Source: Paraburkholderia sp. (GTDB lineage: Bacteria; Pseudomonadota; Gammaproteobacteria; Burkholderiales; Burkholderiaceae). From it: a stretch of 64,000 nt of DNA. Both the position numbers and the translations under genes were made by a program. The notes under the pieces are model-generated. The model ran no database searches, was not told the DNA's origin, and saw nothing but the letters and a program-made list of their open reading frames with translations. Position 1 is the stretch's first letter; the number at the start of each line of letters is the position of its first letter. The stretch covers positions 62,001-126,000 of the forward strand of contig SCRN01000016.1 in the NCBI GenBank assembly GCA_004322045.1. Reading direction: 5' to 3'. Below are positions 1 through 64,000 of the stretch, one piece after another.

Positions 1-213
1 GGCATGCCAATCGTCGATCTTGGTCACGTCGCCGGCGAGGAAGATCGCGCGGCCACCGGCCAGCGCGATCTCGCTGGCGACGCGTTCGGCGGCCGCGCCG
101 TTCAAATCGTTGACGACGACATTGGCCCCTTCGCGCGCGAATGTCTTCGCGATCCCCTCGCCGAAGCCGGAGCCTGCGCCGGTGACGACAGCCGTCTTGC
201 CTTGCAATCGCAT
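1..213 (-). CDS. SDR-family oxidoreductase, N-terminal part (runs off the window)
   Basis: Only the first 71 codons are inside the window. The protein begins MRLQGKTAVVTGAGSGFG, with the classical short-chain dehydrogenase cofactor motif TGxGxGxG at residues 11-18 and the VVVND segment that follows the second beta strand. It should be an NAD(P)-dependent alcohol or 3-oxoacyl reductase; the catalytic Ser-Tyr-Lys region lies outside, so the substrate cannot be judged. A GGAG ribosome-binding site sits about ten bases before the ATG. It lies 150 bases downstream of the aldehyde dehydrogenase on the same strand, so the two may be co-transcribed. Confidence 0.85.
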   Translation of the reverse strand, partial: MRLQGKTAVVTGAGSGFGEGIAKTFAREGANVVVNDLNGAAAERVASEIALAGGRAIFLAGDVTKIDDWHA

Positions 214-363
214 GATGTCTTTCTCCTGGCCTCGTTGGCCTCGTTTTGGTGTGATGCCGTTGCAACGCTAGAGAAGCGCTGCGGCGCGGCGTTCGGGCTC
301 GATGGGCCCTGTGCGTCTGCGTGATCGTCGCGCCCGCCCGCGCGACGCGTGCCTACTACTGTC

Positions 364-1803
364 TTAACCGTGCCGAATCGCGATCGTCTTGAGCGTGGTG
401 AAACCGTAAAGCGCTTCGAAGCCCTTCTCGCGCCCGTGTCCCGATTGGCCCGTACCGCCGAACGGCAGTTCCACGCCGCCGCCTGCGCCGTAGTTGTTCA
501 CGAAGACCTGTCCCGCGCGCAGACGCCGTGCGAGGCGCAACTGACGCGCGCCGTCGCGGGTCCAGACGCCCGCGACGAGTCCGTAGCGCGTGCCGTTCGC
601 GAGCGCCAACGCTTGGGCTTCGTCATCGAAGGGCGTGGCCGCGAGCACAGGCCCGAAGATTTCTTCTTGGGCGATGCGGTGCTCTGCCGGGACGTCGACA
701 AAGAGGGAAGGCGCTTGATAGAACCCGCCGCGCGGCGCATCGGGGGCGATCTGCCCTTGAGCCGCGAGGCGGATACCGTCGCGGCGAGCGTCGTCGACGT
801 ACTGCGCGACGCGGCCATGCTGCTTGGCGTTGATGAGGGGGCCGCAGTCGAGATCGAGCGCGCTCGGGCCTACGCGCAATGCGTCGAACGCCGCGCAGAG
901 GCGCCCGACGAGCGGCGCATAGATCGCGCGCTCGATCAGTACGCGGCTGCCCGCGGAACAGGTTTGCCCGGCGTTCTGCACGATCGCGGCCACCAGCACG
1001 GGCAACGCCGCGTCGAGATCCGCATCGGCGAAGACGATCTGCGGCGATTTGCCGCCGAGCTCGAGCGTGACCGGCGCGTGATGCTCGGCGGCCAATTGCG
1101 TGACGAGCGTGCCCACACTGGGCGAGCCCGTGAACGAAATGTGGTCGACGCCGGGATGTCGCGCGAGCGCCGCGCCCGCTTCGGTGCCGTAGCCCGTGAC
1201 GATGTTGAGCGCACCGGCGGGCAGGCCCGCTTCGGCCCCAAGCGAGGCCACGCGCAAGAGCGACAAGCATGCATCCTCGGAGGGCTTGACGACGCAGGCG
1301 TTGCCGGCAGCGAGCGCTGCGCCGACGCTGCGCCCGAAGATTTGCATCGGATAGTTCCAAGGCACGATATGCCCCGTGACGCCGTGGGGCTCGCGCACGG
1401 TCATGACCGTGTAGCCGGCTTGATAGGGGAGCGTCTCGCCGTGGAGCTTGTCGCACGCGCCGGCGTAGAACTCGAAGTAGCGCGCGAGCGCGGCGGCGTC
1501 GGCGCGCGCTTCGCGCAGCGGCTTGCCGGTATCGCGCGCTTCCAGGCGCGCGAGTTCCTCGCCGCAGGCCGCTATCAGCATCGAGAGCCGAAAGAGGATG
1601 CGGCCGCGTTCTGCGGCGCTCGCATGGCCCCACGCACCCTCGTAGGCTGCGCGGGCGGCGCGCACGGCTGAGTCGATATCGGCCGCGTTGCCGCGCGCAA
1701 TGTGCGAAAAGACCTGCCCGTCGGACGGATCGATCACGTCGATCGACTCCCCGCTCGCAGGGGATGTCCAGTTGCCGGCGACGAAGTGCTGCGCGTCTTC
1801 CAT
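364..1803 (-). CDS. Aldehyde dehydrogenase family protein
   Basis: A 479-residue NAD(P)-dependent aldehyde dehydrogenase of normal family length, oxidising an aldehyde to a carboxylic acid in the cytoplasm. Visible landmarks are PWNYP with the oxyanion Asn150, the cofactor Lys173 in VVKPSE, FTGSPSVG at 224-231, the general base Glu248 in LELGGKSP and the catalytic Cys282 in NAGQTCSAGSR. The late EIFGPV and PFGG.GQSG.GRE motifs are also intact, so the enzyme should be active. AAAGGAG lies at good spacing before the ATG. The downstream neighbour on the same strand is an SDR oxidoreductase, suggesting an alcohol/aldehyde catabolic pair. The substrate (betaine aldehyde, gamma-aminobutyraldehyde or other) cannot be assigned by eye. 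Confidence 0.92.
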   Translation of the reverse strand: MEDAQHFVAGNWTSPASGESIDVIDPSDGQVFSHIARGNAADIDSAVRAARAAYEGAWGHASAAERGRILFRLSMLIAACGEELARLEARDTGKPLREARADAAALARYFEFYAGACDKLHGETLPYQAGYTVMTVREPHGVTGHIVPWNYPMQIFGRSVGAALAAGNACVVKPSEDACLSLLRVASLGAEAGLPAGALNIVTGYGTEAGAALARHPGVDHISFTGSPSVGTLVTQLAAEHHAPVTLELGGKSPQIVFADADLDAALPVLVAAIVQNAGQTCSAGSRVLIERAIYAPLVGRLCAAFDALRVGPSALDLDCGPLINAKQHGRVAQYVDDARRDGIRLAAQGQIAPDAPRGGFYQAPSLFVDVPAEHRIAQEEIFGPVLAATPFDDEAQALALANGTRYGLVAGVWTRDGARQLRLARRLRAGQVFVNNYGAGGGVELPFGGTGQSGHGREKGFEALYGFTTLKTIAIRHG

Positions 1804-1906
1804 TCAGGGCTCCTTTGGGGTACCGCGAATCAGAACGGTCAGTCGTAACGTTACGCGACGGTGATTATGGCCCTATCTGCTGCAAAGTGGGTATGCGCCG
1901 CTCGGC

Positions 1907-1912
1907 TATAAT
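1907..1912 (+). promoter_or_regulatory. Candidate -10 box upstream of ppa
   Basis: A perfect TATAAT hexamer about 165 bases before the ppa start codon. The -35 region at the proper distance (around 1884-1889) is poor. A transcript from here would have a GC-rich leader of roughly 160 nt in which I see no obvious riboswitch. Confidence 0.4.
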
Positions 1913-2077
1913 GGCCCGCAATGCTTGCCGCCCGCGCCGGCGGCCTTCGCCCGGCGAGGCTGCGCCCCAGTTGCGGCCGTTTGCGCGCGTCTGTGGCGGC
2001 TCCGGCGGCTCCGGCCGCTTCCCGGTTCGGCGTCGCGAGCCTACGTTTTCCCGTTTCCATTTCGTCAAGAGAACGCC

Positions 2078-2605
2078 ATGAGCTTCAATCACGTCCCCGC
2101 GGGCAAGGACCTGCCGCAAGACTTCAACGTCATCATCGAAATCCCCGCGCAAAGCGATCCGGTCAAGTACGAAGCGGACAAGGAGTTGGGTATGCTCGTC
2201 GTCGACCGTTTCATCGGCACGGGCATGCGCTATCCGGTCAACTACGGATACATTCCGCAAACGCTGTCGGGCGACGGCGATCCCGTCGACGTGCTCGTGA
2301 TTACGCCGTTCCCGTTGATCCCGGGCTGCGTCGTACGCTCGCGCGCGCTCGGCATGTTGCAGATGACCGACGAATCCGGCGTCGATGCGAAGCTCGTTGC
2401 CGTGCCGCACGACAAGCTGTGCCCGATGACGGCCCACATGAAGTCGATCGACGATGTGCCGGGCTATCTGAAAGATCAGATCAAGCACTTCTTCGAGCAA
2501 TACAAAGCGCTCGAGAAGGGCAAGTGGGTGAAGGTCGAAGGCTGGGCCGATGTCGACGCCGCTCACAAGGAAATCACGGAAGGCGTCGCAAACTTCAAGA
2601 AGTAA
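2078..2605 (+). CDS. ppa: Inorganic pyrophosphatase (family I)
   Basis: A 175-residue soluble enzyme that hydrolyses pyrophosphate to two phosphates and so pulls biosynthetic reactions forward. The family I signature D-G-D-P-V-D is present, followed by [15 protein letters not shown] precedes it, and the length matches the bacterial hexameric enzymes. The ATG at 2078 was chosen over upstream in-frame ATGs because the family begins [13 protein letters not shown] here and the upstream frame is low-complexity. It follows a divergent aldehyde dehydrogenase and appears monocistronic, with a TATAAT box upstream. Confidence 0.97.
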
Positions 2606-2620
2606 CGCGTGTAGGGCAGG

Positions 2621-2941
2621 TTACGGTTGCGCGAGGCCACCGGCCTCGTGCTCGCTTCCCGCTCTCTCGGAGTCGGGCAGCACCGAGGCCAATGTACGCG
2701 TGCCGGCTGCAAGCGCACGCTTGTCGGCCGGCGAGAGCTGCTTGACACGATATTCGGCGCGCAAGGCGCTCGAACGGTCCGCAAGCTCGAACGACGCGAG
2801 CAGCGCAATGGGCTTGCGCGCGCGCGTGTAGCGGGCGCCCTTGCCGCTTACATGCTTGGCATAGCGCGCATCCACGTCGGTCGCGATGCCCGTATAGAGG
2901 CTGCCGTCCGCGCATTCGATCAAATAGAGAAACCAAGCCAT
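2621..2941 (-). CDS. GIY-YIG domain protein (YhbQ/UPF0213-like)
   Basis: About 106 residues. The N terminus reads MAWFLYLIECADGSLYTGIA, a form of the GIY-YIG nuclease core (YLIE...LYTGI), followed by the conserved Arg of ARYAKHVSGKGARYTR. It belongs to the small single-domain group related to UvrC and SLX1 catalytic domains; members are thought to act on branched or damaged DNA but are poorly characterised. I prefer the ATG at 2941 to the one at 2998, because the extra 19 residues are not domain-like and a TTGACA hexamer overlaps them. It converges on ppa with only about 15 bases between. Confidence 0.8.
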   Translation of the reverse strand: MAWFLYLIECADGSLYTGIATDVDARYAKHVSGKGARYTRARKPIALLASFELADRSSALRAEYRVKQLSPADKRALAAGTRTLASVLPDSERAGSEHEAGGLAQP

Positions 2942-3087
2942 TGGCGATTGATTGGCGGTTGTTGGAGCCGGATTCCGATTTGCGAAATTGTATGTCAAGC
3001 TCTGGCTCGTTCGGAAAGTGTGCTTGAGAGAGCCTTCCGAGCAAGAAAGCGAAGAAACAAAACTAATCCGAATCCGAGGGCTTCAAA

Positions 3088-5091
3088 TTGTCGACCGAGA
3101 CGATTACGGTTCCGATCGCTCTGAACGAAACCAATCAAGGGACGGCTACGTTGCGATGGTTCGTGCAACGTACGGAATACGACCCTAAGCATGCGACGTT
3201 CCGGCCGCTCGTGAACGGCGAGGAGGCATTCGGCGCGGTCTTTGACGCCATCATGGCCGCCAAGCACAGCGTCGATATCATTTGCTGGGGTTTCCAGCCC
3301 TCGATGTACTTCAAGCGGGGCGGCAGCGATGCAGTGCCGATCGGCCAGTTGCTGGAAGCCAAGGGCAAGCAGGGCGTCAAGATTCGATTGCTGGTGTGGT
3401 GCGATGACCTGCGCGTCGCCCAGTTCTCCGAGAACATGATGCCCGGCAACAACCTGGCGTCCCTCATTGGCTCGGATACACGCAACTCGACCCAGCGGGA
3501 GTTCGACCAACTTTGGTACTGGCGCGCCAACCTCAATAACGTGACCCGTCGCACCTGGTTGCAATCCCTAGATCTGGTGAGTGAGTCGCAACATCTTGTC
3601 ACTTCCGCTGCGAATTACGCGCTGCGCCACAAGTCCTTCGACAACATCGAATTCGCCACGCGAGACTTCACCTTGGCGGAGCGGGTGGAGATCGCGTGGC
3701 GCTCATATACCCAGGCCGCCGACACCACGCGGAGCAGGGCATCCAAGGATGCGAACGCTGTCGCGATGACCGCCGAGCCAACGCATCACCAGAAAATGGT
3801 GCTGGTCGACTACGAGAGCCCCGCGGACGCGGTCGGGTTCGTGATGGGGCACAACACGCTCGATGCGTACTGGGACCGCGACGACCATAGCAGCATCCGC
3901 ATGCATCCGCAGATGGGGCGTTGCGGTACCCATCCCCGGCAAGACATCTCCAGCCGCGTGACAGGCCCCATTCTCGACCCTCTGAACCGGAATTTTTGCG
4001 AGGCGTGGGACGACGCGACCGGGCAGAGCCTGACTCAAGCGCGGCGAGGGCTAGCGTCTCAGTTGGCATTGCGCCGCGACTTTGATACGCCGCTGATGGC
4101 GCAGATCCTGCGCACCCAGTCACAGGACAAAAAGCAGGACATCAAGGCGTTGTACCTAAAAGCCGTCAACAATACGGCCAACTTCGTCTACGTCGAAAAC
4201 CAGTATTTCCGGTTCCCGCCGCTGGCCGACAAGCTCAAAGCGGCGGCGAAGCTCCAGCTTGCGGGGGGACGCGATCCGGGAAAGCACGGTCCGCTACGCC
4301 TGTTCGTCGTCACCAATTCGAACGATGAAGGCATCGGTGCGGGAACCGTCAGCACGTACCGGATGTTGGAAGCGCTCGGGCGCGCCGACGCGATTCCGGG
4401 CGTGGCCACGCTGGAGCGCGAGGATGCGCGTCAAGCGCAGCTGCGCAGCGAATACGACGAAGCATTGGCGCAGCAGGAGCAGGCCAACGACGCGATCGTA
4501 GGCGCGTACGAAATGCAGCAATACGCGGACACCGACGCGGTGCGCAAGCAGATGGGCGATGCGCAACAAAAGCTCGCGCAGGCAAAGGCGAAGCGGGCCG
4601 CGCTCGAGAAAGAAATGAAGAAGCCGCCCGAGAAGACCATCGTGCCAAACGACATTCCTGGCCTGAAGGTGCACGTTTGTACGTTGGTCGCGCCGGACTC
4701 CCCGCCGGACAAGTGGGACTACGTGTACGTGCATGCGAAGCTGATGATCGTCGACGACGCGTTCATGACCTTGGGGTCGGCCAACGTCAACATGCGCAGC
4801 ATGGAAGTCGACAGCGAGCTCAACATCTGCCACGAAAACGGCGAGGTGGCGTCGTCGCTGCGAAAGAGACTGTGGGGGATTCACACGCGGCCGAGTTCAG
4901 CGCAGAGGGTCGCCGATCATGGTGCAAACCCCATCTATTCGATGGCATCGGGCGACAACGTGGCTGACGCCTTCGACGCATGGGGAAACATCATCGATCG
5001 CAATACAAAGAACGAGAACGCGAAAACGGCTCCGGTTGCATCGCTCGTCGGTTTTGTGCGCACGTCGCCCTCCCGCAGCTATTTAGATTGA
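3088..5091 (+). CDS. Phospholipase D-family protein, probable T6SS effector (Tle5-like)
   Basis: A 667-residue protein with two HKD motifs: HQKMVLVD at residues 234-241 and HAKLMIVD at 549-556, the second followed by GSANVNMRS. The pair of HxK(x4)D motifs is the bipartite active site of phospholipase D, which cleaves phosphatidylethanolamine and related lipids. The long insert of residues about 450-520 (EQANDAIVGAYEMQQYADTD onward) is charged and probably coiled-coil. The start is TTG, with GAGG eight bases upstream and no better ATG. There is no signal peptide, as expected for a T6SS cargo effector. Three bases downstream begins a Sel1-repeat lipoprotein, the usual immunity arrangement for Tle5 effectors. 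No VgrG, PAAR or T6SS structural gene is in the window. Assignment to T6SS is inference from family and neighbour. Confidence 0.82.
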   Translation: MSTETITVPIALNETNQGTATLRWFVQRTEYDPKHATFRPLVNGEEAFGAVFDAIMAAKHSVDIICWGFQPSMYFKRGGSDAVPIGQLLEAKGKQGVKIRLLVWCDDLRVAQFSENMMPGNNLASLIGSDTRNSTQREFDQLWYWRANLNNVTRRTWLQSLDLVSESQHLVTSAANYALRHKSFDNIEFATRDFTLAERVEIAWRSYTQAADTTRSRASKDANAVAMTAEPTHHQKMVLVDYESPADAVGFVMGHNTLDAYWDRDDHSSIRMHPQMGRCGTHPRQDISSRVTGPILDPLNRNFCEAWDDATGQSLTQARRGLASQLALRRDFDTPLMAQILRTQSQDKKQDIKALYLKAVNNTANFVYVENQYFRFPPLADKLKAAAKLQLAGGRDPGKHGPLRLFVVTNSNDEGIGAGTVSTYRMLEALGRADAIPGVATLEREDARQAQLRSEYDEALAQQEQANDAIVGAYEMQQYADTDAVRKQMGDAQQKLAQAKAKRAALEKEMKKPPEKTIVPNDIPGLKVHVCTLVAPDSPPDKWDYVYVHAKLMIVDDAFMTLGSANVNMRSMEVDSELNICHENGEVASSLRKRLWGIHTRPSSAQRVADHGANPIYSMASGDNVADAFDAWGNIIDRNTKNENAKTAPVASLVGFVRTSPSRSYLD

Positions 5092-5094
5092 CCT

Positions 5095-6399
5095 ATGAAC
5101 AAACGTGTATTGATCACATTGCTGGCGGGACTCATCTGCGCCTGCAATTACAGGGAGGACCCGTTGGCTTCGCTACCCGACATGAGCGCCGTGCGCGCTA
5201 ATCTTGCGTTTACCTGTGTGCATGAGGCGGACCATTTACCTTCGTTGGATGCCGACGCGGATCGGCTGTTTCAGTACGGACGCTATCTGCAGAAGCAAGA
5301 TGGTGAAAAGAACTTCAACGACATCGCGAGGTATTACCGGATTGCCGCTGCGTACGGACATTACAAGGCGAACCAAAACTTGCAGCTACTGGTGTCGCAG
5401 GGTTTTGCGGATTCGCCGGACGCGCCGAAGGAAACGATCGATCTCGCTGCGCAACTCGTGAACCAAGGTGTGCCGGGGGGCTATTACGACATTGGTCATT
5501 ATCTGGAATTGGGGTATGGCCTGAAGCAGGATCCGGAGATGGCCTTGCGCTATATGCGCAAAGCGGCAGACTTGGGCAGTCCGGACGCGCAATACTACGT
5601 CGGGCAAAAGCTGGCGCCGATCGACAACGCCCCCGCGATTGCGCGGCAGATGTGGCAATGCGCGGCGGATCAAGGCCACGGCAAAGCCGCGAACACGTTG
5701 GGCATCGATTTCCAAGCAGACAAACACTATCCGGATGCGATCATTGCATTCCAGAAAGCGGTAGCGGCGGGAGAAGTGCAAGGCGCACTGTCGTTGGAGG
5801 CCGCGTTTTCGGGTGTTTCTGAAGGCGACAGGCTCAGCTATACCGGCGTGGGGAAAGACGCGGAGCGATCGAGACGATATCGCCTCATTCGGCAATTCAT
5901 CAACGACAACGACGGGCGCAATCCCAAAGTCCCCGACATCGACCGTATAGTGCCGTTGCCCCCGGCAAAGCTCCCCCCATGGGACGGCACCTTCCAGTGG
6001 GAAAAGGATCAGGCCGCGGCCGTACCTCCGCAAAAACCTTCCGACGACCTGATCAATCGCCTAAGCCAAGAAAAACACCTCGATCCGGCTACCGGCTTGC
6101 CTCTGGCCAAACCCGATCACGTCTCGCAGACGGAAATCGCCCCGCCGGCCGCAACGCGATTGCCGATCGGGACCATAGCGCAGACGGGAGAATCATGCCC
6201 AGAAAGGGGCGTGTGGCGTGCGACTTTGTCGAAAGGGATGGTCGCCGATGCCGAATATCAATTTCCCAAGGGGGTAGAGTTGCCTTCGCTTACGGTCTAT
6301 CGGCCGCGCGCATTCGCCTGGCTGGATGACAGGCTGGGCGTCCGTAAGCAAACGGTGGCAGTAGAGTGGCGGTTGGTCAGCTACATTAACGAGGCATAG
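5095..6399 (+). CDS. Sel1-repeat lipoprotein, probable immunity protein for the phospholipase
   Basis: A 434-residue protein with a short signal peptide (MNKRVLITLLAGLICACNYR) ending in a lipobox-like ICAC, so probably a periplasmic lipoprotein. Residues about 60-230 carry Sel1/TPR-like alpha repeats (MALRYMRKAADLGSPDAQYY, ARQMWQCAADQGHGKAANTL). The C-terminal third, about 330-434, is a separate proline-rich then globular region recalling the DUF6396 domain found in Sel1 immunity proteins. It starts three bases after the phospholipase stop and has no clear ribosome-binding site, so translation is probably coupled. Periplasmic lipid-anchored location fits neutralisation of an incoming periplasmic phospholipase. 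Immunity function is inferred, not shown. Confidence 0.75.
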   Translation: MNKRVLITLLAGLICACNYREDPLASLPDMSAVRANLAFTCVHEADHLPSLDADADRLFQYGRYLQKQDGEKNFNDIARYYRIAAAYGHYKANQNLQLLVSQGFADSPDAPKETIDLAAQLVNQGVPGGYYDIGHYLELGYGLKQDPEMALRYMRKAADLGSPDAQYYVGQKLAPIDNAPAIARQMWQCAADQGHGKAANTLGIDFQADKHYPDAIIAFQKAVAAGEVQGALSLEAAFSGVSEGDRLSYTGVGKDAERSRRYRLIRQFINDNDGRNPKVPDIDRIVPLPPAKLPPWDGTFQWEKDQAAAVPPQKPSDDLINRLSQEKHLDPATGLPLAKPDHVSQTEIAPPAATRLPIGTIAQTGESCPERGVWRATLSKGMVADAEYQFPKGVELPSLTVYRPRAFAWLDDRLGVRKQTVAVEWRLVSYINEA

Positions 6400-6426
6400 C
6401 CAGCATGACGCGGAAGATGCTACCGG

Positions 6427-6448
6427 CGCTAGTGCTCCGCTAGTGCTC
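6427..6448. repeat. Tandem 11-bp duplication
   Basis: CGCTAGTGCTC occurs twice head to tail (6427-6437 and 6438-6448) in the short gap after the Sel1 lipoprotein gene. It is probably replication slippage; no regulatory role is evident. Confidence 0.6.
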
Positions 6449-6582
6449 ATCTTGCGCCCGACGGTGTGCCACGCGAATGTCGGCGATCTCGGCCGTATCG
6501 CGGGGACTTAAATATGGCGGAGCGGGGCGGATTGGGCGTTCGTGAGCGACTAACGTCAGCATTTGCGCGTGACGCCCCTCCA

Positions 6583-7725
6583 CTACCGCTTCTTAAACGG
6601 ATCATGCTCGCGCAGTTCGTCGAAATGCGAATGAATGAGGTTCGATTCGTTTTCCAGAAAGCGGGCGACGGCATCCGAATAGGCCGGATGCGCAAGCCAA
6701 TGCGCCGAATGCGTGACAGTCGGCATAAAGCCGCGCGCCATCTTATGCTCGCCTTGTGCTCCGCCTTCGAACACCGCGAGTTTTTCCTCGATGCAAAACT
6801 CGAGCGGCTGATAGTAAGCGGTCTCGAAGTGCAAGCACGGCACGTGTTCGAGAGCGCCCCAATAGCGGCCGTATAACGCACCGCCCGACGCGTCACGCTG
6901 ATACACGATCAGCGAACTGGCGATGGCGCGCCCCTCGCGCTCCGCAATGATGAGCAACAGATTCTCAGGCATGGTTTGCCCAATCATGCGAAAGAAATCG
7001 AGACTCAAATACGGCGACGAGAAATGCTCCCGATACGTCTGCCGATAACAACGATTGAAAAACCGCCAATCGGCGTCGGTGGCGTCCTCGCCGCGCACGC
7101 GCCTGAGCGTGACGCCGGCTTCACGCACCTTGCGTCGCTCGGCGCGAATGTTCTTGCGCTTCTTTTGTTCGAGCGTAGACAGAAATTCGTCGAAGTCCCG
7201 ATAGCCGTCGTTGAGCCAGTGAAACTGGATGCCTTCGCGCCGCATCATGCCTAGTGCTTCGAGCGTGTCCGCTTCGTATTCCGTGGGAAAGAGCACGTGT
7301 AGTGACGACACATCCGATTGCTCCGCCAGCGCAACCAGGGTGGCCGCCAGTCGGCTGCGCGCTTGGTCGTCGACGGCGATGAGTCGCGTCCCTTGCACGG
7401 GCGTAAAAGGCACGGCGCAGACTAGCTTGGGATAGTAGGCGAGCCCGTTGCGCTGATAGGCATCGGCCCAGGCCCAATCGAACACATACTCGCCATAGGA
7501 ATGGTGCTTGACGTAAAGCGGCGCGGCGGCCACGAGCGCGCCCGTTTGGCCATCGACTAGCGTCACGAAGCGTGGCGCCCAACCCGTTTCCTCGGTCGCG
7601 CAGTTCGTCAGCGTCAACGCACTCAAAAACTCGTGCCGCAAAAACGGTGTCGGCTGGGGCTGCCGTGCGACGAGCGCGTTCCATTCGCGCGCATCGACCT
7701 CGAGCGGCGAGTCCAGAAGCCCCAT
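6583..7725 (-). CDS. FemAB-like / GNAT-fold acyltransferase (DUF482 family)
   Basis: About 380 residues from the ATG at 7725 (MGLLDSPLEVDAREWNALV). Family-typical stretches are FLRHEFLSAL near residue 30, the KKRKNIRAERRKV basic segment, FYNRCY-like FFNRCYRQTYREH, and the C-terminal ALYGRYWG...CLHFETAYYQPLEFCIE block. These match the DUF482/peptidogalycan-biosynthesis group with a double GNAT fold; its donor and acceptor are not established. The longer in-frame start at 7878 adds 51 residues that overlap the nadE 5' region and is unlikely. The gene is divergent from nadE, so both promoters must lie in 7726-7902. Confidence 0.85.
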   Translation of the reverse strand: MGLLDSPLEVDAREWNALVARQPQPTPFLRHEFLSALTLTNCATEETGWAPRFVTLVDGQTGALVAAAPLYVKHHSYGEYVFDWAWADAYQRNGLAYYPKLVCAVPFTPVQGTRLIAVDDQARSRLAATLVALAEQSDVSSLHVLFPTEYEADTLEALGMMRREGIQFHWLNDGYRDFDEFLSTLEQKKRKNIRAERRKVREAGVTLRRVRGEDATDADWRFFNRCYRQTYREHFSSPYLSLDFFRMIGQTMPENLLLIIAEREGRAIASSLIVYQRDASGGALYGRYWGALEHVPCLHFETAYYQPLEFCIEEKLAVFEGGAQGEHKMARGFMPTVTHSAHWLAHPAYSDAVARFLENESNLIHSHFDELREHDPFKKR

Positions 7726-7902
7726 GCGATAATCGATGCGTTCCTGTTTCAACTGTTGTCCGACCGTGTTCTTTCGGGATGGCGCGAGGCGTATGCGTCG
7801 CGCTTCACGCCCGTCGTTTATATCGCCGAGTCGTCCGGCCACAAGGGCGACAACGACCACAAGGGCCCTAACTGCCATAACGGCCGCTTGCCGCTAACTG
7901 CC

Positions 7903-9612
7903 ATGAACACCCGTATTGCTCTAGCACAAATCAACGTTACCGTCGGCGATTTCGCCGGCAATATCGCCAAGATCGTCGACGTCTCTCGAGCGGCTCATCG
8001 TGACGGCGCCAAGCTTGTCATCACGCCCGAGCTTTCGCTATCCGGGTATCCGCCGGAAGACCTGCTGCTGCGCCCGGCCTTCTACGCGGCCAGTGCGGCT
8101 GCATTGACCGAGCTGGCCGAACAACTTGCGCCGCTTTCAGGCCTGCGTGTGATCGTAGGTCACCCACACCGCGCGGCCGATGCCGAAACCTCAGCGGCGA
8201 GCGGTCATGGTAATGCAAACCGGCCGATCGAGCGCGGCGCGGCGCCCGTCGACACGTACAACGCGGCGTCGCTGATCGTCGACGGCAAGATCGCGGGCAC
8301 GTATCTGAAGCAGGATTTGCCCAACACCGAAGTGTTCGACGAAAAGCGCTATTTCGCGTCCGACACGACGCCGTTCGTTTTCGACCTGGACGGCGTCAAG
8401 TACGGTCTCATCATTTGCGAGGACGCCTGGCATGCATCGGCGGCGCAAATGGCGAAGGCAGCCGGCGCGCAAGTATTGTTGATCCCCAACGGGTCTCCGT
8501 ACCATCTGAACAAGGAGGCGACGCGCGTCGACATCGTGCGCGCGCGCATCACCGAAACAGGTCTGCCGGTCGTCTACGTCAATCTCGTAGGCGGGCAGGA
8601 CGAGCTCATTTTCGACGGCGGCTCGTTCGTGCTCGATGCGCAAGGGCAGATCGTGGCGCGCATGCCGCAGTTCGTGGAAGGGCACGCCATCGTTCAATTC
8701 GATGGCGCACGTCCTGTCACGGGCGAGATCGCGCCGGCCGAATCGCTCGAAGCGCAGGCGTACGCGGCGCTCGTGCTCGGCGTGCGCGATTACATCGGCA
8801 AGAACGGGTTTCCGGGGGCGATCATCGGCCTATCGGGCGGCGTCGATTCGGCGCTCGTGCTCGCGATCGCTTGCGACGCGCTCGGCCCGGAACGCGTGCG
8901 GGCCGTGATGATGCCATCGCGCTACACGGCCGACATCTCCACCTCGGACGCGGCCGAAATGGCCCGGCGCGTCGGCGTGCGCTACGACGAAATTGCGATT
9001 GCGCCGATGATGGACGCATTCGGCGGTGCGCTCGCGAGCGAATTCGAGGGGTTGCCGCAAGACGCCACGGAAGAGAACATTCAGGCGCGGATCCGCGGCA
9101 CGATGCTGATGGCGCTGTCCAACAAGTTCGGCTCGCTCGTGCTGACGACCGGCAACAAGAGCGAAATGGCGGTCGGCTATTGCACCCTGTACGGCGACAT
9201 GGCGGGCGGCTTCGCCGTCATCAAGGACATTGCCAAAACGCTCGTCTATCGCCTGTGCCACTATCGCAACGGCGCGAGGCAGTTCGCCAAGCGAGACGTG
9301 ATTCCCGAGCGCATTCTCACGCGTGCGCCGTCGGCCGAATTGCGCGAGAACCAGACCGACCAGGACAGCCTGCCGCCCTACGAGGTGCTCGACGCCATCA
9401 TGCGCATGTACATGGAAGAGGACAAATCGCTCTCGGACATCGTCGCAGCCGGTTATGCGCCCACGGATGTCACGCGCGTCACGCGTCTCATCAAGCTGAA
9501 CGAGTACAAGCGGCGCCAGGCGCCGATCGGCATCCGCGTGACTCATCGCGCGTTCGGGCGCGACTGGCGTTATCCGATCACCTCGCGCTACGCGGAGCCG
9601 ATTCAAGCGTGA
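7903..9612 (+). CDS. nadE: Glutamine-dependent NAD+ synthetase
   Basis: A 569-residue, two-domain enzyme making NAD from nicotinate adenine dinucleotide, ATP and glutamine. The N-terminal nitrilase-fold glutaminase domain (about 1-260) shows the Glu of ITPELSLSGYPPEDLLLR, the Lys of YLKQDLPN and the nucleophilic Cys of IICEDAWH. The C-terminal synthetase domain carries the PP-loop SGGVDSALVL and TTGNKSEMAVGY. The ATG at 7903 gives the canonical MNTRIALAQIN start; the longer frame upstream overlaps the divergent gene. It is followed about 110 bases later by a PII gene, an order often seen in Burkholderiaceae. Confidence 0.96.
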   Translation: MNTRIALAQINVTVGDFAGNIAKIVDVSRAAHRDGAKLVITPELSLSGYPPEDLLLRPAFYAASAAALTELAEQLAPLSGLRVIVGHPHRAADAETSAASGHGNANRPIERGAAPVDTYNAASLIVDGKIAGTYLKQDLPNTEVFDEKRYFASDTTPFVFDLDGVKYGLIICEDAWHASAAQMAKAAGAQVLLIPNGSPYHLNKEATRVDIVRARITETGLPVVYVNLVGGQDELIFDGGSFVLDAQGQIVARMPQFVEGHAIVQFDGARPVTGEIAPAESLEAQAYAALVLGVRDYIGKNGFPGAIIGLSGGVDSALVLAIACDALGPERVRAVMMPSRYTADISTSDAAEMARRVGVRYDEIAIAPMMDAFGGALASEFEGLPQDATEENIQARIRGTMLMALSNKFGSLVLTTGNKSEMAVGYCTLYGDMAGGFAVIKDIAKTLVYRLCHYRNGARQFAKRDVIPERILTRAPSAELRENQTDQDSLPPYEVLDAIMRMYMEEDKSLSDIVAAGYAPTDVTRVTRLIKLNEYKRRQAPIGIRVTHRAFGRDWRYPITSRYAEPIQA

Positions 9613-10059
<447 letters not shown>

Positions 10060-10225
10060 GGGCTGAGGCTTTTCCGTCGCCTGGCGCCTAAGCCGCAGCG
10101 AACGATGACGCCACAGGACGGGGCGCGCGGCGAATGGAACGGCCGCTTGCTTCGCGCGCGCTCGGTGCGAGTGCGCAATTCGCTCGTCGTCTAACCGCTA
10201 TGTCGCTATATCGAAAACATAAGAA

Positions 10226-10265
10226 CAAAAAAAACGGTGCGACGCCCTGACGGGACATCGCACCG
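10226..10265 (-). terminator. Rho-independent terminator of the porin gene
   Basis: Stem CGGTGCGA (10235-10242) pairs with TCGCACCG (10258-10265). On the minus strand it is followed by a run of eight T (plus-strand A at 10227-10234). It sits about 70 bases beyond the porin stop and probably serves only the minus strand. Confidence 0.85.
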
Positions 10266-10336
10266 ATACGCGCCTCTCGCAGCAGCGTGAAACTGTAAAG
10301 CTGATTAAGTCTGTTCTTTTAGGCTATGCCGCTCGT

Positions 10337-11425
10337 TTAGAACGAGTGCTGAATACCGGCGTAGACGCCCGATTGGCTGTGGCCGGGCAGCGGATTGTCC
10401 GCATTGCTGACGCCATTCGCTTCCAGGCTGAAGTTCGCATTCTTGCTGTTGCGGGCAGTCGCGATCTGGATGTCGAGCAACGTGCGCTTGGACAAGTTGT
10501 ACGTGCCGCCGATCGTGTAGATCGTCGCGTTGCCTGCACCGTTGTTGCCGTTCACGTGATAGACCGCAGCGATGGCGGCGAGCGCCGGCGTGGCTTGCCA
10601 CGTCACGCCACCCCATTCGTGGTCGAGCGACGTCGGCGTGCCGGCGGCTAAACCGCTTGCGCCCGACGTGCGGATCGCTTGGTATGCGGCTTGGAGCTTG
10701 ACCGGCCCGAGGAACACGTTCGCAGCAGCCGTGTACTCACGCGAGAACGAGAATGCGCCGTCCGCGCCGTTCAGCAGGCCGTTTGTCGGATTGCGGATTT
10801 CGTCGTAAATGCCGCGCACTTGGAACAGCGAGCTCGTGTACGTCAGTTGCAGACCGTCTTCACGCCCTTGCACGCCCGTGCCGTTGCCGTTCCAGCTCGT
10901 CTGATTCGACAGCGAGTACTGGCCGTAGATGTCGAAACCGTTCCACTTCGGCGATTGATACGCAACGTTGTTGCTCGACTGCGGCCAGTTGCGGCCACGC
11001 ACGAGCGATGCCGACGACCAGCTCGATTGACCGAACGGATCGAAGTCCCACACGCCGTTCGAGATGTAGAGCATGCGGCCCATCGTGAACGTACCGTAGT
11101 TCGCGTTGGCGATACCGACCGTCGCCCACCGATTGAACAACGAGCTTTGGAGCGCGCCGTTCATCAGGTTGAAGCCGTTTTCCAACTTGAAGAGGACTTG
11201 GTTACCACCGCCGATGTCTTCGACGCCCTTCAAGCCCCACAGGCTCGTGCCCCAGTCGCCGCTTTCCGCGCGGAAACGCGAGCTCGAGCCGCTACCCGTA
11301 GTGTTGGGGATGCCCGTCATATACTCGATACCGGCATCGACACGGCCATACAACGTCACGCTGCTTTGTGCGTGCGCGATGACGCCAGCCGACATGAGCG
11401 CCGCGGCGAGCAAAGCTTTTTTCAT
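10337..11425 (-). CDS. Gram-negative general porin (OmpC-like, porin family 4)
   Basis: A 362-residue outer-membrane trimeric porin. The signal peptide MKKALLAAALMSAGVIAHAQ is cleaved after AHA, and the mature protein starts QSSVTLYGRVDAGIEY, the Burkholderia/Bordetella porin N terminus. The chain ends in Phe (GVYAGIQHSF), the beta-barrel insertion signal. The ATG at 11425 is preferred to one four codons upstream because it starts exactly at the signal peptide, with GGAGGA just before. A strong terminator follows. A long upstream region (over 600 bases) leaves room for complex regulation. Confidence 0.93.
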   Translation of the reverse strand: MKKALLAAALMSAGVIAHAQSSVTLYGRVDAGIEYMTGIPNTTGSGSSSRFRAESGDWGTSLWGLKGVEDIGGGNQVLFKLENGFNLMNGALQSSLFNRWATVGIANANYGTFTMGRMLYISNGVWDFDPFGQSSWSSASLVRGRNWPQSSNNVAYQSPKWNGFDIYGQYSLSNQTSWNGNGTGVQGREDGLQLTYTSSLFQVRGIYDEIRNPTNGLLNGADGAFSFSREYTAAANVFLGPVKLQAAYQAIRTSGASGLAAGTPTSLDHEWGGVTWQATPALAAIAAVYHVNGNNGAGNATIYTIGGTYNLSKRTLLDIQIATARNSKNANFSLEANGVSNADNPLPGHSQSGVYAGIQHSF

Positions 11426-12090
11426 CTTCTCCTCCATTTCCCTGTCAAAAGTGAAGCCACTACTGCGAATAGCGCTCGGGCGAGAGCATCGCCCGAGCGG
11501 GAATCTTGTTCTGGAGGAGATCCATCGGAACGCTCGAAGGCCAGCTGCGGGCTTGGTGGGCCTTTCGCGCTGCGCTCGGGTTCGAGGCCGCTCGTCGGGC
11601 GGTGTCTCCTCGTTTGAAGTAAAACTACATTTGTAGAACTTTGTTTTGCTACTTTGGTTACTAATTTAGCAAAAATACATCCAGGTCGCCAAGCAAATCG
11701 TAGTCTTGCTAGCAGGTGTCTCTAAATTGCCATATCCAGATGCTGGGACGCGTGGCCGCGCTCGCCCGCCGCGCCTTGCCGGATGTAGTGCAGCAATGCA
11801 CTCACAGGTTGTGCAGCGGTGTCGTTCAGGATTTCGGGTATTGACGGGAAATATTGGGCGAAGTAGGCGTGCAAGCCCCGTGTGCACCCAATGTGTAAGG
11901 AATGTGCGAGAGATGGTCAGAACGCGCGGCGAAATGGCTGCGTTCGGCGGGTGCGGACCGATTTCGAGGAGACTTTGCGCAGCTTAGCAGCCTCGAATCG
12001 TCTGGATTAGGGTAAAGCGGGAATGGCGGCCACGCCCGGTTCCTTGGTTGAGCTGAGCGCTTCGATTGGAAATCGCCTGCGCGAGCCGCC
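11426..12090. other. Long intergenic region upstream of the porin
   Basis: No coding signal is convincing here on either strand. The stretch 11611-11690 is distinctly AT-rich against its surroundings and probably holds the porin promoter, although I cannot fix -35/-10 boxes. It includes a 12-bp dyad at 11625-11636. The remainder up to the hisP stop shows nothing recognisable. Confidence 0.5.
11625..11636. promoter_or_regulatory. TACA-TT-TGTA dyad, possible operator
   Basis: CTACATTTGTAG is a dyad with arms CTACA/TGTAG. TACAnnTGTA is the core bound by BlaI/MecI/CopY-type repressors. No such repressor is encoded in the window, so the match may be coincidental; it lies about 200 bases before the porin start. 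Confidence 0.3.
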
Positions 12091-12858
12091 TTACTTCAAG
12101 CTTCCCGACAAAAACTGCCGAAGCCGTTCGCTCTTGGTGTTGCCGAACACTTCGTCGGGCTTGCCTTCCTCTTCCACGCGGCCCTGATGCAGGAACATCA
12201 CGTGGTTCGATACGTTGCGCGCGAATCCCATCTCGTGCGTGACGACGATCATCGTTCGCCCTTCCTCGGCGAGCTTCTGCATGACCTTCAACACTTCGCC
12301 CACAAGCTCGGGATCGAGCGCGGAAGTAGGCTCGTCGAACAGCATCACGTCGGGATTCATCGTCAAGGCCCGCGCAATCGCGACGCGCTGCTGCTGCCCG
12401 CCCGACAGGTGCGAGGGGTATTGCTTCTCGAGCCGCGGCGCAAGCCCCACCTTTTCGAGATACATCCGCGCGCGCTCCTCGGCTTCGCGCCGGGCCAGGC
12501 CCAAGACATGCATGGGCGCCTCGACCACGTTCTCTAGCACATTCATATGTGCCCAGAGGTTGAAGTGCTGAAATACCATCGACAGCTTCGTGCGCACGCG
12601 CTGCAACTGCTTCTGATCGGACACGCGCAGCGCGCCGGTCTTGTCTTTATTCGTGCGCACCTCCTCGCCGTCGACGTAGATACGCCCCGCGCTAGGCTGC
12701 TCCAAGAAGTTGATGCAGCGCAGCATCGTGCTCTTGCCCGAACCCGATGAGCCGATGATGCTGATCACGTCGCCGGCGTTCGCTTTAAGCGAGACGCCCT
12801 TGAGGACTTCGTTGTTGCCGTAGTGCTTGTGCAGATCGTCGATGAAAAGCTTATGCAT
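12091..12858 (-). CDS. hisP: Polar amino-acid ABC transporter ATP-binding protein (HisP-like)
   Basis: A 255-residue ATPase of the histidine/lysine/arginine/ornithine importer class. Walker A is GSSGSGKST near residues 37-45, the signature [15 protein letters not shown] follows, and Walker B is [14 protein letters not shown], with the H-loop in VVTHEMGFA. The extended insert after the first beta sheet ([20 protein letters not shown]) is typical of HisP. It lies three bases downstream of the permease gene in an operon hisQ-hisM-hisP read on the minus strand. Confidence 0.9.
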
Positions 12859-12861
12859 GAG

Positions 12862-13575
12862 TTACTTGCCTTGCGGGCGCAGATAGGCGAGCCAACGCCT
12901 CTCGGCGCGGCGAAACAGTGCGACGAGCGCAAATGAGATACCGAGATAAAGCAGCGCGGCGATACCGAACGCCTGAAACGACATGTAGGTCGCCGAATTG
13001 ACGTCCCGCGCGATCTTCAAAATATCGGGCACCGTGGCCGTGAATGCGACCGTGGTCGCATGCAGCATCAAAATCACTTCGTTGCTGTAGAGCGGCAGCG
13101 CACGCCGCAGCGCCGACGGTAAAATCACGCGCCGGTACAGCGTGAAGCTCGACATGCCGTATGCGCGCGCCGCTTCGATCTCGCCGTACGCCGTCGCTTT
13201 GATGGCGCCCGCGAAGATCTCGGTGGTGTACGCGCAGGTGTTCAACGTGAACGCGAGCAGCGTGCAATGCATGCCGTCGCGGAAGAATGCGTTCAGCAGT
13301 TCGTGGTTGCGCACGACCTCGAGGCTATAGAGGCCCGTATAGCAAAGCAGCAACTGCACATAAAGCGGCGTGCCGCGAAAGATATACGTGTAAAGCCAGA
13401 CGGCGCCTGCTATCAGCTTATTGCGCGAGACGCGCGCGACCGATAGCGGTATCGACAGGCAAAAGCCGATGCCGATCGACACGACGAGCAGCCACATCGT
13501 GATGGCAAGGCCTGTGATGTGATAGCCGTCGGTGAACAGGTAGTTGCGCCAGTAGTCGTGGATCAGCTCGATCAT
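12862..13575 (-). CDS. hisM: Polar amino-acid ABC transporter permease (HisM-like)
   Basis: A 237-residue inner-membrane permease with about five hydrophobic segments and the EAA loop AYGEIEAARAYGMSSFTLYR, which couples to HisP. RGTPLYVQLLL is the usual HisM/GlnP sequence. It lies 16 bases after the partner permease gene and just before the ATPase gene. Together the two permeases form the heterodimeric channel for basic amino acids. Confidence 0.88.
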   Translation of the reverse strand: MIELIHDYWRNYLFTDGYHITGLAITMWLLVVSIGIGFCLSIPLSVARVSRNKLIAGAVWLYTYIFRGTPLYVQLLLCYTGLYSLEVVRNHELLNAFFRDGMHCTLLAFTLNTCAYTTEIFAGAIKATAYGEIEAARAYGMSSFTLYRRVILPSALRRALPLYSNEVILMLHATTVAFTATVPDILKIARDVNSATYMSFQAFGIAALLYLGISFALVALFRRAERRWLAYLRPQGK

Positions 13576-13591
13576 GGTGATGTGACGTACC

Positions 13592-14281
13592 TTATAGCTC
13601 GGCCTTGCGTACGCCGATCGAGTAGCGCTTCTCGAGCCAGAGCAGCACGAGATTCGATATCGTCGTGATCGCGAGATAGACCGCCCCCGCGATCAGCGTG
13701 AAGAAGAAAAACCGCAACGTGCCTTTGCCGGCGTCCTGCGTCGCTTTGACGACGTCGGCCAGCCCGATGATCGACACGAGCGCGGTTGCTTTGACCATCA
13801 CTTGCCAGTTGTTGCCGATGCCGGGCAGCGCAAAACGCATCATCTGCGGGAACATGATGCGCGAGAACGTCTGCCAGGGCGTCATGCCGTAAGCCGCTCC
13901 CGCTTCGAGCTGCCCGCGCGGCACGGACAGAAACGCGCCGCGAAACGTCTCGGTGAAATAAGCCCCGTAAATGAAGCCCAGCACGATGATGCCGGCGACG
14001 AACGGATCGATATCGATCTGGTCCCAGCCGACGAGGTCGGTCAGGTTGTTCAGCCAGATTTGAATGCTGTAGAAGAGCAGCAGCATCAGCACGAGATCGG
14101 GCACGCCGCGCACGAGCGTCGTATAGACCGTGCCGACGCCGTTGGCCAGCCGGTTTCTCGAAAGCTTGGCCGCCGCGCCGACGAGTCCCAGCACGAAGGC
14201 GAGCGCAAGCGATAGCACGGAGAGCTTGACGGTCTGCCAAGTGCCGGCGAGGATCAGCGGGCCGTAGCCTTGTAGAAGCAT
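13592..14281 (-). CDS. hisQ: Polar amino-acid ABC transporter permease (HisQ-like)
   Basis: A 229-residue inner-membrane permease, first gene of the operon. RGVPDLVLMLLLFYSIQ and the EAA loop VPRGQLEAGAAYGMTPWQTF mark it as the HisQ-type partner. The ATG at 14281 gives the standard MLLQGYGPLILAGTWQTVKLS N terminus; a longer in-frame extension upstream is unlikely. The periplasmic binding protein gene (hisJ/argT) that usually precedes it is absent: the next gene upstream is a Spy-like protein. Confidence 0.88.
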   Translation of the reverse strand: MLLQGYGPLILAGTWQTVKLSVLSLALAFVLGLVGAAAKLSRNRLANGVGTVYTTLVRGVPDLVLMLLLFYSIQIWLNNLTDLVGWDQIDIDPFVAGIIVLGFIYGAYFTETFRGAFLSVPRGQLEAGAAYGMTPWQTFSRIMFPQMMRFALPGIGNNWQVMVKATALVSIIGLADVVKATQDAGKGTLRFFFFTLIAGAVYLAITTISNLVLLWLEKRYSIGVRKAEL

Positions 14282-14783
14282 GGTAGGAAGTGCGGTCCTT
14301 GGCGGTGCGCCGAAATGGCGGCGCGCCGCAAAATTCTAGGCGGACAAAAAAAGCGTGCCGTTGAGCCGGCGGTTCAGCCGGCGTCCGGCTGCGAGCCTGC
14401 GAGGACGGGCTACGCCGCTCTCGCCGCGCTTCGCGGCGCCGTTTTTTCGTTTGCCCGCGCGCGAGCGAGGTCGTGCAGGGCGAAAAGCGCGGTATTTTAC
14501 CCGAACGCGCGGTCGGTGCTACTGCGGCGAACCCGGGGGAGGGCGTGCGGGTAAGCTTTCGCGTGGCAAAGCCGTGTTTGGGTGCTTTGCGCTCGCGCGC
14601 CGGTACACGCATTGGGCAGCAGCGAAAGCCGCCGGCGCGCCGATGCTCGCATGCGTAAACAAGCAACGCCGCGCCCTGAAAGCGCGGCGTTGCTCGGTTG
14701 TCAGTCGTCAGTTTCCGGTGCATCGCATTGCGCGAACGGCGCGATGCGACCGGCAAGACTATGCTCTAAGCGTCATTGAAGTG
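14282..14783. other. Intergenic region between hisQ and the Spy-like gene
   Basis: About 500 bases without a supportable gene. It contains the terminator-like hairpin at 14663-14693 and otherwise GC-rich sequence, in which I see no binding-protein remnant in any frame. Confidence 0.55.
14663..14693. terminator. Hairpin terminator downstream of the Spy-like gene
   Basis: A perfect 12-bp stem, GCAACGCCGCGC (14663-14674) with GCGCGGCGTTGC (14682-14693). On the minus strand it is followed by TTGTTT, so it would end transcripts of the gene at 14784-15353. Confidence 0.65.
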
Positions 14784-15353
14784 TCATTGATTCGACGGCG
14801 CAGCCTGCGATGCGGCGCCGTGTCGCTGTTGCCAGCGCTCGCGCATGTGGTCGCGCATCGACTCCAATTTCGAGAAATGCTGCTTGAACGAGTCGCTGAC
14901 CAAGGTCTTCTGCTGGTCGTCGAGTGCGTTGTAGACGGCGAGCCACGCGCTCGCCGTCTCCTCGTGCAGGCGCTCGCCGTCTTGCCGCGCCTGCATGTGC
15001 GCTGCGTGCAACGCGTTCATGTCGAGGATCGGTTGCTGCATCATCGTCTTCAGTTGCGCGTGCAGCTTCTCGTGCTCGGCGCGCCCGGCGGCGCCATCGT
15101 GTTTCATGGTGTCGACGGCGCTTTGCCAAAGCTTTTCCTGCTCCGGCGTGAGTTTCAGGCTGGCGTGCAAGTTCGCGAGCTGCTTGTCCATCATGAAGCC
15201 GCCACGGTGATGCCACCCCGCGCCCGGACTGCCGTCGGGACCCGGGCCCATTTGCCCGCCGGCCGCGTAAGCGCCGAGCGAGAGGGTCAATGCCGCGGCA
15301 GCCGCCGTGAGCCAACGTAAGGGGTGGCGAGTAGTGCGAGATAAAGCGTTCAT
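14784..15353 (-). CDS. Periplasmic Spy/CpxP-family (LTXXQ motif) protein
   Basis: About 189 residues from the ATG at 15353 (MNALSRTTRHPLRWLTAAAA), with a GGAG seven bases upstream. A signal peptide ends near LGAYAAGG. The mature part has the LTXXQ motif LKLTPEQEKLW and a second copy-like ALDDQQKTL, with long amphipathic helices rich in Met, His and Gln. Spy/CpxP proteins are periplasmic chaperones or envelope-stress adaptors. The gene is divergent from an OmpR/EnvZ-like two-component operon, whose response regulator could control it; that link is inference from position. Confidence 0.82.
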   Translation of the reverse strand: MNALSRTTRHPLRWLTAAAAALTLSLGAYAAGGQMGPGPDGSPGAGWHHRGGFMMDKQLANLHASLKLTPEQEKLWQSAVDTMKHDGAAGRAEHEKLHAQLKTMMQQPILDMNALHAAHMQARQDGERLHEETASAWLAVYNALDDQQKTLVSDSFKQHFSKLESMRDHMRERWQQRHGAASQAAPSNQ

Positions 15354-15563
15354 TCGATAAGCTCCGGTGATCGACATCGGCGGCGCACTGCGTTGGCGTT
15401 CGCCGTCCGTTCCGCCAAGTTAGACCGGGCTTCGATCGCGGGTGTTACCTGCGACGAGCGCGCCGTTACGGTGCATTACGGATGGCTTTCGCCGTAACGT
15501 CCAGTAACCCTTCCGGCGGGCGGACGGCTCGTTTCGCGCGCCGCCGGCGTTAAACTTCGTTCC

Positions 15564-16286
15564 ATGCCTACCCAAATCCTTGTCGTCGACGACGACGCCG
15601 AACTGCGCGATCTGCTGCGCGACTATCTCGTCCGTCAGGGCATCGAGGTCTCGGTGCTGCACGACGCCGCTACGCTCGAACGCCGGCTCGAACGCGAGCG
15701 GCCCGATCTGATCGTCCTCGATCTCATGATGCCGGGCGTGGACGGACTCACCGCGTTGCGCAAGCTGCGTGCGACGGGCGACGACATCCCCGTCATCATG
15801 CTGACGGCGCGCGCCGATGACGTCGACCGCATCGTCGGCTTGGAGCTTGGCGCCGACGATTACCTCGGCAAGCCCTTCAATCCGCGCGAATTGCTGGCGC
15901 GCGTGCAGGCGGTGCTGCGCCGGCGGCGCACGATTCCGTCGGCGGCGCCCGAACAGCGCGAGCCCTTCGCCTTCGGGCGGTTCCAGCTCGATTTTCAATC
16001 GCGCACGCTCAACCACGAAGGGCGGCCGCTCACGCTTTCGGGCAGCGAGTTCGCGCTCTTGAAGATCTTCGTCAATCACCCGATGCGCACGCTCACGCGC
16101 GAGCGGCTGCTCGAGCTGCTGCATGGCCCCGAGTACGACGGCACCGACCGCGGCATCGACGTGCAGGTTTGGCGTCTACGGCGCATTCTCGAATCGGACC
16201 CGTCGAGCCCGCGCTTCGTCCAAACGGTGCGAGGCCGCGGGTACGTGTTCGTTCCCAACGGCGATCCCGATGCGGCGCCCAATTGA
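15564..16286 (+). CDS. OmpR/PhoB-family response regulator
   Basis: A 240-residue regulator. The receiver domain (1-120) has the acidic pocket VDDDAE, the phospho-acceptor Asp53 in VLDLMMPG and the Lys in LGKPF. The C-terminal winged helix (about 135-232) has LTLSGSEFALLKIFVNHP and VQTVRGRGYVF. It overlaps the sensor kinase gene by 17 bases, so the two are translationally coupled. It is divergent from a Spy/CpxP-like gene, pointing to envelope stress sensing, although the exact orthologue is not assignable by eye. Confidence 0.92.
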   Translation: MPTQILVVDDDAELRDLLRDYLVRQGIEVSVLHDAATLERRLERERPDLIVLDLMMPGVDGLTALRKLRATGDDIPVIMLTARADDVDRIVGLELGADDYLGKPFNPRELLARVQAVLRRRRTIPSAAPEQREPFAFGRFQLDFQSRTLNHEGRPLTLSGSEFALLKIFVNHPMRTLTRERLLELLHGPEYDGTDRGIDVQVWRLRRILESDPSSPRFVQTVRGRGYVFVPNGDPDAAPN

Positions 16287-17586
16287 TTCGCTATTCGGCA
16301 GGCTCGCGTTACTCGTTGTCGCGGTCTTGCTGTTTTCGCATTTCGCCTGGTTCGTGCTCATGCGCGTCGAGCGCAGTCAATCGCAGGCGCGCTATGCCGT
16401 CGAGGAAGCGGCGTTCCTGATCGACGCCGTGCGCCAACACGTCGCCCGCACACCGTCCGTGCCGCTGCCTTCACGCGTGCGGCTCGTCGATCCCGTCAGC
16501 CCTGAAGTGCCCCCTGCCGCTCAGGATCTCCCCCCGCCGCTCAAACGCTTCGTGGAAGATTTGCGCGAGCGTTTGCCGCCCGGCTCGCTCGTGCGCGTCG
16601 GCACCCCGGGGCGGCCCCCGATCCTGTGGGTGCACGAGGCGGCCGACCGCGATTGGATCGTCGTGCCGATGCTCGCGCTGCATCCGCCGCGGCCGCGCGA
16701 TCAGATGCTCGTTTGGCTCGGCACCATTTTTTCGGTCGCGGTCATGTGCGCGCTATTCGTCGCTTGGCGGTTGCAGCAGCCGCTGGCCGCGTTGGCGGGC
16801 GCCGTGGTGCGTTTCGGGCGCGGGCAAAACGTTCCGCCGCTCGCCGAGCGTGGGCCGCGCGAGTTGCGCGAACTGACGCGCGGCTTCAACCAGATGGTGC
16901 GGGAGGTGTCGCGCACCGACCAGGACCGGGCCGTCATGCTCGCCGGCGTGGCGCACGATCTGAAAACGCCGCTCGCGCGCTTGCGCCTGCGCGCCGAGAT
17001 GATGGAGGAAGCGAAGCTGCGCGATGGCGTCGTGCGCGATGTCGATTCGCTGGCGCATATCGTCGACCAGTTCCTCGTGTTCGCGCATGACGGCACGGAC
17101 CGCAGCGAGCTCGTCCCCGTCGATGAGCAATGCGAGCGCATCGCGCGCAGCTATCGTGCGGTCGCGCCCGGCGGCCCGGCGGTGCGCACGGAGCTGACAG
17201 CGGGGCCGGGCTTTCGCCTGCCCACGGCGACGCTCGAGCGAATCCTGTCGAACCTGCTCGATAACGCGCATGCGTACGGCGCGCCGCCCGTGGTGGTGGC
17301 GACGGCCCGCACGCCGGCGGGCTGGGAGCTATCGGTCAGCGATCACGGTCGCGGCATCTCGCCGCACGATCTCGTCAACGCGAGCAGACCGTTCGTGCGC
17401 CTCGACCCCGCGCGCGGGGGCAACGGGCACAGCGGGCTCGGTCTGGCCATCGTCGAGCGTCTCGTGCGCCGGGTGGGCGGCGCGTGCGAAATCGGCAACG
17501 CCCCGGGGTGCGGCCTGCGTGTGGCGATGACGTTTCCCCTCGAAGCGGCGACGCGCGCCGCGACGCAATCGGAAGGCGCCTGGTAA
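16270..17586 (+). CDS. Sensor histidine kinase (EnvZ-like)
   Basis: A 438-residue membrane kinase starting MRRPIDSLFGRLALLVV. The first transmembrane helix is at about 10-30, a periplasmic sensor region of roughly 130 residues follows, and a second helix lies near residues 150-175 (MLVWLGTIFSVAVMCALFVA). A HAMP linker leads to the H-box VAHDLKTPLARLR and to the ATPase N, G1 and G2 boxes (LSNLLDNAHAYG, SDHGRGIS, GHSGLGLAIVERL). It phosphorylates the response regulator encoded immediately upstream. The periplasmic segment is proline-rich (PPAAQDLPPPLKRF). Confidence 0.9.
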   Translation: MRRPIDSLFGRLALLVVAVLLFSHFAWFVLMRVERSQSQARYAVEEAAFLIDAVRQHVARTPSVPLPSRVRLVDPVSPEVPPAAQDLPPPLKRFVEDLRERLPPGSLVRVGTPGRPPILWVHEAADRDWIVVPMLALHPPRPRDQMLVWLGTIFSVAVMCALFVAWRLQQPLAALAGAVVRFGRGQNVPPLAERGPRELRELTRGFNQMVREVSRTDQDRAVMLAGVAHDLKTPLARLRLRAEMMEEAKLRDGVVRDVDSLAHIVDQFLVFAHDGTDRSELVPVDEQCERIARSYRAVAPGGPAVRTELTAGPGFRLPTATLERILSNLLDNAHAYGAPPVVVATARTPAGWELSVSDHGRGISPHDLVNASRPFVRLDPARGGNGHSGLGLAIVERLVRRVGGACEIGNAPGCGLRVAMTFPLEAATRAATQSEGAW

Positions 17587-17645
17587 GGGCGATCGCCGCG
17601 CTTCGATCCCGGCCGATCCGCTTCGATCGAGCCGTCAGCGCGGCG

Positions 17646-17912
17646 TCATTCGGCGAACAACGCGTCGAGTGCGGCGGCGGCGTCGCTATCAACCGTGTTG
17701 TAGGTGACGCTGTTCGCCTCGAAGATGTAGTGGGTGGTGTACTTGCCGAGCCGGGCGAGAATCTCTTCCTGGACATCCTCGGGCTGGCTGTCGAGCTTCA
17801 AGTACCACGCGGTGGACGAAAGCCTCGTCTGAAACGCGCCGTATTCGGCCATGAGCTCGTCGAAGGCGGTCGCATCCTGGTCGCGACAAACGATGACCAG
17901 ATTTCCTTTCAT
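17646..17912 (-). CDS. Small alpha/beta protein, possibly Cas2/SinR-like fold
   Basis: An 88-residue protein starting MKGNLVIVCRDQDATAFDEL, with GGGAGA upstream. The pattern is a beta strand (NLVIVC), a helix to about residue 28, then LSSTAWYLKL and a second helix (PEDVQEEILARLGKYT) followed by HYIFEANSV. This resembles the ferredoxin-like SinR/Cas2-like family, in which a short Ser-Thr-x-Trp strand follows the first helix. No CRISPR array or cas gene is nearby, so it would be a free-standing member. The fold call is by eye only; a real small gene is more certain than its family. Confidence 0.6.
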   Translation of the reverse strand: MKGNLVIVCRDQDATAFDELMAEYGAFQTRLSSTAWYLKLDSQPEDVQEEILARLGKYTTHYIFEANSVTYNTVDSDAAAALDALFAE

Positions 17913-18352
17913 TGGACATCTCCCGTTAGATCGGTGAGGTACTCGCCATGAGAAGCCGATGATACCCGCTTCTCGGCGAAGTACCGTTCGTTCGCCGTTG
18001 GCGCGGCGAGGGCGGGGCCGGCGGGCTTTCCCCCCGCGGGTTCCCGTCGAGGCTGCTTCACGGCATAATTTCACCCGGCGCGGTTGTGCCTGAAACACAG
18101 GTTGTAGTAGTGTCGTGCCGTCAAAAAGAAAGGCGACGAAGGCCGGCAGTCGGATCGACGGCTCGATCAGTCGACGATTCGCGCTCAAACGCGTCACCGC
18201 AACCCTACGCTCGTCATGCTCGTATTTCGTGTCACGGATCGTTCCGCCGCCTCGCGCGCGGGCTTGCGCATGCTCGTCGGCCCAGGCCTGCTTGCGGCGC
18301 CGGCGCGCCCGGCGCTCAGCCCCCGTTCGCCGCGCGGCGCGAGGGGGGACTG
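17913..18352. other. Intergenic region upstream of the fused ABC permease
   Basis: About 440 bases of GC-rich sequence. The start around 17913-17990 holds the 5' region of the small minus-strand gene. I see no gene, hairpin or riboswitch that I can defend. A leader for the ABC operon probably begins near 18070-18130, where the sequence is less GC-rich. Confidence 0.4.
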
Positions 18353-20107
18353 ATGGATTTCGGCTTCAATCTGAACCGCACCGCGAATGCGTCGGCGTGG
18401 CGCATCGCCCCTAATCGCTGGGATTTCGTTGCCTTTCCGCTCATCATCTGCGCGATCGCGATGGCCGCGATCGGCTTTCACCAGACGATGGCGCCGATTT
18501 CGACGCTCAAGACCCAGGTTATTTCGCTGAACCCCGCCATGCTGCCCGAGTACGCGCTGCGCACGACGCTGCGCATGCTCGCGGCCATCGTCGCGTCGTT
18601 CGCGTTCACGCTCGCCTACGGCACACTCGCGGCCAAGAGCCGCCGGGCGGGCATGGTGCTCGTGCCGATCCTCGATATTCTGCAGTCGGTGCCCGTGCTC
18701 GGCTATATCTCGTTTACGGTCACGTTCTTCCTCGCGCTCTTCCCCGCCCGCGTGCTGGGGGCGGAACTGGCCGCGATCTTCGCCATCTTCACGAGCCAAG
18801 CGTGGAACATGACGTTCAGCTTCTACCAGTCGTTGCGCACGGTGCCGCGCGATCTGGACGAAGTCTCGCGCGGGTTCCATCTGACGGCATGGCAGCGGTT
18901 CTGGAAGCTCGAGGTGCCGTTCTCGATGCCGGGCCTCATCTGGAACATGATGATGTCGATGTCGGGCGGCTGGTTCTTCGTCGTGGCATCCGAGGCGATT
19001 ACCGTCGGCAACAACACGATCACGCTGCCCGGTATCGGCGCGTATCTGGCGCAGGCCATTGCCGCGAAGAACCTTACGGCGATCGGCTGGGTGATCGTCA
19101 CGATGTCGGTCGTGATCCTCGCCTACGATCAACTGATGTTCCGCCCGCTCGTCGCCTGGGCCGACAAGTTCCGCATGGAGACGACGAGTTCGGGCGATGC
19201 GCCCGAATCGTGGCTGCTCGATCTCGTGCGCCGCACGCGGCTCATTCATCTGCTGCTCGTGCCCGCCGGCTGGATGTTCGCCAAGCTCGCGCGGATGCCG
19301 CTGCGTCTGCCGCGGGTCGATGCCGTGTCGTTCGTACGCCTTGCCCGCGGCGAGAAGCGCTCCCGTGTGGGCGATGCGGTGTGGGGCGTGGCGGTCTTGC
19401 TGGCAACGGCATATGTCGCCTGGCGCGTCGTAGCGTACGTGCGCACCGGCGTGACGGGTGCGGAAGTCGGCCACGTGCTGATGCTCGGCTTTATCACGCT
19501 CGCTCGCGTCGTCGTGCTGATCGCGATTTCGTCGCTGGTCTGGGTGCCGGTGGGCGTGAAGATCGGCCTGCGGCCGCGCATCGCCGAGAAGGCTCAGCCC
19601 ATTGCGCAATTTCTGGCTGCGTTTCCGGCGAATTTGCTGTTCCCCGTATTCGTGATCGTCATCGTGCGGTTTCATTTGAACCCCGACGTGTGGCTATCTC
19701 CGCTGATCGTGCTCGGCACGCAGTGGTATATCCTCTTCAACGTCATCGCCGGGACGATGGCTTATCCGAACGACTACCGCGAGGCCGCGACGAACTTCCG
19801 CATCCGGGGCTGGCAGTGGTGGCGCCAAGCGATGCTGCCGGGCATCTTTCCCTACTATGTGACGGGCGCGATCACGGCGTCCGGCGGCGCATGGAATGCG
19901 AGCATCGTGGCCGAGTTCGTGCAGTGGGGCGACACCAAAGTGGCGGCGCACGGGCTCGGGGCCTACATCGCCGAATACACGGCCGCCGGCGATTTCCCGA
20001 AGATCATTCTCGGTATCGCCGTGATGTCGCTGTTCGTGACGCTATTTAACCGGCTGCTCTGGCGTCCGCTCTATGCCTATGCGGAAGCGAAGCTGCGGCT
20101 CGATTGA
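18353..20107 (+). CDS. ABC transporter permease, two fused permease domains
   Basis: A 584-residue inner-membrane protein with two complete BPD_transp_1 domains in one chain (about 60-290 and 350-580). Each has an EAA-like coupling loop: DEVSRGFHLTAWQRFWKLEVP and REAATNFRIRGWQWW. It belongs to the nitrate/sulfonate/bicarbonate (NitT/TauT-like) class. GAGGGGGG lies just before the ATG at 18353; the longer upstream frame is a low-complexity extension. The next gene, 67 bases on, is its ATPase. No periplasmic binding protein gene is present in the window, so the substrate is unknown. Confidence 0.88.
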   Translation: MDFGFNLNRTANASAWRIAPNRWDFVAFPLIICAIAMAAIGFHQTMAPISTLKTQVISLNPAMLPEYALRTTLRMLAAIVASFAFTLAYGTLAAKSRRAGMVLVPILDILQSVPVLGYISFTVTFFLALFPARVLGAELAAIFAIFTSQAWNMTFSFYQSLRTVPRDLDEVSRGFHLTAWQRFWKLEVPFSMPGLIWNMMMSMSGGWFFVVASEAITVGNNTITLPGIGAYLAQAIAAKNLTAIGWVIVTMSVVILAYDQLMFRPLVAWADKFRMETTSSGDAPESWLLDLVRRTRLIHLLLVPAGWMFAKLARMPLRLPRVDAVSFVRLARGEKRSRVGDAVWGVAVLLATAYVAWRVVAYVRTGVTGAEVGHVLMLGFITLARVVVLIAISSLVWVPVGVKIGLRPRIAEKAQPIAQFLAAFPANLLFPVFVIVIVRFHLNPDVWLSPLIVLGTQWYILFNVIAGTMAYPNDYREAATNFRIRGWQWWRQAMLPGIFPYYVTGAITASGGAWNASIVAEFVQWGDTKVAAHGLGAYIAEYTAAGDFPKIILGIAVMSLFVTLFNRLLWRPLYAYAEAKLRLD

Positions 20108-20174
20108 TCGAGAGCTAGCTTTCGGGCGCGCGAACGGCGCGCCTACCCAGTGCTCAATTCAAGAGTGAAGCGCA

Positions 20175-21524
20175 ATGCAAAATCCCAAAGCTGACCTCAG
20201 TGCCGGCTCATTGACCAGCGCCGCGACGCCCGCGCTGCGCCCGGGCGCAGAAGTACTCGACGTCAAGGGCGTGCGCCGCGGTTTTTCGAAGGCGCAAGGC
20301 GAGTTGCTCGTGCTGGACGACGTCAATCTGACGTTGCGCGAGGGCGAAATCGTCGGGCTTCTTGGGCGTTCGGGCTCGGGCAAATCCACCCTTTTGCGCA
20401 TCATCGCGGGCCTCATCGAGCCTACCGCGGGCGAGGTGCGCTACCTAGGCGAGCCGCTTTCCGGCCCGGCCGAAGGGGTGGCGATGGTGTTTCAGACGTT
20501 CGCGCTGTTCCCGTGGCTCACGGTGCTGCAAAACGTCGAGGCGGGCCTCGAAGCCCAAGGCGTGGGGGTGCGCGAGCGCCGGGAACGGGCACTGGCGGCG
20601 ATCGACCTGATCGGCCTCGACGGTTTCGAGAACGCCTATCCGCGCGAGTTGTCGGGCGGCATGCGCCAACGCGTGGGCTTCGCGCGCGCGCTCGTCGTCG
20701 ACCCGACGCTGCTGCTGATGGACGAACCGTTCTCTGCGCTCGACGTCCTGACGGCCGAGACGCTGCGCACCGACTTGTTGGACCTGTGGACGCAACGGCG
20801 CATGCCGATCAAATCGGTGCTGATCGTCACGCATAACATCGAAGAAGCCGTGTTCATGTGCGATCGCATTCTCGTGCTCTCGTCGAACCCTGGGCGCGTG
20901 CTTGCTGAAATCAAAGTGCCGTTCGCGCACCCGCGCAACCGGCTCGATCCCGCTTTCCGCCGGCTGGTCGACGAGATCTACGCGAAGATGACCGCGCGCC
21001 GCACCGACGAGGCGACCAAGAAGGGGCTCGAGTTGGGCAGTTGGTTGCCGAGCGTGTCGACGAACTTGATGGCCGGCTTGATCGAGACGCTCGCGGCCCC
21101 GCCTTACCATGGCCGAGCCGATATGCCCGAGATCGCGCGTTCGCTGCACCTCGAGGTGGACGATTTGTTCCCGATCGCGGAAGTGCTGCAGCACTTGGGT
21201 TTTGCCGACGTGCGCGAGGGCGATATTTTCCTGACGCCGCCGGCTCGTGTATTCGCCGAATTCGGCACCCAAGAACGCAAGATGATGTTCGCCGAGCATT
21301 TGCTGCGTCACGTACCGTTGGCCGCGCGTATCAAGAAAGTGCTCAACGAGCGCCCTGGCCATCGCGCGCCGCGTGTGCGCTTCGAGCAAGAACTCGAGGA
21401 TTTTCTGTCCGACAGCGCGGCGGAGGAGACGCTCGACGCCGTCGTCAACTGGGGCCGTTACGGGGAAATCTTTTCGTACAACGACCAGACGGAAATCTTC
21501 AGCTTGGAAGACGTCGAGTCGTAA
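20175..21524 (+). CDS. ABC transporter ATPase with C-terminal AAA-associated domain
   Basis: A 449-residue protein. Residues about 25-270 form an ABC ATPase: Walker A LGRSGSGKST, signature ELSGGMRQRVGFARAL, Walker B LLLMDEPFSALD, and the H-loop in VTHNIEEAV, typical of the nitrate/sulfonate group. Residues about 310-440 are an extra domain (PEIARSLHLEVDDLFPIAEV onward) matching the AAA-associated C-terminal domain that accompanies this transporter type. It pairs with the fused permease upstream; the C-terminal domain may sense or gate transport, which is inference. Confidence 0.87.
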   Translation: MQNPKADLSAGSLTSAATPALRPGAEVLDVKGVRRGFSKAQGELLVLDDVNLTLREGEIVGLLGRSGSGKSTLLRIIAGLIEPTAGEVRYLGEPLSGPAEGVAMVFQTFALFPWLTVLQNVEAGLEAQGVGVRERRERALAAIDLIGLDGFENAYPRELSGGMRQRVGFARALVVDPTLLLMDEPFSALDVLTAETLRTDLLDLWTQRRMPIKSVLIVTHNIEEAVFMCDRILVLSSNPGRVLAEIKVPFAHPRNRLDPAFRRLVDEIYAKMTARRTDEATKKGLELGSWLPSVSTNLMAGLIETLAAPPYHGRADMPEIARSLHLEVDDLFPIAEVLQHLGFADVREGDIFLTPPARVFAEFGTQERKMMFAEHLLRHVPLAARIKKVLNERPGHRAPRVRFEQELEDFLSDSAAEETLDAVVNWGRYGEIFSYNDQTEIFSLEDVES

Positions 21525-21620
21525 ACGGCGGCCAAGTCTGCGGGCGCTCCGTCTCTCTGGCTATCTGAAAGAAAGACGCGCTGCACCGCCCTTCTCCGGG
21601 CGAGTGCGGGGCGTTTGCGT

Positions 21621-22685
21621 TCAGCCCTCGGGCGTACCGGCGCCCTCGTCTTCTTCCTCGTAAGTGCCCAGGCGGTTATAGAGCGTCTTCAGGCTCACGC
21701 CGAGCGCCTTCGCCGCGCGCCGCTTGTCGCCGCCGCAGTACTTGAGGGTGCCGAGGATCATTTGCCGCTGCGCCTCGGCGAGTGGCGTACCCACCCAAAT
21801 GCTCATCGCATCGCCTTGCGTCACCGCCTTCTTCGAGCGAGCGGCAAGCCGCGGATGTTCGATCTCGACCGTTTTCTCGGCGAGGATGAAGGCGCGGTAG
21901 ACGCTATTCTTCAGCTCGCGCACGTTGCCCGGCCACGAGTAGGTGCGCAGTGTTTCCTTCGCGCGTTTGCTGAAGACTTTATTCGTGCCTTCTTGCTTGT
22001 TCAGTTCCGCCAGGAAGTGCTGTGCGAGCAGCTCGCGATCGCCTTCGCGTTCGCGCAACGGCGGCGCGCGCAGCGGAAACACGGCGAGCCGATACATCAA
22101 GTCTTCGCGTAAGCCGTTTTCCTTCACCGCCACGAGCGGATCGCGATTCGTGGCGGCGATGACGCGCACGTCGCTGCGCAGCAGTTCGGTGCCGCCGACG
22201 CGATAGAACGTGCCCGTTTCGAGCGCACGCAGCAGTTTGACTTGGCGCACCGGCATCATCTCGGTGACTTCGTCGAGGAACAAGGTGCCGCCGTTCGCGT
22301 GCTCGAAGTAGCCAGCGCGGCCCTGGATAGCGCCGGTGAAGCTGCCGCGCTCGTGGCCGAACAGCTCGGCCTCGAGCAGGCTGTCGGGAATCGCGCCGCA
22401 GTTCACGGCGACGAACGGCCTATCCTTGCGCGCGCTGCGGTCGTGGATCGTGCGGGCGACGAGCTCCTTGCCCGTGCCGGATTCGCCGACGACCAGCACG
22501 GTCGCGTCGGTTGCTGCGACGCGCTCGATTTGCTCGTACAACTCGAGCATCGGCGGGGAGGAACCGTATAGCAGCCCGTACGATTCGAGTCCAGCCGCGT
22601 CGCGCTCGAGGTTCTTTGCGCAGCGTGCCGCAGCGCCGTGCTCGGGCGATGCGGCTGCAGGTTCGATCTCGGTAAACTCGGCCAT
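21621..22685 (-). CDS. Sigma-54-dependent activator without receiver domain
   Basis: A 354-residue AAA+ enhancer-binding protein. Walker A GESGTGKE is at residues 67-74, the sigma-54 contact loop is GSFTGA (114-119, the common Ser variant of GAFTGA), Walker B is GGTLFLDEV, and the R-finger region is ATNRDP. A Fis-type helix-turn-helix closes the protein (DKRRAAKALGVSLKTLYNRL). The first 40 residues are too short for a receiver or GAF domain, so activity must be controlled by expression or a partner protein, as for PspF. It stands beside a second sigma-54 regulator, and rpoN is 4.5 kb away. The start at 22685 lacks a strong ribosome-binding site. Confidence 0.87.
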   Translation of the reverse strand: MAEFTEIEPAAASPEHGAAARCAKNLERDAAGLESYGLLYGSSPPMLELYEQIERVAATDATVLVVGESGTGKELVARTIHDRSARKDRPFVAVNCGAIPDSLLEAELFGHERGSFTGAIQGRAGYFEHANGGTLFLDEVTEMMPVRQVKLLRALETGTFYRVGGTELLRSDVRVIAATNRDPLVAVKENGLREDLMYRLAVFPLRAPPLREREGDRELLAQHFLAELNKQEGTNKVFSKRAKETLRTYSWPGNVRELKNSVYRAFILAEKTVEIEHPRLAARSKKAVTQGDAMSIWVGTPLAEAQRQMILGTLKYCGGDKRRAAKALGVSLKTLYNRLGTYEEEDEGAGTPEG

Positions 22686-22961
22686 GTGGTTGCAGTCCAG
22701 AGGGCGCTTACGCGCCGGAAATGAGGGTGCTTGTTTCCTTCGGCGCCAACGCGCGTGGCTAGTTCCAAAAGAGTATTTAACCACGTCACGCGCGCGGAAC
22801 GTAGCCGCTTGCGAGCGGACGCGCTGGCACGAAAGCTGCGGCTCAGGCAATTCGACGATCAGCGGAACTCCACGTTCCCGGATCGATCCCACAGGGAGTC
22901 GGGCGGAGCGCAAGCGCCGCTCCAGCTCGTCGATGAACCGAGCAAATGCTAGGGGGATATG

Positions 22962-23261
22962 ATGGCTCGTCCCAGAATCGGCGTTTTCGGCGCCTTGATC
23001 GCGGTTGGCGGCATGATCGCGTGGCGTTGGGCGCAAAAGCATCGCGCATCGCAGGCACGGCTCGCGGGCGAGCTGAGCCGGTGGGAAGGCGAAGGCGGCG
23101 CAGTGGTGTCGCAGTCGGCGGCAGCCGCAACCGCAAGCGCGTTGCCCGCGTCGCCTGACGGGCGCGGACCCAAGGTCGTCCCCAACGGGGCGGGCCAAGA
23201 CGCGTTCGGCCAGGTGGGCGGTACCCGCGACGCGTGGATTTTTCCTCACGGGCATAGCTGA
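22962..23261 (+). CDS. Small membrane-anchored hypothetical protein
   Basis: About 99 residues: MARPRIGVFGALIAVGGMIA begins with one hydrophobic helix (8-22), followed by a basic WRWAQKHR segment and a low-complexity tail. AGGGGGA at 22951-22957 precedes two adjacent ATG codons (22959 and 22962). A strong terminator follows at 23291. It lies between two sigma-54 activator genes. I do not recognise a function. Confidence 0.6.
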   Translation: MARPRIGVFGALIAVGGMIAWRWAQKHRASQARLAGELSRWEGEGGAVVSQSAAAATASALPASPDGRGPKVVPNGAGQDAFGQVGGTRDAWIFPHGHS

Positions 23262-23290
23262 CGCCGCGTCGCGCGCGTTACGCAGCCCGA

Positions 23291-23319
23291 GAGCGCCGCC
23301 CGTCCGGCGGCGCTCGTTT
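23291..23319 (+). terminator. Rho-independent terminator
   Basis: Perfect 10-bp stem GAGCGCCGCC / GGCGGCGCTC with a 5-nt loop (CGTCC), then GTTTTA. It ends the transcript of the small membrane protein gene. Confidence 0.8.
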
Positions 23320-23465
23320 TACCCGAGTTGTGCTGAATCACTCGCTTCCGTCGTTGCCTCTAGGCAAAATGATGCGACGACCGAAGCGGTTAGGGGGCGT
23401 TTGCGCCGCACGTCGGCTTGCGTCCCATTTTTCAACCCTTATTTGACACTGACCCGCTAACTCAG

Positions 23466-24869
23466 ATGCCACATGTGCTGATTGTCGACGACGACCCCGA
23501 AACCCGCGAAGCACTCGTATCGATCATCGCTGCAGACGGTTTGACGACGGCGACCGCCGGCGACTTGCGCGAGGCGCGCATTCAGCTCGTGCGGCAGACG
23601 CCGGATGTCGTCTTCACCGATTTGCAATTGCCGGACGGCAGCGGCGTCGATTTGTTCGAAGATCTCGATCCGCGCTCGGGTGTCGAAATCATCGTCATTA
23701 CCGGTCACGCGACGGTCGAATCGGCCGTCACGGCGCTCAAGTTGGGTGCGACTGACTATCTCGTCAAGCCGATCAACATGCAGCGTGTCAAAGCGGTGCT
23801 GGACCGGCTGCCGCGTGCGGGCGATTTGAAAGCGCAAATCGGCACGCTGCGCGGCGAATTGCGCCGCATGGGGCGCTTCGGCTTGATGCTCGGCAATTCA
23901 CCCGCGATGCAGTCGGTCTACGACCAGATCAGTCGCGTGGCGCCCACCGCTGCGTCGGTGCTGCTCGTCGGCGAGTCGGGCACGGGCAAGGAAGTCGCGG
24001 CGCAGACCATCCACGAGCTGAGCTTGCGCCGCAAGCATGCCTTTCTTGCGGTGAATTGCGGCGCGATATCGCCGAACTTGATCGAATCGGAGATGTTCGG
24101 TCACGAGCGCGGCTCGTTCACGGGGGCGGACCGGCAGCACAAGGGCTACTTCGAGCGAGCCAGCGGCGGGACGATCTTCCTCGATGAGATCACCGAGATG
24201 CCGGCCGAACTTCAAGTCAAGTTCCTGCGCGTGCTCGAAACCGGCATGTTCATGCGCGTGGGCACCACCAAGGAGATCGAGACCGACGTGCGCGTGATTG
24301 CCGCGACGAACCGCGATCCCGAGGAGGCGGTGCTCGAGGGCAAGCTGCGTCTGGATCTCTATCATCGGCTCAACGTCTTCCCGATTAGCCTGCCGCCGCT
24401 GCGCGAGCGCGGCAACGACGTATGGCTGCTGGCGCAAGCGTTTTTGGACGACCACAACGAACGCCACGGCACGCACAAGCAATTCCCGCCGCCGGTGAAG
24501 GACATGATGCTCTCGTACCCGTGGCCCGGTAACGTGCGCGAATTGAAGAATTACGTGCAGCGTGCCTTCATCATGGCGAGCCCCGACGCGGACAGCACGG
24601 CAGCCGTGCCGTTGCAGATTTCGCTGTCCAAGCCCTCGACGGGCACGGCTGTGACGATTCCGTTCGGCACGTCGCTAGCAATGGCAGACCGTCAGTTGAT
24701 TCTCGCGACGTTGGAGCAGTGCGGCGGTGTGAAGACACGGGCGGCGGAGATTCTCGGGATCAGCTTGAAGACGCTTTATAACCGGCTCGTCGAATATGGC
24801 GAGGACGCGAAATCGGCGAGCGAGAGCGACACCGCCGGCGAAGCGGGGCAGGCCACCGCCGGGAGATGA
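23466..24869 (+). CDS. NtrC-family sigma-54-dependent response regulator
   Basis: A 467-residue protein from the ATG at 23466 (MPHVLIVDDDPETREALVSI). The receiver domain has Asp52 as phospho-acceptor (VVFTDLQLPDGSG). The AAA+ domain has Walker A GESGTGKE, the GSFTGA sigma-54 loop and Walker B GGTIFLDEI. A Fis-type helix-turn-helix (VKTRAAEILGISLKTLYNRL) lies near the C terminus, followed by an Ala/Ser/Glu tail. No cognate histidine kinase is adjacent, so it is an orphan regulator in this window. Its helix-turn-helix and AAA+ core are close to those of the neighbouring receiver-less activator, suggesting duplication. Confidence 0.9.
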   Translation: MPHVLIVDDDPETREALVSIIAADGLTTATAGDLREARIQLVRQTPDVVFTDLQLPDGSGVDLFEDLDPRSGVEIIVITGHATVESAVTALKLGATDYLVKPINMQRVKAVLDRLPRAGDLKAQIGTLRGELRRMGRFGLMLGNSPAMQSVYDQISRVAPTAASVLLVGESGTGKEVAAQTIHELSLRRKHAFLAVNCGAISPNLIESEMFGHERGSFTGADRQHKGYFERASGGTIFLDEITEMPAELQVKFLRVLETGMFMRVGTTKEIETDVRVIAATNRDPEEAVLEGKLRLDLYHRLNVFPISLPPLRERGNDVWLLAQAFLDDHNERHGTHKQFPPPVKDMMLSYPWPGNVRELKNYVQRAFIMASPDADSTAAVPLQISLSKPSTGTAVTIPFGTSLAMADRQLILATLEQCGGVKTRAAEILGISLKTLYNRLVEYGEDAKSASESDTAGEAGQATAGR

Positions 24870-25072
24870 CCGGGTCCGCGGCGCAGATGGGCGATCCACC
24901 GTCGATTCCCCCTGATGTTCCGAGAATGCACTGATGGTATGAACAACGGTGGTTGGGGCACGGCGAGTGTATCGGTTACAAATCTGACGCAATTGTTACC
25001 GCGCGAACCGTCGCCAGGCAGCCTAAACTTAAGTGTTTATCCTGCCACTCGCCTGCTCTTGGAGATCGTTCC

Positions 25073-25291
25073 ATGAGACATCCCGCGTTGCGGCGCTCGG
25101 CGCGCCATGCGCTCAAGCGCGAAGCAAAGAACGGCGGCGGTTTTCCCGCTCGCTCGACGTCGTCGCAGGACCCTGCCGCCCAGAACCGCGCCGCGCCCGG
25201 TTCGCCCGCTGACGGCGACGAGAACCAAGGTGGCGCACGCGCCGAGGGGCTCGACTACCAGCGCGATTTGGGCTCCGAGCAAGACGCATAG
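25073..25291 (+). CDS. Small hypothetical protein
   Basis: A 72-residue, very hydrophilic protein beginning MRHPALRRSARHALKREAKN, with a GGAG eight bases before the ATG. The C-terminal half is acidic and Gly/Ala/Gln-rich, likely disordered. It lies alone between the NtrC-family regulator and otsA. No family is recognised; the ribosome-binding site and composition make it likely but not certain to be real. Confidence 0.5.
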   Translation: MRHPALRRSARHALKREAKNGGGFPARSTSSQDPAAQNRAAPGSPADGDENQGGARAEGLDYQRDLGSEQDA

Positions 25292-25576
25292 CGCGGCGCC
25301 CCGGACGCATTCTCATGGGGTGCGCCCTGGCGCGGTGTCGTCTGCGCATGGCCGATTTCGAACGCGGCAATGACCGCAACGTCCCCGTGCGCGTAGCGCT
25401 TCGTTGCGCGTGCGTGCTTCGTTGAAGCATCCTTTTCGGCGCATGGGGGTATCAACACCATTGCATTGCTCCGACGTTTATCGCGGCACGCACCTTGCAT
25501 GCGAGATGTGGGGCGACGGCGAGAACAGAAGGTTCGCCGCGCAGAAAATATGCCAACCGAAGAGGTGGAGCCGCCA

Positions 25577-26998
25577 ATGAGCAGACTTATCGTGGTGTCA
25601 AACCGCGTCGCGCCGACGCAGGAGGGCCGCCCCGCGGCAGGGGGGCTCGCGATCGGCGTGCTGGACGCCCTGAAGGAAACCGGGGGTGTCTGGTTCGGAT
25701 GGAGTGGGGAAATCGTGGGCGAAGCGCAGTCCCCCTCGATCGACGTGCAGGGCAAGGTCACATACGCGACCGTGGGCCTGACGAGGCGCGATTACGATCA
25801 GTACTACAGAGGATTTTCGAACGCGACCTTGTGGCCGACGTTTCACTATCGCACCGACTTATCGCGCTACGATCGGCAGGAATACGCCGGCTATCTGCGC
25901 GTGAACGCGATGCTGGCAAGGCAGTTGAAGGCGATGCTTCGTCCCGACGACATCATCTGGGTTCACGACTACCACCTCTTGCCGTTCGCGCGTGCATTGC
26001 GCGATATCGGGGTGACCAATCCCGTCGGCTTCTTCCTGCATATCCCTTTCCCTGTTCCCGAGATGCTGCGGACCGTGCCGCCGCATGAGGAGCTCGTCAA
26101 GGCGATGTGCAGCTACGACGTGATCGGCTTTCAAACGCAGGCCGATAGGCAATCGTTCGTCGACTATGTGGAGCGCGGCGGGTTCGGCACCGCCAGCGAT
26201 GACGGCATGATCCACGCGTTCGGCCGCGTGTTGAAGGTGGGCGCCTACCCGATCGGCATCTATCCCGACGCCATCGCCAAAGCGGCTCAACAATTCTCCG
26301 ATCGCAAGCCCGTGGGCACGCTGCGAGATGCGATGCGCGGACGCCGCATCATCATGAGCGTGGATCGCCTCGATTATTCGAAGGGGCTCGTCGAACGCTT
26401 CCAAGCGTTCGAGCGTTTGCTGCTCGGATCGCCGCATTGGCATGGGCGGGTTTCGCTCGTGCAGATTGCTCCGCCGACCCGCTCTGACGTCCAGACCTAT
26501 CAGCGGATTCGCCAGACGCTCGAAGGCGAGGCGGGCCGCATCAACGGGCGCTTCGCGCAGCTCGATTGGACGCCGATCCAATACCTGAATCGAAAATACG
26601 AGCGCAACCTGCTGATGGCGCTGTTCCGCCTCTCGCAGGTGGGCTACGTCACGCCGTTGCGCGACGGCATGAATCTCGTCGCGAAGGAATACGTGGCGTC
26701 GCAAGATCCGGAAGACCCGGGCGTACTCGTGCTCTCGCAGTTTGCGGGCGCTGCAGAGCAATTGCCGGGTGCGCTCGTCGTCAATCCGTTCGACCTCACG
26801 CAGATGGCCGAGGCGCTCGAGCGCGCGCTGTCGATGCCGATCGAAGACCGCAAGGCTCGCCATGCGGACATGATGGCAATGCTGCGCGTGAACGATCTAT
26901 CGACCTGGCGCGATGCGTTCTTGGTCGATCTGCGGCGAGTCACGAGCGCGGCGTCCGTCACGCGAAAGGCCGTCAAGCTCGCCGATATCGCCGCGTGA
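25577..26998 (+). CDS. otsA: Trehalose-6-phosphate synthase
   Basis: A 473-residue GT20 glycosyltransferase, which joins UDP-glucose and glucose-6-phosphate to trehalose-6-phosphate for osmoprotection. Family motifs: SNRVAP near the N terminus, [39 protein letters not shown] (donor site Arg and Lys) and [18 protein letters not shown]. The ATG at 25577 follows a GAGG/TGGAG site; the upstream 37 codons of open frame are not family-like. otsB is not adjacent. The gene converges on rpoN through a shared hairpin terminator. Confidence 0.95.
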
Positions 26999-27069
26999 GC
27001 GGCACGGCTTGACCGCGTCAAGGCAAGGGGCAAGCGGGCCCTGGCGCAGGTCCCGACGATCGAAATCAA

Positions 27070-27094
27070 AAGGCCGGCATGGGCAGCCGGCCTT
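27070..27094. terminator. Bidirectional terminator between otsA and rpoN
   Basis: Perfect 9-bp stem AAGGCCGGC / GCCGGCCTT with a 7-nt loop. AAA precedes and GTTTCG follows, so it can act on both converging transcripts. Confidence 0.75.
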
Positions 27095-27142
27095 GTTTCG
27101 TTATGGGGTTAAGAAGGCAAAGCTGCCCTCAACCCTCGAGCC

Positions 27143-28639
27143 TCAAGCCTGTCGACGCAATTGCGCGGGCGGCACTTTCAGCAAGTTGCGATACTTCGCT
27201 ACCGTGCGGCGCGCGACGATCATGCCTTCCTGCGAGAGCATCTGCGCCAGCGCGACATCGGAGAGCGGGTTGCGCACGTCTTCCTGCTCGATCATCTCCT
27301 TGATCAAGGCACGTACCGCCGCGGCCGAACAGCGGCCGCCCGTCTCGGTGGCCAGTTCGCGCGGGAAGAAATGACGGAACTCGAAAATGCCGCGCGGCGT
27401 GGCCATGTACTTGTTGCTCGATGCGCGCGAGACGGTCGATTCGTGCAGGCCCAATTCTTCGGCGAGCTTGCTCAGGACGAGCGGCTTGAGCGCGATCTCG
27501 CCGTAATCGAAAAAGGCCTTTTGATAAGAGACGATGCACTGCGCTACGCGTTGGATCGTCGTGAAGCGTTGTTCAGCGTTGCGCAGCAGCCAGCGCGCTT
27601 CCTGCAGTTGCTGCGCGAGCGGCGAACCAGCCCCGCCCGATTGCGCAAATAGCTCGGCATACACGCGATGAATCCGCGCACGCGGCAACACCGCCGGATT
27701 GATCGTGGCCACCCAGCGTCCCTTGACGCGGCGCACGATGACATCGGGGATCACGTAGTTGTCGTCGGCGCGCGAATAGAACTGCCCCGGCTTCGGATCG
27801 AGCCGGCGCACGAGCGCGCAAGCTTTGCGCAGCTCTTCGGCGGAACAACCCAGTTGCTTTTGCAGCTCGGCATGCTCGCGCCGCGCGAGCCGCTCGAGAT
27901 GATGGTGGACGATCTCGAGTGCCGCGGCCCGCCCTGGCGTCTCGGCGGGCATCGCGTCGAGCTGTAGGCTCAAGCATTCCGAGAGCGAGCGCGCGCCCAC
28001 GCCGGGGCGGTCTAGCGTTTGCACGAGACGCAGGGCCACGCGCAATTCTTCTTCGCTCAGGGGTGGATCGGCTTCGAACGCGCTCGCCAATTCATCGAGC
28101 GATTCGCGCAGATAACCGTCGTCGTCGAGCGCCTCGATCACGATCTGCGCCGCTGCGCGATCGCGCTCGCTCAACGGATATAGATGCAGAAGGCCGTGCA
28201 GATGCTCGTGCATCGTCGGCTGGACGTGCGCCCATGCGCCCGGATCGACATCGTCCGAATCGCTGTTGTTGCGCGAGGCTGAGCGGCTGGTCCAATCTTG
28301 GCCGAAATCGCCGATGGGGTCGTCGCCGGGCGCGGCACTCGTCACTTCCGAGTTGCCCACACCGTCGTACGAGTCGACGACGTCCGACACCGGTGCGGCA
28401 TCGGCGGCGGCGCCTGGCTCCAAAGGCGCGGCCCCGTCGTGCTCGTGCGCCCCGTTCGCCGTCGATTCGCCTTCTTCGACGATAAGATCGTCGTATTCGA
28501 GGAATGGATTATTGTCGAGCGCCTGACGCAATTCGTGCTGAAACTCCAGCGACGACAACTGCAACAGCCTCACCGATTGCTGCAGACGCGGCGTAAGCGC
28601 GACATGTTGTTTGCTTCGCAATTCTAAAGTCGGCGGCAT
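27143..28639 (-). CDS. rpoN: RNA polymerase sigma-54 factor
   Basis: A 498-residue sigma-54. Region I (residues about 5-50) is Gln/Leu-rich (LTPRLQQSVRLLQLSSLEFQ) and receives the activator signal. An acidic region II runs to about residue 150, the core-binding and helix-turn-helix regions follow, and the RpoN box ARRTVAKYR is near the C terminus. Start at 28639 (MPPTLELRSKQHV) matches the family; the upstream open frame is a shadow. It is not in the usual lptAB-rpoN-hpf-ptsN cluster, so it may be a second sigma-54 copy of the genome. Two sigma-54 activators are encoded within 6 kb. Confidence 0.95.
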   Translation of the reverse strand: MPPTLELRSKQHVALTPRLQQSVRLLQLSSLEFQHELRQALDNNPFLEYDDLIVEEGESTANGAHEHDGAAPLEPGAAADAAPVSDVVDSYDGVGNSEVTSAAPGDDPIGDFGQDWTSRSASRNNSDSDDVDPGAWAHVQPTMHEHLHGLLHLYPLSERDRAAAQIVIEALDDDGYLRESLDELASAFEADPPLSEEELRVALRLVQTLDRPGVGARSLSECLSLQLDAMPAETPGRAAALEIVHHHLERLARREHAELQKQLGCSAEELRKACALVRRLDPKPGQFYSRADDNYVIPDVIVRRVKGRWVATINPAVLPRARIHRVYAELFAQSGGAGSPLAQQLQEARWLLRNAEQRFTTIQRVAQCIVSYQKAFFDYGEIALKPLVLSKLAEELGLHESTVSRASSNKYMATPRGIFEFRHFFPRELATETGGRCSAAAVRALIKEMIEQEDVRNPLSDVALAQMLSQEGMIVARRTVAKYRNLLKVPPAQLRRQA

Positions 28640-28863
28640 AGCGAATTGTCCAGTGGAATGGTCCAGGGATTTAAGCAATGCCCGTACCAACCATTGCCTC
28701 GCCAGGCCGATGGGCGATTGGGCAACGCACGGAGCGTGCCCATGACGCGTTGCAGCGGCACGTTTTACAGGGCGCTGTGCAAAAAGCGTGGCGCCCTTTG
28801 CTGCCTCTGCGTCGGACCCCATTGCTGCGGCTTCGGGTGAGGGAGGGGCGCTTGCTTGCGCGT

Positions 28864-30234
28864 CTACGCGTCTACTTTCACAGGGCTGGGCGTGCGCAGG
28901 CGCATCAAGCTCACGACCGAGGCGAGGCCAGCAACGGCTGCGGCCACGACGAGCGCGAGCAGGGGGCCGCGCTCGGGCGCGAGGCCGAAGATCAACGCGA
29001 CGAGCGCAGCGCCGACGGTTTGACCCGTCAATCTCGCGGTGCCGAGCATGCCGCTTGCGCCGCCGCTGCGCTCGCGCGGCGCGGCCGCCAGCATTTGCCG
29101 GTTGTTGGGCGACTGGAATATGCCGAAGCCCGCGCCGCACAGCGCCATGCGCCAGGCGATATCGAACGCGCTCGGGTGCGCCCCGACGGTGGCGAGCAGC
29201 GCGAGGCCGAGCGTGAGCGCGAGTAGCCCGATCCCGCCGAGCACACCTGCCGAATACCGATCGGAGAGCACGCCCGCGAGGGGCGCGGCGAAGATGATCG
29301 CAAACGGCCACGGTGTGATCAGCAGGCCGGTCTCGACCTGATCGAAGCCGAACACGCTTTGGAACAAGAACGGCAGCGAGACGTACGCGAGCATCTGCGC
29401 ACAGAACGAGCAGACCGACGTTGCAATGGACAGCGCAAACACGGGGATCTTGAGCAGATCGATCGGCAGTAGCGGGGCTGTGCGCGTCAACTGACGCCGC
29501 ACGAACACGTAGCCGACCAATATCAAGCAGAGCGTTTGGGCGATGAGCCAAACGCTGGCTTCCCCATGACCGACGCCGTCGATCGTGAAGATCAGCAGGC
29601 CGAACACGACCGCATTCATCGCCGCGCTCAACAGGTCGTACGGCGCATCATGCCCGGGGTTCGCCGGCAGCGCACGGGCGGCCCCGATGACGGCGGCGAT
29701 GCCGATCGGCACGTTGATCGCGAAGAGCCACGGCCACGACGCCACCGACAAGATGGCGGACGCGACTGTCGGTCCGACGGCGGACGCGACGGCGACGACC
29801 ATCGCGTTGATGGCGACGCCGCGGCCAAGCATGTTGGCCGGATAGATCGCGCGAACCAGCGCCGTGTTCACGCTCATGATCCCGGCGGCGCCGAAGCCTT
29901 GAACGACGCGCACGAGGGCGAGCGCCGGCAGCGAATTGGCGAGGGCGCACCCCAGCGAGGCGAGCGTGAACAAAGCAAGGCCCGCCATATAAATGCGCCG
30001 GTAGCCGATGCGGTCGCCAAGCGAGGCGAGCGGCAGCAACGAGATCGTGATGGACAACTGGTAGGCGTTGACGATCCAGATCGACGCCGAAGCGCTTGCG
30101 TGCAGATCTCGCGCGATGGTTGGCAGGGCGACGTTGGCGATCGCGCCATCGAGCACTGCGAGCGTGATGCCGAGCGCAATGACGACGATCGCCCAATAGC
30201 GTTGGGGGACGGGAAGGCCTTGTTCTACTTCCAT
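28864..30234 (-). CDS. MFS transporter, DHA2 (14-helix) drug efflux type
   Basis: A 456-residue inner-membrane protein with about 14 hydrophobic segments. The N-terminal motif LDGAIANVALPTIARDL is the DHA2 motif D1, and SLGDRIGYRRIYMAGL is motif A in the first cytoplasmic loop. GAAGIMSVNTALVR and the antiporter motif C-like VGPTVASAILS follow. It is likely a proton-driven exporter of cationic or lipophilic compounds (SmvA/EmrB-like); substrates are unknown. No adjacent membrane-fusion protein or regulator. Confidence 0.87.
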   Translation of the reverse strand: MEVEQGLPVPQRYWAIVVIALGITLAVLDGAIANVALPTIARDLHASASASIWIVNAYQLSITISLLPLASLGDRIGYRRIYMAGLALFTLASLGCALANSLPALALVRVVQGFGAAGIMSVNTALVRAIYPANMLGRGVAINAMVVAVASAVGPTVASAILSVASWPWLFAINVPIGIAAVIGAARALPANPGHDAPYDLLSAAMNAVVFGLLIFTIDGVGHGEASVWLIAQTLCLILVGYVFVRRQLTRTAPLLPIDLLKIPVFALSIATSVCSFCAQMLAYVSLPFLFQSVFGFDQVETGLLITPWPFAIIFAAPLAGVLSDRYSAGVLGGIGLLALTLGLALLATVGAHPSAFDIAWRMALCGAGFGIFQSPNNRQMLAAAPRERSGGASGMLGTARLTGQTVGAALVALIFGLAPERGPLLALVVAAAVAGLASVVSLMRLRTPSPVKVDA

Positions 30235-30434
30235 CGGGGAGGGGCTCGCTTTGCTACGCTGGGGGCTAGGGCCTGAACCGGGCCTAGCCCTCGCATTCTA
30301 AGCATGAACCGGCCGATGTGCTTGCCGGCGCGCCGTTGCCGGGGCGAACGCGTTGGTTGCAGCCGCAACGATCATACCGAGCCGAACGATGGGCGGGGTG
30401 ACGCGGGGGCGGCCCGCGTCGCCGAGACTGGGCC

Positions 30435-30944
30435 TTACTTCAATTCGTACAGGCCCGTGTACGTGGTCGAATCGATTTCGTTCAAATGCGTCATGAAGCG
30501 CGCGACGGCATTGGTCGTTTCCGGGGTGATCGGCAAGCGATCGACCTTCAGCGCGTGCAAGCGGAAGATGTAGCGATGGGGCTTGTCGCCCCGCGGCGGC
30601 GCTGCGCCGCCGAAGCCTTGCGTGCCGTAGTCGTTGCGCACTTGAATCGCACCGGCAGGCAGGAGCGAGCCGTCGGCCTTGCCCGCGCCGAGCGGCAGCG
30701 AGCGGGTATCGGCAGGGATGTTGACGACGACCCAGTGCCAGAAGCCGCTGCCGGTGGGGGCGTCGGGATCGTAGACGGTCAGCGCTAAGCTTTTCGTATC
30801 TTCGGGCGGCGCTTCCCATTGCAGGGCCGGCGACAGGTTGCCGCCCTCGCCGTCGACGCCGAACGATTTGTCGTTGCATTCCTGCGCTTTCGGCATGAAG
30901 CCATTGATGGGAAAGTCGTCTGACCAGATTCTGAATTCAGCCAT
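30435..30944 (-). CDS. YbhB/YbcL-family (PEBP) protein
   Basis: A 169-residue phosphatidylethanolamine-binding-like protein starting MAEFRIWSDDFPINGFMP. Conserved ligand-pocket motifs are DPDAPTGSGFWHWVVVNIP and YGTQGFGGAAPP.GDKPHRYIF. The family is cytoplasmic or periplasmic with unclear bacterial function; no signal peptide is visible here. A perfect AAGGAGG precedes the ATG. The long in-frame upstream extension is not protein-like. Confidence 0.9.
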   Translation of the reverse strand: MAEFRIWSDDFPINGFMPKAQECNDKSFGVDGEGGNLSPALQWEAPPEDTKSLALTVYDPDAPTGSGFWHWVVVNIPADTRSLPLGAGKADGSLLPAGAIQVRNDYGTQGFGGAAPPRGDKPHRYIFRLHALKVDRLPITPETTNAVARFMTHLNEIDSTTYTGLYELK

Positions 30945-31040
30945 CGGATGCCTCCTTGTCTTGAAGGGTTCCACGGTGCAGCACGATGTGCCGCGCGGCG
31001 GCGTGCGAGCCGAGTGTATCACCGCGGTTCGAATCGCTCG

Positions 31041-31211
31041 TTGCGGCACGTCGGCTTCGAAGACGACCGCGCAACGGGCTATAGCAGCACGCGCGACGTC
31101 AACGGCATCGAATGGGAGTCGTTCTCCGCGAAGGAGCAGGACGAAAGGATCGTCGCGGCGTACGGCGAAGCGGTCTATGCGCCCGCCGGCGCTGGCATCA
31201 GCCGAAACTGA
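31041..31211 (+). pseudogene. Coding-like fragment, possible small gene or gene remnant
   Basis: A plus-strand frame reads MRHVGFEDDRATGYSSTRDV and continues with balanced acidic and aromatic composition to a stop at 31211, unlike the Arg/Ala-rich shadow frames around it. The only start in the good part is a TTG at 31041 without a ribosome-binding site. It fills the gap between two minus-strand genes. It may be the tail of a decayed gene or a small real gene; I know no family. Confidence 0.3.
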
Positions 31212-31251
31212 CGCAGCGCGGCCGGTGGCCGGTGAAGCGGCGCGGGGTGTC

Positions 31252-32169
31252 TCAGCCCTCGCCGCGCAGCTTGCGCAAGCGCCAGATGAGGCTCGAGGTG
31301 TCGAAGCGATTGCCGCCGAGGCCCTGCACATCGCTGTAGTACTGATCGACGAGCGCCGTGACCGGCAGCGGCGCGCCATTGCGCTTGGCTTCGTCGAGGC
31401 AGAAACCGAGGTCTTTGCGCATCCAATCGACGGCGAAGCCGAATTCGTACTCGTTTTGGATCATCGTCTTGCCGCGATTGTCCATTTGCCAGCTCGCGGC
31501 CGCGCCTTTGCCGATGACCTCCAGTACGCGGGGCATATCGAGCCCGGCGCGTTCGCCGAAATAGATCGCCTCCGCCAGCCCCTGCACGAGGCCGGCGATG
31601 CAAATCTGATTCACCATCTTCGTCAATTGGCCGGCACCCGCCGGACCCAAGAGCGTGACGGCCACGGCGTAATGCTTGAGGACGGCGGCTGCGCGTTCGA
31701 AGGCCGATGCATCGTCGCTGCCGCACATGATCGTGAGCTTGCCGTTTTGTGCGCCTGCCTGGCCGCCCGAGACGGGGGCGTCGATGAACGCGACGCCCTG
31801 GGCGTTCGCCGCCTGGGACAGCTCGCGGGCCACCCCGGCCGATGCCGTGGTGTGATCGGCGAACACGGCGCCTCGCGCCATTGCCGCCAACGCGCCGTCC
31901 GGCCCCAGTGTGACGCCGCGCAGGTCCTCATCGTTGCCGACGCAGGCGAGCACGAGTTGCGCGCCGTCGGCCGCCTCGCGCGGCGTGGGCGCCGCGCGGC
32001 CGCCGTATTGCGCGACCCACGCTTGCGCTTTCGCGTGCGTGCGATTGTAGACGGTGACGTCGAATCCGGCTTTGGACAGATGACCGGCCATTGGGTAGCC
32101 CATCACGCCGAGGCCGATGAACGCGACGCGGCGAATCTCGTTGGCGGGAGAGGAAGTCGGCTCGCTCAC
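31252..32169 (-). CDS. NAD(P)-dependent beta-hydroxyacid dehydrogenase (3-hydroxyisobutyrate dehydrogenase family)
   Basis: A 305-residue enzyme. The N-terminal Rossmann motif is VAFIGLGVMGYPMAGHL (15-31). DAPVSGGQAGAQNGKLTIM is the substrate-binding signature, and the catalytic Lys is in GPAGAGQLTKMVNQ. These fit the family that oxidises 3-hydroxyisobutyrate, tartronate semialdehyde or related short hydroxyacids. Substrate specificity cannot be read by eye and the neighbours give no pathway. The C-terminal helical domain is full length. Confidence 0.9.
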   Translation of the reverse strand: MSEPTSSPANEIRRVAFIGLGVMGYPMAGHLSKAGFDVTVYNRTHAKAQAWVAQYGGRAAPTPREAADGAQLVLACVGNDEDLRGVTLGPDGALAAMARGAVFADHTTASAGVARELSQAANAQGVAFIDAPVSGGQAGAQNGKLTIMCGSDDASAFERAAAVLKHYAVAVTLLGPAGAGQLTKMVNQICIAGLVQGLAEAIYFGERAGLDMPRVLEVIGKGAAASWQMDNRGKTMIQNEYEFGFAVDWMRKDLGFCLDEAKRNGAPLPVTALVDQYYSDVQGLGGNRFDTSSLIWRLRKLRGEG

Positions 32170-32307
32170 GGCGGCTCCTTTCAGTGACTGAGTGGGGTGG
32201 GGGCCCTAATTATCGCAGGCCGATTGCGTTTTCGTGCGGCGGCGCATATTCGCGAACGGGCGCAGCGCGTCTAGAATGGAAACATCCCTGCGATCGCGGA
32301 GGCCACC

Positions 32308-32466
32308 ATGTTCGATGGGTCGATCGGATTCATGCTTGCGCTGGCGCTTTTCGCCTGTGCGGCGCTTGCCGTGGCGACGCGCTACCACACCGATCATCCC
32401 CTTGCCGATTTGCTGCGCTGGATGGATTCGCATCCTTGGTTCGACCGGCTTCATCATCGGCATTAA
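32308..32466 (+). CDS. Small single-helix membrane protein
   Basis: A 52-residue protein: MFDGSIGFMLALALFACAAL gives one hydrophobic helix (6-24), followed by a His/Trp-rich tail ending RLHHRH. A good GGAGG (32297-32302) precedes the ATG. It is too short for most gene callers. Function unknown; it sits alone between two minus-strand genes. Confidence 0.55.
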   Translation: MFDGSIGFMLALALFACAALAVATRYHTDHPLADLLRWMDSHPWFDRLHHRH

Positions 32467-32481
32467 CGGCTATCGGCGCCG

Positions 32482-32862
32482 TCAGCCTTCGAGGTCGAGG
32501 TTCCCCAGCAAGATGAAGGGCTCGGCCTGCGAGCGGGTGGCCAAATCGAAATTACGCGCGAGTTGCCACGCGCGCAGCTTACGCGGCAGCGCTTCCAAGT
32601 AATGCGCGAATCGTTCCGGCCCATTGGGCTCGATCAGCGAAGCGATCTCGTACTCGTCCCAAGTCATGTGAACGTTTAGCGGATGGCGCGCATCGCGCGC
32701 TCGTTCCGAGATGGGTGCGGTGATTTTGAGCGTGGTCGGGTGATCGGGGCCGCCGTATGGCTGGATTTCCACGTTGGCCAGGGGGCCGACGACTTTTCGC
32801 ACCGCCTGCGCGATGCGTGGCGCGAATTCGGCGTCGAATCGATGGGTTGTGATCGGGTTCAT
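32482..32862 (-). CDS. Conserved hypothetical protein (DUF5594-like)
   Basis: A 126-residue protein, MNPITTHRFDAEFAPRIAQA onward, with a mixed alpha/beta appearance and a central NVEIQPYGGPDHPTTLKITA segment. It resembles the Burkholderia-restricted DUF5594 family by recollection; no function is known. No signal peptide. It is convergent with the small membrane protein gene. Confidence 0.65.
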   Translation of the reverse strand: MNPITTHRFDAEFAPRIAQAVRKVVGPLANVEIQPYGGPDHPTTLKITAPISERARDARHPLNVHMTWDEYEIASLIEPNGPERFAHYLEALPRKLRAWQLARNFDLATRSQAEPFILLGNLDLEG

Positions 32863-33020
32863 GAGGCGCTTCCGTAACCCGTCGATGCTAGCACGCTGAG
32901 CGGGTTCGATTCGTCCGGTTTTTGGGGACGAAGCGACCGTTCGGCCCTTTCATGGAATACAAGAGCGGGATGCGACGCCGCGCTCGACGCGAGCGGGTCG
33001 CATGACTCCTTCAACCACTC

Positions 33021-33048
33021 TTGCATTTCGTATCAAATTTGGTACACT
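33021..33048 (+). promoter_or_regulatory. Promoter and palindromic operator of the HigBA-like pair
   Basis: A -35 TTGCAT (33021-33026) and -10 TACACT (33043-33048) are separated by 16 bp. An imperfect palindrome TATCAAATTTGGTA (33031-33044) lies between and over the boxes, a typical place for the antitoxin to repress its own operon. Confidence 0.55.
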
Positions 33049-33443
33049 TCAATCACATTCAAATCTGCCGCCGCATTGGCGAGTCGGTCGAGCGAGTTCT
33101 TTTCGTTCGTTTCTATCGCGCCGCGAGCGGCAACGAGCCGGTGCGCGAATGGCTGCGCGGATTGGACGCGCAAGATCGGAAGGCGATCGGTGAGGATATC
33201 AAAACGGTCGAACTGGGTTGGCCCCTCGGTATGCCCCTGGTTCGAAAAATGGAAGCCGACCTATGGGAGATCCGAATCGGCCTACCGCAGCGGATCGCCC
33301 GGGTGTTTTTTACGGTCGTCGCATCGGAGATGGTTCTGCTGCACGGCTTTATCAAGAAGGCGCAGCACACGCCATTGGCCGACTTGAAACTCGTGCGCGC
33401 AAGGATGCGGCAGGTTCGCGGCGCGTTGGGCGCGGGGTCGTGA
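33021..33443 (+). CDS. HigB/RelE-family toxin (type II toxin-antitoxin)
   Basis: The recognisable domain begins at ERVLFVRFYRAASGNEPVRE and runs through AIGEDIKTVELGWPLGMPLV and RIARVFFTVVASEMVLLHGF to the basic C terminus, the pattern of HigB/RelE-type ribosome-dependent mRNA interferases. The longest frame opens with a TTG at 33021, but a good promoter lies on top of it, so translation must start later. No ATG or GTG exists before the domain; a TTG at 33039 or a rare ATT at 33075 are the alternatives, so the 5' end is unsettled. The antitoxin gene follows after 17 bases. Confidence 0.75.
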   Translation: MHFVSNLVHFNHIQICRRIGESVERVLFVRFYRAASGNEPVREWLRGLDAQDRKAIGEDIKTVELGWPLGMPLVRKMEADLWEIRIGLPQRIARVFFTVVASEMVLLHGFIKKAQHTPLADLKLVRARMRQVRGALGAGS

Positions 33444-33460
33444 CAGGAAGGAGCGAAAAC

Positions 33461-33745
33461 ATGACAAACAAACACATCGGCAGCAGCTTCGACGATTTTC
33501 TCGCGGACGAAGGCCGGCTGGAGGAAGCGACGGCCGCGGCCATGAAGCGAATCATCGCGTGGCAAATCGAACAGGAAATGAAAGCGCAAAAGCTGACCAA
33601 GACGGCGATGGCCGAACGCATGCATACGAGCCGCGCCGCGTTGAACCGGTTGCTCGACAAAGAGGACACGAGCTTGACGCTAATCACATTGGCGAGCGCG
33701 CTGACCGCGTTGGGTAAGCGCATGGAGTTCAAGCTGGCAGCTTGA
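33461..33745 (+). CDS. HigA-like helix-turn-helix antitoxin
   Basis: A 94-residue protein with a Cro/CI-type helix-turn-helix (KLTKTAMAERMHTSRAALNR, about residues 45-64) after an N-terminal helix likely to bind the toxin. AAGGAG lies before the ATG. In this toxin-first order the antitoxin represses the operon through its own promoter, which carries a palindrome. The pair ends about 20 bases before the left end of the integrated element, so it belongs to the chromosome side. Confidence 0.85.
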   Translation: MTNKHIGSSFDDFLADEGRLEEATAAAMKRIIAWQIEQEMKAQKLTKTAMAERMHTSRAALNRLLDKEDTSLTLITLASALTALGKRMEFKLAA

Positions 33746-33765
33746 TTGAGTGGCGGCTGCTCGCG

Positions 33766-33779
33766 TGGTCCCCCGACAG
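33766..33779. repeat. Candidate attL (degenerate tRNA-Arg 3' end)
   Basis: TGGTCCCCCGACAG matches the tRNA-Arg 3' terminus TGGTCCCCCCGACAG (52394-52408) except for one missing C, and the following bases keep weak similarity. Octamers AACCCCCA at 33831 and 33843, and again at 52261 near the other end, could be integrase arm sites. A recent insertion should give an identical core, so the site is either old or misplaced. The 235 bases to the first element gene hold nothing else I recognise. Confidence 0.45.
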
Positions 33780-33981
33780 AATTCATACCTATCAGCGGGG
33801 TGAGGGTTTGAGGCGTAGTCCGCCAAAAAGAACCCCCATAAAAACCCCCAGGCGTGCGCTGCTATCCCTTGCTTGCCATGGGCTGAACCGTCAAGCTTTA
33901 GGATTAGATCGCGGCCGGGTGCCCGGCCCCCAGATCGAACCAAGACCACCAGTTCGCGCTCAGCCTTCGCCCCAGTGTCAC

Positions 33982-34428
33982 ATGTCCCGCGCCGATAAAC
34001 AGAAGACCGCCGCCGCTTGTGCGTTTCTCCGTTCCTACCTGAAGAAGCATGGCCGCAAGCCACGAAACGACGTTTTCGAGGCAGCAGTTAAGGCTGGCAT
34101 CAACAAGCATACGCTTGAAGTTGCCTCGCGAGAAATCGCCGTAAGCAAATCTAAGGGCACGCACCCCGAACTCGGCCAGTGCAATTACTGGTGTCTCGCG
34201 CGTTCGGACTCGACCGAGCCGGCACGCCATAAACCATCGGGCGACAGATTGCGCGAAGAATTCCATCTTGGCTACAGGCTGGGTACCGAAGCTGTCGCGT
34301 ACGAGATCCGCAGCGCACTCGCGGCACTCCGTATGAGCGACACGCATCGCGCGCAACTGGGAGACCGCATTAACAAGGCGATCGAGCGTGCTCGCAAGTC
34401 TGCTCGGTACCGAGCAGAGTCGAAATAA
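33982..34428 (+). CDS. Winged-helix-like hypothetical protein of the element
   Basis: A 148-residue protein starting MSRADKQKTAAACAFLRSYL. Residues about 12-65 (FLRSYLKKHGRKPRNDVFEA to EIAVSKSKG and NYWCL) resemble the small winged helix attached to phage and plasmid replication ATPases. The C-terminal half is helical and basic. First gene of the element from the left, directly before the AlpA-like gene. No close family is recognised. Confidence 0.55.
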   Translation: MSRADKQKTAAACAFLRSYLKKHGRKPRNDVFEAAVKAGINKHTLEVASREIAVSKSKGTHPELGQCNYWCLARSDSTEPARHKPSGDRLREEFHLGYRLGTEAVAYEIRSALAALRMSDTHRAQLGDRINKAIERARKSARYRAESK

Positions 34429-34574
34429 AATCGTTTTGAATCATGCTGTTGTGCGACGTTTTCAGGGAAAGAAAGCCGCTTGAGTGAACGGTTGAAGAAC
34501 TTTGGAAAACTGAGCGAAAGATTGGAAACCCGAGGCAATAAAGTCTGCTCTTCATCAACGAGAGAGTCCACTCA

Positions 34575-34889
34575 ATGCCTAAGAAAACTCGCCAGACGGT
34601 TGTTGATCGCCATTTCCGGGGAGCAGCGCCAAGATCCGAAGACGCTAGCCGCGCTCCTCAAGCGTCCCCCGCACCCTCGGCGTTGCCGCCGGACGGATTC
34701 ACGCGCTGGTCTAGCCTGAAGCACATCATTCCGTTGAGCCATGAGTCAATCCGTCGGCGAGAACTAGCTAACCGGTTCCCGAAGCGGGTGCATCTTGGTT
34801 CCGCGCGTTGTGTGGCGTGGAAAAACAGCGAAATCTTAGAATGGCTGTCGGATCCGACGAGCTACCGCGCTTCGGAGCCTGCGCGATGA
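34575..34889 (+). CDS. AlpA-family regulator
   Basis: A 104-residue protein. After a Pro/Ala-rich N terminus, residues about 43-95 (FTRWSSLKHIIPLSHESIRR...FPKRVHLG...WKNSEILEWL) are the AlpA/excisionase-type winged HTH of P4-like elements. AlpA proteins activate integrase or excision genes and commonly control satellite mobilisation. Its stop overlaps the start of the KilA-N gene (ATGA), so the two are co-translated. Confidence 0.82.
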   Translation: MPKKTRQTVVDRHFRGAAPRSEDASRAPQASPAPSALPPDGFTRWSSLKHIIPLSHESIRRRELANRFPKRVHLGSARCVAWKNSEILEWLSDPTSYRASEPAR

Positions 34890-35593
34890 CGCGGACGATC
34901 CACAATGAGATTGGCCCCAGCGCTAGCAGGCACAGGGCCCGGATGACCCGCTCGAATGATGCGGCTTTTTGCATCGATTATGACGGCCAGGTGATCGAGT
35001 TCAGCACCGATGGCTGGATCAACGGTACGGCGGCAACAGCCCTGCGCAAAAAGCGGCTCGACAACTGGCTTCGCCTGAGCGAGACGAAGCGTTACATGCG
35101 CGCACTCGCCGACGCGCTAAATACCTTGAATGTGAGGGATTTGCTACGCACGACGCGCGGTCGCAACGGCGGGACGTGGTTACATCCAAAACTCGCTGTC
35201 TCGCTTGCGCGTTGGATCGATGTTCGCTTCGCCGTTTGGTGCGATCTGAAAATCGACCAAATTCTGCGTACCCAGTACTCGAGAGCCCAACTCCCAGCGC
35301 CTACGTCGAAGCGCAGCACGGTCGCCGATCGCGAGCGGTTGTTTGTGCTCGCCGGCAAGTGCGTGGCGCGCTACGGATGGCGTTTCACCATCGTCTACGT
35401 CGCGATGAGCACGTATGCGGGCTCGGCATGTTTTCGCACGATGGATTGCACTCAGGTCTGCGCCGCCGCGCTCTTCGGTCAGCACTTGCTCGACGGTGCG
35501 GTAACAGTAGACGAGTGGCAGCGGCTCGCCGCCAACCGTGCCTTGCTTGGTCGCGAGTCTGCGCAACTCTCGCTGTTCGGGGAGGTCGCGTGA
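34886..35593 (+). CDS. KilA-N domain protein
   Basis: A 235-residue protein from the ATG at 34886. The KilA-N DNA-binding domain spans about residues 28-125: IEFSTDGWINGTAATALRKK, NWLRLSETKRYM and TWLHPKLAVSLARWIDVRFA. KilA-N proteins are phage and plasmid antirepressor-like regulators. The C-terminal half is unassigned and Cys-containing. It overlaps the AlpA-like gene by four bases, and its stop overlaps a GTG that opens the next frame. Confidence 0.83.
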   Translation: MTRTIHNEIGPSASRHRARMTRSNDAAFCIDYDGQVIEFSTDGWINGTAATALRKKRLDNWLRLSETKRYMRALADALNTLNVRDLLRTTRGRNGGTWLHPKLAVSLARWIDVRFAVWCDLKIDQILRTQYSRAQLPAPTSKRSTVADRERLFVLAGKCVARYGWRFTIVYVAMSTYAGSACFRTMDCTQVCAAALFGQHLLDGAVTVDEWQRLAANRALLGRESAQLSLFGEVA

Positions 35594-36096
35594 ATTTCGC
35601 TATTGCGGCAACAGCCTGTGCACTTGCGATGATGGCGCACGATGCTGAAGGAGTTTGCACTCCTTCAGCATCGGCGTATACTTTGCACGTGCCTGAGACA
35701 GCAGGCACCGAGATTGGCGTCTCGAAATTGCGATTGGCGGACAACCGCCAACTGGCGGTATTTTTTCGTCCGTCGCCTTGTGTTCGCCTTCAATGGTCGG
35801 GCCTTGGCGGGGGAGCGCTTGCGCTCGCCGGTTCCCAATCGCACCGGTACGCCAACCCCGCCATGTGCCCGGCCACCCCAATTGGCGTTGGGAGCCGGGT
35901 TTCGAACCCTGCGATTGGAGCCAGCGCTATGCGCCAAATATCTGCTCGTCCCGAGCAAATCAAAACCCCTCTCGAAATTATCCGCGCTGCCTTGCGTGAG
36001 GCCGCTACCGGACCAATTGCTCTCGACGCGCTCGACGTGACCGAAGACGCTTCGCGTCTGGAGGAAATCGCCCGTGTGGAGGTGTGTCATGCGTGA
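35590..36096 (+). CDS. Ash-like open frame over the immunity region
   Basis: A 168-codon frame opening with a GTG that overlaps the KilA-N stop. Its middle reads WSGLGGGALALAGSQSHRYA followed by NPAMCPATPIGVGS, recalling the Ash family annotated over the immunity region of P4-like elements. A strong promoter, an RNA-like hairpin series and a terminator lie inside the frame, so much of it may be an artefact of structured RNA rather than protein. The last 60 codons (ARPEQIKTPLEIIRAALREA onward) look more protein-like and could be made from an internal ATG near 35929. Confidence 0.35.
   Translation: MNFAIAATACALAMMAHDAEGVCTPSASAYTLHVPETAGTEIGVSKLRLADNRQLAVFFRPSPCVRLQWSGLGGGALALAGSQSHRYANPAMCPATPIGVGSRVSNPAIGASAMRQISARPEQIKTPLEIIRAALREAATGPIALDALDVTEDASRLEEIARVEVCHA
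35640..35682 (+). promoter_or_regulatory. Promoter inside a 15-bp perfect inverted repeat
   Basis: Arms CGATGCTGAAGGAGT (35640-35654) and ACTCCTTCAGCATCG (35659-35673) flank the 4-base centre TTGC. A -35 TTGCAC (35655-35660) starts in that centre, and a -10 TATACT (35677-35682) follows after 16 bp. The repeat therefore covers the -35 and spacer, an ideal operator position. No U-run follows, so it is not a terminator. Confidence 0.75.
35689..35766 (+). ncRNA. Compact hairpin RNA, P4 CI-RNA-like
   Basis: From the expected start seven bases after TATACT, about 78 nt hold three back-to-back hairpins: GTGCCTG/CAGGCAC (35689-35708), CGAGA/TCTCG with loop TTGGCG (35709-35724), and TTGGCGG/CCGCCAA (35734-35751). 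The last is mutually exclusive with CCGCC/GGCGG (35745-35758) followed by TATTTTTT, a Rho-independent terminator. TTGGCG recurs at 35804 and 35882, and its complement CGCCAA at 35850, so the RNA can pair with the leader downstream. This is the logic of the P4 immunity RNA, which causes premature termination. The similarity is structural; I cannot show homology. Confidence 0.6.
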
Positions 36097-36180
36097 CTGC
36101 CTTTTGAAGCAATTCGGTTCGAGCGGGCTGCCCTCGCAAGTCGCAGTGCTGTTGGAGTACGCGCACGCCGTTGCGCGTGG
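36089..36180 (+). pseudogene. 5' fragment of a satellite gene split by an IS21-like element
   Basis: ATG at 36089 with GGAGG-like GGAGGTGTG upstream encodes MRDCLLKQFGSSGLPSQVAV and ten more residues up to the IS boundary. Read-through into the IS would stop at 36238. Joined to 39588-39768 after removing the IS and one CGTGG target copy, the frame is uninterrupted for 90 codons. The start overlaps the end of the Ash-like frame. Small, Ala-rich helical phage-type protein of unknown function. Confidence 0.75.
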
Positions 36181-36573
36181 TGTGAACGCCGGTCTAAATC
36201 CGACACTAAACGACGGCGTTCCGGGATCGAGCCATTGAGCGGCCGGATCTTATTGCGCGATGTGTAGGGAAGGTAGAGCTGGGCATTGACGACGCTTTGC
36301 GCGTCGTAAGGAGCCCGTAGGGCGAGTGCAGACGCGCAAAGCGCGGTGAGGGATGACGGTGCGCAGCGGGTGCGGTAGAAAGGCATACCGCCGAAGAAAC
36401 TACCGGCGCGACACCGGTAAAACCGCCAAGTTCACCCCGGAGTCGCGCCACACAGGACATATGCAAGGCCACGGGGCCAGGCACAGGGACACGTGCAGCC
36501 GCAGTATTCCACGGCTGGTGGTCCCTGTCGATATCGATATCGACCTGCCTTCGGCGTTCCATGGGGACCGCCG

Positions 36574-37017
36574 ATGCAGCCCACGGGCCGCTTCTTTCTG
36601 TGCGCCCGCTGTCGGGCGCAGGTGTTCATTTGTCGCCGCTGTGATCGCGGCCAGATCTATTGCGCCAACGGCTGTGCCCAGGCGGCCCGCCGCGTGAGTC
36701 TGCGCGAAGCGGCCCAGCGTTACCAGCACTCTCGCCGTGGACGTCTTGCCCATGCGCAGCGCGCCCGTCGTTACCGGGCACGACTCAATAAAGTGACGCA
36801 TCACGGTTCACCCGCGACGCCGCCCAGTGCTCTACTGCCTGCGGACTCGATGCGCGCTGCTGTCGCTCATCATCGCGTCATGGCACCGGTGCCGACCACG
36901 ACGCATTGCCACCTATGCGGCAATGCGTGTTCGCCGTTCGTCCGCCTTGGCCCGCTGCGCCGTCGAGCTCTCCATTCCATCTACCGATTGCGGGGAGGCT
37001 CTAAAGGTGACGATTGA
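36574..37017 (+). CDS. IS21-associated zinc-ribbon-like protein
   Basis: A 147-residue protein starting [20 protein letters not shown]. Cysteines are arranged CARC, CRRC and CANGC within residues 9-35, a likely zinc-binding module, followed by a strongly basic segment and a less organised tail with a further CHLCGNAC. It precedes and overlaps istA by 11 bases. Such accessory ORFs occur in some IS21 relatives; a DNA-binding helper role for transposition is inference. Confidence 0.65.
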
Positions 37018-38506
37018 CGCTGAACTCGAAGCCCATATCCTGCGGCTCTATCACGTCGAGAAGTGGCGCTGCGGCACCATCGCGCGGCAACTGCACGTGC
37101 ATCGCGACACCGTCAAACGGGTGCTCGCACAGGCAGGGCTGCCTCGTCATGGACCGGCGCCGCGCGCGTCGATGATCGAGCCATATCTGCCGTTCATTGG
37201 CCGGACGCTCGAGAAGTATCCGACGCTCACCGCCAGTCGCCTCTACGGCATGGTGCGCGAGCGCGGCTATCAGGGCGGGCCCACGCACTTCCGGCATCTG
37301 ATCTCGCTGCACCGGCCGCGGCCGCCTGCCGAAGCGTACCTGCGGCTACGCACGTTGCCCGGCGAACAGATGCAATGCGACTGGGGTCACTTCGGTCACT
37401 TGCAGATCGGTCGTGCACGTCGGCCCTTGATGGCCTTCGTGATGGTGCTCTCGTATTCGCGCGATCTGTATCTGCGCTTCTTCTACGACGCGCGCATGGA
37501 GAACTTCCTGCGCGGTCATATCGGTGCCTTCACCCGCTGGGGTGGGCTCGGCAGGGTCATCCTCTACGACAACCTGAAAAGCGCCGTGCTCGAACGCCAG
37601 GGCGAGGCCATCCGTTTCCATCCGACGCTGCTCGCCTTCGCCGCGCACTACCGGTTCGAGCCCAGACCGGTGGCCATTGCGCGCGGCAACGAGAAGGGGC
37701 GAGTTGAGCGTGCAATTCGTCATGTCCGCGACGCGTTCTTCGCGGCCAGGCAGTTCACCGATCTGGACGATCTGAATGCACAAGCCGAGCACTGGTGCCG
37801 CACGCAGGCGGCCGAGCGCCCGTGTCCGGAGGATCGAGCGATCAGCGTGCGCCAGGCGTTCGCCCAAGAGCAGCCCACGCTGCTTGCGCTACCCGAGAAC
37901 CCGTATCCCGTCGAGGAAACGCTCGCCGTTAAGGTCGGCAAGACACCCTACGTACGCTTCGATCTGAACGACTACTCGATCCCGCACACGCACGTGCGGC
38001 GCACGCTGACGATACGCGCCGATCTCGAGCAGGTACGCGTGCTCGACGGCGCCGAGATCATTGCCCGCCACGCTCGCAGTTTCGATCGCGGCGCGCAAAT
38101 CGAAGAGCCCGTTCACATCGAGACGCTCGTCGGCGTCAAACGGGAGGCCCGTCATCATCGCGGTATGGGTCGCTTGGCCAAAGCCGCCCCTGCTAGCCAA
38201 GACCTGCTGCGTCGCGCGGCTGAACGCAATGCGAATCTGGGCACCATCACGGCGGCGTTGCTGCGTCTGCTCGAACGCTACGGCGCCGCGCAATTGCAGG
38301 CCGCGATCGGCGATGCGCTCGAAAGCGGTGTGCCGCACCCGAACGCCGTGCGCCTGGCGCTGGAGCGCCGTCGCGAAGCGCGTCAATTACCCCCACCGCT
38401 GGCTGTATGCCTGCCGCCGCACGTACGCCAGAAGGACACGCCGGTTCGACCACACCGGCTCGATACCTACGACCAACTTGCCGGAGGCTCCGATGAGCTC
38501 GCTTGA
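37007..38506 (+). CDS. istA: IS21-family transposase IstA
   Basis: A 499-residue transposase. The GTG at 37007 has GGGGAGG eight bases upstream; the longer frame from 36827 overlaps the zinc-ribbon ORF and is not family-like. An N-terminal helix-turn-helix ([20 protein letters not shown]) is followed by the RNase H-like catalytic core with the DDE acidic residues in [19 protein letters not shown] and [16 protein letters not shown]. The IstB gene overlaps its end by 14 bases. It appears intact. Confidence 0.93.
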
Positions 38507-39266
38507 ATCATTGCGTACGCGCGCGCAGGAATTGCGGTTGCATGGGCTGTTGGCCCGCTGGACGGAAGTCGCGCAGGAGCCGTGGGTCGCCCCGCTCGTG
38601 CAGTGGGAAGAAGACGAGCGAGCCCGTCGCTCGCTCGAGCGGCGCATCAGGGAATCCCATTTGGGCGGCTTCAAAGCCTTGTGCGACTTCGATTGGGCTT
38701 GGCCGTCACGATGCGATCGCGGCGCCATCGAAGAGCTGATGACGCTCGGGTTCATGAAGGACGCCGCCAACGTTGTGCTCATCGGCCCGAACGGCGTGGG
38801 CAAGTCGACGCTAGCGAAGAACATCGCGCATCAGGCGCTCGTGCATGGGCACACGGTCCTGTTCACCACCGCCGGCAACATGCTGGGTGAACTGGCCGCG
38901 CTCGATAGCGATTCAACGTTGCGCCGGCGCTTGCGTCGCTATGCTGCGCCCGACGTCCTTGTAATCGACGAGGTCGGATACCTCTCGTACTCGAATCGCC
39001 ATGCGGATCTGCTGTTCGAGCTGATCAGCCGGAGATACCAGAACAGCAGCACGATCGTGACATCGAATCGACCGTTTGCCGAATGGCACGAAGTGTTCCC
39101 GAACGCCGCCTGTGTCGTCTCGCTCGTCGATCGCCTTGTGCATCTGGCCGAGGTCATCTCGATCGAAGGCGAATCGTATCGCCTGAAGGAAGCTCGCGAG
39201 CGGGCTTACAAACGCGCCCGCCAGCGTGGTCCCGGCAAATCAGCAAAGGCAGGTGTGTCGTCATGA
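38493..39266 (+). CDS. istB: IS21-family AAA+ helper ATPase IstB
   Basis: A 257-residue DnaC-like ATPase that selects target DNA and stimulates IstA. Walker A is GPNGVGKST (near residue 98), Walker B is [13 protein letters not shown], and sensor 1 is [11 protein letters not shown]. The ATG at 38493 lies within the end of istA, preceded by GGAGG. It is intact and its stop overlaps the start of the next small ORF (ATGA). Confidence 0.94.
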
Positions 39267-39478
39267 AAGCCGCGCCGTTGCCTTCCGGCCGAACGCGCGG
39301 CTTGAGCTTCGTCGTGCCCGACGACTGGACGCCCGAGCAGGCGCTCGCCGTGTTCGAGCTACTCGACGACCTGCGTGAAGTGATTTGCGCCCGCTATCTG
39401 CCCGACATGCAGCGGGTCCTGCACGAAGATCGCCGGCAACACGAGCTGCCACTCAACGAGCGCGATCCGCCGTTCTGA
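39263..39478 (+). CDS. Small accessory ORF of the IS21-like element
   Basis: A 71-residue protein, [20 protein letters not shown] onward, with WTPEQALAVFELLDDLREVI as a probable helix. It overlaps the istB stop by four bases (ATGA), so it is translated with it. Function unknown; its position inside the IS ends and coupling to istB suggest it is part of the transposition operon. Confidence 0.65.
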   Translation: MKAAPLPSGRTRGLSFVVPDDWTPEQALAVFELLDDLREVICARYLPDMQRVLHEDRRQHELPLNERDPPF

Positions 39479-39493
39479 TCGATGTCACGGATG

Positions 39494-39520
39494 ACAAAGG
39501 GGCCTTCGCGGCCCCTTTGT
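39494..39520 (+). terminator. Terminator at the end of the IS operon
   Basis: Perfect 11-bp stem ACAAAGGGGCC / GGCCCCTTTGT with loop TTCGC, followed by TCTTG. It ends the IS transcript before the right end. Confidence 0.75.
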
Positions 39521-39587
39521 TCTTGAGTGATTCGCTCAACCTTGCGCCGTCGTTTAACGTCGGTTTTACACCGGCGCTAACACGTGG

Positions 39588-39768
39588 CGGGGAGGCTGCG
39601 ATTCGAGTGGCGCGCGTGAGCGCAGTGCAGCGTGAACTAGGCGAAGCCCTCGCCATGGGAAATGGTGACTCCGATCATTTGCTGGCGCTGGCTCAGGCTG
39701 CGTCGGAATTGCTCGGTGACCGTCTGGAAGCCTTGGCCGAAAGCACGCACCACGATGGCGAGAGCTAA
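39588..39768 (+). pseudogene. 3' fragment of the IS-split satellite gene
   Basis: Continues the 36089 fragment in frame: GGEAAIRVARVSAVQRELGE onward to the TAA at 39766-39768. The last 14 bases overlap the start of the next gene. The fragment has no obvious start of its own apart from internal ATGs. A helical Ala/Leu-rich C-terminal half is consistent with a small coiled or dimeric phage protein. Confidence 0.7.
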
Positions 39769-40288
39769 ACGGCGAAAGGGGGCTGCGCGCGATCCGGGCG
39801 GCTTTGTCGCCGTGCCGTGGGTTGTCCTAGATAGTGCCGCTTATCAAGGGCTCTCGCATCCGGCGAAATCGCTGTTGCTTGAGTTCGCGCGTCAATATCA
39901 CGGGGACGATAACGGGCGCATGGTCGTGACACTAGCCCATCTTCAGCCGCGCGGGTGGACAAGCAATGACACGATATCTCGCGCGAAAAAAGAGTTGCTT
40001 GATGCCGGCCTGATCTTCGAGACCTGCAAGGGCGGACGACCGAACAAGGCAAGTTGGTACGCATGCACATGGTGGGCGCTCGATAAGCTCGATGGATATG
40101 ACGCTGGGGTTACCGCCGTTTTTCGGCGCGGAGCATACCTCGACCGGAAACCGCAAACTAGGTCGCTTATACCGTGCGGCGGTACAACGAAGGCGAGTAT
40201 TGCACCGTCTGACGGTATGGGAATGCCGCCGTCTATACCGTTAGGCGGTGCAATCCAGCCCAAGTTCGTAGCTTCCCCTACACCGTGA
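39755..40288 (+). CDS. Helix-turn-helix replication-like protein containing iterons
   Basis: A 177-residue protein from the ATG at 39755. The N-terminal two thirds (GGFVAVPWVVLDSAAYQGLS, HLQPRGWTSNDTISRAKKEL, AGLIFETCKGGRPNKASWYA) form a winged-helix domain like phage and plasmid initiator N-domains. The C-terminal 35 residues are disordered and contain PCGG, PSDG and PLGG, where the DNA carries 13-bp repeats. This resembles initiators such as lambda O that contain the origin in their own gene. An initiator role is inference. Confidence 0.65.
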   Translation: MARAKRRKGAARDPGGFVAVPWVVLDSAAYQGLSHPAKSLLLEFARQYHGDDNGRMVVTLAHLQPRGWTSNDTISRAKKELLDAGLIFETCKGGRPNKASWYACTWWALDKLDGYDAGVTAVFRRGAYLDRKPQTRSLIPCGGTTKASIAPSDGMGMPPSIPLGGAIQPKFVASPTP

Positions 40289-40294
40289 GACGGT
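40171..40294. repeat. Four 13-bp iterons, candidate replication origin
   Basis: ACCGTNNGRCGGT occurs at 40171-40183, 40204-40216, 40237-40249 and 40282-40294. Copies two and four are perfect dyads (ACCGT/ACGGT). Spacings are 33, 33 and 45 bases. The fourth copy contains and passes the stop codon of the host gene, so the conservation is in the DNA rather than the protein. A looser ACTGT/ACGGT copy lies at 40320-40334. Confidence 0.75.
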
Positions 40295-40380
40295 GACCCT
40301 CTAGAAGTGCCATCTCCCCACTGTTTCAAACGGTGAGGGGGCAGAGTGATCTTGTGAAATAGAGATGGAGGATTGTGAAA

Positions 40381-40782
40381 ATGGCCAACCTCGAAAGGCA
40401 GGCTGCCCAGCTAGCGGCATCGCTACGAAGATTGGACTTCAGCGAAGAGGAAATCGCACGACGCATTCAGAGCGCATTGGACAGCCGCGCGCGCAGGCAA
40501 AAGAAGATGGTCAAGCCCCACAGTGCTAGGAGGTTCGATGGCTGCGCGAGCATATCGGCGACTGCCGGGCGGTTGGGCCTTCAGCGAGCGGCCATGTTCG
40601 AGCGGCTGCGCTGCGAGGGCTGGGTGTTTCGGGCCGAGAACGGGTGGTGGGCAACCGACGACGCGTTGTCCGCTGGTTGGGCCGTAATGCGCGGTTCCCG
40701 CACAATTCGTTGGCCGCAACTCACCGAGTCCGGGGTGCAGGAAATTGCTCGCCGCATGGGCATCGTACTTGGAGCGCGATAA
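40381..40782 (+). CDS. KilAC-like phage antirepressor C-domain protein
   Basis: About 133 residues from the ATG at 40381; a GTG two codons earlier is possible, both behind ATGGAGGA. Residues about 60-130 (SATAGRLGLQRAAMFERLRC, GWVFRAENGWWATDDALSAG, LTESGVQEIARRMG) match the KilAC/ANT domain at the end of phage antirepressors. Residues 1-45 are a helical, basic segment. It follows the iteron region and precedes a 64-codon gene, probably in one operon. Confidence 0.65.
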   Translation: MANLERQAAQLAASLRRLDFSEEEIARRIQSALDSRARRQKKMVKPHSARRFDGCASISATAGRLGLQRAAMFERLRCEGWVFRAENGWWATDDALSAGWAVMRGSRTIRWPQLTESGVQEIARRMGIVLGAR

Positions 40783-40783
40783 C

Positions 40784-40978
40784 GTGGACGATAAAGCCAA
40801 TCTTATCAACCGGCTGCGCGCGGCGGCCAAGCTGGCCTGCGCACTGGTGGAACGCGATGCCGTTCGCAAGGCCGCACCGGGAAATCGACCTGAGGAAGTA
40901 GCGGCGCGCTTGCGGGCCAACCATGACCTGCGCATGGTCGCCCTGCGGGTGATCGATACCAATCACAGAAAGCCGTGA
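40784..40978 (+). CDS. Small hypothetical protein
   Basis: A 64-residue protein from a GTG at 40784 with GGAG ten bases upstream; it reads as a single helical, charged protein (LINRLRAAAKLACALVERDA). It starts one base after the previous gene stop and ends against the convergent HTH gene. No family recognised. Confidence 0.5.
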   Translation: MDDKANLINRLRAAAKLACALVERDAVRKAAPGNRPEEVAARLRANHDLRMVALRVIDTNHRKP

Positions 40979-40981
40979 TTT

Positions 40982-41506
40982 TCAGAACTCCAATTGAGCG
41001 GGCGTGATACTGAGAGCATCCGCGATCTTGTCACGCGTAGCTTTGCGCATGCGCCTGCTCGCTTCCCAGCGAGCATAGACCTGTTGCGTGACGCCGAGGC
41101 GCGATGCCACTTGTGCCTCGGTAAGCCCAAGGTACTCACGCCATGCTTGCACTGGGGAAACGTTAGCCGCTAGCGCGCGCCGCGCGACATCGTGCGGAAC
41201 CAAATCAGGACCGGGGGCGCGCGTCACGGTAAACGAGCCGGAGCGCGCGCGGACATTCCACATGTCGTGTGCCGCCTGCATTCGCATCCACTTTTCAGCG
41301 TCGCCGCCACGGTCGACACCGAGCCATTTTTCGAGGCGCACCGCAAACTCGGCCGTGATCGGCGTGCTGCCGTTTAGTAAGCGCGCGAGCATCCCGCGCG
41401 TGACGCCCAGTTGTGCAGCAGCGGCAGACACACCCAGGCCAAGCGCAGGGAGGACGTCCTCTCGCAAGGTTTCGCCGGGGTGCGGCGGGTTAAACATGCG
41501 GCTCAT
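40982..41506 (-). CDS. HigA-type regulator fused to a second HTH domain
   Basis: About 174 residues from the ATG at 41506 (starts at 41497 or a GTG at 41518 are possible). Residues about 5-85 are a HigA-family antitoxin-like domain (NPPHPGETLREDVLPALGLG, LGVTRGMLARLLNGSTPITA, KWMRMQAAHDMWN). Residues about 110-170 form a second Cro/CI HTH (YLGLTEAQVASRLGVTQQVY). No HigB toxin is encoded next to it. It is the only minus-strand regulator of the element besides the right-end genes and probably represses the diverging 41897 operon. Confidence 0.72.
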   Translation of the reverse strand: MSRMFNPPHPGETLREDVLPALGLGVSAAAAQLGVTRGMLARLLNGSTPITAEFAVRLEKWLGVDRGGDAEKWMRMQAAHDMWNVRARSGSFTVTRAPGPDLVPHDVARRALAANVSPVQAWREYLGLTEAQVASRLGVTQQVYARWEASRRMRKATRDKIADALSITPAQLEF

Positions 41507-41896
41507 GGCGCGGGTCACTCTGAATGGTCGATTGGTTGATTGTACGTGCCCGTTCGCATTCGCGGCACTTCGATCGAGTGATCCTCCTCGGCAGGTGTCC
41601 CGAGTTTTCCATGCCTACGTGCGTGTGCTCGTAGCGTTTATCCGCTTGGCCGTTTCGCCAAATGGTCAGGGCTGAGCAGAAACGCCGATGAATCGGCGCT
41701 CATTTGAATCCATGTGCATCGGCACCGGTGAATTTTTTTACGCCAGCGCGGGCGTGCGCGCGCGCCCGCGGATAGCGCACTTCGCGCTCGGTAGGTGACG
41801 GAGATTCAGGACAAGTCAGAGGAAATTTAGGAAAACGTTCGGCGGGCGACCCTCACCGCGCACCGAAAATGGCTGTTCCTCCCACTGATAGAGCAC
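41507..41896. other. Regulatory gap between divergent satellite operons
   Basis: No gene is supportable. It contains GCCGAT/ATCGGC, a short CACCGGTG palindrome followed by AATTTTTTT (41725-41738) and a perfect 8-bp hairpin CGCGGGCG/CGCCCGCG (41747-41770). The purine-rich stretch 41805-41845 (AGGAAATTTAGGAAAACG) is the likely promoter/operator zone for the rightward operon. Confidence 0.45.
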
Positions 41897-42508
41897 ATGG
41901 AGATGAACTTCAATTTTCCGGTTGATGAAAGCTGCCCCAACGATCTTCGACGGGCGTTCTTCGAAGCACTGAAAGATCCCAGCACCCAACGCATCGCCGG
42001 GGCCGTGGCGAGCACAGCCTCACAACTGAGCGAAGAGTTCGGGCGGATCGCAGAGATGCGACAGGCCGTTCTTCTCGCGCATACGATGGGGATGAACGTC
42101 CGCGAGGTGCTGCAAGACCGGCTCGACGCCTTGCGCGCACAGCGCGTAGGTATGCAAAAGTTTGTCGCTGACCTCAAGCGCTTTCAATCGGACCAGGCCG
42201 AACGCCACTGCGCCGACCTTGCTCGCTGCCGACCACTACTCCTCGAAGGTGACCGTCAAATCGAAGCGCTTCGTTTAAAGGTTCGCGGCTACGAAAGATC
42301 ACGCGAGTCAATGATCGATAGCCTGCGTTCGGCAGGACTTGACGATGCAGCGATAGAGCGCGTAGGTGTTACGCCGACGCCCGATGACCGTGCCGCATGG
42401 CTAACCGAGATAGCTTCGCTCGAAGACCGTATCGCGCGCGCCCGAGCATTCGTGGCGTCCGGTCCGCTGTATGACGTGACGCTCTTTGCCGAGGGCTCAA
42501 ATGCCTAA
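41897..42508 (+). CDS. Helical hypothetical protein of the satellite
   Basis: A 203-residue protein starting MEMNFNFPVDESCPNDLRRA. It is predominantly helical with likely coiled-coil stretches (residues about 70-190, including QRVGMQKFVADLKRFQSDQA). No family recognised. First gene of a rightward run in which most neighbours overlap (8, 8, 20 and 17 bases), a compact phage-like operon that ends at 47615. Confidence 0.65.
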   Translation: MEMNFNFPVDESCPNDLRRAFFEALKDPSTQRIAGAVASTASQLSEEFGRIAEMRQAVLLAHTMGMNVREVLQDRLDALRAQRVGMQKFVADLKRFQSDQAERHCADLARCRPLLLEGDRQIEALRLKVRGYERSRESMIDSLRSAGLDDAAIERVGVTPTPDDRAAWLTEIASLEDRIARARAFVASGPLYDVTLFAEGSNA

Positions 42509-43343
42509 TCCTGCTGCCCGGCCACCCGCTGCGCCACCGACCGCAAAGATCCTATCGTCGAAGTGGGAGGGGCTCAACCCGCACCTGATCGCGAAGTTCT
42601 ATCCGGTCAAGCGCACCGATAGCGGGAACGGATGGGCGCAGAGCTTCGACACGCGCACAGTATCGGCGGCCGACAACTTCACGGTGGACGAGGGCTTCGA
42701 AGTACACTGCCCAATCACCGACGGTTCCCAGGAAATGTCTCTCGGATGGCACTCTCCGTTCGAGGGGACCGGCGTTGAGGCAAAGGCGGCGACCCTATCC
42801 GCCATGTTGCAAAGCGGCCAGCTCGCGCCGGAGCTGCAAAACATCCTATCCCGCATGCCCTTGGGTTCTGCCGCCGATGCAGGCACAAGCGTCGGCAAGT
42901 TGCTGCGCGATGCCACCGGTCGCACAGGCATCACGAAACTTAATTCGACGCAGGTGTTCTCCGGGATGCCGCCCGTGAAGATTAGCTTCACCGCGCATTT
43001 CCGCGCACTGAGCGATGCGTACTCGGAAGTGCGGCAACCGATCACGCAGCTTGAGCAGTGGGCTGTGCCGCAATACCTCGCGGATCAGGGCGTGATTGCG
43101 GGCGCGTTGCAAAACGGCCTCAAGCAAAGTCCGCTCGAGACAATCTATCCGTCCGTCGCGCCGCAACTGCTAGCGATGAAGTACGGCGATCAAACCATCC
43201 TGCCGATCGTCATCGAGAGCATTTCGAAACCCATCACCCTGCCACGATCGAGCCAGGGCGAAGCGCTTGCCATAGCAGTTCAACTCACCGTCGCAACGTT
43301 GACTGCTGTCGATAGACGCGACATTGCGGGGTTTTATGGGTAA
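42501..43343 (+). CDS. Putative phage baseplate/tail-type structural protein
   Basis: A 280-residue protein from the ATG at 42501, overlapping the previous stop by eight bases, with GAGGG upstream. It is beta-rich (EVHCPITDGSQEMSLGWHSP, VKISFTAHFRALSDAYSEVR) and ends with LPIVIESISKPITLPRSSQG and a following AVQLTVATLTAVDRRD-type stretch, recalling contractile-phage baseplate or tube-cap proteins. The recollection is weak. If correct, a structural protein in an element without capsid genes would be a helper-modifying factor. Confidence 0.45.
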   Translation: MPNPAARPPAAPPTAKILSSKWEGLNPHLIAKFYPVKRTDSGNGWAQSFDTRTVSAADNFTVDEGFEVHCPITDGSQEMSLGWHSPFEGTGVEAKAATLSAMLQSGQLAPELQNILSRMPLGSAADAGTSVGKLLRDATGRTGITKLNSTQVFSGMPPVKISFTAHFRALSDAYSEVRQPITQLEQWAVPQYLADQGVIAGALQNGLKQSPLETIYPSVAPQLLAMKYGDQTILPIVIESISKPITLPRSSQGEALAIAVQLTVATLTAVDRRDIAGFYG

Positions 43344-43602
43344 GCGCTTGCGCCCGGAATCGTGGGCTGAAATCCGTCGCCGCTACATCGCCGGCGAACC
43401 AGCCAAGCGGATCGCGCGGGAGTTTGGAATTAGCGACGGCGCGGTCTACAAGCGCAGCGCGCGGGACAGTTGGCCCGCACCCGTCGGTGGATCTTACGTA
43501 GCAGAGGACGTCGACCTCGTCGGAGCGCTTTCACGCCTCGAACGAATCATGGACCGATTTGAAGGCTTGCAGAGGGATCTCAATGACCGAATTGACGAAT
43601 GA
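43336..43602 (+). CDS. Small HTH protein
   Basis: An 88-residue protein, MGKRLRPESWAEIRRRYIAG, with a homeodomain-like helix-turn-helix EPAKRIAREFGISDGAVYKR (about 22-41) and a C-terminal helix (SRLERIMDRFEGLQRDLNDR). Such domains occur at the N terminus of small terminases and in phage regulators. It overlaps its neighbours by 8 and 20 bases. Confidence 0.65.
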   Translation: MGKRLRPESWAEIRRRYIAGEPAKRIAREFGISDGAVYKRSARDSWPAPVGGSYVAEDVDLVGALSRLERIMDRFEGLQRDLNDRIDE

Positions 43603-44329
43603 ACTGCCGGAACGCAAGCGGCCGAAAAAGAAGTCCCTCACAGATGGGCAGCGCGAGTCATTTGTCCGGCGTGCGCTCGACGGCTTCGTGCGCAACCGGG
43701 ACCGCCCGGAGGAACTAGAAACGCTGCGCTACAACCTGATCGTCGCGCGCGTGCTGTCGGGCATGACAGCCGTCGAGGCGGCTCAGCGCTTCGGCTACAA
43801 GAATTCGACGCAGATCAGCCTGATCGAGTCCGGCGGGCGGCCTACGCCACGCGACCATCAGTTCCTGAGGCAGGCGTCGCAAGTGTACGCGGTGTCGTGC
43901 GATTTCCTGCTCGGGCTGTCGCCACACATGGAATTCGATGGCCGCGTGGCGCGTCAGCACGCGCTCGTGCGCGGCACCGAGCAGATACTCGGCAACATAG
44001 CTGCGCAGTTCGCCACAGTCATGATCAAGTTCACGGAGGAAACGAAGCCCATCCCGGATGACTTCGAGAGCGTGAGCACAGCCGCCGAGAACGTCGCCCG
44101 CACGCTCGCGGTGATGCGCGAAAAGTACGGGTTAGACGACATGCGCGGCAGTGCGTCACTCGTGGCCTCAGTTGAAAAACTGGCGCGTGCCGTCGAGCCG
44201 TTACGGCGGAAGATCGCGCACTACCGCTCTATCGACGCCTATTTCGACGAGCTTCGCGCTGGGAAGCTCCCACCGATCCCCTACCTCACCGAACGCTACA
44301 GCGAGCACCAGCTTGGGCTCGACGGCTGA
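43583..44329 (+). CDS. XRE-family transcriptional regulator
   Basis: A 248-residue protein from the ATG at 43583 with AGAGGGA upstream. A Cro/CI helix-turn-helix covers about residues 45-100 (VARVLSGMTAVEAAQRFGYK, TQISLIESGGRPTPRDH, VSCDFLLGLSPH). The C-terminal half is helical and lacks a LexA-type peptidase, so it would not be cleaved by RecA. It is embedded in the rightward operon rather than opposed to it, suggesting late-gene or helper-phage control. Target unknown. Confidence 0.7.
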   Translation: MTELTNELPERKRPKKKSLTDGQRESFVRRALDGFVRNRDRPEELETLRYNLIVARVLSGMTAVEAAQRFGYKNSTQISLIESGGRPTPRDHQFLRQASQVYAVSCDFLLGLSPHMEFDGRVARQHALVRGTEQILGNIAAQFATVMIKFTEETKPIPDDFESVSTAAENVARTLAVMREKYGLDDMRGSASLVASVEKLARAVEPLRRKIAHYRSIDAYFDELRAGKLPPIPYLTERYSEHQLGLDG

Positions 44330-44353
44330 TTCACGTACGCACGCAGGTAGAAC

Positions 44354-45214
44354 ATGGCAACTTGCAACATGCAGACGAACAGGCGGCGCGCCGGGAAGGC
44401 GATCACGCACAAAGAGGCAAGCGCCCAGGCGAAGGCAAACGGGAAGACGGTGGAGGTCGTCGGGCCGTACGGCGTTACAGTGCATGAACCGGGCGAGACG
44501 CCGGACAAGGTGCCGCGCGCAGGGAAGGGCGGCGCGCCTGCATCGGAACCCGGTAAGGAAAAGCGCACGGCGGCGCGTAAGACGGCCTCGAAGGATGCCG
44601 CCAAGGGGAAGGCATCGACCAAGGTGGACAAGACGCCTGTAGAGGGAATGGCTGCACCCGCGCAGCAAGAGGAGAAGCGAGGCGTTGGCCGCCCATCCGT
44701 CTTTCGCCCTGAGTTCTGCGAGATGCTGCTTTCCTTCTTCCGCATTGACCTTGAGCGGGAGGTAGAAGTCACCAAGCAGGATAAGGAAGGCAAGCCCGTC
44801 ACGGTCGTGGAAATCGTCCTCAATCGGTTCCCGACGCTCACGCGTTTTGCTGACTCCATCGACGTGACTCGACAGACGCTTCACGACTGGGCGACGGCGG
44901 TCGAAAGTGACGGTGCGACCCTCAAGCACCCTGAATTTTCTTACGCATACACGCGCGCGAAAGACCTCCAGGAAAGTTTGCTCATTGAGGGCGGCATGTC
45001 TGGTGTTTATGAGCCGCGTTTCGCCTCGCTCGCTTCGAAGAACCTGATCGGCTGGCGCGACCAGATCGACCAGACGGTGACGGCGACCGTGACGCAGGCG
45101 ACGACGGATGACCTGAACAAGCTGTACGAGGACGGCATCGCGAAGTCCCGGGCGGCCCGCAAGGCAGCCGAACGTCGCTCGCAACCCAAGGCAACCTATG
45201 ACCATCAAGACTGA
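44354..45214 (+). CDS. Terminase-small-subunit-like DNA-packaging protein
   Basis: A 286-residue protein. The first 110 residues are low-complexity, Lys/Ala-rich. Residues about 113-235 (GVGRPSVFRPEFCEMLLSFF, FPTLTRFADSIDVTRQTLHD, EFSYAYTRAKDLQESLLIEG, SLASKNLIGWRDQID) match the gp3-type small terminase of P22-like phages, which recognises pac DNA. No large terminase is in the element, so the protein would have to divert a helper phage enzyme, as small terminases of phage-inducible islands do. Its end overlaps the next gene by 17 bases. Family assignment is by eye but the motif run is characteristic. Confidence 0.7.
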   Translation: MATCNMQTNRRRAGKAITHKEASAQAKANGKTVEVVGPYGVTVHEPGETPDKVPRAGKGGAPASEPGKEKRTAARKTASKDAAKGKASTKVDKTPVEGMAAPAQQEEKRGVGRPSVFRPEFCEMLLSFFRIDLEREVEVTKQDKEGKPVTVVEIVLNRFPTLTRFADSIDVTRQTLHDWATAVESDGATLKHPEFSYAYTRAKDLQESLLIEGGMSGVYEPRFASLASKNLIGWRDQIDQTVTATVTQATTDDLNKLYEDGIAKSRAARKAAERRSQPKATYDHQD

Positions 45215-47615
45215 CTCCAAGGGCTTTCTGATCGCGGATGGCCCTATCGATACTGCGTCGCTTGCGCACGGCATCGACTCCGTGCATACCGACACGAGCG
45301 CCATCCTTTCGCTGCTCAGGGGCGGCCAGCGCGCAGGGCTCATGAAGCGCCAGCGCGTATCGAGCCCGCCGGCAGTGACCGCGAACATCGAGCGCGCGGC
45401 AACGGCCGCTGCGAGCTCAGCGGCACGCTCGCGTGACGCTCGCGGTCGGTTCCTCGCCGGCGCGCCGGGTGAACTGACGGGCATTACCAAGGCGGTCAAC
45501 TCTATGACCCGCCAGCAGGGCAGCGATAAGGTCGCAGAAAAGCGCGCCGTGACGACGCTTGCGGCTCACACGGCCGCAACCGCAGCCGATCAGGCGCGCG
45601 ACCATCGCGGGCGGTTTGCGGGCCGTGGTGGCGGCGCGCGCGGCGGCGCTGACGACGGTGGCGGGAGCAATTCTCTCTTTCGCAACCTGCTGTCTCGCCT
45701 GAAAGATCACTCGCCGCGCCTTAGCGCGCCGGACCTCGGCGATTTCGAGAAAATCGACCCGAACGTCGAGGCCGCCAAAGAGGTTTCGAAGATCGTCGGC
45801 GGCCCGCTCGCGACGGTCGGCAAGCTCACGAAGTCGGGCGCGTCGCGCGCGTTCGGCATCGGCAAAGACGCAACGCTGCCGTGGTTCCGCAAGATTTTCA
45901 CCGTGCTCAAGGAATCGCACGACGATCAGAGCGAATTCGCTCTAGCGCAGGACCGCACGCTCAAGGAAATCGACAAGAAAACGGGTGAGGGACCGCGCGG
46001 CGAAGGGGGCGGCATCATGGGCCGGATCGGCGACGCACTCAAGGGTGGCATCGGCGGACTGCTCAAGGGTGGCGGCGGCCTGCTGTCTACCCTACTCGGA
46101 GGTGCGCTCAAGGTCGGCAAATTCGGGCTCAAGCGCCTGCCGCTGCTCGGTGCACTGTTCGCGGGCGGCTCGGCACTCGCCTCGATCTTTGGTGGCGATG
46201 ATCCAAACAAGACGGCGGCACAGAACCGGCAGGATCGCTTCACTGGCGCAGGCTCCGGTATCGGCGCGCTGATTGGTGGCGGCATCGGCATGCTCGGCGG
46301 CCCGGTCGGCGCGATGGTCGGCGGCATGGTCGGCGACAAGCTCGGCGAGATTGTCGGCGGCTGGCTCGCGACGGTGGACTGGGGCAAGGTCGGCGCGCAG
46401 ATTTCGGGAACCTGGGATAGCGCCGTCGGTACGCTTAAAGACGATTGGAAGGCCGTTACCGACAAGCTCTCGTCGATCAGCAAGACAATCGGCGATGCAT
46501 GGGACTCGATTCTGAGCGGCGCGAAAGCGTTTCTGAAAGACAAGTTCGGCATTGACGTGGACTCCCTGCTCGGCAAGGCAAAGGACACGGTTGCGCCCGT
46601 CGTGGACGCAGCAAAGCAGGCTGCCGCGCCCGTTGTGGACGCAGCTAAGAAAGGTGCAACCGTGGTCAAGGATGCCGGTAAGGCGGCCGTGGACTACGGT
46701 AAAGAGCGCGTTGAAAAGATGGCCGCGCCTATCCAGACGGCCGCCTCAAACGCGCTCGACTGGGGTAAGGGACTCTTTGGCAAGGGATCGAAGGGCAACA
46801 AGCTCGCGCTCATGTCGGCGGCCGACAAGGCGGGCATTACCGACCCGAACGAACGCGCGATGTTCATGGCACAGATGGACGTCGAGAGCGGTGGTTTTCG
46901 CAGCCTCGAGGAGAGCGGCGCATACAAGCCTAAAACGCTGCTTAAGCTGTTCGGCAAGCGCCTGGGCATCACGAATGAGGATCAGGCCAAAGCACTCCTC
47001 GACAAGGGCAATGACGCCACGTTTGACGCAATCTACGGCGGCGCGTGGGGCGCGAAGAATCTCGGCAATACCGAGGCCGGCGACGGCTCGAAGTTCAAGG
47101 GGCGCGGCTTCACCCAGTTGACCGGACGCGCGAACTACACAGCAGCCGGCAAGGCACTCAGCATCGACCTCTTGAATCACCCCGAGCTTGCCTCTGATCC
47201 GGCCGTAGCCGCGCAGATCGCGACGTGGTTCTGGCAGAGCAAAGCCGGGCTGGCGAATGCGGCACGCGCAGGCGACGTGATCGGGTCGCGCCGGCGTCTT
47301 AACGGCGGAACGAACGGTGTCGGCAGAGTAAGCACTCTGTTCCCGCAGTACCTCGCAGCGGGCACGCTCACGCCCTCGATCGCGACTGTCCCGCCCGTAT
47401 TGGCTACGGCCGGCGTGTCCGGTGTGCAAACGCCGGCTGTAGTTGCGAGCGTGCCGGCCATGCTTACCGCACCGCCTGCTCAGACCGCCAGCATTCCGGT
47501 TGCGTTGACCTCCGACAAGCCGGTTGAAGTCCGTCTGACCGATGATCGCGCCGTGGGGCAGGACTTGCAGAATCGGCGGCTCGCGCAGATCGCGACCGGC
47601 GGCCTTTCCGGGTAG
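45198..47615 (+). CDS. Large virion-like protein with GH19-type lysozyme domain
   Basis: An 805-residue protein. Residues 1-200 are Ala/Arg-rich with SRDARGRF and DHRGRF motifs common in tape-measure-like phage proteins. Residues about 270-400 are Gly-zipper hydrophobic (GIGALIGGGIGMLGGPVGAM), likely membrane-inserting. Residues about 550-715 resemble a GH19 chitinase/lysozyme domain: MAQMDVESGGF with the putative catalytic Glu, FKGRGFTQLTGRANY and the closing Arg-rich helix. Together this suggests a peptidoglycan-degrading injected or tail-associated protein. It overlaps the terminase-like gene and is the largest gene of the satellite. Confidence 0.72.
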   Translation: MTIKTDSKGFLIADGPIDTASLAHGIDSVHTDTSAILSLLRGGQRAGLMKRQRVSSPPAVTANIERAATAAASSAARSRDARGRFLAGAPGELTGITKAVNSMTRQQGSDKVAEKRAVTTLAAHTAATAADQARDHRGRFAGRGGGARGGADDGGGSNSLFRNLLSRLKDHSPRLSAPDLGDFEKIDPNVEAAKEVSKIVGGPLATVGKLTKSGASRAFGIGKDATLPWFRKIFTVLKESHDDQSEFALAQDRTLKEIDKKTGEGPRGEGGGIMGRIGDALKGGIGGLLKGGGGLLSTLLGGALKVGKFGLKRLPLLGALFAGGSALASIFGGDDPNKTAAQNRQDRFTGAGSGIGALIGGGIGMLGGPVGAMVGGMVGDKLGEIVGGWLATVDWGKVGAQISGTWDSAVGTLKDDWKAVTDKLSSISKTIGDAWDSILSGAKAFLKDKFGIDVDSLLGKAKDTVAPVVDAAKQAAAPVVDAAKKGATVVKDAGKAAVDYGKERVEKMAAPIQTAASNALDWGKGLFGKGSKGNKLALMSAADKAGITDPNERAMFMAQMDVESGGFRSLEESGAYKPKTLLKLFGKRLGITNEDQAKALLDKGNDATFDAIYGGAWGAKNLGNTEAGDGSKFKGRGFTQLTGRANYTAAGKALSIDLLNHPELASDPAVAAQIATWFWQSKAGLANAARAGDVIGSRRRLNGGTNGVGRVSTLFPQYLAAGTLTPSIATVPPVLATAGVSGVQTPAVVASVPAMLTAPPAQTASIPVALTSDKPVEVRLTDDRAVGQDLQNRRLAQIATGGLSG

Positions 47616-47675
47616 GGCTAGGAAAAACGGGGCACGCATGGCAGACTCGCGCGACACAACAAACGGGGGAACTCC

Positions 47676-48485
47676 ATGCGCGTATTCACGAAAGCACTAC
47701 TGACCGCAGCACTCTTTGCCGTTGCCGTACCTGCTATGGCCGATAGGGCCAACCTCGATCGCGCGATGGTCGCAGCGTTCAAGAGCTACCACGAGGGTGG
47801 CGTGCAACAGCTGTACCAGGATGCCAGCATGTGTACGACGGGCGTCGACTTCAACAGCCCGACCGAAAGCCCGGAGAAGCAATCGGAATATTGCATGGCG
47901 TTTGAATACACTGGCTTCCTGATCCTCGATCACGAAGGAGAGCTCGGCGACGCGCAGTATTTCAGTTCCGTTGGGGTGCTCTTGCGTGCGGATCAGAACC
48001 TTGAGCGCGCCGCCGTAATTTCAACGCCAGAGCAGCTAAATGCGTATTTCGTGCCGCGCCTTGGCTACGTCAAAAAGAAGGTGCTCACGCGTCTCGACGA
48101 CACTAGGAAGTCGGTGGGGCAAAATGCATCTGCTAGCGTTCAGTCGCCATCTGGCTCCAATCGGCTTTCGACTACGAAACACGTGAGCGCAAAGGCTATT
48201 TCGAGCGATGGCCCAGCCGTGAGACGCTGCGGCTGGATTTCAAACACGATGCCGTCCAACCTGGGATTAACGGATCGCGATGGAACTTGGACGATCGCAA
48301 ATATTTCCGAGGAGGCTGACGGCATCGAGCATATGCCGAATACTGACAAGGGCGACTCTTGCGGATGCCTGACCGTTGAGACAAACCGCCAAAGCATGAG
48401 AATCACGAAGGTGCTGGGTGGGAATTTGATTCCTATCGCAAGGTGCGAGCGCGATAAGAGCATTAAAAGTCTGTCCGCAGAGTAA
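47676..48485 (+). CDS. Secreted protein with C-terminal DUF4087-like domain
   Basis: A 269-residue protein with a clear signal peptide (MRVFTKALLTAALFAVAVPA, cleaved near AMA-DR). Residues about 25-140 are of unknown fold with two Cys. After a Ser-rich linker, residues about 182-262 (RRCGWISNTMPSNLGLTDRD, GTWTIANISEEADG, CGCLTVETNRQSMRI) resemble DUF4087. It lies 60 bases after the lysozyme gene and is probably an envelope-exported accessory (moron) gene rather than a virion component. Confidence 0.7.
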   Translation: MRVFTKALLTAALFAVAVPAMADRANLDRAMVAAFKSYHEGGVQQLYQDASMCTTGVDFNSPTESPEKQSEYCMAFEYTGFLILDHEGELGDAQYFSSVGVLLRADQNLERAAVISTPEQLNAYFVPRLGYVKKKVLTRLDDTRKSVGQNASASVQSPSGSNRLSTTKHVSAKAISSDGPAVRRCGWISNTMPSNLGLTDRDGTWTIANISEEADGIEHMPNTDKGDSCGCLTVETNRQSMRITKVLGGNLIPIARCERDKSIKSLSAE

Positions 48486-48620
48486 CTAGACCTCGTTCGT
48501 CCGGCCTACGTAGGTCGGACTCGTTGCCGCGTTTCCCGAACCTCTCGTTAGCCGTGCTGCCCGCTCTGGTAGCAATCGGTCCGCTAAGCGGCCTCGTGAG
48601 AAACATGCAGTGTCGACCGC

Positions 48621-48803
48621 TCAACAGCTGTAGCCATCCGGGGATCGACAAGGCGGGACACAGGTTATACGACCAACTATTCCAGCCTTCATTTCGCGAA
48701 CGCCTCGCACGAGGTCCGCGTAGAACTGCTCGCGCTCCGCGTCGGTCGCGCGATCGTGTTCCACGATGCGAGGTCGGGACTTCGTGATCCTTCGAACTTT
48801 CAT
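48621..48803 (-). CDS. Small protein coupled to the RHH regulator, possibly truncated
   Basis: A 60-residue frame, MKVRRITKSRPRIVEHDRAT onward, with EREQFYADLVRGVREMKAGI as a helix that resembles the N terminus of HTH antitoxins placed before a DNA-binding domain that is missing here; the last 13 residues look out of context. Its ATG overlaps the stop of the upstream RHH gene (ATGA). It may be a truncated antitoxin-like gene. Confidence 0.45.
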   Translation of the reverse strand: MKVRRITKSRPRIVEHDRATDAEREQFYADLVRGVREMKAGIVGRITCVPPCRSPDGYSC

Positions 48804-49033
48804 AGCCTGTTGCGTTCCTTCAAGAGTTTCTCGACATACTGGACTGTGGCTTCCTGCACTATCTTCTGAATCGAGAGCTTCGGCACGTTGTCGGTCAGCC
48901 AGACCATCTTCATGTGCAGATCCTCGGGGAACTGAGTGGTGAAGCCGACCGTTACACGCGGGTGCGCATCCGCCCACGGCTCGGTCTTTTGGGGGGAATC
49001 TGAACTCTTGTCCTTTTTCGGTTTCTTTGCCAT
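48800..49033 (-). CDS. Ribbon-helix-helix-like protein
   Basis: A 77-residue protein. After a Lys/Ser-rich N terminus, HPRVTVGFTTQFPEDLHMKM is strand-like and KLSIQKIVQEATVQYVEKLL helical, an RHH pattern. It overlaps a second small ORF by four bases. An 8-bp inverted repeat and a TATATT box lie 70-110 bases upstream on its strand. A plasmid or TA-type DNA-binding role is likely. Confidence 0.55.
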   Translation of the reverse strand: MAKKPKKDKSSDSPQKTEPWADAHPRVTVGFTTQFPEDLHMKMVWLTDNVPKLSIQKIVQEATVQYVEKLLKERNRL

Positions 49034-49102
49034 TTGCGTCTGAAAAAAGCGCGTAGCTTATCTCGAAGAACAGGTAATCTCAACTCCCGTAACTCTTTGT
49101 TT

Positions 49103-49387
49103 TTAAATATAGATGTGTCTATTGGGCGGCAATAGACTTATCGATATCTGGCGACGATTCGGTTGGCACGAACTACTGCACAGGTGGCTATGATGATCGA
49201 AAGCCAGCGCTATTTCTTCGTCTTGCCGGTCCACGAGGCAATAATTTGTGGATCGTTGCATCGCAAGTACAGAAGATAACCCGGCCAGGCCGACGACCTT
49301 TGCGGAAGCCTGCTCAAAGGCCGCGACACACGAACCGAGAGCGGCCGCAATTGCAAGCCAGTTCGCAACGCGCCACGCCCACTCCAC
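49103..49387 (-). CDS. Doubtful small membrane-type ORF next to the SEFIR gene
   Basis: A 94-codon frame from a GTG, 27 bases after the SEFIR stop, same strand. It starts MEWAWRVANWLAIAAALGSC with two weak hydrophobic segments. There is no ribosome-binding site, and an inverted repeat plus promoter-like sequence occupy its 3' end. It could be a small partner of the SEFIR protein or chance. Confidence 0.28.
   Translation of the reverse strand: MEWAWRVANWLAIAAALGSCVAAFEQASAKVVGLAGLSSVLAMQRSTNYCLVDRQDEEIALAFDHHSHLCSSSCQPNRRQISISLLPPNRHIYI
49117..49137. promoter_or_regulatory. 8-bp inverted repeat, candidate operator
   Basis: GTCTATTG (49117-49124) and CAATAGAC (49130-49137) flank GGCGG. On the minus strand a TTGCCG -35-like hexamer overlaps the repeat and TATATT follows about 15 bp later, so it could be the autoregulated promoter of the RHH gene. 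The AT-rich 49100-49120 stands out locally. The rest of 49034-49414 shows nothing firm. Confidence 0.45.
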
Positions 49388-49414
49388 AGTCGTTGATAGC
49401 AGATAGCCCGCGCC

Positions 49415-50851
49415 TCATTCCTTTGTTGCGATCTTTTCGATGTTGGCCAGCCATAGTATTGGAAGATAGCCAAAACTTCCGCGAGGTAGGTCGTTGCTCG
49501 CCGCCAACTGCTTGACCCAGATTCGCAACTCCTCGGCCGAATCGACCGCAAGTAGCGGGCTTACCCTACTAAAGAACTTTGCTGAACTCGAACGAGCAAA
49601 AACAGGGAGAGGTGATCGACCGCTGCCGAGAAAGACTGCCGTGAAGGGCCACCACCAACGGTCCCCGGTCCTCTTGAAGTACATGAAAAGGAGGATATCC
49701 GCTTGTGCGACCGACTCGAAACGGTTGATTCCGGTATTGCACCGCTCGTGCAGTAGGTCTGCTTGAACTGAAGCACGTCTCGTCTTGAGGCGGCTGTTTC
49801 GGTGATCTAGCGACCCGCAGGTTGCCTCTATCGCGGTCGCTGGTACCATCGGCTCGTTCCCGAAAACGTGCATGTTCCCGACGTAGTATTCGGTAGTGAT
49901 CAATCCTCGTGCTTGTTCGAACTGCTCGTTATGGACGAATATGGCGATGACATGAATAAACAGCTCGTGGGTGATGAATTTGAAATTATCAAAATCCCAC
50001 TCGTTGTAACTAGAAACGCTCGGTGATGGGCCGTAGTAACGAAGCAATTCTTCGAAGAATCGATGAATTTTTCGCAGATTGTCTTCGGTTGGTTGATATC
50101 GCGAGACTGCCTGAACCACCTCTAGCACTTCGTCGCGCGTGGCGAGGAATCCCTCGATGGACTGAACGACCTGATCGTCGAATTCACTGTTCGCATCCTT
50201 AGCAATCCGCAACTGCTCGAAAGCGGAGGATACGCTTGATAAGTAGTCCGCGAGTCCTGCCGTGGCCGTCGATTTGCCATCGCGCAATTGATCGAGCGCG
50301 CGCCTCATTGCCGATCGATTGCCCAGCGTTTTTGCGGCGGTGTCAACGAGGAAGCTCGGCGTTTTTCCAAGGGCTGGTTTAACGTAGAGCGGTTTATCAT
50401 AAACCCAACGAACGAGGCGCTCATATTCTTGCTCATAGCGTTCGGGGTCCGTCAGGTCAATATAGATGCGCCCTTTGTAATACGTTGGCACCACCGACCT
50501 TCCGTCGGAATTTTTTTCTGCGATGACGGCGACGAATTTGTCTTGCGAAGTATGGTCGTAGATTTCACCAGTTATGATTTGAGTTTCTGTGCCGACCCCT
50601 CCCCCGCGATTATTCGCTTTTTCTGTATAAGCTAGGTCGCAAATCATCGCGACTTTTTTGATGTCGGAATCGTTGACCATTCGCTCCATGAACGCGTATG
50701 CGTTGTGGCCCTCGCGCAGTTCCCATTTGTCGAGAATCACGTCAATATTATCGTCCCGTAGGCGCTGCGCGAGTTGAAGTACCCAGTCTTCGTGCATTGG
50801 GGTCGTCCAGCTATACGAGATGAAAAGCTTGGGAGACGTTGCGTTTGTCAT
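49415..50851 (-). CDS. SEFIR-domain protein, probable anti-phage defence
   Basis: A 478-residue protein. Residues about 7-140 form a SEFIR/TIR-like domain: KLFISYSWTTPMHEDWVLQL, DVILDKWELREGHNAYAFME, KVAMICDLAYTEKANNRGGG and VGTETQIITGEIY. Bacterial SEFIR proteins act in abortive anti-phage defence, probably by NAD depletion. The remaining 330 residues are helical without a recognised domain. The gene is visibly less GC-rich than its surroundings, a sign of transfer. It occupies the cargo position next to the integrase of a satellite. Defence function is inferred from domain and position. Confidence 0.8.
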   Translation of the reverse strand: MTNATSPKLFISYSWTTPMHEDWVLQLAQRLRDDNIDVILDKWELREGHNAYAFMERMVNDSDIKKVAMICDLAYTEKANNRGGGVGTETQIITGEIYDHTSQDKFVAVIAEKNSDGRSVVPTYYKGRIYIDLTDPERYEQEYERLVRWVYDKPLYVKPALGKTPSFLVDTAAKTLGNRSAMRRALDQLRDGKSTATAGLADYLSSVSSAFEQLRIAKDANSEFDDQVVQSIEGFLATRDEVLEVVQAVSRYQPTEDNLRKIHRFFEELLRYYGPSPSVSSYNEWDFDNFKFITHELFIHVIAIFVHNEQFEQARGLITTEYYVGNMHVFGNEPMVPATAIEATCGSLDHRNSRLKTRRASVQADLLHERCNTGINRFESVAQADILLFMYFKRTGDRWWWPFTAVFLGSGRSPLPVFARSSSAKFFSRVSPLLAVDSAEELRIWVKQLAASNDLPRGSFGYLPILWLANIEKIATKE

Positions 50852-51000
50852 GAGTGAACTGGGCTACGCTGGCTTTGGGTGGAAGGTCACATTTTTCGAT
50901 TGTAACGCGCGCTTCTCGGTGGCTGCACTCGACATGCGATTGCGGCGGGACTTCGCGGTGAAGGTAAAAGGCTAATGCCCCGCAGCATCGCCCTTGTCGA

Positions 51001-52218
51001 TCAAGCTGCCGCGCCGGTAAAGGGCATTATTGTCGCTCCGATCTTGAGCCCGTCGAGGTAATCCGACCAACGTTGCATCATCCTACGTCGCTCCGGCAGG
51101 TATTCGGCGTGGACATACGCCGCTGTGACCTGATTTCGCTCGGCATGCGCCATCTGGCGCTCGACAACGTCCCGGCTGTAACCGAGTTCGCGGAGCGCCG
51201 TCGCCGCCAAGCCCCGGAAGCCATGACCGGTCATCCGAGACTTGTATCCCATCCGATATAGCGCGTACAGCATCGTGTTGTTAGAGATAGGCCCCCGGCC
51301 CTGGACGCTATAGAAAACGAAGCGATGCGGACCATTGATTGCCCGAAGCTGAGCAAGGACTTCGAGCGCTTGCCGCGACAGCGGCACAATGTGCGGATCG
51401 CGCATCTTCATCCGCTCGGCCGGGATGCGCCATTCGGCCGCAGCTTCGTCAAACTCCGACCATTCGGCCCGGATCATCTCCTTGGTCCGCACGAACGTCA
51501 GCGCCATGAAACGAAGTGCGAGCCGTGTGACGAGGTCGCCCTGATATTCATCGATGTCGCGCATCAGTTGCGGAATCTCAGCGGCCTTCACACGGGCCAT
51601 ATGCTGCACGCCCGGGCTCTTCTTCAGCACTGTCTCGGCGTCGATATCCGCTGCCGGGTTTCGCGCGCAGCGGCCAGTCATGATGCCGTATTGAAACACC
51701 GCGCGAGAGCGCTGTAGCACACGCTTAGCCGTTTCCCGAACGCCACGGGCCTCGACCGTTTTCACGATTTCGAGGATCTCGGGTGCTTCAATGCTCGCGA
51801 TTGGGCGCGTACCGATTCGCGGAAAGGCGTCGATTTCTAAGCAGTTGATGACTTTGCCCGCGTAGGTTTCCGACCAGCCTGCCCGCTGTGCCTCAAACCA
51901 CTCGCGGGCGACTGCCTCGAATGAGTTGGCCGCCGCGATCTTGGCTGCGCGCTTGTCGGCTTTCTTCGCCTCGCTCGGGTCGACACCGGAAGCAAGCTTC
52001 TCGCGCGCAGCATCGCGGCGTTTGCGAGCGTCGGAAAGCGACACGTCTGGATAGACGCCCAGTGCGAGGCTTTTTTCCTTGCCCTCGCTTCGGTACTTGA
52101 AGACCCAGCGCTTCCCGCCCGCCGGCGTGATCAGCAGAAGCAGACCTCCGCCGTCATAGAGCTTTTGCTGCTTTTCAGCAGGCTTTGCGGTGCGGACTTT
52201 CAGGTCGGTGAGAGCCAT
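51001..52218 (-). CDS. P4-type tyrosine integrase
   Basis: A 405-residue recombinase. The N-terminal DUF4102 arm-binding domain reads MALTDLKVRTAKPAEKQQKL and YDGGGLLLLITPAGGKRWVF, followed by the SAM-like core-binding domain and the catalytic domain. The catalytic set is visible as ALRFMALTFVRTKEMIRAEW (Arg), MTGHGFRGLAAT (H-x-x-R) and the nucleophile Tyr in AAYVHAEYLPERRRM. It starts 176 bases from the 3' end of the tRNA-Arg gene and reads into the element, the standard layout for tRNA-targeting islands. It appears intact. Confidence 0.94.
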   Translation of the reverse strand: MALTDLKVRTAKPAEKQQKLYDGGGLLLLITPAGGKRWVFKYRSEGKEKSLALGVYPDVSLSDARKRRDAAREKLASGVDPSEAKKADKRAAKIAAANSFEAVAREWFEAQRAGWSETYAGKVINCLEIDAFPRIGTRPIASIEAPEILEIVKTVEARGVRETAKRVLQRSRAVFQYGIMTGRCARNPAADIDAETVLKKSPGVQHMARVKAAEIPQLMRDIDEYQGDLVTRLALRFMALTFVRTKEMIRAEWSEFDEAAAEWRIPAERMKMRDPHIVPLSRQALEVLAQLRAINGPHRFVFYSVQGRGPISNNTMLYALYRMGYKSRMTGHGFRGLAATALRELGYSRDVVERQMAHAERNQVTAAYVHAEYLPERRRMMQRWSDYLDGLKIGATIMPFTGAAA

Positions 52219-52324
52219 GTATGCGTGCGCTGGGGGTTGTCGTTGACGAAAAATGGTCGCAACCCCCAGAACGCCCCCCGTCTAGGGGTTGTTTTCGCTG
52301 GTGGTCGGTTGTGGAAGTGTGCAA

Positions 52325-52358
52325 CAAAAAACCCCGCGAAGCCAAGCTCAGCGGGGTT
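52325..52358 (-). terminator. Terminator downstream of tRNA-Arg
   Basis: AACCCCGC (52330-52337) pairs with GCGGGGTT (52351-52358). On the minus strand the stem is followed by a run of T, so it ends the tRNA transcript. It lies inside the element, which therefore supplies a replacement terminator. Confidence 0.75.
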
Positions 52359-52393
52359 GTTGTGTGAAACGTTGTGAAACCTTGCAGCTTTTA

Positions 52394-52468
52394 TGGTCCC
52401 CCCGACAGGAATCGAACCTGTATCTAGCGCTTAGGAGGCACTTGTTCTATCCATTGAACTACGGGGAG
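52394..52468 (-). tRNA. tRNA-Arg (anticodon CCU)
   Basis: 75 nt including an encoded CCA. Acceptor CTCCCCG pairs with CGGGGGG, the T arm is ACAGG/CCTGT around TTCGATT, the anticodon stem is AGTGC/GCGCT, and the anticodon loop CTCCTAA carries CCT. The 3' end faces the integrase and the 15 terminal bases serve as the candidate attR. Confidence 0.96.
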
Positions 52469-52524
52469 GATGTGCTCATCGGGCGGCGAGCCCGAATACG
52501 ACGGCGCGCGCAAAGTATAGCAAA

Positions 52525-52551
52525 CACCGCCCGGTTACCGGCGCGGCGGTG
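52525..52551 (-). terminator. Hairpin after rubredoxin gene
   Basis: CACCGCC (52525-52531) pairs with GGCGGTG (52545-52551), with a small inner hairpin; on the minus strand TTTG follows. Weak but suitably placed terminator. Confidence 0.45.
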
Positions 52552-52585
52552 CGCTTAATTGCCCCTTCGCCGTTTCAACGGCCGA

Positions 52586-52768
52586 TCAAAACTCGACCAC
52601 CGCGAATTCCGCCTTACCCACGTCGCACAAGGGGCAGCGCCAATCGGCGGGAATATCCGCGAAACGGGTCCCCGGCGCGATGCCTTCATCGGGCAGCCCT
52701 TCTTCTTCGTTGTAAACCCAGCCGCAAATCACGCAAACCCAGCTCTTGTACTCGATCACTTCGCTCAC
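52586..52768 (-). CDS. Rubredoxin
   Basis: A 60-residue iron protein. The four Cys ligands are in WVCVICGWVYNEEEG and WRCPLCDVGK (CxxCG and CPLC), holding one Fe. Rubredoxins are small cytoplasmic electron carriers, for example to alkane hydroxylases or in oxidative-stress pathways; the partner is not nearby. It is divergent from the ABC-F gene. Confidence 0.95.
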   Translation of the reverse strand: MSEVIEYKSWVCVICGWVYNEEEGLPDEGIAPGTRFADIPADWRCPLCDVGKAEFAVVEF

Positions 52769-53013
52769 TGCGTCCTACCTCAGTCCCTAGTCAGTTCCGA
52801 AAAAGTGGCGGCTACGACGCCACACGGGCGGCTGTTCTTCGCTTCGCCAAGCCCCGCCAAGCCCCGGCAAACCGGAGCGCGCCCGCAGCCGGCGGACCCG
52901 CTCGCCCGGGAAAAAGCCCGAAGCCCGAGATTGTACCGAAAGGACGGCGCGAGCCGGCGCCTGGCCCCCGGCCGGTACAATGATCGTTTCGCATTTTGCA
53001 GGCGCGCCCTTTC

Positions 53014-54951
<1,938 letters not shown>

Positions 54952-55130
54952 CGCGGGGCGCTCGCTCGTCGGCGGGTGGGCCGGGGGCGCGGCCCGATCG
55001 TTCAGCCGGGTCGGAGGCAACTGGTTGCGCCGCGCGCCGATCGACCCCACTGCAGCGCGGCTCGGCCGGCCGCCGCCAAATGGACGACGCCCACCGGACG
55101 ACGCCGCGACGGCTAGGCCACTTTGCCGAA

Positions 55131-55158
55131 TTGCCGCCGCAAACGAAACCAGTAAAAT
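55131..55158 (+). promoter_or_regulatory. Candidate parE promoter
   Basis: -35 TTGCCG (55131-55136), 16-bp spacer, -10 TAAAAT (55153-55158). The leader would be about 155 nt and would include the DnaA-box-like sites. Confidence 0.5.
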
Positions 55159-55268
55159 ACGCCGCGACTAGGACGGACGATCATCGGCGCACCGCCCACC
55201 GCGCTCGCTTTGCGGGCACGCTGGCCGCGCTCGTTGTTTCGATTCGCTTTTTTTGACCTTTCAACGCT

Positions 55269-55303
55269 TTGTCCACGCGGATATCCACACGCGCTGTGGA
55301 CAA
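55269..55303. promoter_or_regulatory. Three DnaA-box-like sites before parE
   Basis: TTGTCCACG (55269-55277), ATATCCACA (55281-55289) and, in opposite orientation, TGTGGACAA (55295-55303). The second and third match the DnaA consensus TTATCCACA at 8 of 9 positions and the first at 7. They end 16 bases before the parE start codon. Confidence 0.5.
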
Positions 55304-55319
55304 CGACCTACACGAGACC

Positions 55320-57305
55320 ATGTCCACGAAAAAGCCAAGCGCCGCATATAGCGAGGCGTCGATCAAGGTGCTCAAAGGGCTCGAGCCGGTCAAGCAGCGG
55401 CCGGGCATGTACACCCGCACCGAAAACCCGCTGCACATCATTCAGGAAGCCATCGACAACGCGTCGGACGAGGCGCTCGGCGGATACGGCCGGCAGATCA
55501 CCGTCACGCTCCACGCCGACCAATCGGTGTCGGTCGAGGACGATGGCCGCGGCATCCCCTTCGGCATGCATCCCGACGAGGGCGTGCCGGTCGTCGAAAT
55601 CGTGTTTACGCGTTTGCACGCGGGCGGCAAGTTCGATAAGGCGGCCGGCGGCGCGTATACGTTCTCCGGGGGCCTGCACGGTGTGGGCGTGTCGGTCACC
55701 AACGCATTGTCGTCCCGCCTCGATGTCACCGTTTGGCGCGAGGGCAAGATGGCGGAAATCGGCTTTGCGCACGGCGACGTCGCACGGCCTCTCTCCGTGC
55801 GCCCTGCCGAACGTGGACAGAAGCGCACGGGTACGCGCGTGACGGCGCTGCCCGATCCCAAATATTTCGATTCGGCGAATCTGCCGCTCGGCGAGCTGCA
55901 AAGGCTCTTGCGCTCGAAGGCCGTGTTGTTGCCCGGCGTCGAAGTCGTGCTCGTCAATGAGAAGACGGGCGAGCGCCAAAGCTGGAAGTATGACGACGGT
56001 CTGCGCGGTTATCTGCTCGAAGGCATGGCCGGGAGCGAACTGGTGATCCCGCTGTTCGAAGGCGAGCGTTACGCCGATAGCGCGCGCACGAGCGAGGATG
56101 CCTTCGCCGAGGGCGAGGGCGCGGCATGGGTGGTCGCCTGGAGCGAGGAGGGGCCGCTGCAGCGCGAATCGTACGTGAACCTCATCCCCACGCCGGCAGG
56201 CGGCACGCACGAATCGGGCTTGCGCGACGGGCTGTTTCAGGCGGTGAAGAGTTTCGTCGAGCTGCACAACTTGCAGCCCAAAGGCGTGAAGCTGTTGGCA
56301 GAAGACGTCTTCGCGCGCGTGTCGTTCGTGCTGTCGGCGAAGGTGCTCGATCCGCAGTTTCAAGGGCAGATCAAGGAGCGCCTGAACAGCCGCGATGCCG
56401 TCAAGCTCGTCTCCTCGTTTGCGCGCCCTGCGCTCGAGTTGTGGCTCAATCAGCATGTCGAGCACGGCAAGAAGCTCGCGGAGCTCGTCATCAAGCAGGC
56501 GCAGGCGCGCACGCGAGCCGGGCAGAAGATCGAGAAGCGCAAGAGCTCGGGCGTTGCCGTGCTGCCCGGCAAGCTCACCGATTGCGAATCGACCGACATC
56601 TCGCGCAATGAGCTGTTCCTCGTCGAGGGCGATTCGGCGGGTGGCTCGGCGAAGATGGGCCGCGACAAGGAATTTCAAGCCATCCTGCCGCTGCGCGGCA
56701 AGGTGCTGAACACTTGGGAGACCGAGCGCGATCGGCTCTTTGCGAACAACGAGGTGCACGACATCTCGGTAGCGATCGGCGTCGACCCACATAACCCCGA
56801 CGATACCGTCGATCTGTCGAATTTGCGGTACGGCAAGATTTGCATCTTGTCCGATGCCGACGTCGACGGCGCGCATATCCAGGTGTTGCTGTTGACGTTG
56901 TTCTTCAAACATTTCCCGCAGTTGATCGAAGGCGGGCATGTCTATGTCGCGCGGCCGCCGCTGTTTCGCGTCGACGCGCCCGCCCGCGGCAAGAAGCCCG
57001 CGCAGAAGCTTTACGCGCTCGACGAGGGCGAGCTCGAAGCGACGCTCGACAAGCTGCGCAAAGACGGCGTGCGCGAAACCCAATGGGCGATCAGCCGTTT
57101 CAAGGGCCTGGGCGAGATGAGCGCCGAGCAACTGTGGGATACGACGATGAACCCCGATACGCGTCGGCTCATGCCGATCGCCCTCGGCGAGCTCGAGTAC
57201 GAAGGCACGGTGTCGCGCATGACGATGCTGATGGGCAAGGGCGAAGCGGCGGCACGGCGCAGCTGGCTCGAGGAAAAGGGCAACGAAGTCGAAGCCGACA
57301 TTTGA
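55320..57305 (+). CDS. parE: DNA topoisomerase IV subunit B
   Basis: A 661-residue ATPase subunit of topoisomerase IV, which decatenates daughter chromosomes. The GHKL ATPase has EAIDNASDEAL, DDGRGIPFG and GGLHGVGVSVTNALS; the TOPRIM domain has VEGDSAGGSAKMGRDKEFQA and DADVDGAHIQVLLLT. It is shorter than GyrB and lacks the GyrB insert, and parC follows after 92 bases, so ParE rather than GyrB. The ATG at 55320 is chosen over one 17 codons upstream, which lies within the DnaA-like boxes. Confidence 0.95.
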   Translation: MSTKKPSAAYSEASIKVLKGLEPVKQRPGMYTRTENPLHIIQEAIDNASDEALGGYGRQITVTLHADQSVSVEDDGRGIPFGMHPDEGVPVVEIVFTRLHAGGKFDKAAGGAYTFSGGLHGVGVSVTNALSSRLDVTVWREGKMAEIGFAHGDVARPLSVRPAERGQKRTGTRVTALPDPKYFDSANLPLGELQRLLRSKAVLLPGVEVVLVNEKTGERQSWKYDDGLRGYLLEGMAGSELVIPLFEGERYADSARTSEDAFAEGEGAAWVVAWSEEGPLQRESYVNLIPTPAGGTHESGLRDGLFQAVKSFVELHNLQPKGVKLLAEDVFARVSFVLSAKVLDPQFQGQIKERLNSRDAVKLVSSFARPALELWLNQHVEHGKKLAELVIKQAQARTRAGQKIEKRKSSGVAVLPGKLTDCESTDISRNELFLVEGDSAGGSAKMGRDKEFQAILPLRGKVLNTWETERDRLFANNEVHDISVAIGVDPHNPDDTVDLSNLRYGKICILSDADVDGAHIQVLLLTLFFKHFPQLIEGGHVYVARPPLFRVDAPARGKKPAQKLYALDEGELEATLDKLRKDGVRETQWAISRFKGLGEMSAEQLWDTTMNPDTRRLMPIALGELEYEGTVSRMTMLMGKGEAAARRSWLEEKGNEVEADI

Positions 57306-57397
57306 ACGCGCGCGCAGGCTCGGCCGCGCGCGCTAGCAGCGCGGCCGCCTTGAAGCAGACGCGGCAACTTTGGTTCTGAACACGGACATTACACTCG

Positions 57398-59713
57398 ATG
57401 GATCAACAAGACGATCTGTTCGCCCCGGCCGCCGCACCCGACGGCGAGTCGCTGACACTCGGCCATTACGCCGAGCGAGCCTATCTCGACTATGCAGTGA
57501 GCGTCGTCAAGGGCCGCGCGCTGCCGGACGTCAGCGACGGGCAAAAGCCGGTGCAGCGCCGGATCCTGTTCGCGATGAGCGAAATGGGCCTTGGCGCCGA
57601 CGCCAAGCCGGTGAAGTCGGCGCGGGTCGTGGGCGATGTGCTCGGCAAGTACCACCCGCATGGCGATCAGTCGGCCTATGATGCGCTCGTGCGCTTGGCC
57701 CAAGATTTTTCGATGCGTTACCCGCTCATCGACGGCCAAGGCAACTTCGGCTCGCGCGACGGCGACGGCGCCGCGGCCATGCGATACACCGAAGCGCGCC
57801 TCACGCCGATCGCCAAGCTCTTGCTCGACGAGATCGACGAAGGCACGGTCGATTTCTCGCCGAACTACGACGGCTCATTTCAAGAACCGAAGCTGTTGCC
57901 GGCCCGTTTGCCGTTCCTGCTGCTCAACGGCGCGTCGGGTATCGCCGTCGGGCTGGCGACCGAAATCCCCTCGCACAACCTGCGCGAAGTCGCGGCCGCC
58001 GCCGTGGCGATGATTCGCCACCCGAAGATGACGCACGCCGAATTGACGGCGATGCTGCCCGGCCCCGATTTCCCGGGCGGCGGGCAAATCATTTCGAGTG
58101 CGGCCGAGATCGCCTCCGCTTACGAGACCGGGCGCGGCAGCCTGAAGGTGCGGGCGCGCTGGAAGATCGAAGAACTCGCGCGCGGGCAGTGGCAACTCGT
58201 TGCATACGAATTGCCGCCCAATACGTCCGGCCAAAAAGTGCTCGAGGAAATCGAGGAACTCACGAACCCGAAGATCAAGCTGGGCAAAAAGTCGCTCACC
58301 CCCGAGCAGCTGCAGACGAAGCAGACGATGCTGGCGTTGCTGGACGCCGTGCGCGACGAGTCGGGCAAAGATGCGCCGGTGCGGCTCGTGTTCGAGCCGA
58401 AATCGAGCCGCATCGATCAGGCCGAGTTCGCCAATTCGCTGCTGGCCCATACGAGTCTCGAATCGAACGCGGCGCTCAACCTCGTCATGATCGGTGCGGA
58501 CGGGCGCCCGCGCCAGAAGGGCCTCGTCGAGATTCTGCAGGAGTGGATCGGCTTTCGCTTTGCGACCGTCACGCGCCGCACGCGCCATCGGCTCACGAAG
58601 GTCGACGATCGCATCCATATCCTCGAAGGCCGGATGATCGTCTTCCTCAATATCGACGAAGTCATCCGGATCATCCGCGAATCGGATGAGCCCAAAGCGG
58701 CGCTGATGAGCGCATTCGGTTTGAGCGAGCGGCAGGCCGACGACATCCTGGAAATCCGGTTGCGGCAACTCGCCCGGCTCGAAAAGATCAAGATCGAGAA
58801 GGAGCTCGAAGGGCTGCGCGACGAAAAGTCCAAGCTCGAAGAGCTCCTTGCAAACGAGTCGTCGATGAAACGGCAGGTCATCAAAGAGATCGAAGCCGAC
58901 GCGAAGCAATATGGCGACGAGCGCCGCACGCTCATCCAACAGGAAAAGCGTGCGACGTTCGAGGCGCGCATCGTCGACGAGCCGGTCACGGTCGTCGTGT
59001 CCAAGCGCGGCTGGGTTCGTGCACTCAAGGGACACGGGCTCGACGTCGCGGGCTTCACGTTCAAAGATGGGGATAGCCTCTACGCGGCGTTCCAATGCCG
59101 TACGCCGGACGTGCTGATCGCTTGGGGCAGCAAAGGCCGCGTGTATTCGGTGCCGGTGGCGACGCTGCCCGGTGGCCGCGGCGACGGCGTGCCCGTTACG
59201 TCGCTCATCGAGCTCGAGTCCGGAACGCATCTCATGCACTACTACGCGGCGCACGCCGAGCAGCCTCTACTGCTTGCGTCGAGCAACGGCTACGGATTCA
59301 TCGCGCGCGTGGGCGATATGGTGAGCCGCGTCAAAGCTGGTAAGTCGTTCATGACCATCGATGAGGGCGCGCAGCCGCTCGCGCCGATGCCGGTGCTGCC
59401 GCAGGCTACCCAGGTGGCCTGCTTGTCGGGTGCGGGCCGGCTTGCGGTGTTCGGGCTCGACGAAATGAAAACCCTCACCGCCGGCGGCCGCGGCATCATC
59501 CTGATGGGCCTGGACGAGGGCGAGACGCTCGTGCAAGCGCTGGCGATCGGCCCGGCCGGCGTCGTGCTGCTCGGCGCAGGCCGCGGCGGCAAGCCGCAAG
59601 AAGAAACGCTGAGCGCAGCCCGGCTTGCGCCGCATGTCGGCAAGCGCGCTCGTCGCGGGCGAGCGCCCGATACTCGCTTGAAGATCAGCGCTTTGCGGCC
59701 GGCGCTCGGTTGA
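57398..59713 (+). CDS. parC: DNA topoisomerase IV subunit A
   Basis: A 771-residue DNA cleavage subunit. The winged-helix region has [20 protein letters not shown] and the catalytic Tyr in [12 protein letters not shown]. The coiled-coil tower follows, and a reduced C-terminal beta-pinwheel (from about 540) lacks the full GyrA box, as in ParC. At the quinolone-determining position equivalent to E. coli Ser80 the residue is Gln (HGDQSAYD), probably natural in this lineage. It forms an operon with parE. Confidence 0.95.
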
Positions 59714-59871
59714 GGAGCCTCGGATCGGATCGGCATTCGGGCATGTCCCGCCCGAGCCGGTTCGCGTCCTTGAAGCCTCGGCTTGCACGTTCGTCTGCAT
59801 GAACGCGGCAATGGTTCACCCGTTGTTAGTACCAGGAAGTTCCGCTACATCCACCGCTTTTGGAGAGTCTT

Positions 59872-60339
59872 ATGTCCCCGCTGTCGATCGCGATCGACGT
59901 TGCCTTATTCGCGCACTTGGCGTCCGTCGTCGTGTGGGTAGGCGGCATGGTGTTCGCGCATTTTTGTCTGCGGCCGGCACTTGCCGACGTTTCGCCGCAA
60001 CTGCGGCTGCCGCTCATCGAGGCCGTATTTTCACGGTTCTTCAACTGGATCACCGCGGCCGTGATCGCGATCTTGATCTCGGGCGGCTTTTTGATGTCGC
60101 GCTTCGGCGGTGCGCAGGCCCCGTGGCAAATTGCGCTCATGGCCGCCATCGGCGTCGTGATGATGGCGATCTTCGGCCATGCGCGCTATGCCGTATTTCC
60201 GCAAATTCGCCGTGCCGTGCAGGCTCAGCGGTGGCCCGATGGCGCGCGCGCAGTCGATACGATGCGCCGGCTCGTGCTGGTCAATCTGGTGCTGGGCTTC
60301 GTGACGATTGCGGTGGCGGTGCTCGCGCGCGGGTTCTGA
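59872..60339 (+). CDS. CopD-family membrane protein
   Basis: A 155-residue inner-membrane protein starting MSPLSIAIDVALFAHLASVV, with GGAGAG upstream. Four hydrophobic helices are visible, with a conserved His in the first and in FGHARYAVFPQI. CopD-type domains are linked to copper handling, but short members of this kind are uncharacterised. It stands alone between parC and the chromate-transporter genes. Confidence 0.75.
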   Translation: MSPLSIAIDVALFAHLASVVVWVGGMVFAHFCLRPALADVSPQLRLPLIEAVFSRFFNWITAAVIAILISGGFLMSRFGGAQAPWQIALMAAIGVVMMAIFGHARYAVFPQIRRAVQAQRWPDGARAVDTMRRLVLVNLVLGFVTIAVAVLARGF

Positions 60340-60453
60340 CCTCCGGGCGATGCTGCAGGCGGTCGCTGCGCACGCAACGATTACCGTCGGTTGCATGAAA
60401 GCGCTTTGCAGGATGGATTGCGCGATACTGCACGCTTTACGAGCACGCAGACG

Positions 60454-61035
60454 ATGGTCCCCCACGATTCACAGGCCGTTGCGCCGGGCGACGCTGGCCG
60501 GTCGCAGCGCCTCGCTCCGGCCGAGCTCTTCCGGGCATTCGCCGAAATGAGCACCTACGGCTTCGGCGGCGTCATGCCCTGGGCGCGCCGCATGCTCGTC
60601 GATCGCCGGCGTTGGGTCGATGATCGCGAGTTCGCCGAGCTGCTCTCGATCGGGCAAATGCTCCCCGGCCCCAACATCTGCAACATCGCCGTCATCGTCG
60701 GCTACCGCTATTGCGGCTGGCGCGGGTCGGTAGCCGCGGCGACGGGCCTCATGCTGCCGCCGTTCTTCATCGTGCTGGCGCTGGGCGCCCTTTACCATCG
60801 CTTCGGTGCGCTCCCCAGCGTGCAAGGCGCCTTGCGCGGCATGATGGCCGTCGCTGCCGGGCTCGTCCTAATGACGGGTATCAAGCTCGCGCAAAGTCAA
60901 CCTCGCACCAAGCGCGGCCTCGTCTTCGGCCTGCTGTCGTTGACGGCTGTCGGCGTCCTGCACCTGCCGCTCGGCTGGGTGATGCTCGTGCTGATTCCCA
61001 CGGCGCTCATCGTCGAGTGGAGGGCGCGGCCATGA
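60454..61035 (+). CDS. Chromate transporter, first half (CHR domain)
   Basis: About 193 residues from the ATG at 60454; a start at 60391 is possible. One CHR domain is visible: STYGFGGVMPWARRMLVDRR, FAELLSIGQMLPGPNICNIA and about six helices in all. Single-domain CHR proteins work as pairs to export chromate or similar oxyanions. Its stop overlaps the start of the second half (ATGA). Confidence 0.85.
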   Translation: MVPHDSQAVAPGDAGRSQRLAPAELFRAFAEMSTYGFGGVMPWARRMLVDRRRWVDDREFAELLSIGQMLPGPNICNIAVIVGYRYCGWRGSVAAATGLMLPPFFIVLALGALYHRFGALPSVQGALRGMMAVAAGLVLMTGIKLAQSQPRTKRGLVFGLLSLTAVGVLHLPLGWVMLVLIPTALIVEWRARP

Positions 61036-61550
61036 TCTTGCTGGAACTCGCTTGGCGCTTCGCGCTGGTTTCGGCGATGGCGTTCGGCGGCGCAACGGCC
61101 GTCATTCCGGAAATGCATCGCTTCCTCGTCGAGCAACATCACTGGATCGACGATACGACGTTCACGGCGTTGTTCGCCATCTCGCAGGTGTCGCCCGGGC
61201 CGAACGTGCTGTTCGTCGCGCTGTTCGGCTGGCAGGTCGCGGGCATCGCGGGCGCGGTCGTATCGACTTTGGCGATGTGTGGTCCATCGTCGGTGCTGGC
61301 GCTCGCGTTCGAGCATTACACGGGCGCGCACCGCGACGGGCGCTGGATGACGATCATCCGCCGGGCGCTCGCGCCCGTGACGATCGGGTTACTGATGGCG
61401 ACGGGCGCTACGCTCGCGCAGGGCGCGGATCATTCGATCGCTACCGTGGCGTTGACCATCGCGACCGTTGCCGTGGCGTTGCTAACCCGTTTCAATCCGC
61501 TTTGGTTGATCGCGGCTGGCGCGCTCTTCGGCGTGCTCGGTTACGCATAG
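61032..61550 (+). CDS. Chromate transporter, second half (CHR domain)
   Basis: A 172-residue membrane protein with one CHR domain: AMAFGGATAVIPEMHRFLVE and FAISQVSPGPNVLFVALFGW. It overlaps the preceding CHR gene by four bases, so the two are co-translated and form the short-chain (two-gene) ChrA type with opposite membrane topology. A full-length ChrA-like gene converges on it from the right. Confidence 0.86.
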   Translation: MILLELAWRFALVSAMAFGGATAVIPEMHRFLVEQHHWIDDTTFTALFAISQVSPGPNVLFVALFGWQVAGIAGAVVSTLAMCGPSSVLALAFEHYTGAHRDGRWMTIIRRALAPVTIGLLMATGATLAQGADHSIATVALTIATVAVALLTRFNPLWLIAAGALFGVLGYA

Positions 61551-61584
61551 TCGAGCGTCGCGGCTTGTCGCCGGGCGAGGGGGC

Positions 61585-62850
61585 TCACCGATAACCGAGC
61601 GCATGGGCGGCGGTGAAAACGAGAGCGACAACGGCGTAGACCGCGTAGACGGGCAGCTTGAACCGAGCCAGGCAGACGAGCGCAAATACCGCAGTGAAGA
61701 GATAGGGTGCTTCGTGCGGCGTGCGCTCGGCGATGCGCACGACGGCCGTCAGTAAGAACGCCGTCGTGGTGGCGCGCAGCACGCGCATGCCTTGCTCGAA
61801 GCGCTCATGCGCTTCGAGGCGGCGCAGATGGCGGCGTGCGAACACGATCAGCATGCCTGACGGAATGAACAGCGCACAAGTCGCGGCGACCGCGCCCACC
61901 CATCCCTGCACGAGATAGCCGAGGAACGGAACGACGTTCAGAAGCGGTCCCGGCGAAACGGGGGAGAGCGTAAAGGCCAGTGTGAACTCGCGCGCGGTGA
62001 CGCCGAGTCCGGGTGCTTCGAACAGCGTTTTGAGCACGGGCAGCGCCGAAAAACCGCCGCCGAACAGCGTCGCCCCGGCGCCGGCAAGTCGCGGCCAAAT
62101 CAATTGAGCCGCATACGTGGACGGCAGCGGCGCGGCGAACAATGCGACCAGCGCCACGAACGCCAGCACGATCGCCTTGTCGGCCCGCGAAAGCGAGATG
62201 GCCAGTTTTCCACCGCGAGCGGGGCTGGCGAACCACCCGGCCGCGAACGAGACTACCAGCAGCAGCACGAACGCGGCCGTGCCCTGGATCGTCAGCAAGA
62301 CAAGACAGGCGATGGCGGCTGCGGCCCATTCCAGCCGCGCATTCACGAGCACGCGGGTTTGCCGGTACCAAGTAATGCCGATCAACACCGCGAGGACAAT
62401 CGCGAAATGATCGATCAGCCCTGGGGCGGCGAGCGAGCGAACGAATGGCGCTTCATAGAAGGTGGCGAACGCCGTCATCGTGCAGAAGAAGGGCAGCACG
62501 GCGGCAATACCCGCGATCCAGGCGCCTATGCGTCCACGCAGTGCATATCCGACTTGCACGGCGACGTTGCAGCCTACGGCTCCCGGGACCATCCATGCGA
62601 GCGCGACGAAGTCGGAGTAGACGGCCTGGGTGAAGCGACGCTCGCGCTCGACGTAGTGCAGTTCGAGCTGCGCCATCAGCGCGAGCCCGCCCCAGGACAA
62701 CGCCGATAGCGCGAAGACCACACGAAACAACGTCCACAGCGATTCGGGTTCGGCGCTGCGCGCCGATGCGGCGGATGACGGTTGATGGGCAGCCAGGGCG
62801 GTATGCGCCGCGCGCGGGGCCTGTCTGCCTTGCGTGCTTGCCTCGCTCAT
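61585..62850 (-). CDS. Chromate transporter, full-length ChrA-like
   Basis: A 421-residue membrane protein with two CHR domains. The N domain has ALSWGGLALMAQLELHYVER and VALAWMVPGAVGCNVAVQVG; the C domain has TLFGGGFSALPVLKTLF and AFTLSPVSPGPLLNVVPFLG. A 37-residue Ala/Ser-rich N-terminal tail precedes the first helix. The N-domain loop has VPGAVG where active transporters have SPGPN-type sequences, so its substrate may differ from chromate. AAGGA lies before the ATG. Confidence 0.85.
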   Translation of the reverse strand: MSEASTQGRQAPRAAHTALAAHQPSSAASARSAEPESLWTLFRVVFALSALSWGGLALMAQLELHYVERERRFTQAVYSDFVALAWMVPGAVGCNVAVQVGYALRGRIGAWIAGIAAVLPFFCTMTAFATFYEAPFVRSLAAPGLIDHFAIVLAVLIGITWYRQTRVLVNARLEWAAAAIACLVLLTIQGTAAFVLLLVVSFAAGWFASPARGGKLAISLSRADKAIVLAFVALVALFAAPLPSTYAAQLIWPRLAGAGATLFGGGFSALPVLKTLFEAPGLGVTAREFTLAFTLSPVSPGPLLNVVPFLGYLVQGWVGAVAATCALFIPSGMLIVFARRHLRRLEAHERFEQGMRVLRATTTAFLLTAVVRIAERTPHEAPYLFTAVFALVCLARFKLPVYAVYAVVALVFTAAHALGYR

Positions 62851-62901
62851 CTGATCGGTCCTTCTCGTCGTTTTTGTCCGATCGCAGCCTGTGCGGATTC
62901 G

Positions 62902-64000
62902 TTACGCCGATTGTTGGCTCGTGTTCGGCTGGCCTCGACCGTAGCTCCCGTGCGGCTCGTGCATATCGCATACCCCGAAGCGGTCGAGCAGCGAGGCAAT
63001 GCCGTCCGCGGGGACGGGGCGCGAGAACAGGAAGCCTTGCGCTTGGATATTGCCGAGCGCCGACAGCCATGCGATCTGTTCTTCGGTTTCGGTGCCCTCG
63101 ACGACCACGGTCAAGCCGAGCGAGCGTGCGAGGTTGACGATCGCCGACACCATCACGCAAACGCTGCGATCGGCTGGGATCGCCTGTACGAACGAACGGT
63201 CTACCTTGAGCGTGTCGACCGAAAAACGGTTCAGGTACGACAGCGAGGAATAGCCGGTGCCGAAATCGTCGAGCGCGATGCTCACGCCGAGCCGCTTCAA
63301 TGCGACGATCTTCTCCGAGACGAGTTCCGGGTACTCCATCATCGCCGTCTCGGTGATCTCCAACTCGAGCCGATGAGCGGGAATGCCCGTTTCCTCGATC
63401 GCGTGCGAGATCGTTTCGTAGAGATCGCCCCGCCAGAACTGGACCGCCGAAATGTTGACCGCGAGCGAGAGCGTCTCGTAGCCCTCGCGCTGCCATTCGG
63501 CCAGTTGCCGGCAGGCGGTTTGAATCACGAAATCGCCGATCGGCACGATGAGACCCGTCGATTCCGCTACGGGGATGAACTCGCTCGCGGAAATGACGCC
63601 TTGCTGCGGATGATTCCACCGTGCAAGTGCTTCGAAGCCCGTGATGCAGCGGCGCGCCAGATCGATTTTTGGCTGATAGACGAGGAACAGTTGTTTCTCG
63701 GCCAGTGCGACGCGCAGTTGCTGCTCCCATTGCATCAAATGATCGGCGCGGTGAGACAGGTGCGGCGAATAGAACTGATAGCAGTTTTTGCCCGCATCCT
63801 TGGCGCTATACATCGCCAGGTCGGCCTTCTTGAGCAGATCGATTTCGCTTTCGCTGCCGACCGAGTACAAGGCGATGCCGATGCTCGCGTGCAGGACGAA
63901 CGAGGTGCCGCGCACGTCGAACGGGTGCTCGAACGTCTCGCGCACGCTTTCGGCCAGTTGCACGGCTTGCCGCTCGACGTCGCCGCCTTTGAGCACGACC
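62902..64000 (-). CDS. GGDEF-EAL protein, C-terminal part (runs off the window)
   Basis: At least 366 residues are in the window; the 5' end lies beyond 64000. The visible start is the last part of a GGDEF domain (ASIGIALYSVG, LLKKADLAMYSAKDAGKNCY). A complete EAL phosphodiesterase domain follows: FEALARWNHP, LSLAVNISAVQFW, ELEITETAMME, ALDDFGTGYSSLSYL, LKVDRSFVQ and VVEGTETEEQ. The metal-binding Glu and Asp residues are all present, so it should hydrolyse cyclic di-GMP to pGpG. Whether the GGDEF part is active cannot be seen. Confidence 0.92.
   Translation of the reverse strand, partial: VVLKGGDVERQAVQLAESVRETFEHPFDVRGTSFVLHASIGIALYSVGSESEIDLLKKADLAMYSAKDAGKNCYQFYSPHLSHRADHLMQWEQQLRVALAEKQLFLVYQPKIDLARRCITGFEALARWNHPQQGVISASEFIPVAESTGLIVPIGDFVIQTACRQLAEWQREGYETLSLAVNISAVQFWRGDLYETISHAIEETGIPAHRLELEITETAMMEYPELVSEKIVALKRLGVSIALDDFGTGYSSLSYLNRFSVDTLKVDRSFVQAIPADRSVCVMVSAIVNLARSLGLTVVVEGTETEEQIAWLSALGNIQAQGFLFSRPVPADGIASLLDRFGVCDMHEPHGSYGRGQPNTSQQSA

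Follow-up and report, generated by a model that had tools for sequence, protein, structure and literature searches.

A probable prophage C4-type antisense-RNA immunity module in Paraburkholderia sp.

In a 64,000-nucleotide stretch of Paraburkholderia sp. DNA (contig SCRN01000016.1, positions 62,001–126,000; referred to below as the window), the region downstream of two phage-type genes combines a promoter-like site embedded in a perfect dyad, a predicted RNA with three hairpins, a terminator and several short complementary repeats. This arrangement raises the question of which RNA is the effector of a putative immunity switch, and which sequences are its targets. C4-type antisense-RNA immunity switches are familiar from phages P1 and P4, and an earlier reading of the DNA made from its letters (the sequence-only reading) had proposed a switch of the P4 type. 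The features identified are given below (positions within the window).

34575–34889, + strand: AlpA-type phage regulator gene (Pfam PF05930, E 1.9e-8)
34886–35593, + strand: KilA-N domain gene, directly upstream of the locus (Pfam PF04383, E 1.6e-19)
35640–35673, no strand assigned: perfect dyad with 15-bp arms and a 4-nt spacer, centred on the −35 sequence; proposed operator
35655–35660 (−35) and 35677–35682 (−10), + strand: sigma-70-like promoter TTGCAC-16-TATACT, read from the sequence and by pattern scan
35676–35728, + strand: c4-a1b1 match (Rfam, 30.1 bits; gathering threshold 46.7), from a relaxed-threshold search
35689–35765, + strand: isrK/seqA-like leader RNA with three hairpins (Rfam isrK, 47.4 bits; gathering threshold 50)
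35714–35720, + strand: a1 target, TTGGCGT, within the hairpin 2 loop region; complement of a′
35729–35737, + strand: b1 target, TGCGATTGG, complement of b′; overlaps the anti-terminator
35734–35751, + strand: anti-terminator hairpin TTGGCGG-ACAA-CCGCCAA, the third hairpin of the predicted fold
35744–35766, + strand: intrinsic terminator stem and U tract (stem 35744–35759, then ATTTTTT), from a pattern scan
35789–35880, + strand: C4 antisense RNA (Rfam RF01695, 71.2 bits, E 7.1e-12)
35835–35843, + strand: b′ element, CCAATCGCA, in the C4 loop
35849–35855, + strand: a′ element, ACGCCAA, in C4
35882–35888, + strand: a2 target, TTGGCGT, 7-nt complement of a′
35910–35918, + strand: b2 target, TGCGATTGG, in the ribosome-binding region of the next ORF; 9-nt complement of b′
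35929–36096, + strand: 55-aa ORF in the position of icd/orf45, member of an unnamed small-protein family
36181–39582, + strand: IS21-family element (istA, istB) that interrupts a second small ORF; 5-bp target duplication, CGTGG

The C4 RNA was assigned to RF01695 with a score well above the gathering threshold of 45 bits and over the full length of the model (1–87), and its a′ and b′ elements have 7-nt and 9-nt complements at a2 and b2, respectively. The two leader matches score below gathering, both for isrK (RF01394; 47.4 versus 50 bits, E 6.8e-9) and for c4-a1b1 (RF03163; 30.1 versus 46.7 bits, E 2e-5); despite the low c4-a1b1 score, the a1 and b1 complements are present in the leader. The immunity regions of three known elements were searched with the same models, which gave 74.9 bits (C4), 60.8 bits (isrK) and 44.1 bits (c4-a1b1, below gathering) for P4, 68.8, 35.1 (below gathering) and 51.0 bits for P1, and 69.0, 79.3 and 48.1 bits for Gifsy-1. 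In all three the leader precedes C4, which is the arrangement of the window. The sequence-only reading was right to propose an RNA switch of the P4 immunity type in which complementary elements recur. Its view that the sequence is unrelated to known switches was wrong, since the three models also hit P4, and in the order seen here; the searches of P4, P1 and Gifsy-1 rule that hypothesis out. The locus is very probably a prophage C4-type antisense-RNA immunity module, homologous to P1 c4, P4 CI and Gifsy-1 isrK. The system itself is already known, and the element adds another member to it, not a new system.

The roles of the two RNAs had also been misplaced: the three-hairpin RNA is the leader and target, and the antisense RNA is the C4 RNA downstream of it. 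The leader holds the place of P4 seqA, P1 a1/b1 and Gifsy-1 IsrK; from the sequence matches, the C4 RNA probably corresponds to P4 CI, and the three-hairpin RNA to seqA/IsrK. The opposite assignment, in which the RNA at 35689–35766 would itself be a P4 CI-like antisense effector of unrelated sequence, is favoured by the stable fold of the leader, which is predicted to be short and to end at a terminator, and by the complementarity of C4 elements to it. However, it is the downstream RNA that matches the C4 model, and P4, P1 and Gifsy-1 carry their isrK or a1/b1 models in the leader with C4 downstream, so that we regard this assignment as highly improbable. The locus is to be read with an effector of a known antisense-RNA kind, the hairpins being its target.

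The comparison with individual systems revealed both likenesses and differences. The deposited P1 annotation gives the order a1, b1, c4, a2, b2, icd, and the window has a1-b1-C4-a2-b2-small ORF, with a C4 score of 71.2 bits (P1, 68.8 bits) and, as in P1, b2 located where the small ORF begins. In contrast to P1 and P7, the letters of a′ and b′ differ, presumably giving another specificity, and IS21 is found where P1 has ant. NCBIfam does not class the small ORF as Icd-like, and its identification as Icd is unsupported; P1 Icd does match the corresponding model. A small regulator gene lies upstream in P4 (ORF88) as well as in the window (AlpA-type), but the prophage differs from P4 in having a head-morphogenesis-type gene (PHROG 1114). 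The primase alpha gene lies downstream of the P4 immunity region, and a Toprim-domain protein is found in three relatives of the locus (L036, L037 and L042); no primase was recognized among the nine ORFs Pfam-scanned between 34575 and 43340. In Gifsy-1, C4 lies directly downstream of isrK, the model that matches the window leader with 47.4 bits, below gathering; the upstream gene is antQ in Gifsy-1, whereas it encodes a KilA-N protein here. We equate the C4 match of Gifsy-1 with STnc1160, a stable RNA reported to lie downstream of IsrK (PMC4825925), and IsrK is, according to Hershko-Shalev et al., a structural homologue of P4 SeqA (PMC4825925).

The hexamers that had first drawn attention are all exactly where they had been placed (TTGGCG at 35714, 35734, 35804 and 35882; CGCCAA at 35746 and 35850), and a further CGCCAA is present at 35932. 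They differ in their roles: those at 35714, 35850 and 35882 belong to target or antisense elements, those at 35734 and 35746 form the anti-terminator and the terminator (the former sharing four bases with b1), and the one at 35804 is, according to the Rfam alignment, part of the C4 RNA's own stem. The C4 RNA at 35789–35880 and the TGCGATTGG/CCAATCGCA set had been overlooked. The b′ 9-mer (CCAATCGCA, 35835) and its complements (TGCGATTGG, 35729 and 35910) occur nowhere else on the + strand of the window. C4 RNAs of this family arise when RNase P cuts a longer transcript to about 77 nt; by analogy with the offsets of P1 C4, such cleavage is predicted to yield a mature C4 RNA of approximately 35795–35877, and the fold of 35795–35877 has a z-score of −4.68.

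Analysis of the distribution of C4 revealed its presence in 190 of the 398 Burkholderiaceae genomes searched, 184 of them with matches above the cut-off. Within the genus, 3 of 11 genomes have it, and none of 14 control genomes does; the genome carrying the window has one copy. We analyzed 93 C4 loci, comprising 33 from searches and 60 that were fetched as the top among the matches listed, of which 92 could be parsed (the exception being L069) into 76 distinct a′/b′ pairs, with 65 distinct b′ and 28 distinct a′ elements. A complement of at least 7 nt to the locus's own element was found for a′/upstream in 70 of the 76, for a′/downstream in 64, for b′/upstream in 59 and for b′/downstream in 62, compared to 1.6%, 0.5%, 2.7% and 2.7%, respectively, when each C4 was paired with a locus having a different element. 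The mean complement lengths were 6.93, 6.67, 7.36 and 8.01 (the last, b′/downstream, being the longest), and the highest values reached in 2000 permutations of partners were 5.24, 4.83, 4.89 and 4.80 in the same order. The sequence-only reading had made conservation of the elements in relatives one of its tests: their letters vary between relatives, but in the 76 loci their complementarity is kept. The data suggest that keys and targets co-vary in dozens of elements; if so, immunity specificity could be read off the sequence.

The leader is shared as well. Among 20 relatives chosen from the 60 fetched loci, an isrK match lies upstream of C4 in 19 (5 above gathering) and a c4-a1b1 match in 15 (none above gathering). 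Together with the matches in P4, P1 and Gifsy-1, this suggests that isrK, which is a family of its own in Rfam and carried no clan in the search output, forms the leader of the C4 module. The a1 element can lie inside a possible stem of at least 5 pairs in 65 of the 76 loci, compared to 37% of random positions, a loose control.

The predicted secondary structure of the 78 nt starting at 35689 contains hairpins 1 and 2 and a third (minimum free energy −35.4, z −4.29 against shuffles), in agreement with the three hairpins proposed for a putative RNA of about that length. The third hairpin (35734–35751) overlaps the terminator stem, so the two do exclude each other, as had been suggested. Taken alone, the terminator is not beyond chance, as shuffles of that 741-bp stretch average 1.0 such site. 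Its conservation across the relatives does exceed chance: of the 76 loci, 48 have a terminator-like site upstream of C4 (3.6% of mononucleotide shuffles), and 38 of these also have an upstream hairpin that uses the terminator's 5′ arm, compared to 33% of the shuffles with a terminator. By the same pattern, 28 of the 76 loci have no intrinsic terminator; therefore attenuation is not universal.

The position of b1 at the edge of the anti-terminator arm, which it partly overlaps, gives C4 pairing a predicted consequence. Masking of b1 raised the predicted terminator probability in the window from 0.045 to 1.000. In the 41 loci that have a terminator as well as a b1 of at least 6 nt, the mean rose from 0.444 to 0.787 (Wilcoxon 5e-7, a test that, like the shuffles, treats the loci as independent though they are related), with 19 loci rising by more than 0.2 and one falling; masking of a1 in these 41 loci gave a mean of 0.426. 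The response was not uniform, and locus L028 reached only 0.032 after masking of b1. For the 30 loci at or below 0.9, masking of b1 gave an increase of 0.472, whereas stretches lying entirely upstream of it gave 0.044; b1 exceeded every one of these stretches in 21 of the 30. Stretches starting 2–8 nt downstream of the b1 start raised the terminator about equally, and the effect is therefore that of covering the anti-terminator arm. On these folding models, C4 pairing is predicted to cause premature termination at the leader.

The 55-aa ORF gave no match in Pfam, PHROGs or NCBIfam, but its relatives (E below 1e-4) are the first ORF after C4 in 27 of the 71 other loci with a parsed ORF, and its profile reaches 29 of 72 loci, that of the window included, with E 2e-17 or better. 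Proteins of 55–58 aa from this family are the first to follow C4 in L067, L062 and L079, among others, and the members scanned have no Pfam, PHROG or NCBIfam match. A later ORF, scanned in four relatives, encodes a large Toprim-domain protein in L036, L037 and L042 and is without a match in L034. In the window, the IS21 element starts 84 bp beyond the 55-aa ORF. Genes beyond the insertion are probably no longer coupled to the switch, and the operon, being interrupted, may no longer be functional. Beyond the IS, a gene at 39689 is weakly replication-initiator-like (PHROG 678, E 1e-4), and an ORF at 40375–40782 contains a phage antirepressor (KilAC) domain (PF03374) at 22.1 bits, below the cut-off of 25.3. 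The latter ORF is possibly part of the former target operon, and an antirepressor-type product would suit a P1-like target, as in P1-type immunity C4 represses an antirepressor operon, icd-ant. For the KilA-N gene upstream, 27 pattern matches to relatives in genome contigs were obtained, none of which was confirmed.

Other phage-type genes lie farther along the window. The protein encoded at 42486–43340 matches PHROG 1114 (PmgG-like head morphogenesis) and has approximately 40% identity to a Xanthomonas phage protein. An integrase gene (PHROG 1) is located beside tRNA-Arg(cct) at 51001–52468; a search for an att site revealed no exact repeat of at least 14 nt between the tRNA region (52301–52480) and the rest of the window.

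The mechanism that we propose combines features of the P4 and P1 systems. In a lysogen, transcripts that pass the terminator would be processed into C4 RNA, which would then pair with a1 and b1 of newly made transcripts. Pairing with b1 would take away the 5′ arm of the anti-terminator, so that the terminator could form and transcription would stop, as with P4 CI. On readthrough transcripts, C4 would pair with a2 and b2, cover the start of the 55-aa ORF and silence the operon, as with P1 C4. The terminated leader, carrying a1 and b1, could in turn titrate C4. The authors of the IsrK study consider titration for IsrK and STnc1160 (PMC4825925), but in the same paper co-expression of STnc1160 strengthened IsrK-mediated growth arrest and did not weaken it. 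This result fits badly with simple titration.

Three other explanations bear on this mechanism. The leader might be a positive switch of the IsrK kind, opening the readthrough transcript in trans while cis pairing by the C4 region keeps it closed; an RNA of the isrK family would be expected to bind Hfq and to activate the readthrough mRNA in trans. Its isrK homology, the 19 of 20 relatives with isrK upstream of C4, and the activation of orf45-anrP by IsrK in trans (PMC4825925) all speak for such a role, but the IsrK work concerns a single prophage, and repression by C4 is compatible with it, so that both may hold; we consider the positive switch somewhat unlikely. A P1-like action alone, with C4 blocking translation at a2/b2 and the terminator setting the basal level, would agree with the b′/downstream complements being the longest (mean 8.01) and with the 28 of 76 loci in which the pattern finds no terminator. 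Against it, a1 and b1 are retained as well, and masking of b1 favours the terminator on average; we judge it quite improbable.

The proposed switch may also no longer serve this prophage. With IS21 (36181–39582) and its target duplication inside the second small ORF, the locus could be a dead remnant that is decaying and confers no immunity. Against this, the C4 sequence and its four targets are intact, as is the 55-aa ORF, and C4, which lies before the insertion, could still function in trans; we consider a dead remnant unlikely.

Whether C4 elements in one genome share a key was examined in a compilation of 135 entries, which includes 40 further regions; the entries come from 83 genomes, of which 23 have at least two; one duplicate was dropped (L016 and L125 overlap) and four entries were read by eye. 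None of the 118 within-genome pairs, among the matches listed, is identical in both a′ and b′, and a parse-tolerant criterion found one alike (L011/L044, in the ribosome-site half of b′ only). For the 50 entries of one genus, shuffles of genome labels, which ignore relatedness and draw on entries from among the matches listed, average 3.08 identical pairs, with none in 3.1% of shuffles. The tolerant test on the same 50 entries gave 0 observed pairs against a shuffle mean of 4.29, zero being reached in 0.8% of shuffles. The within-genome differences in keys are suggestive of immunity groups. We tentatively propose, as a possibility that we hold to be less than even, that C4 specificity is an evolving code, in which each element has its own a′/b′ key, b1 is the trigger at the anti-terminator and the isrK-type leader is a decoy, P1, P4 and IsrK being facets of one module. 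Tandem C4 loci, 268–837 bp apart and with different keys, were also observed in four genomes of one genus (L115, L122, L125 and L126).

The promoter region of the window has a feature of its own. The promoter-like TTGCAC-16-TATACT is present where it had been placed when the sequence is read directly, and a pattern scan also picked this site, in a different register with 9 of 12 matches. The 15-bp perfect inverted repeat over it, also noted earlier, is the longest in the window (spacer up to 12), and 20 Markov-resampled windows contained none longer than 12 bp. It shows no sign of being a conserved part of the module, as the next longest perfect dyad in the same stretch of the 76 loci has 9 bp. 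Viral and genome contigs (a set from which the window's own record was possibly excluded) contain no exact copy of its core, which, with up to 3 mismatches, occurs in its own genome only as itself. A search with the 14-mer half-site found one further site in the window with 2 mismatches and four with 3, among which no second operator was recognized. In P1, the C1 operator Oc4 overlaps the −35 sequence of a c4 promoter (in the deposited annotation, 48140–48156 and P2c4), and the dyad is in the matching place. Since it sits over the −35 sequence like Oc4, an operator is the simplest reading, and the dyad is most likely bound by a DNA-binding regulator of this phage. Two sub-threshold Rfam matches, one to mir-7143 that covers the dyad and one to COG2908 on the minus strand of the stretch, were taken as chance.

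Weinberg et al. (2010) listed c4 for Proteobacteria and c4-a1b1 for gamma-Proteobacteria, each along with phages (PMC2864571). The a1/b1 leader is now seen together with C4 across one bacterial family, the Burkholderiaceae. In the open-access literature we found a description neither of this combination in the family nor of the overlap between b1 and the anti-terminator; the original P1 and P4 papers may already contain one. A study of Acinetobacter reported many expressed C4-like RNAs, outlined the roles of a′ and b′ and the processing of P1/P7 C4 by RNase P, and suggested as targets incoming phages or, more likely, bacterial transcripts (PMC5320573). The C4 RNAs analyzed here have complements in cis in most loci.

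A search for a related phage by DNA similarity with positions 35560–36240 gave no match. Two Burkholderia plasmids, L104 and L105, contain DNA similar to positions 35721–35933 and 35691–35892 of the window. Both plasmids were typed as conjugative; one of the matches is located approximately 3.7 kb before a phage tape-measure gene and the other beside trfA.
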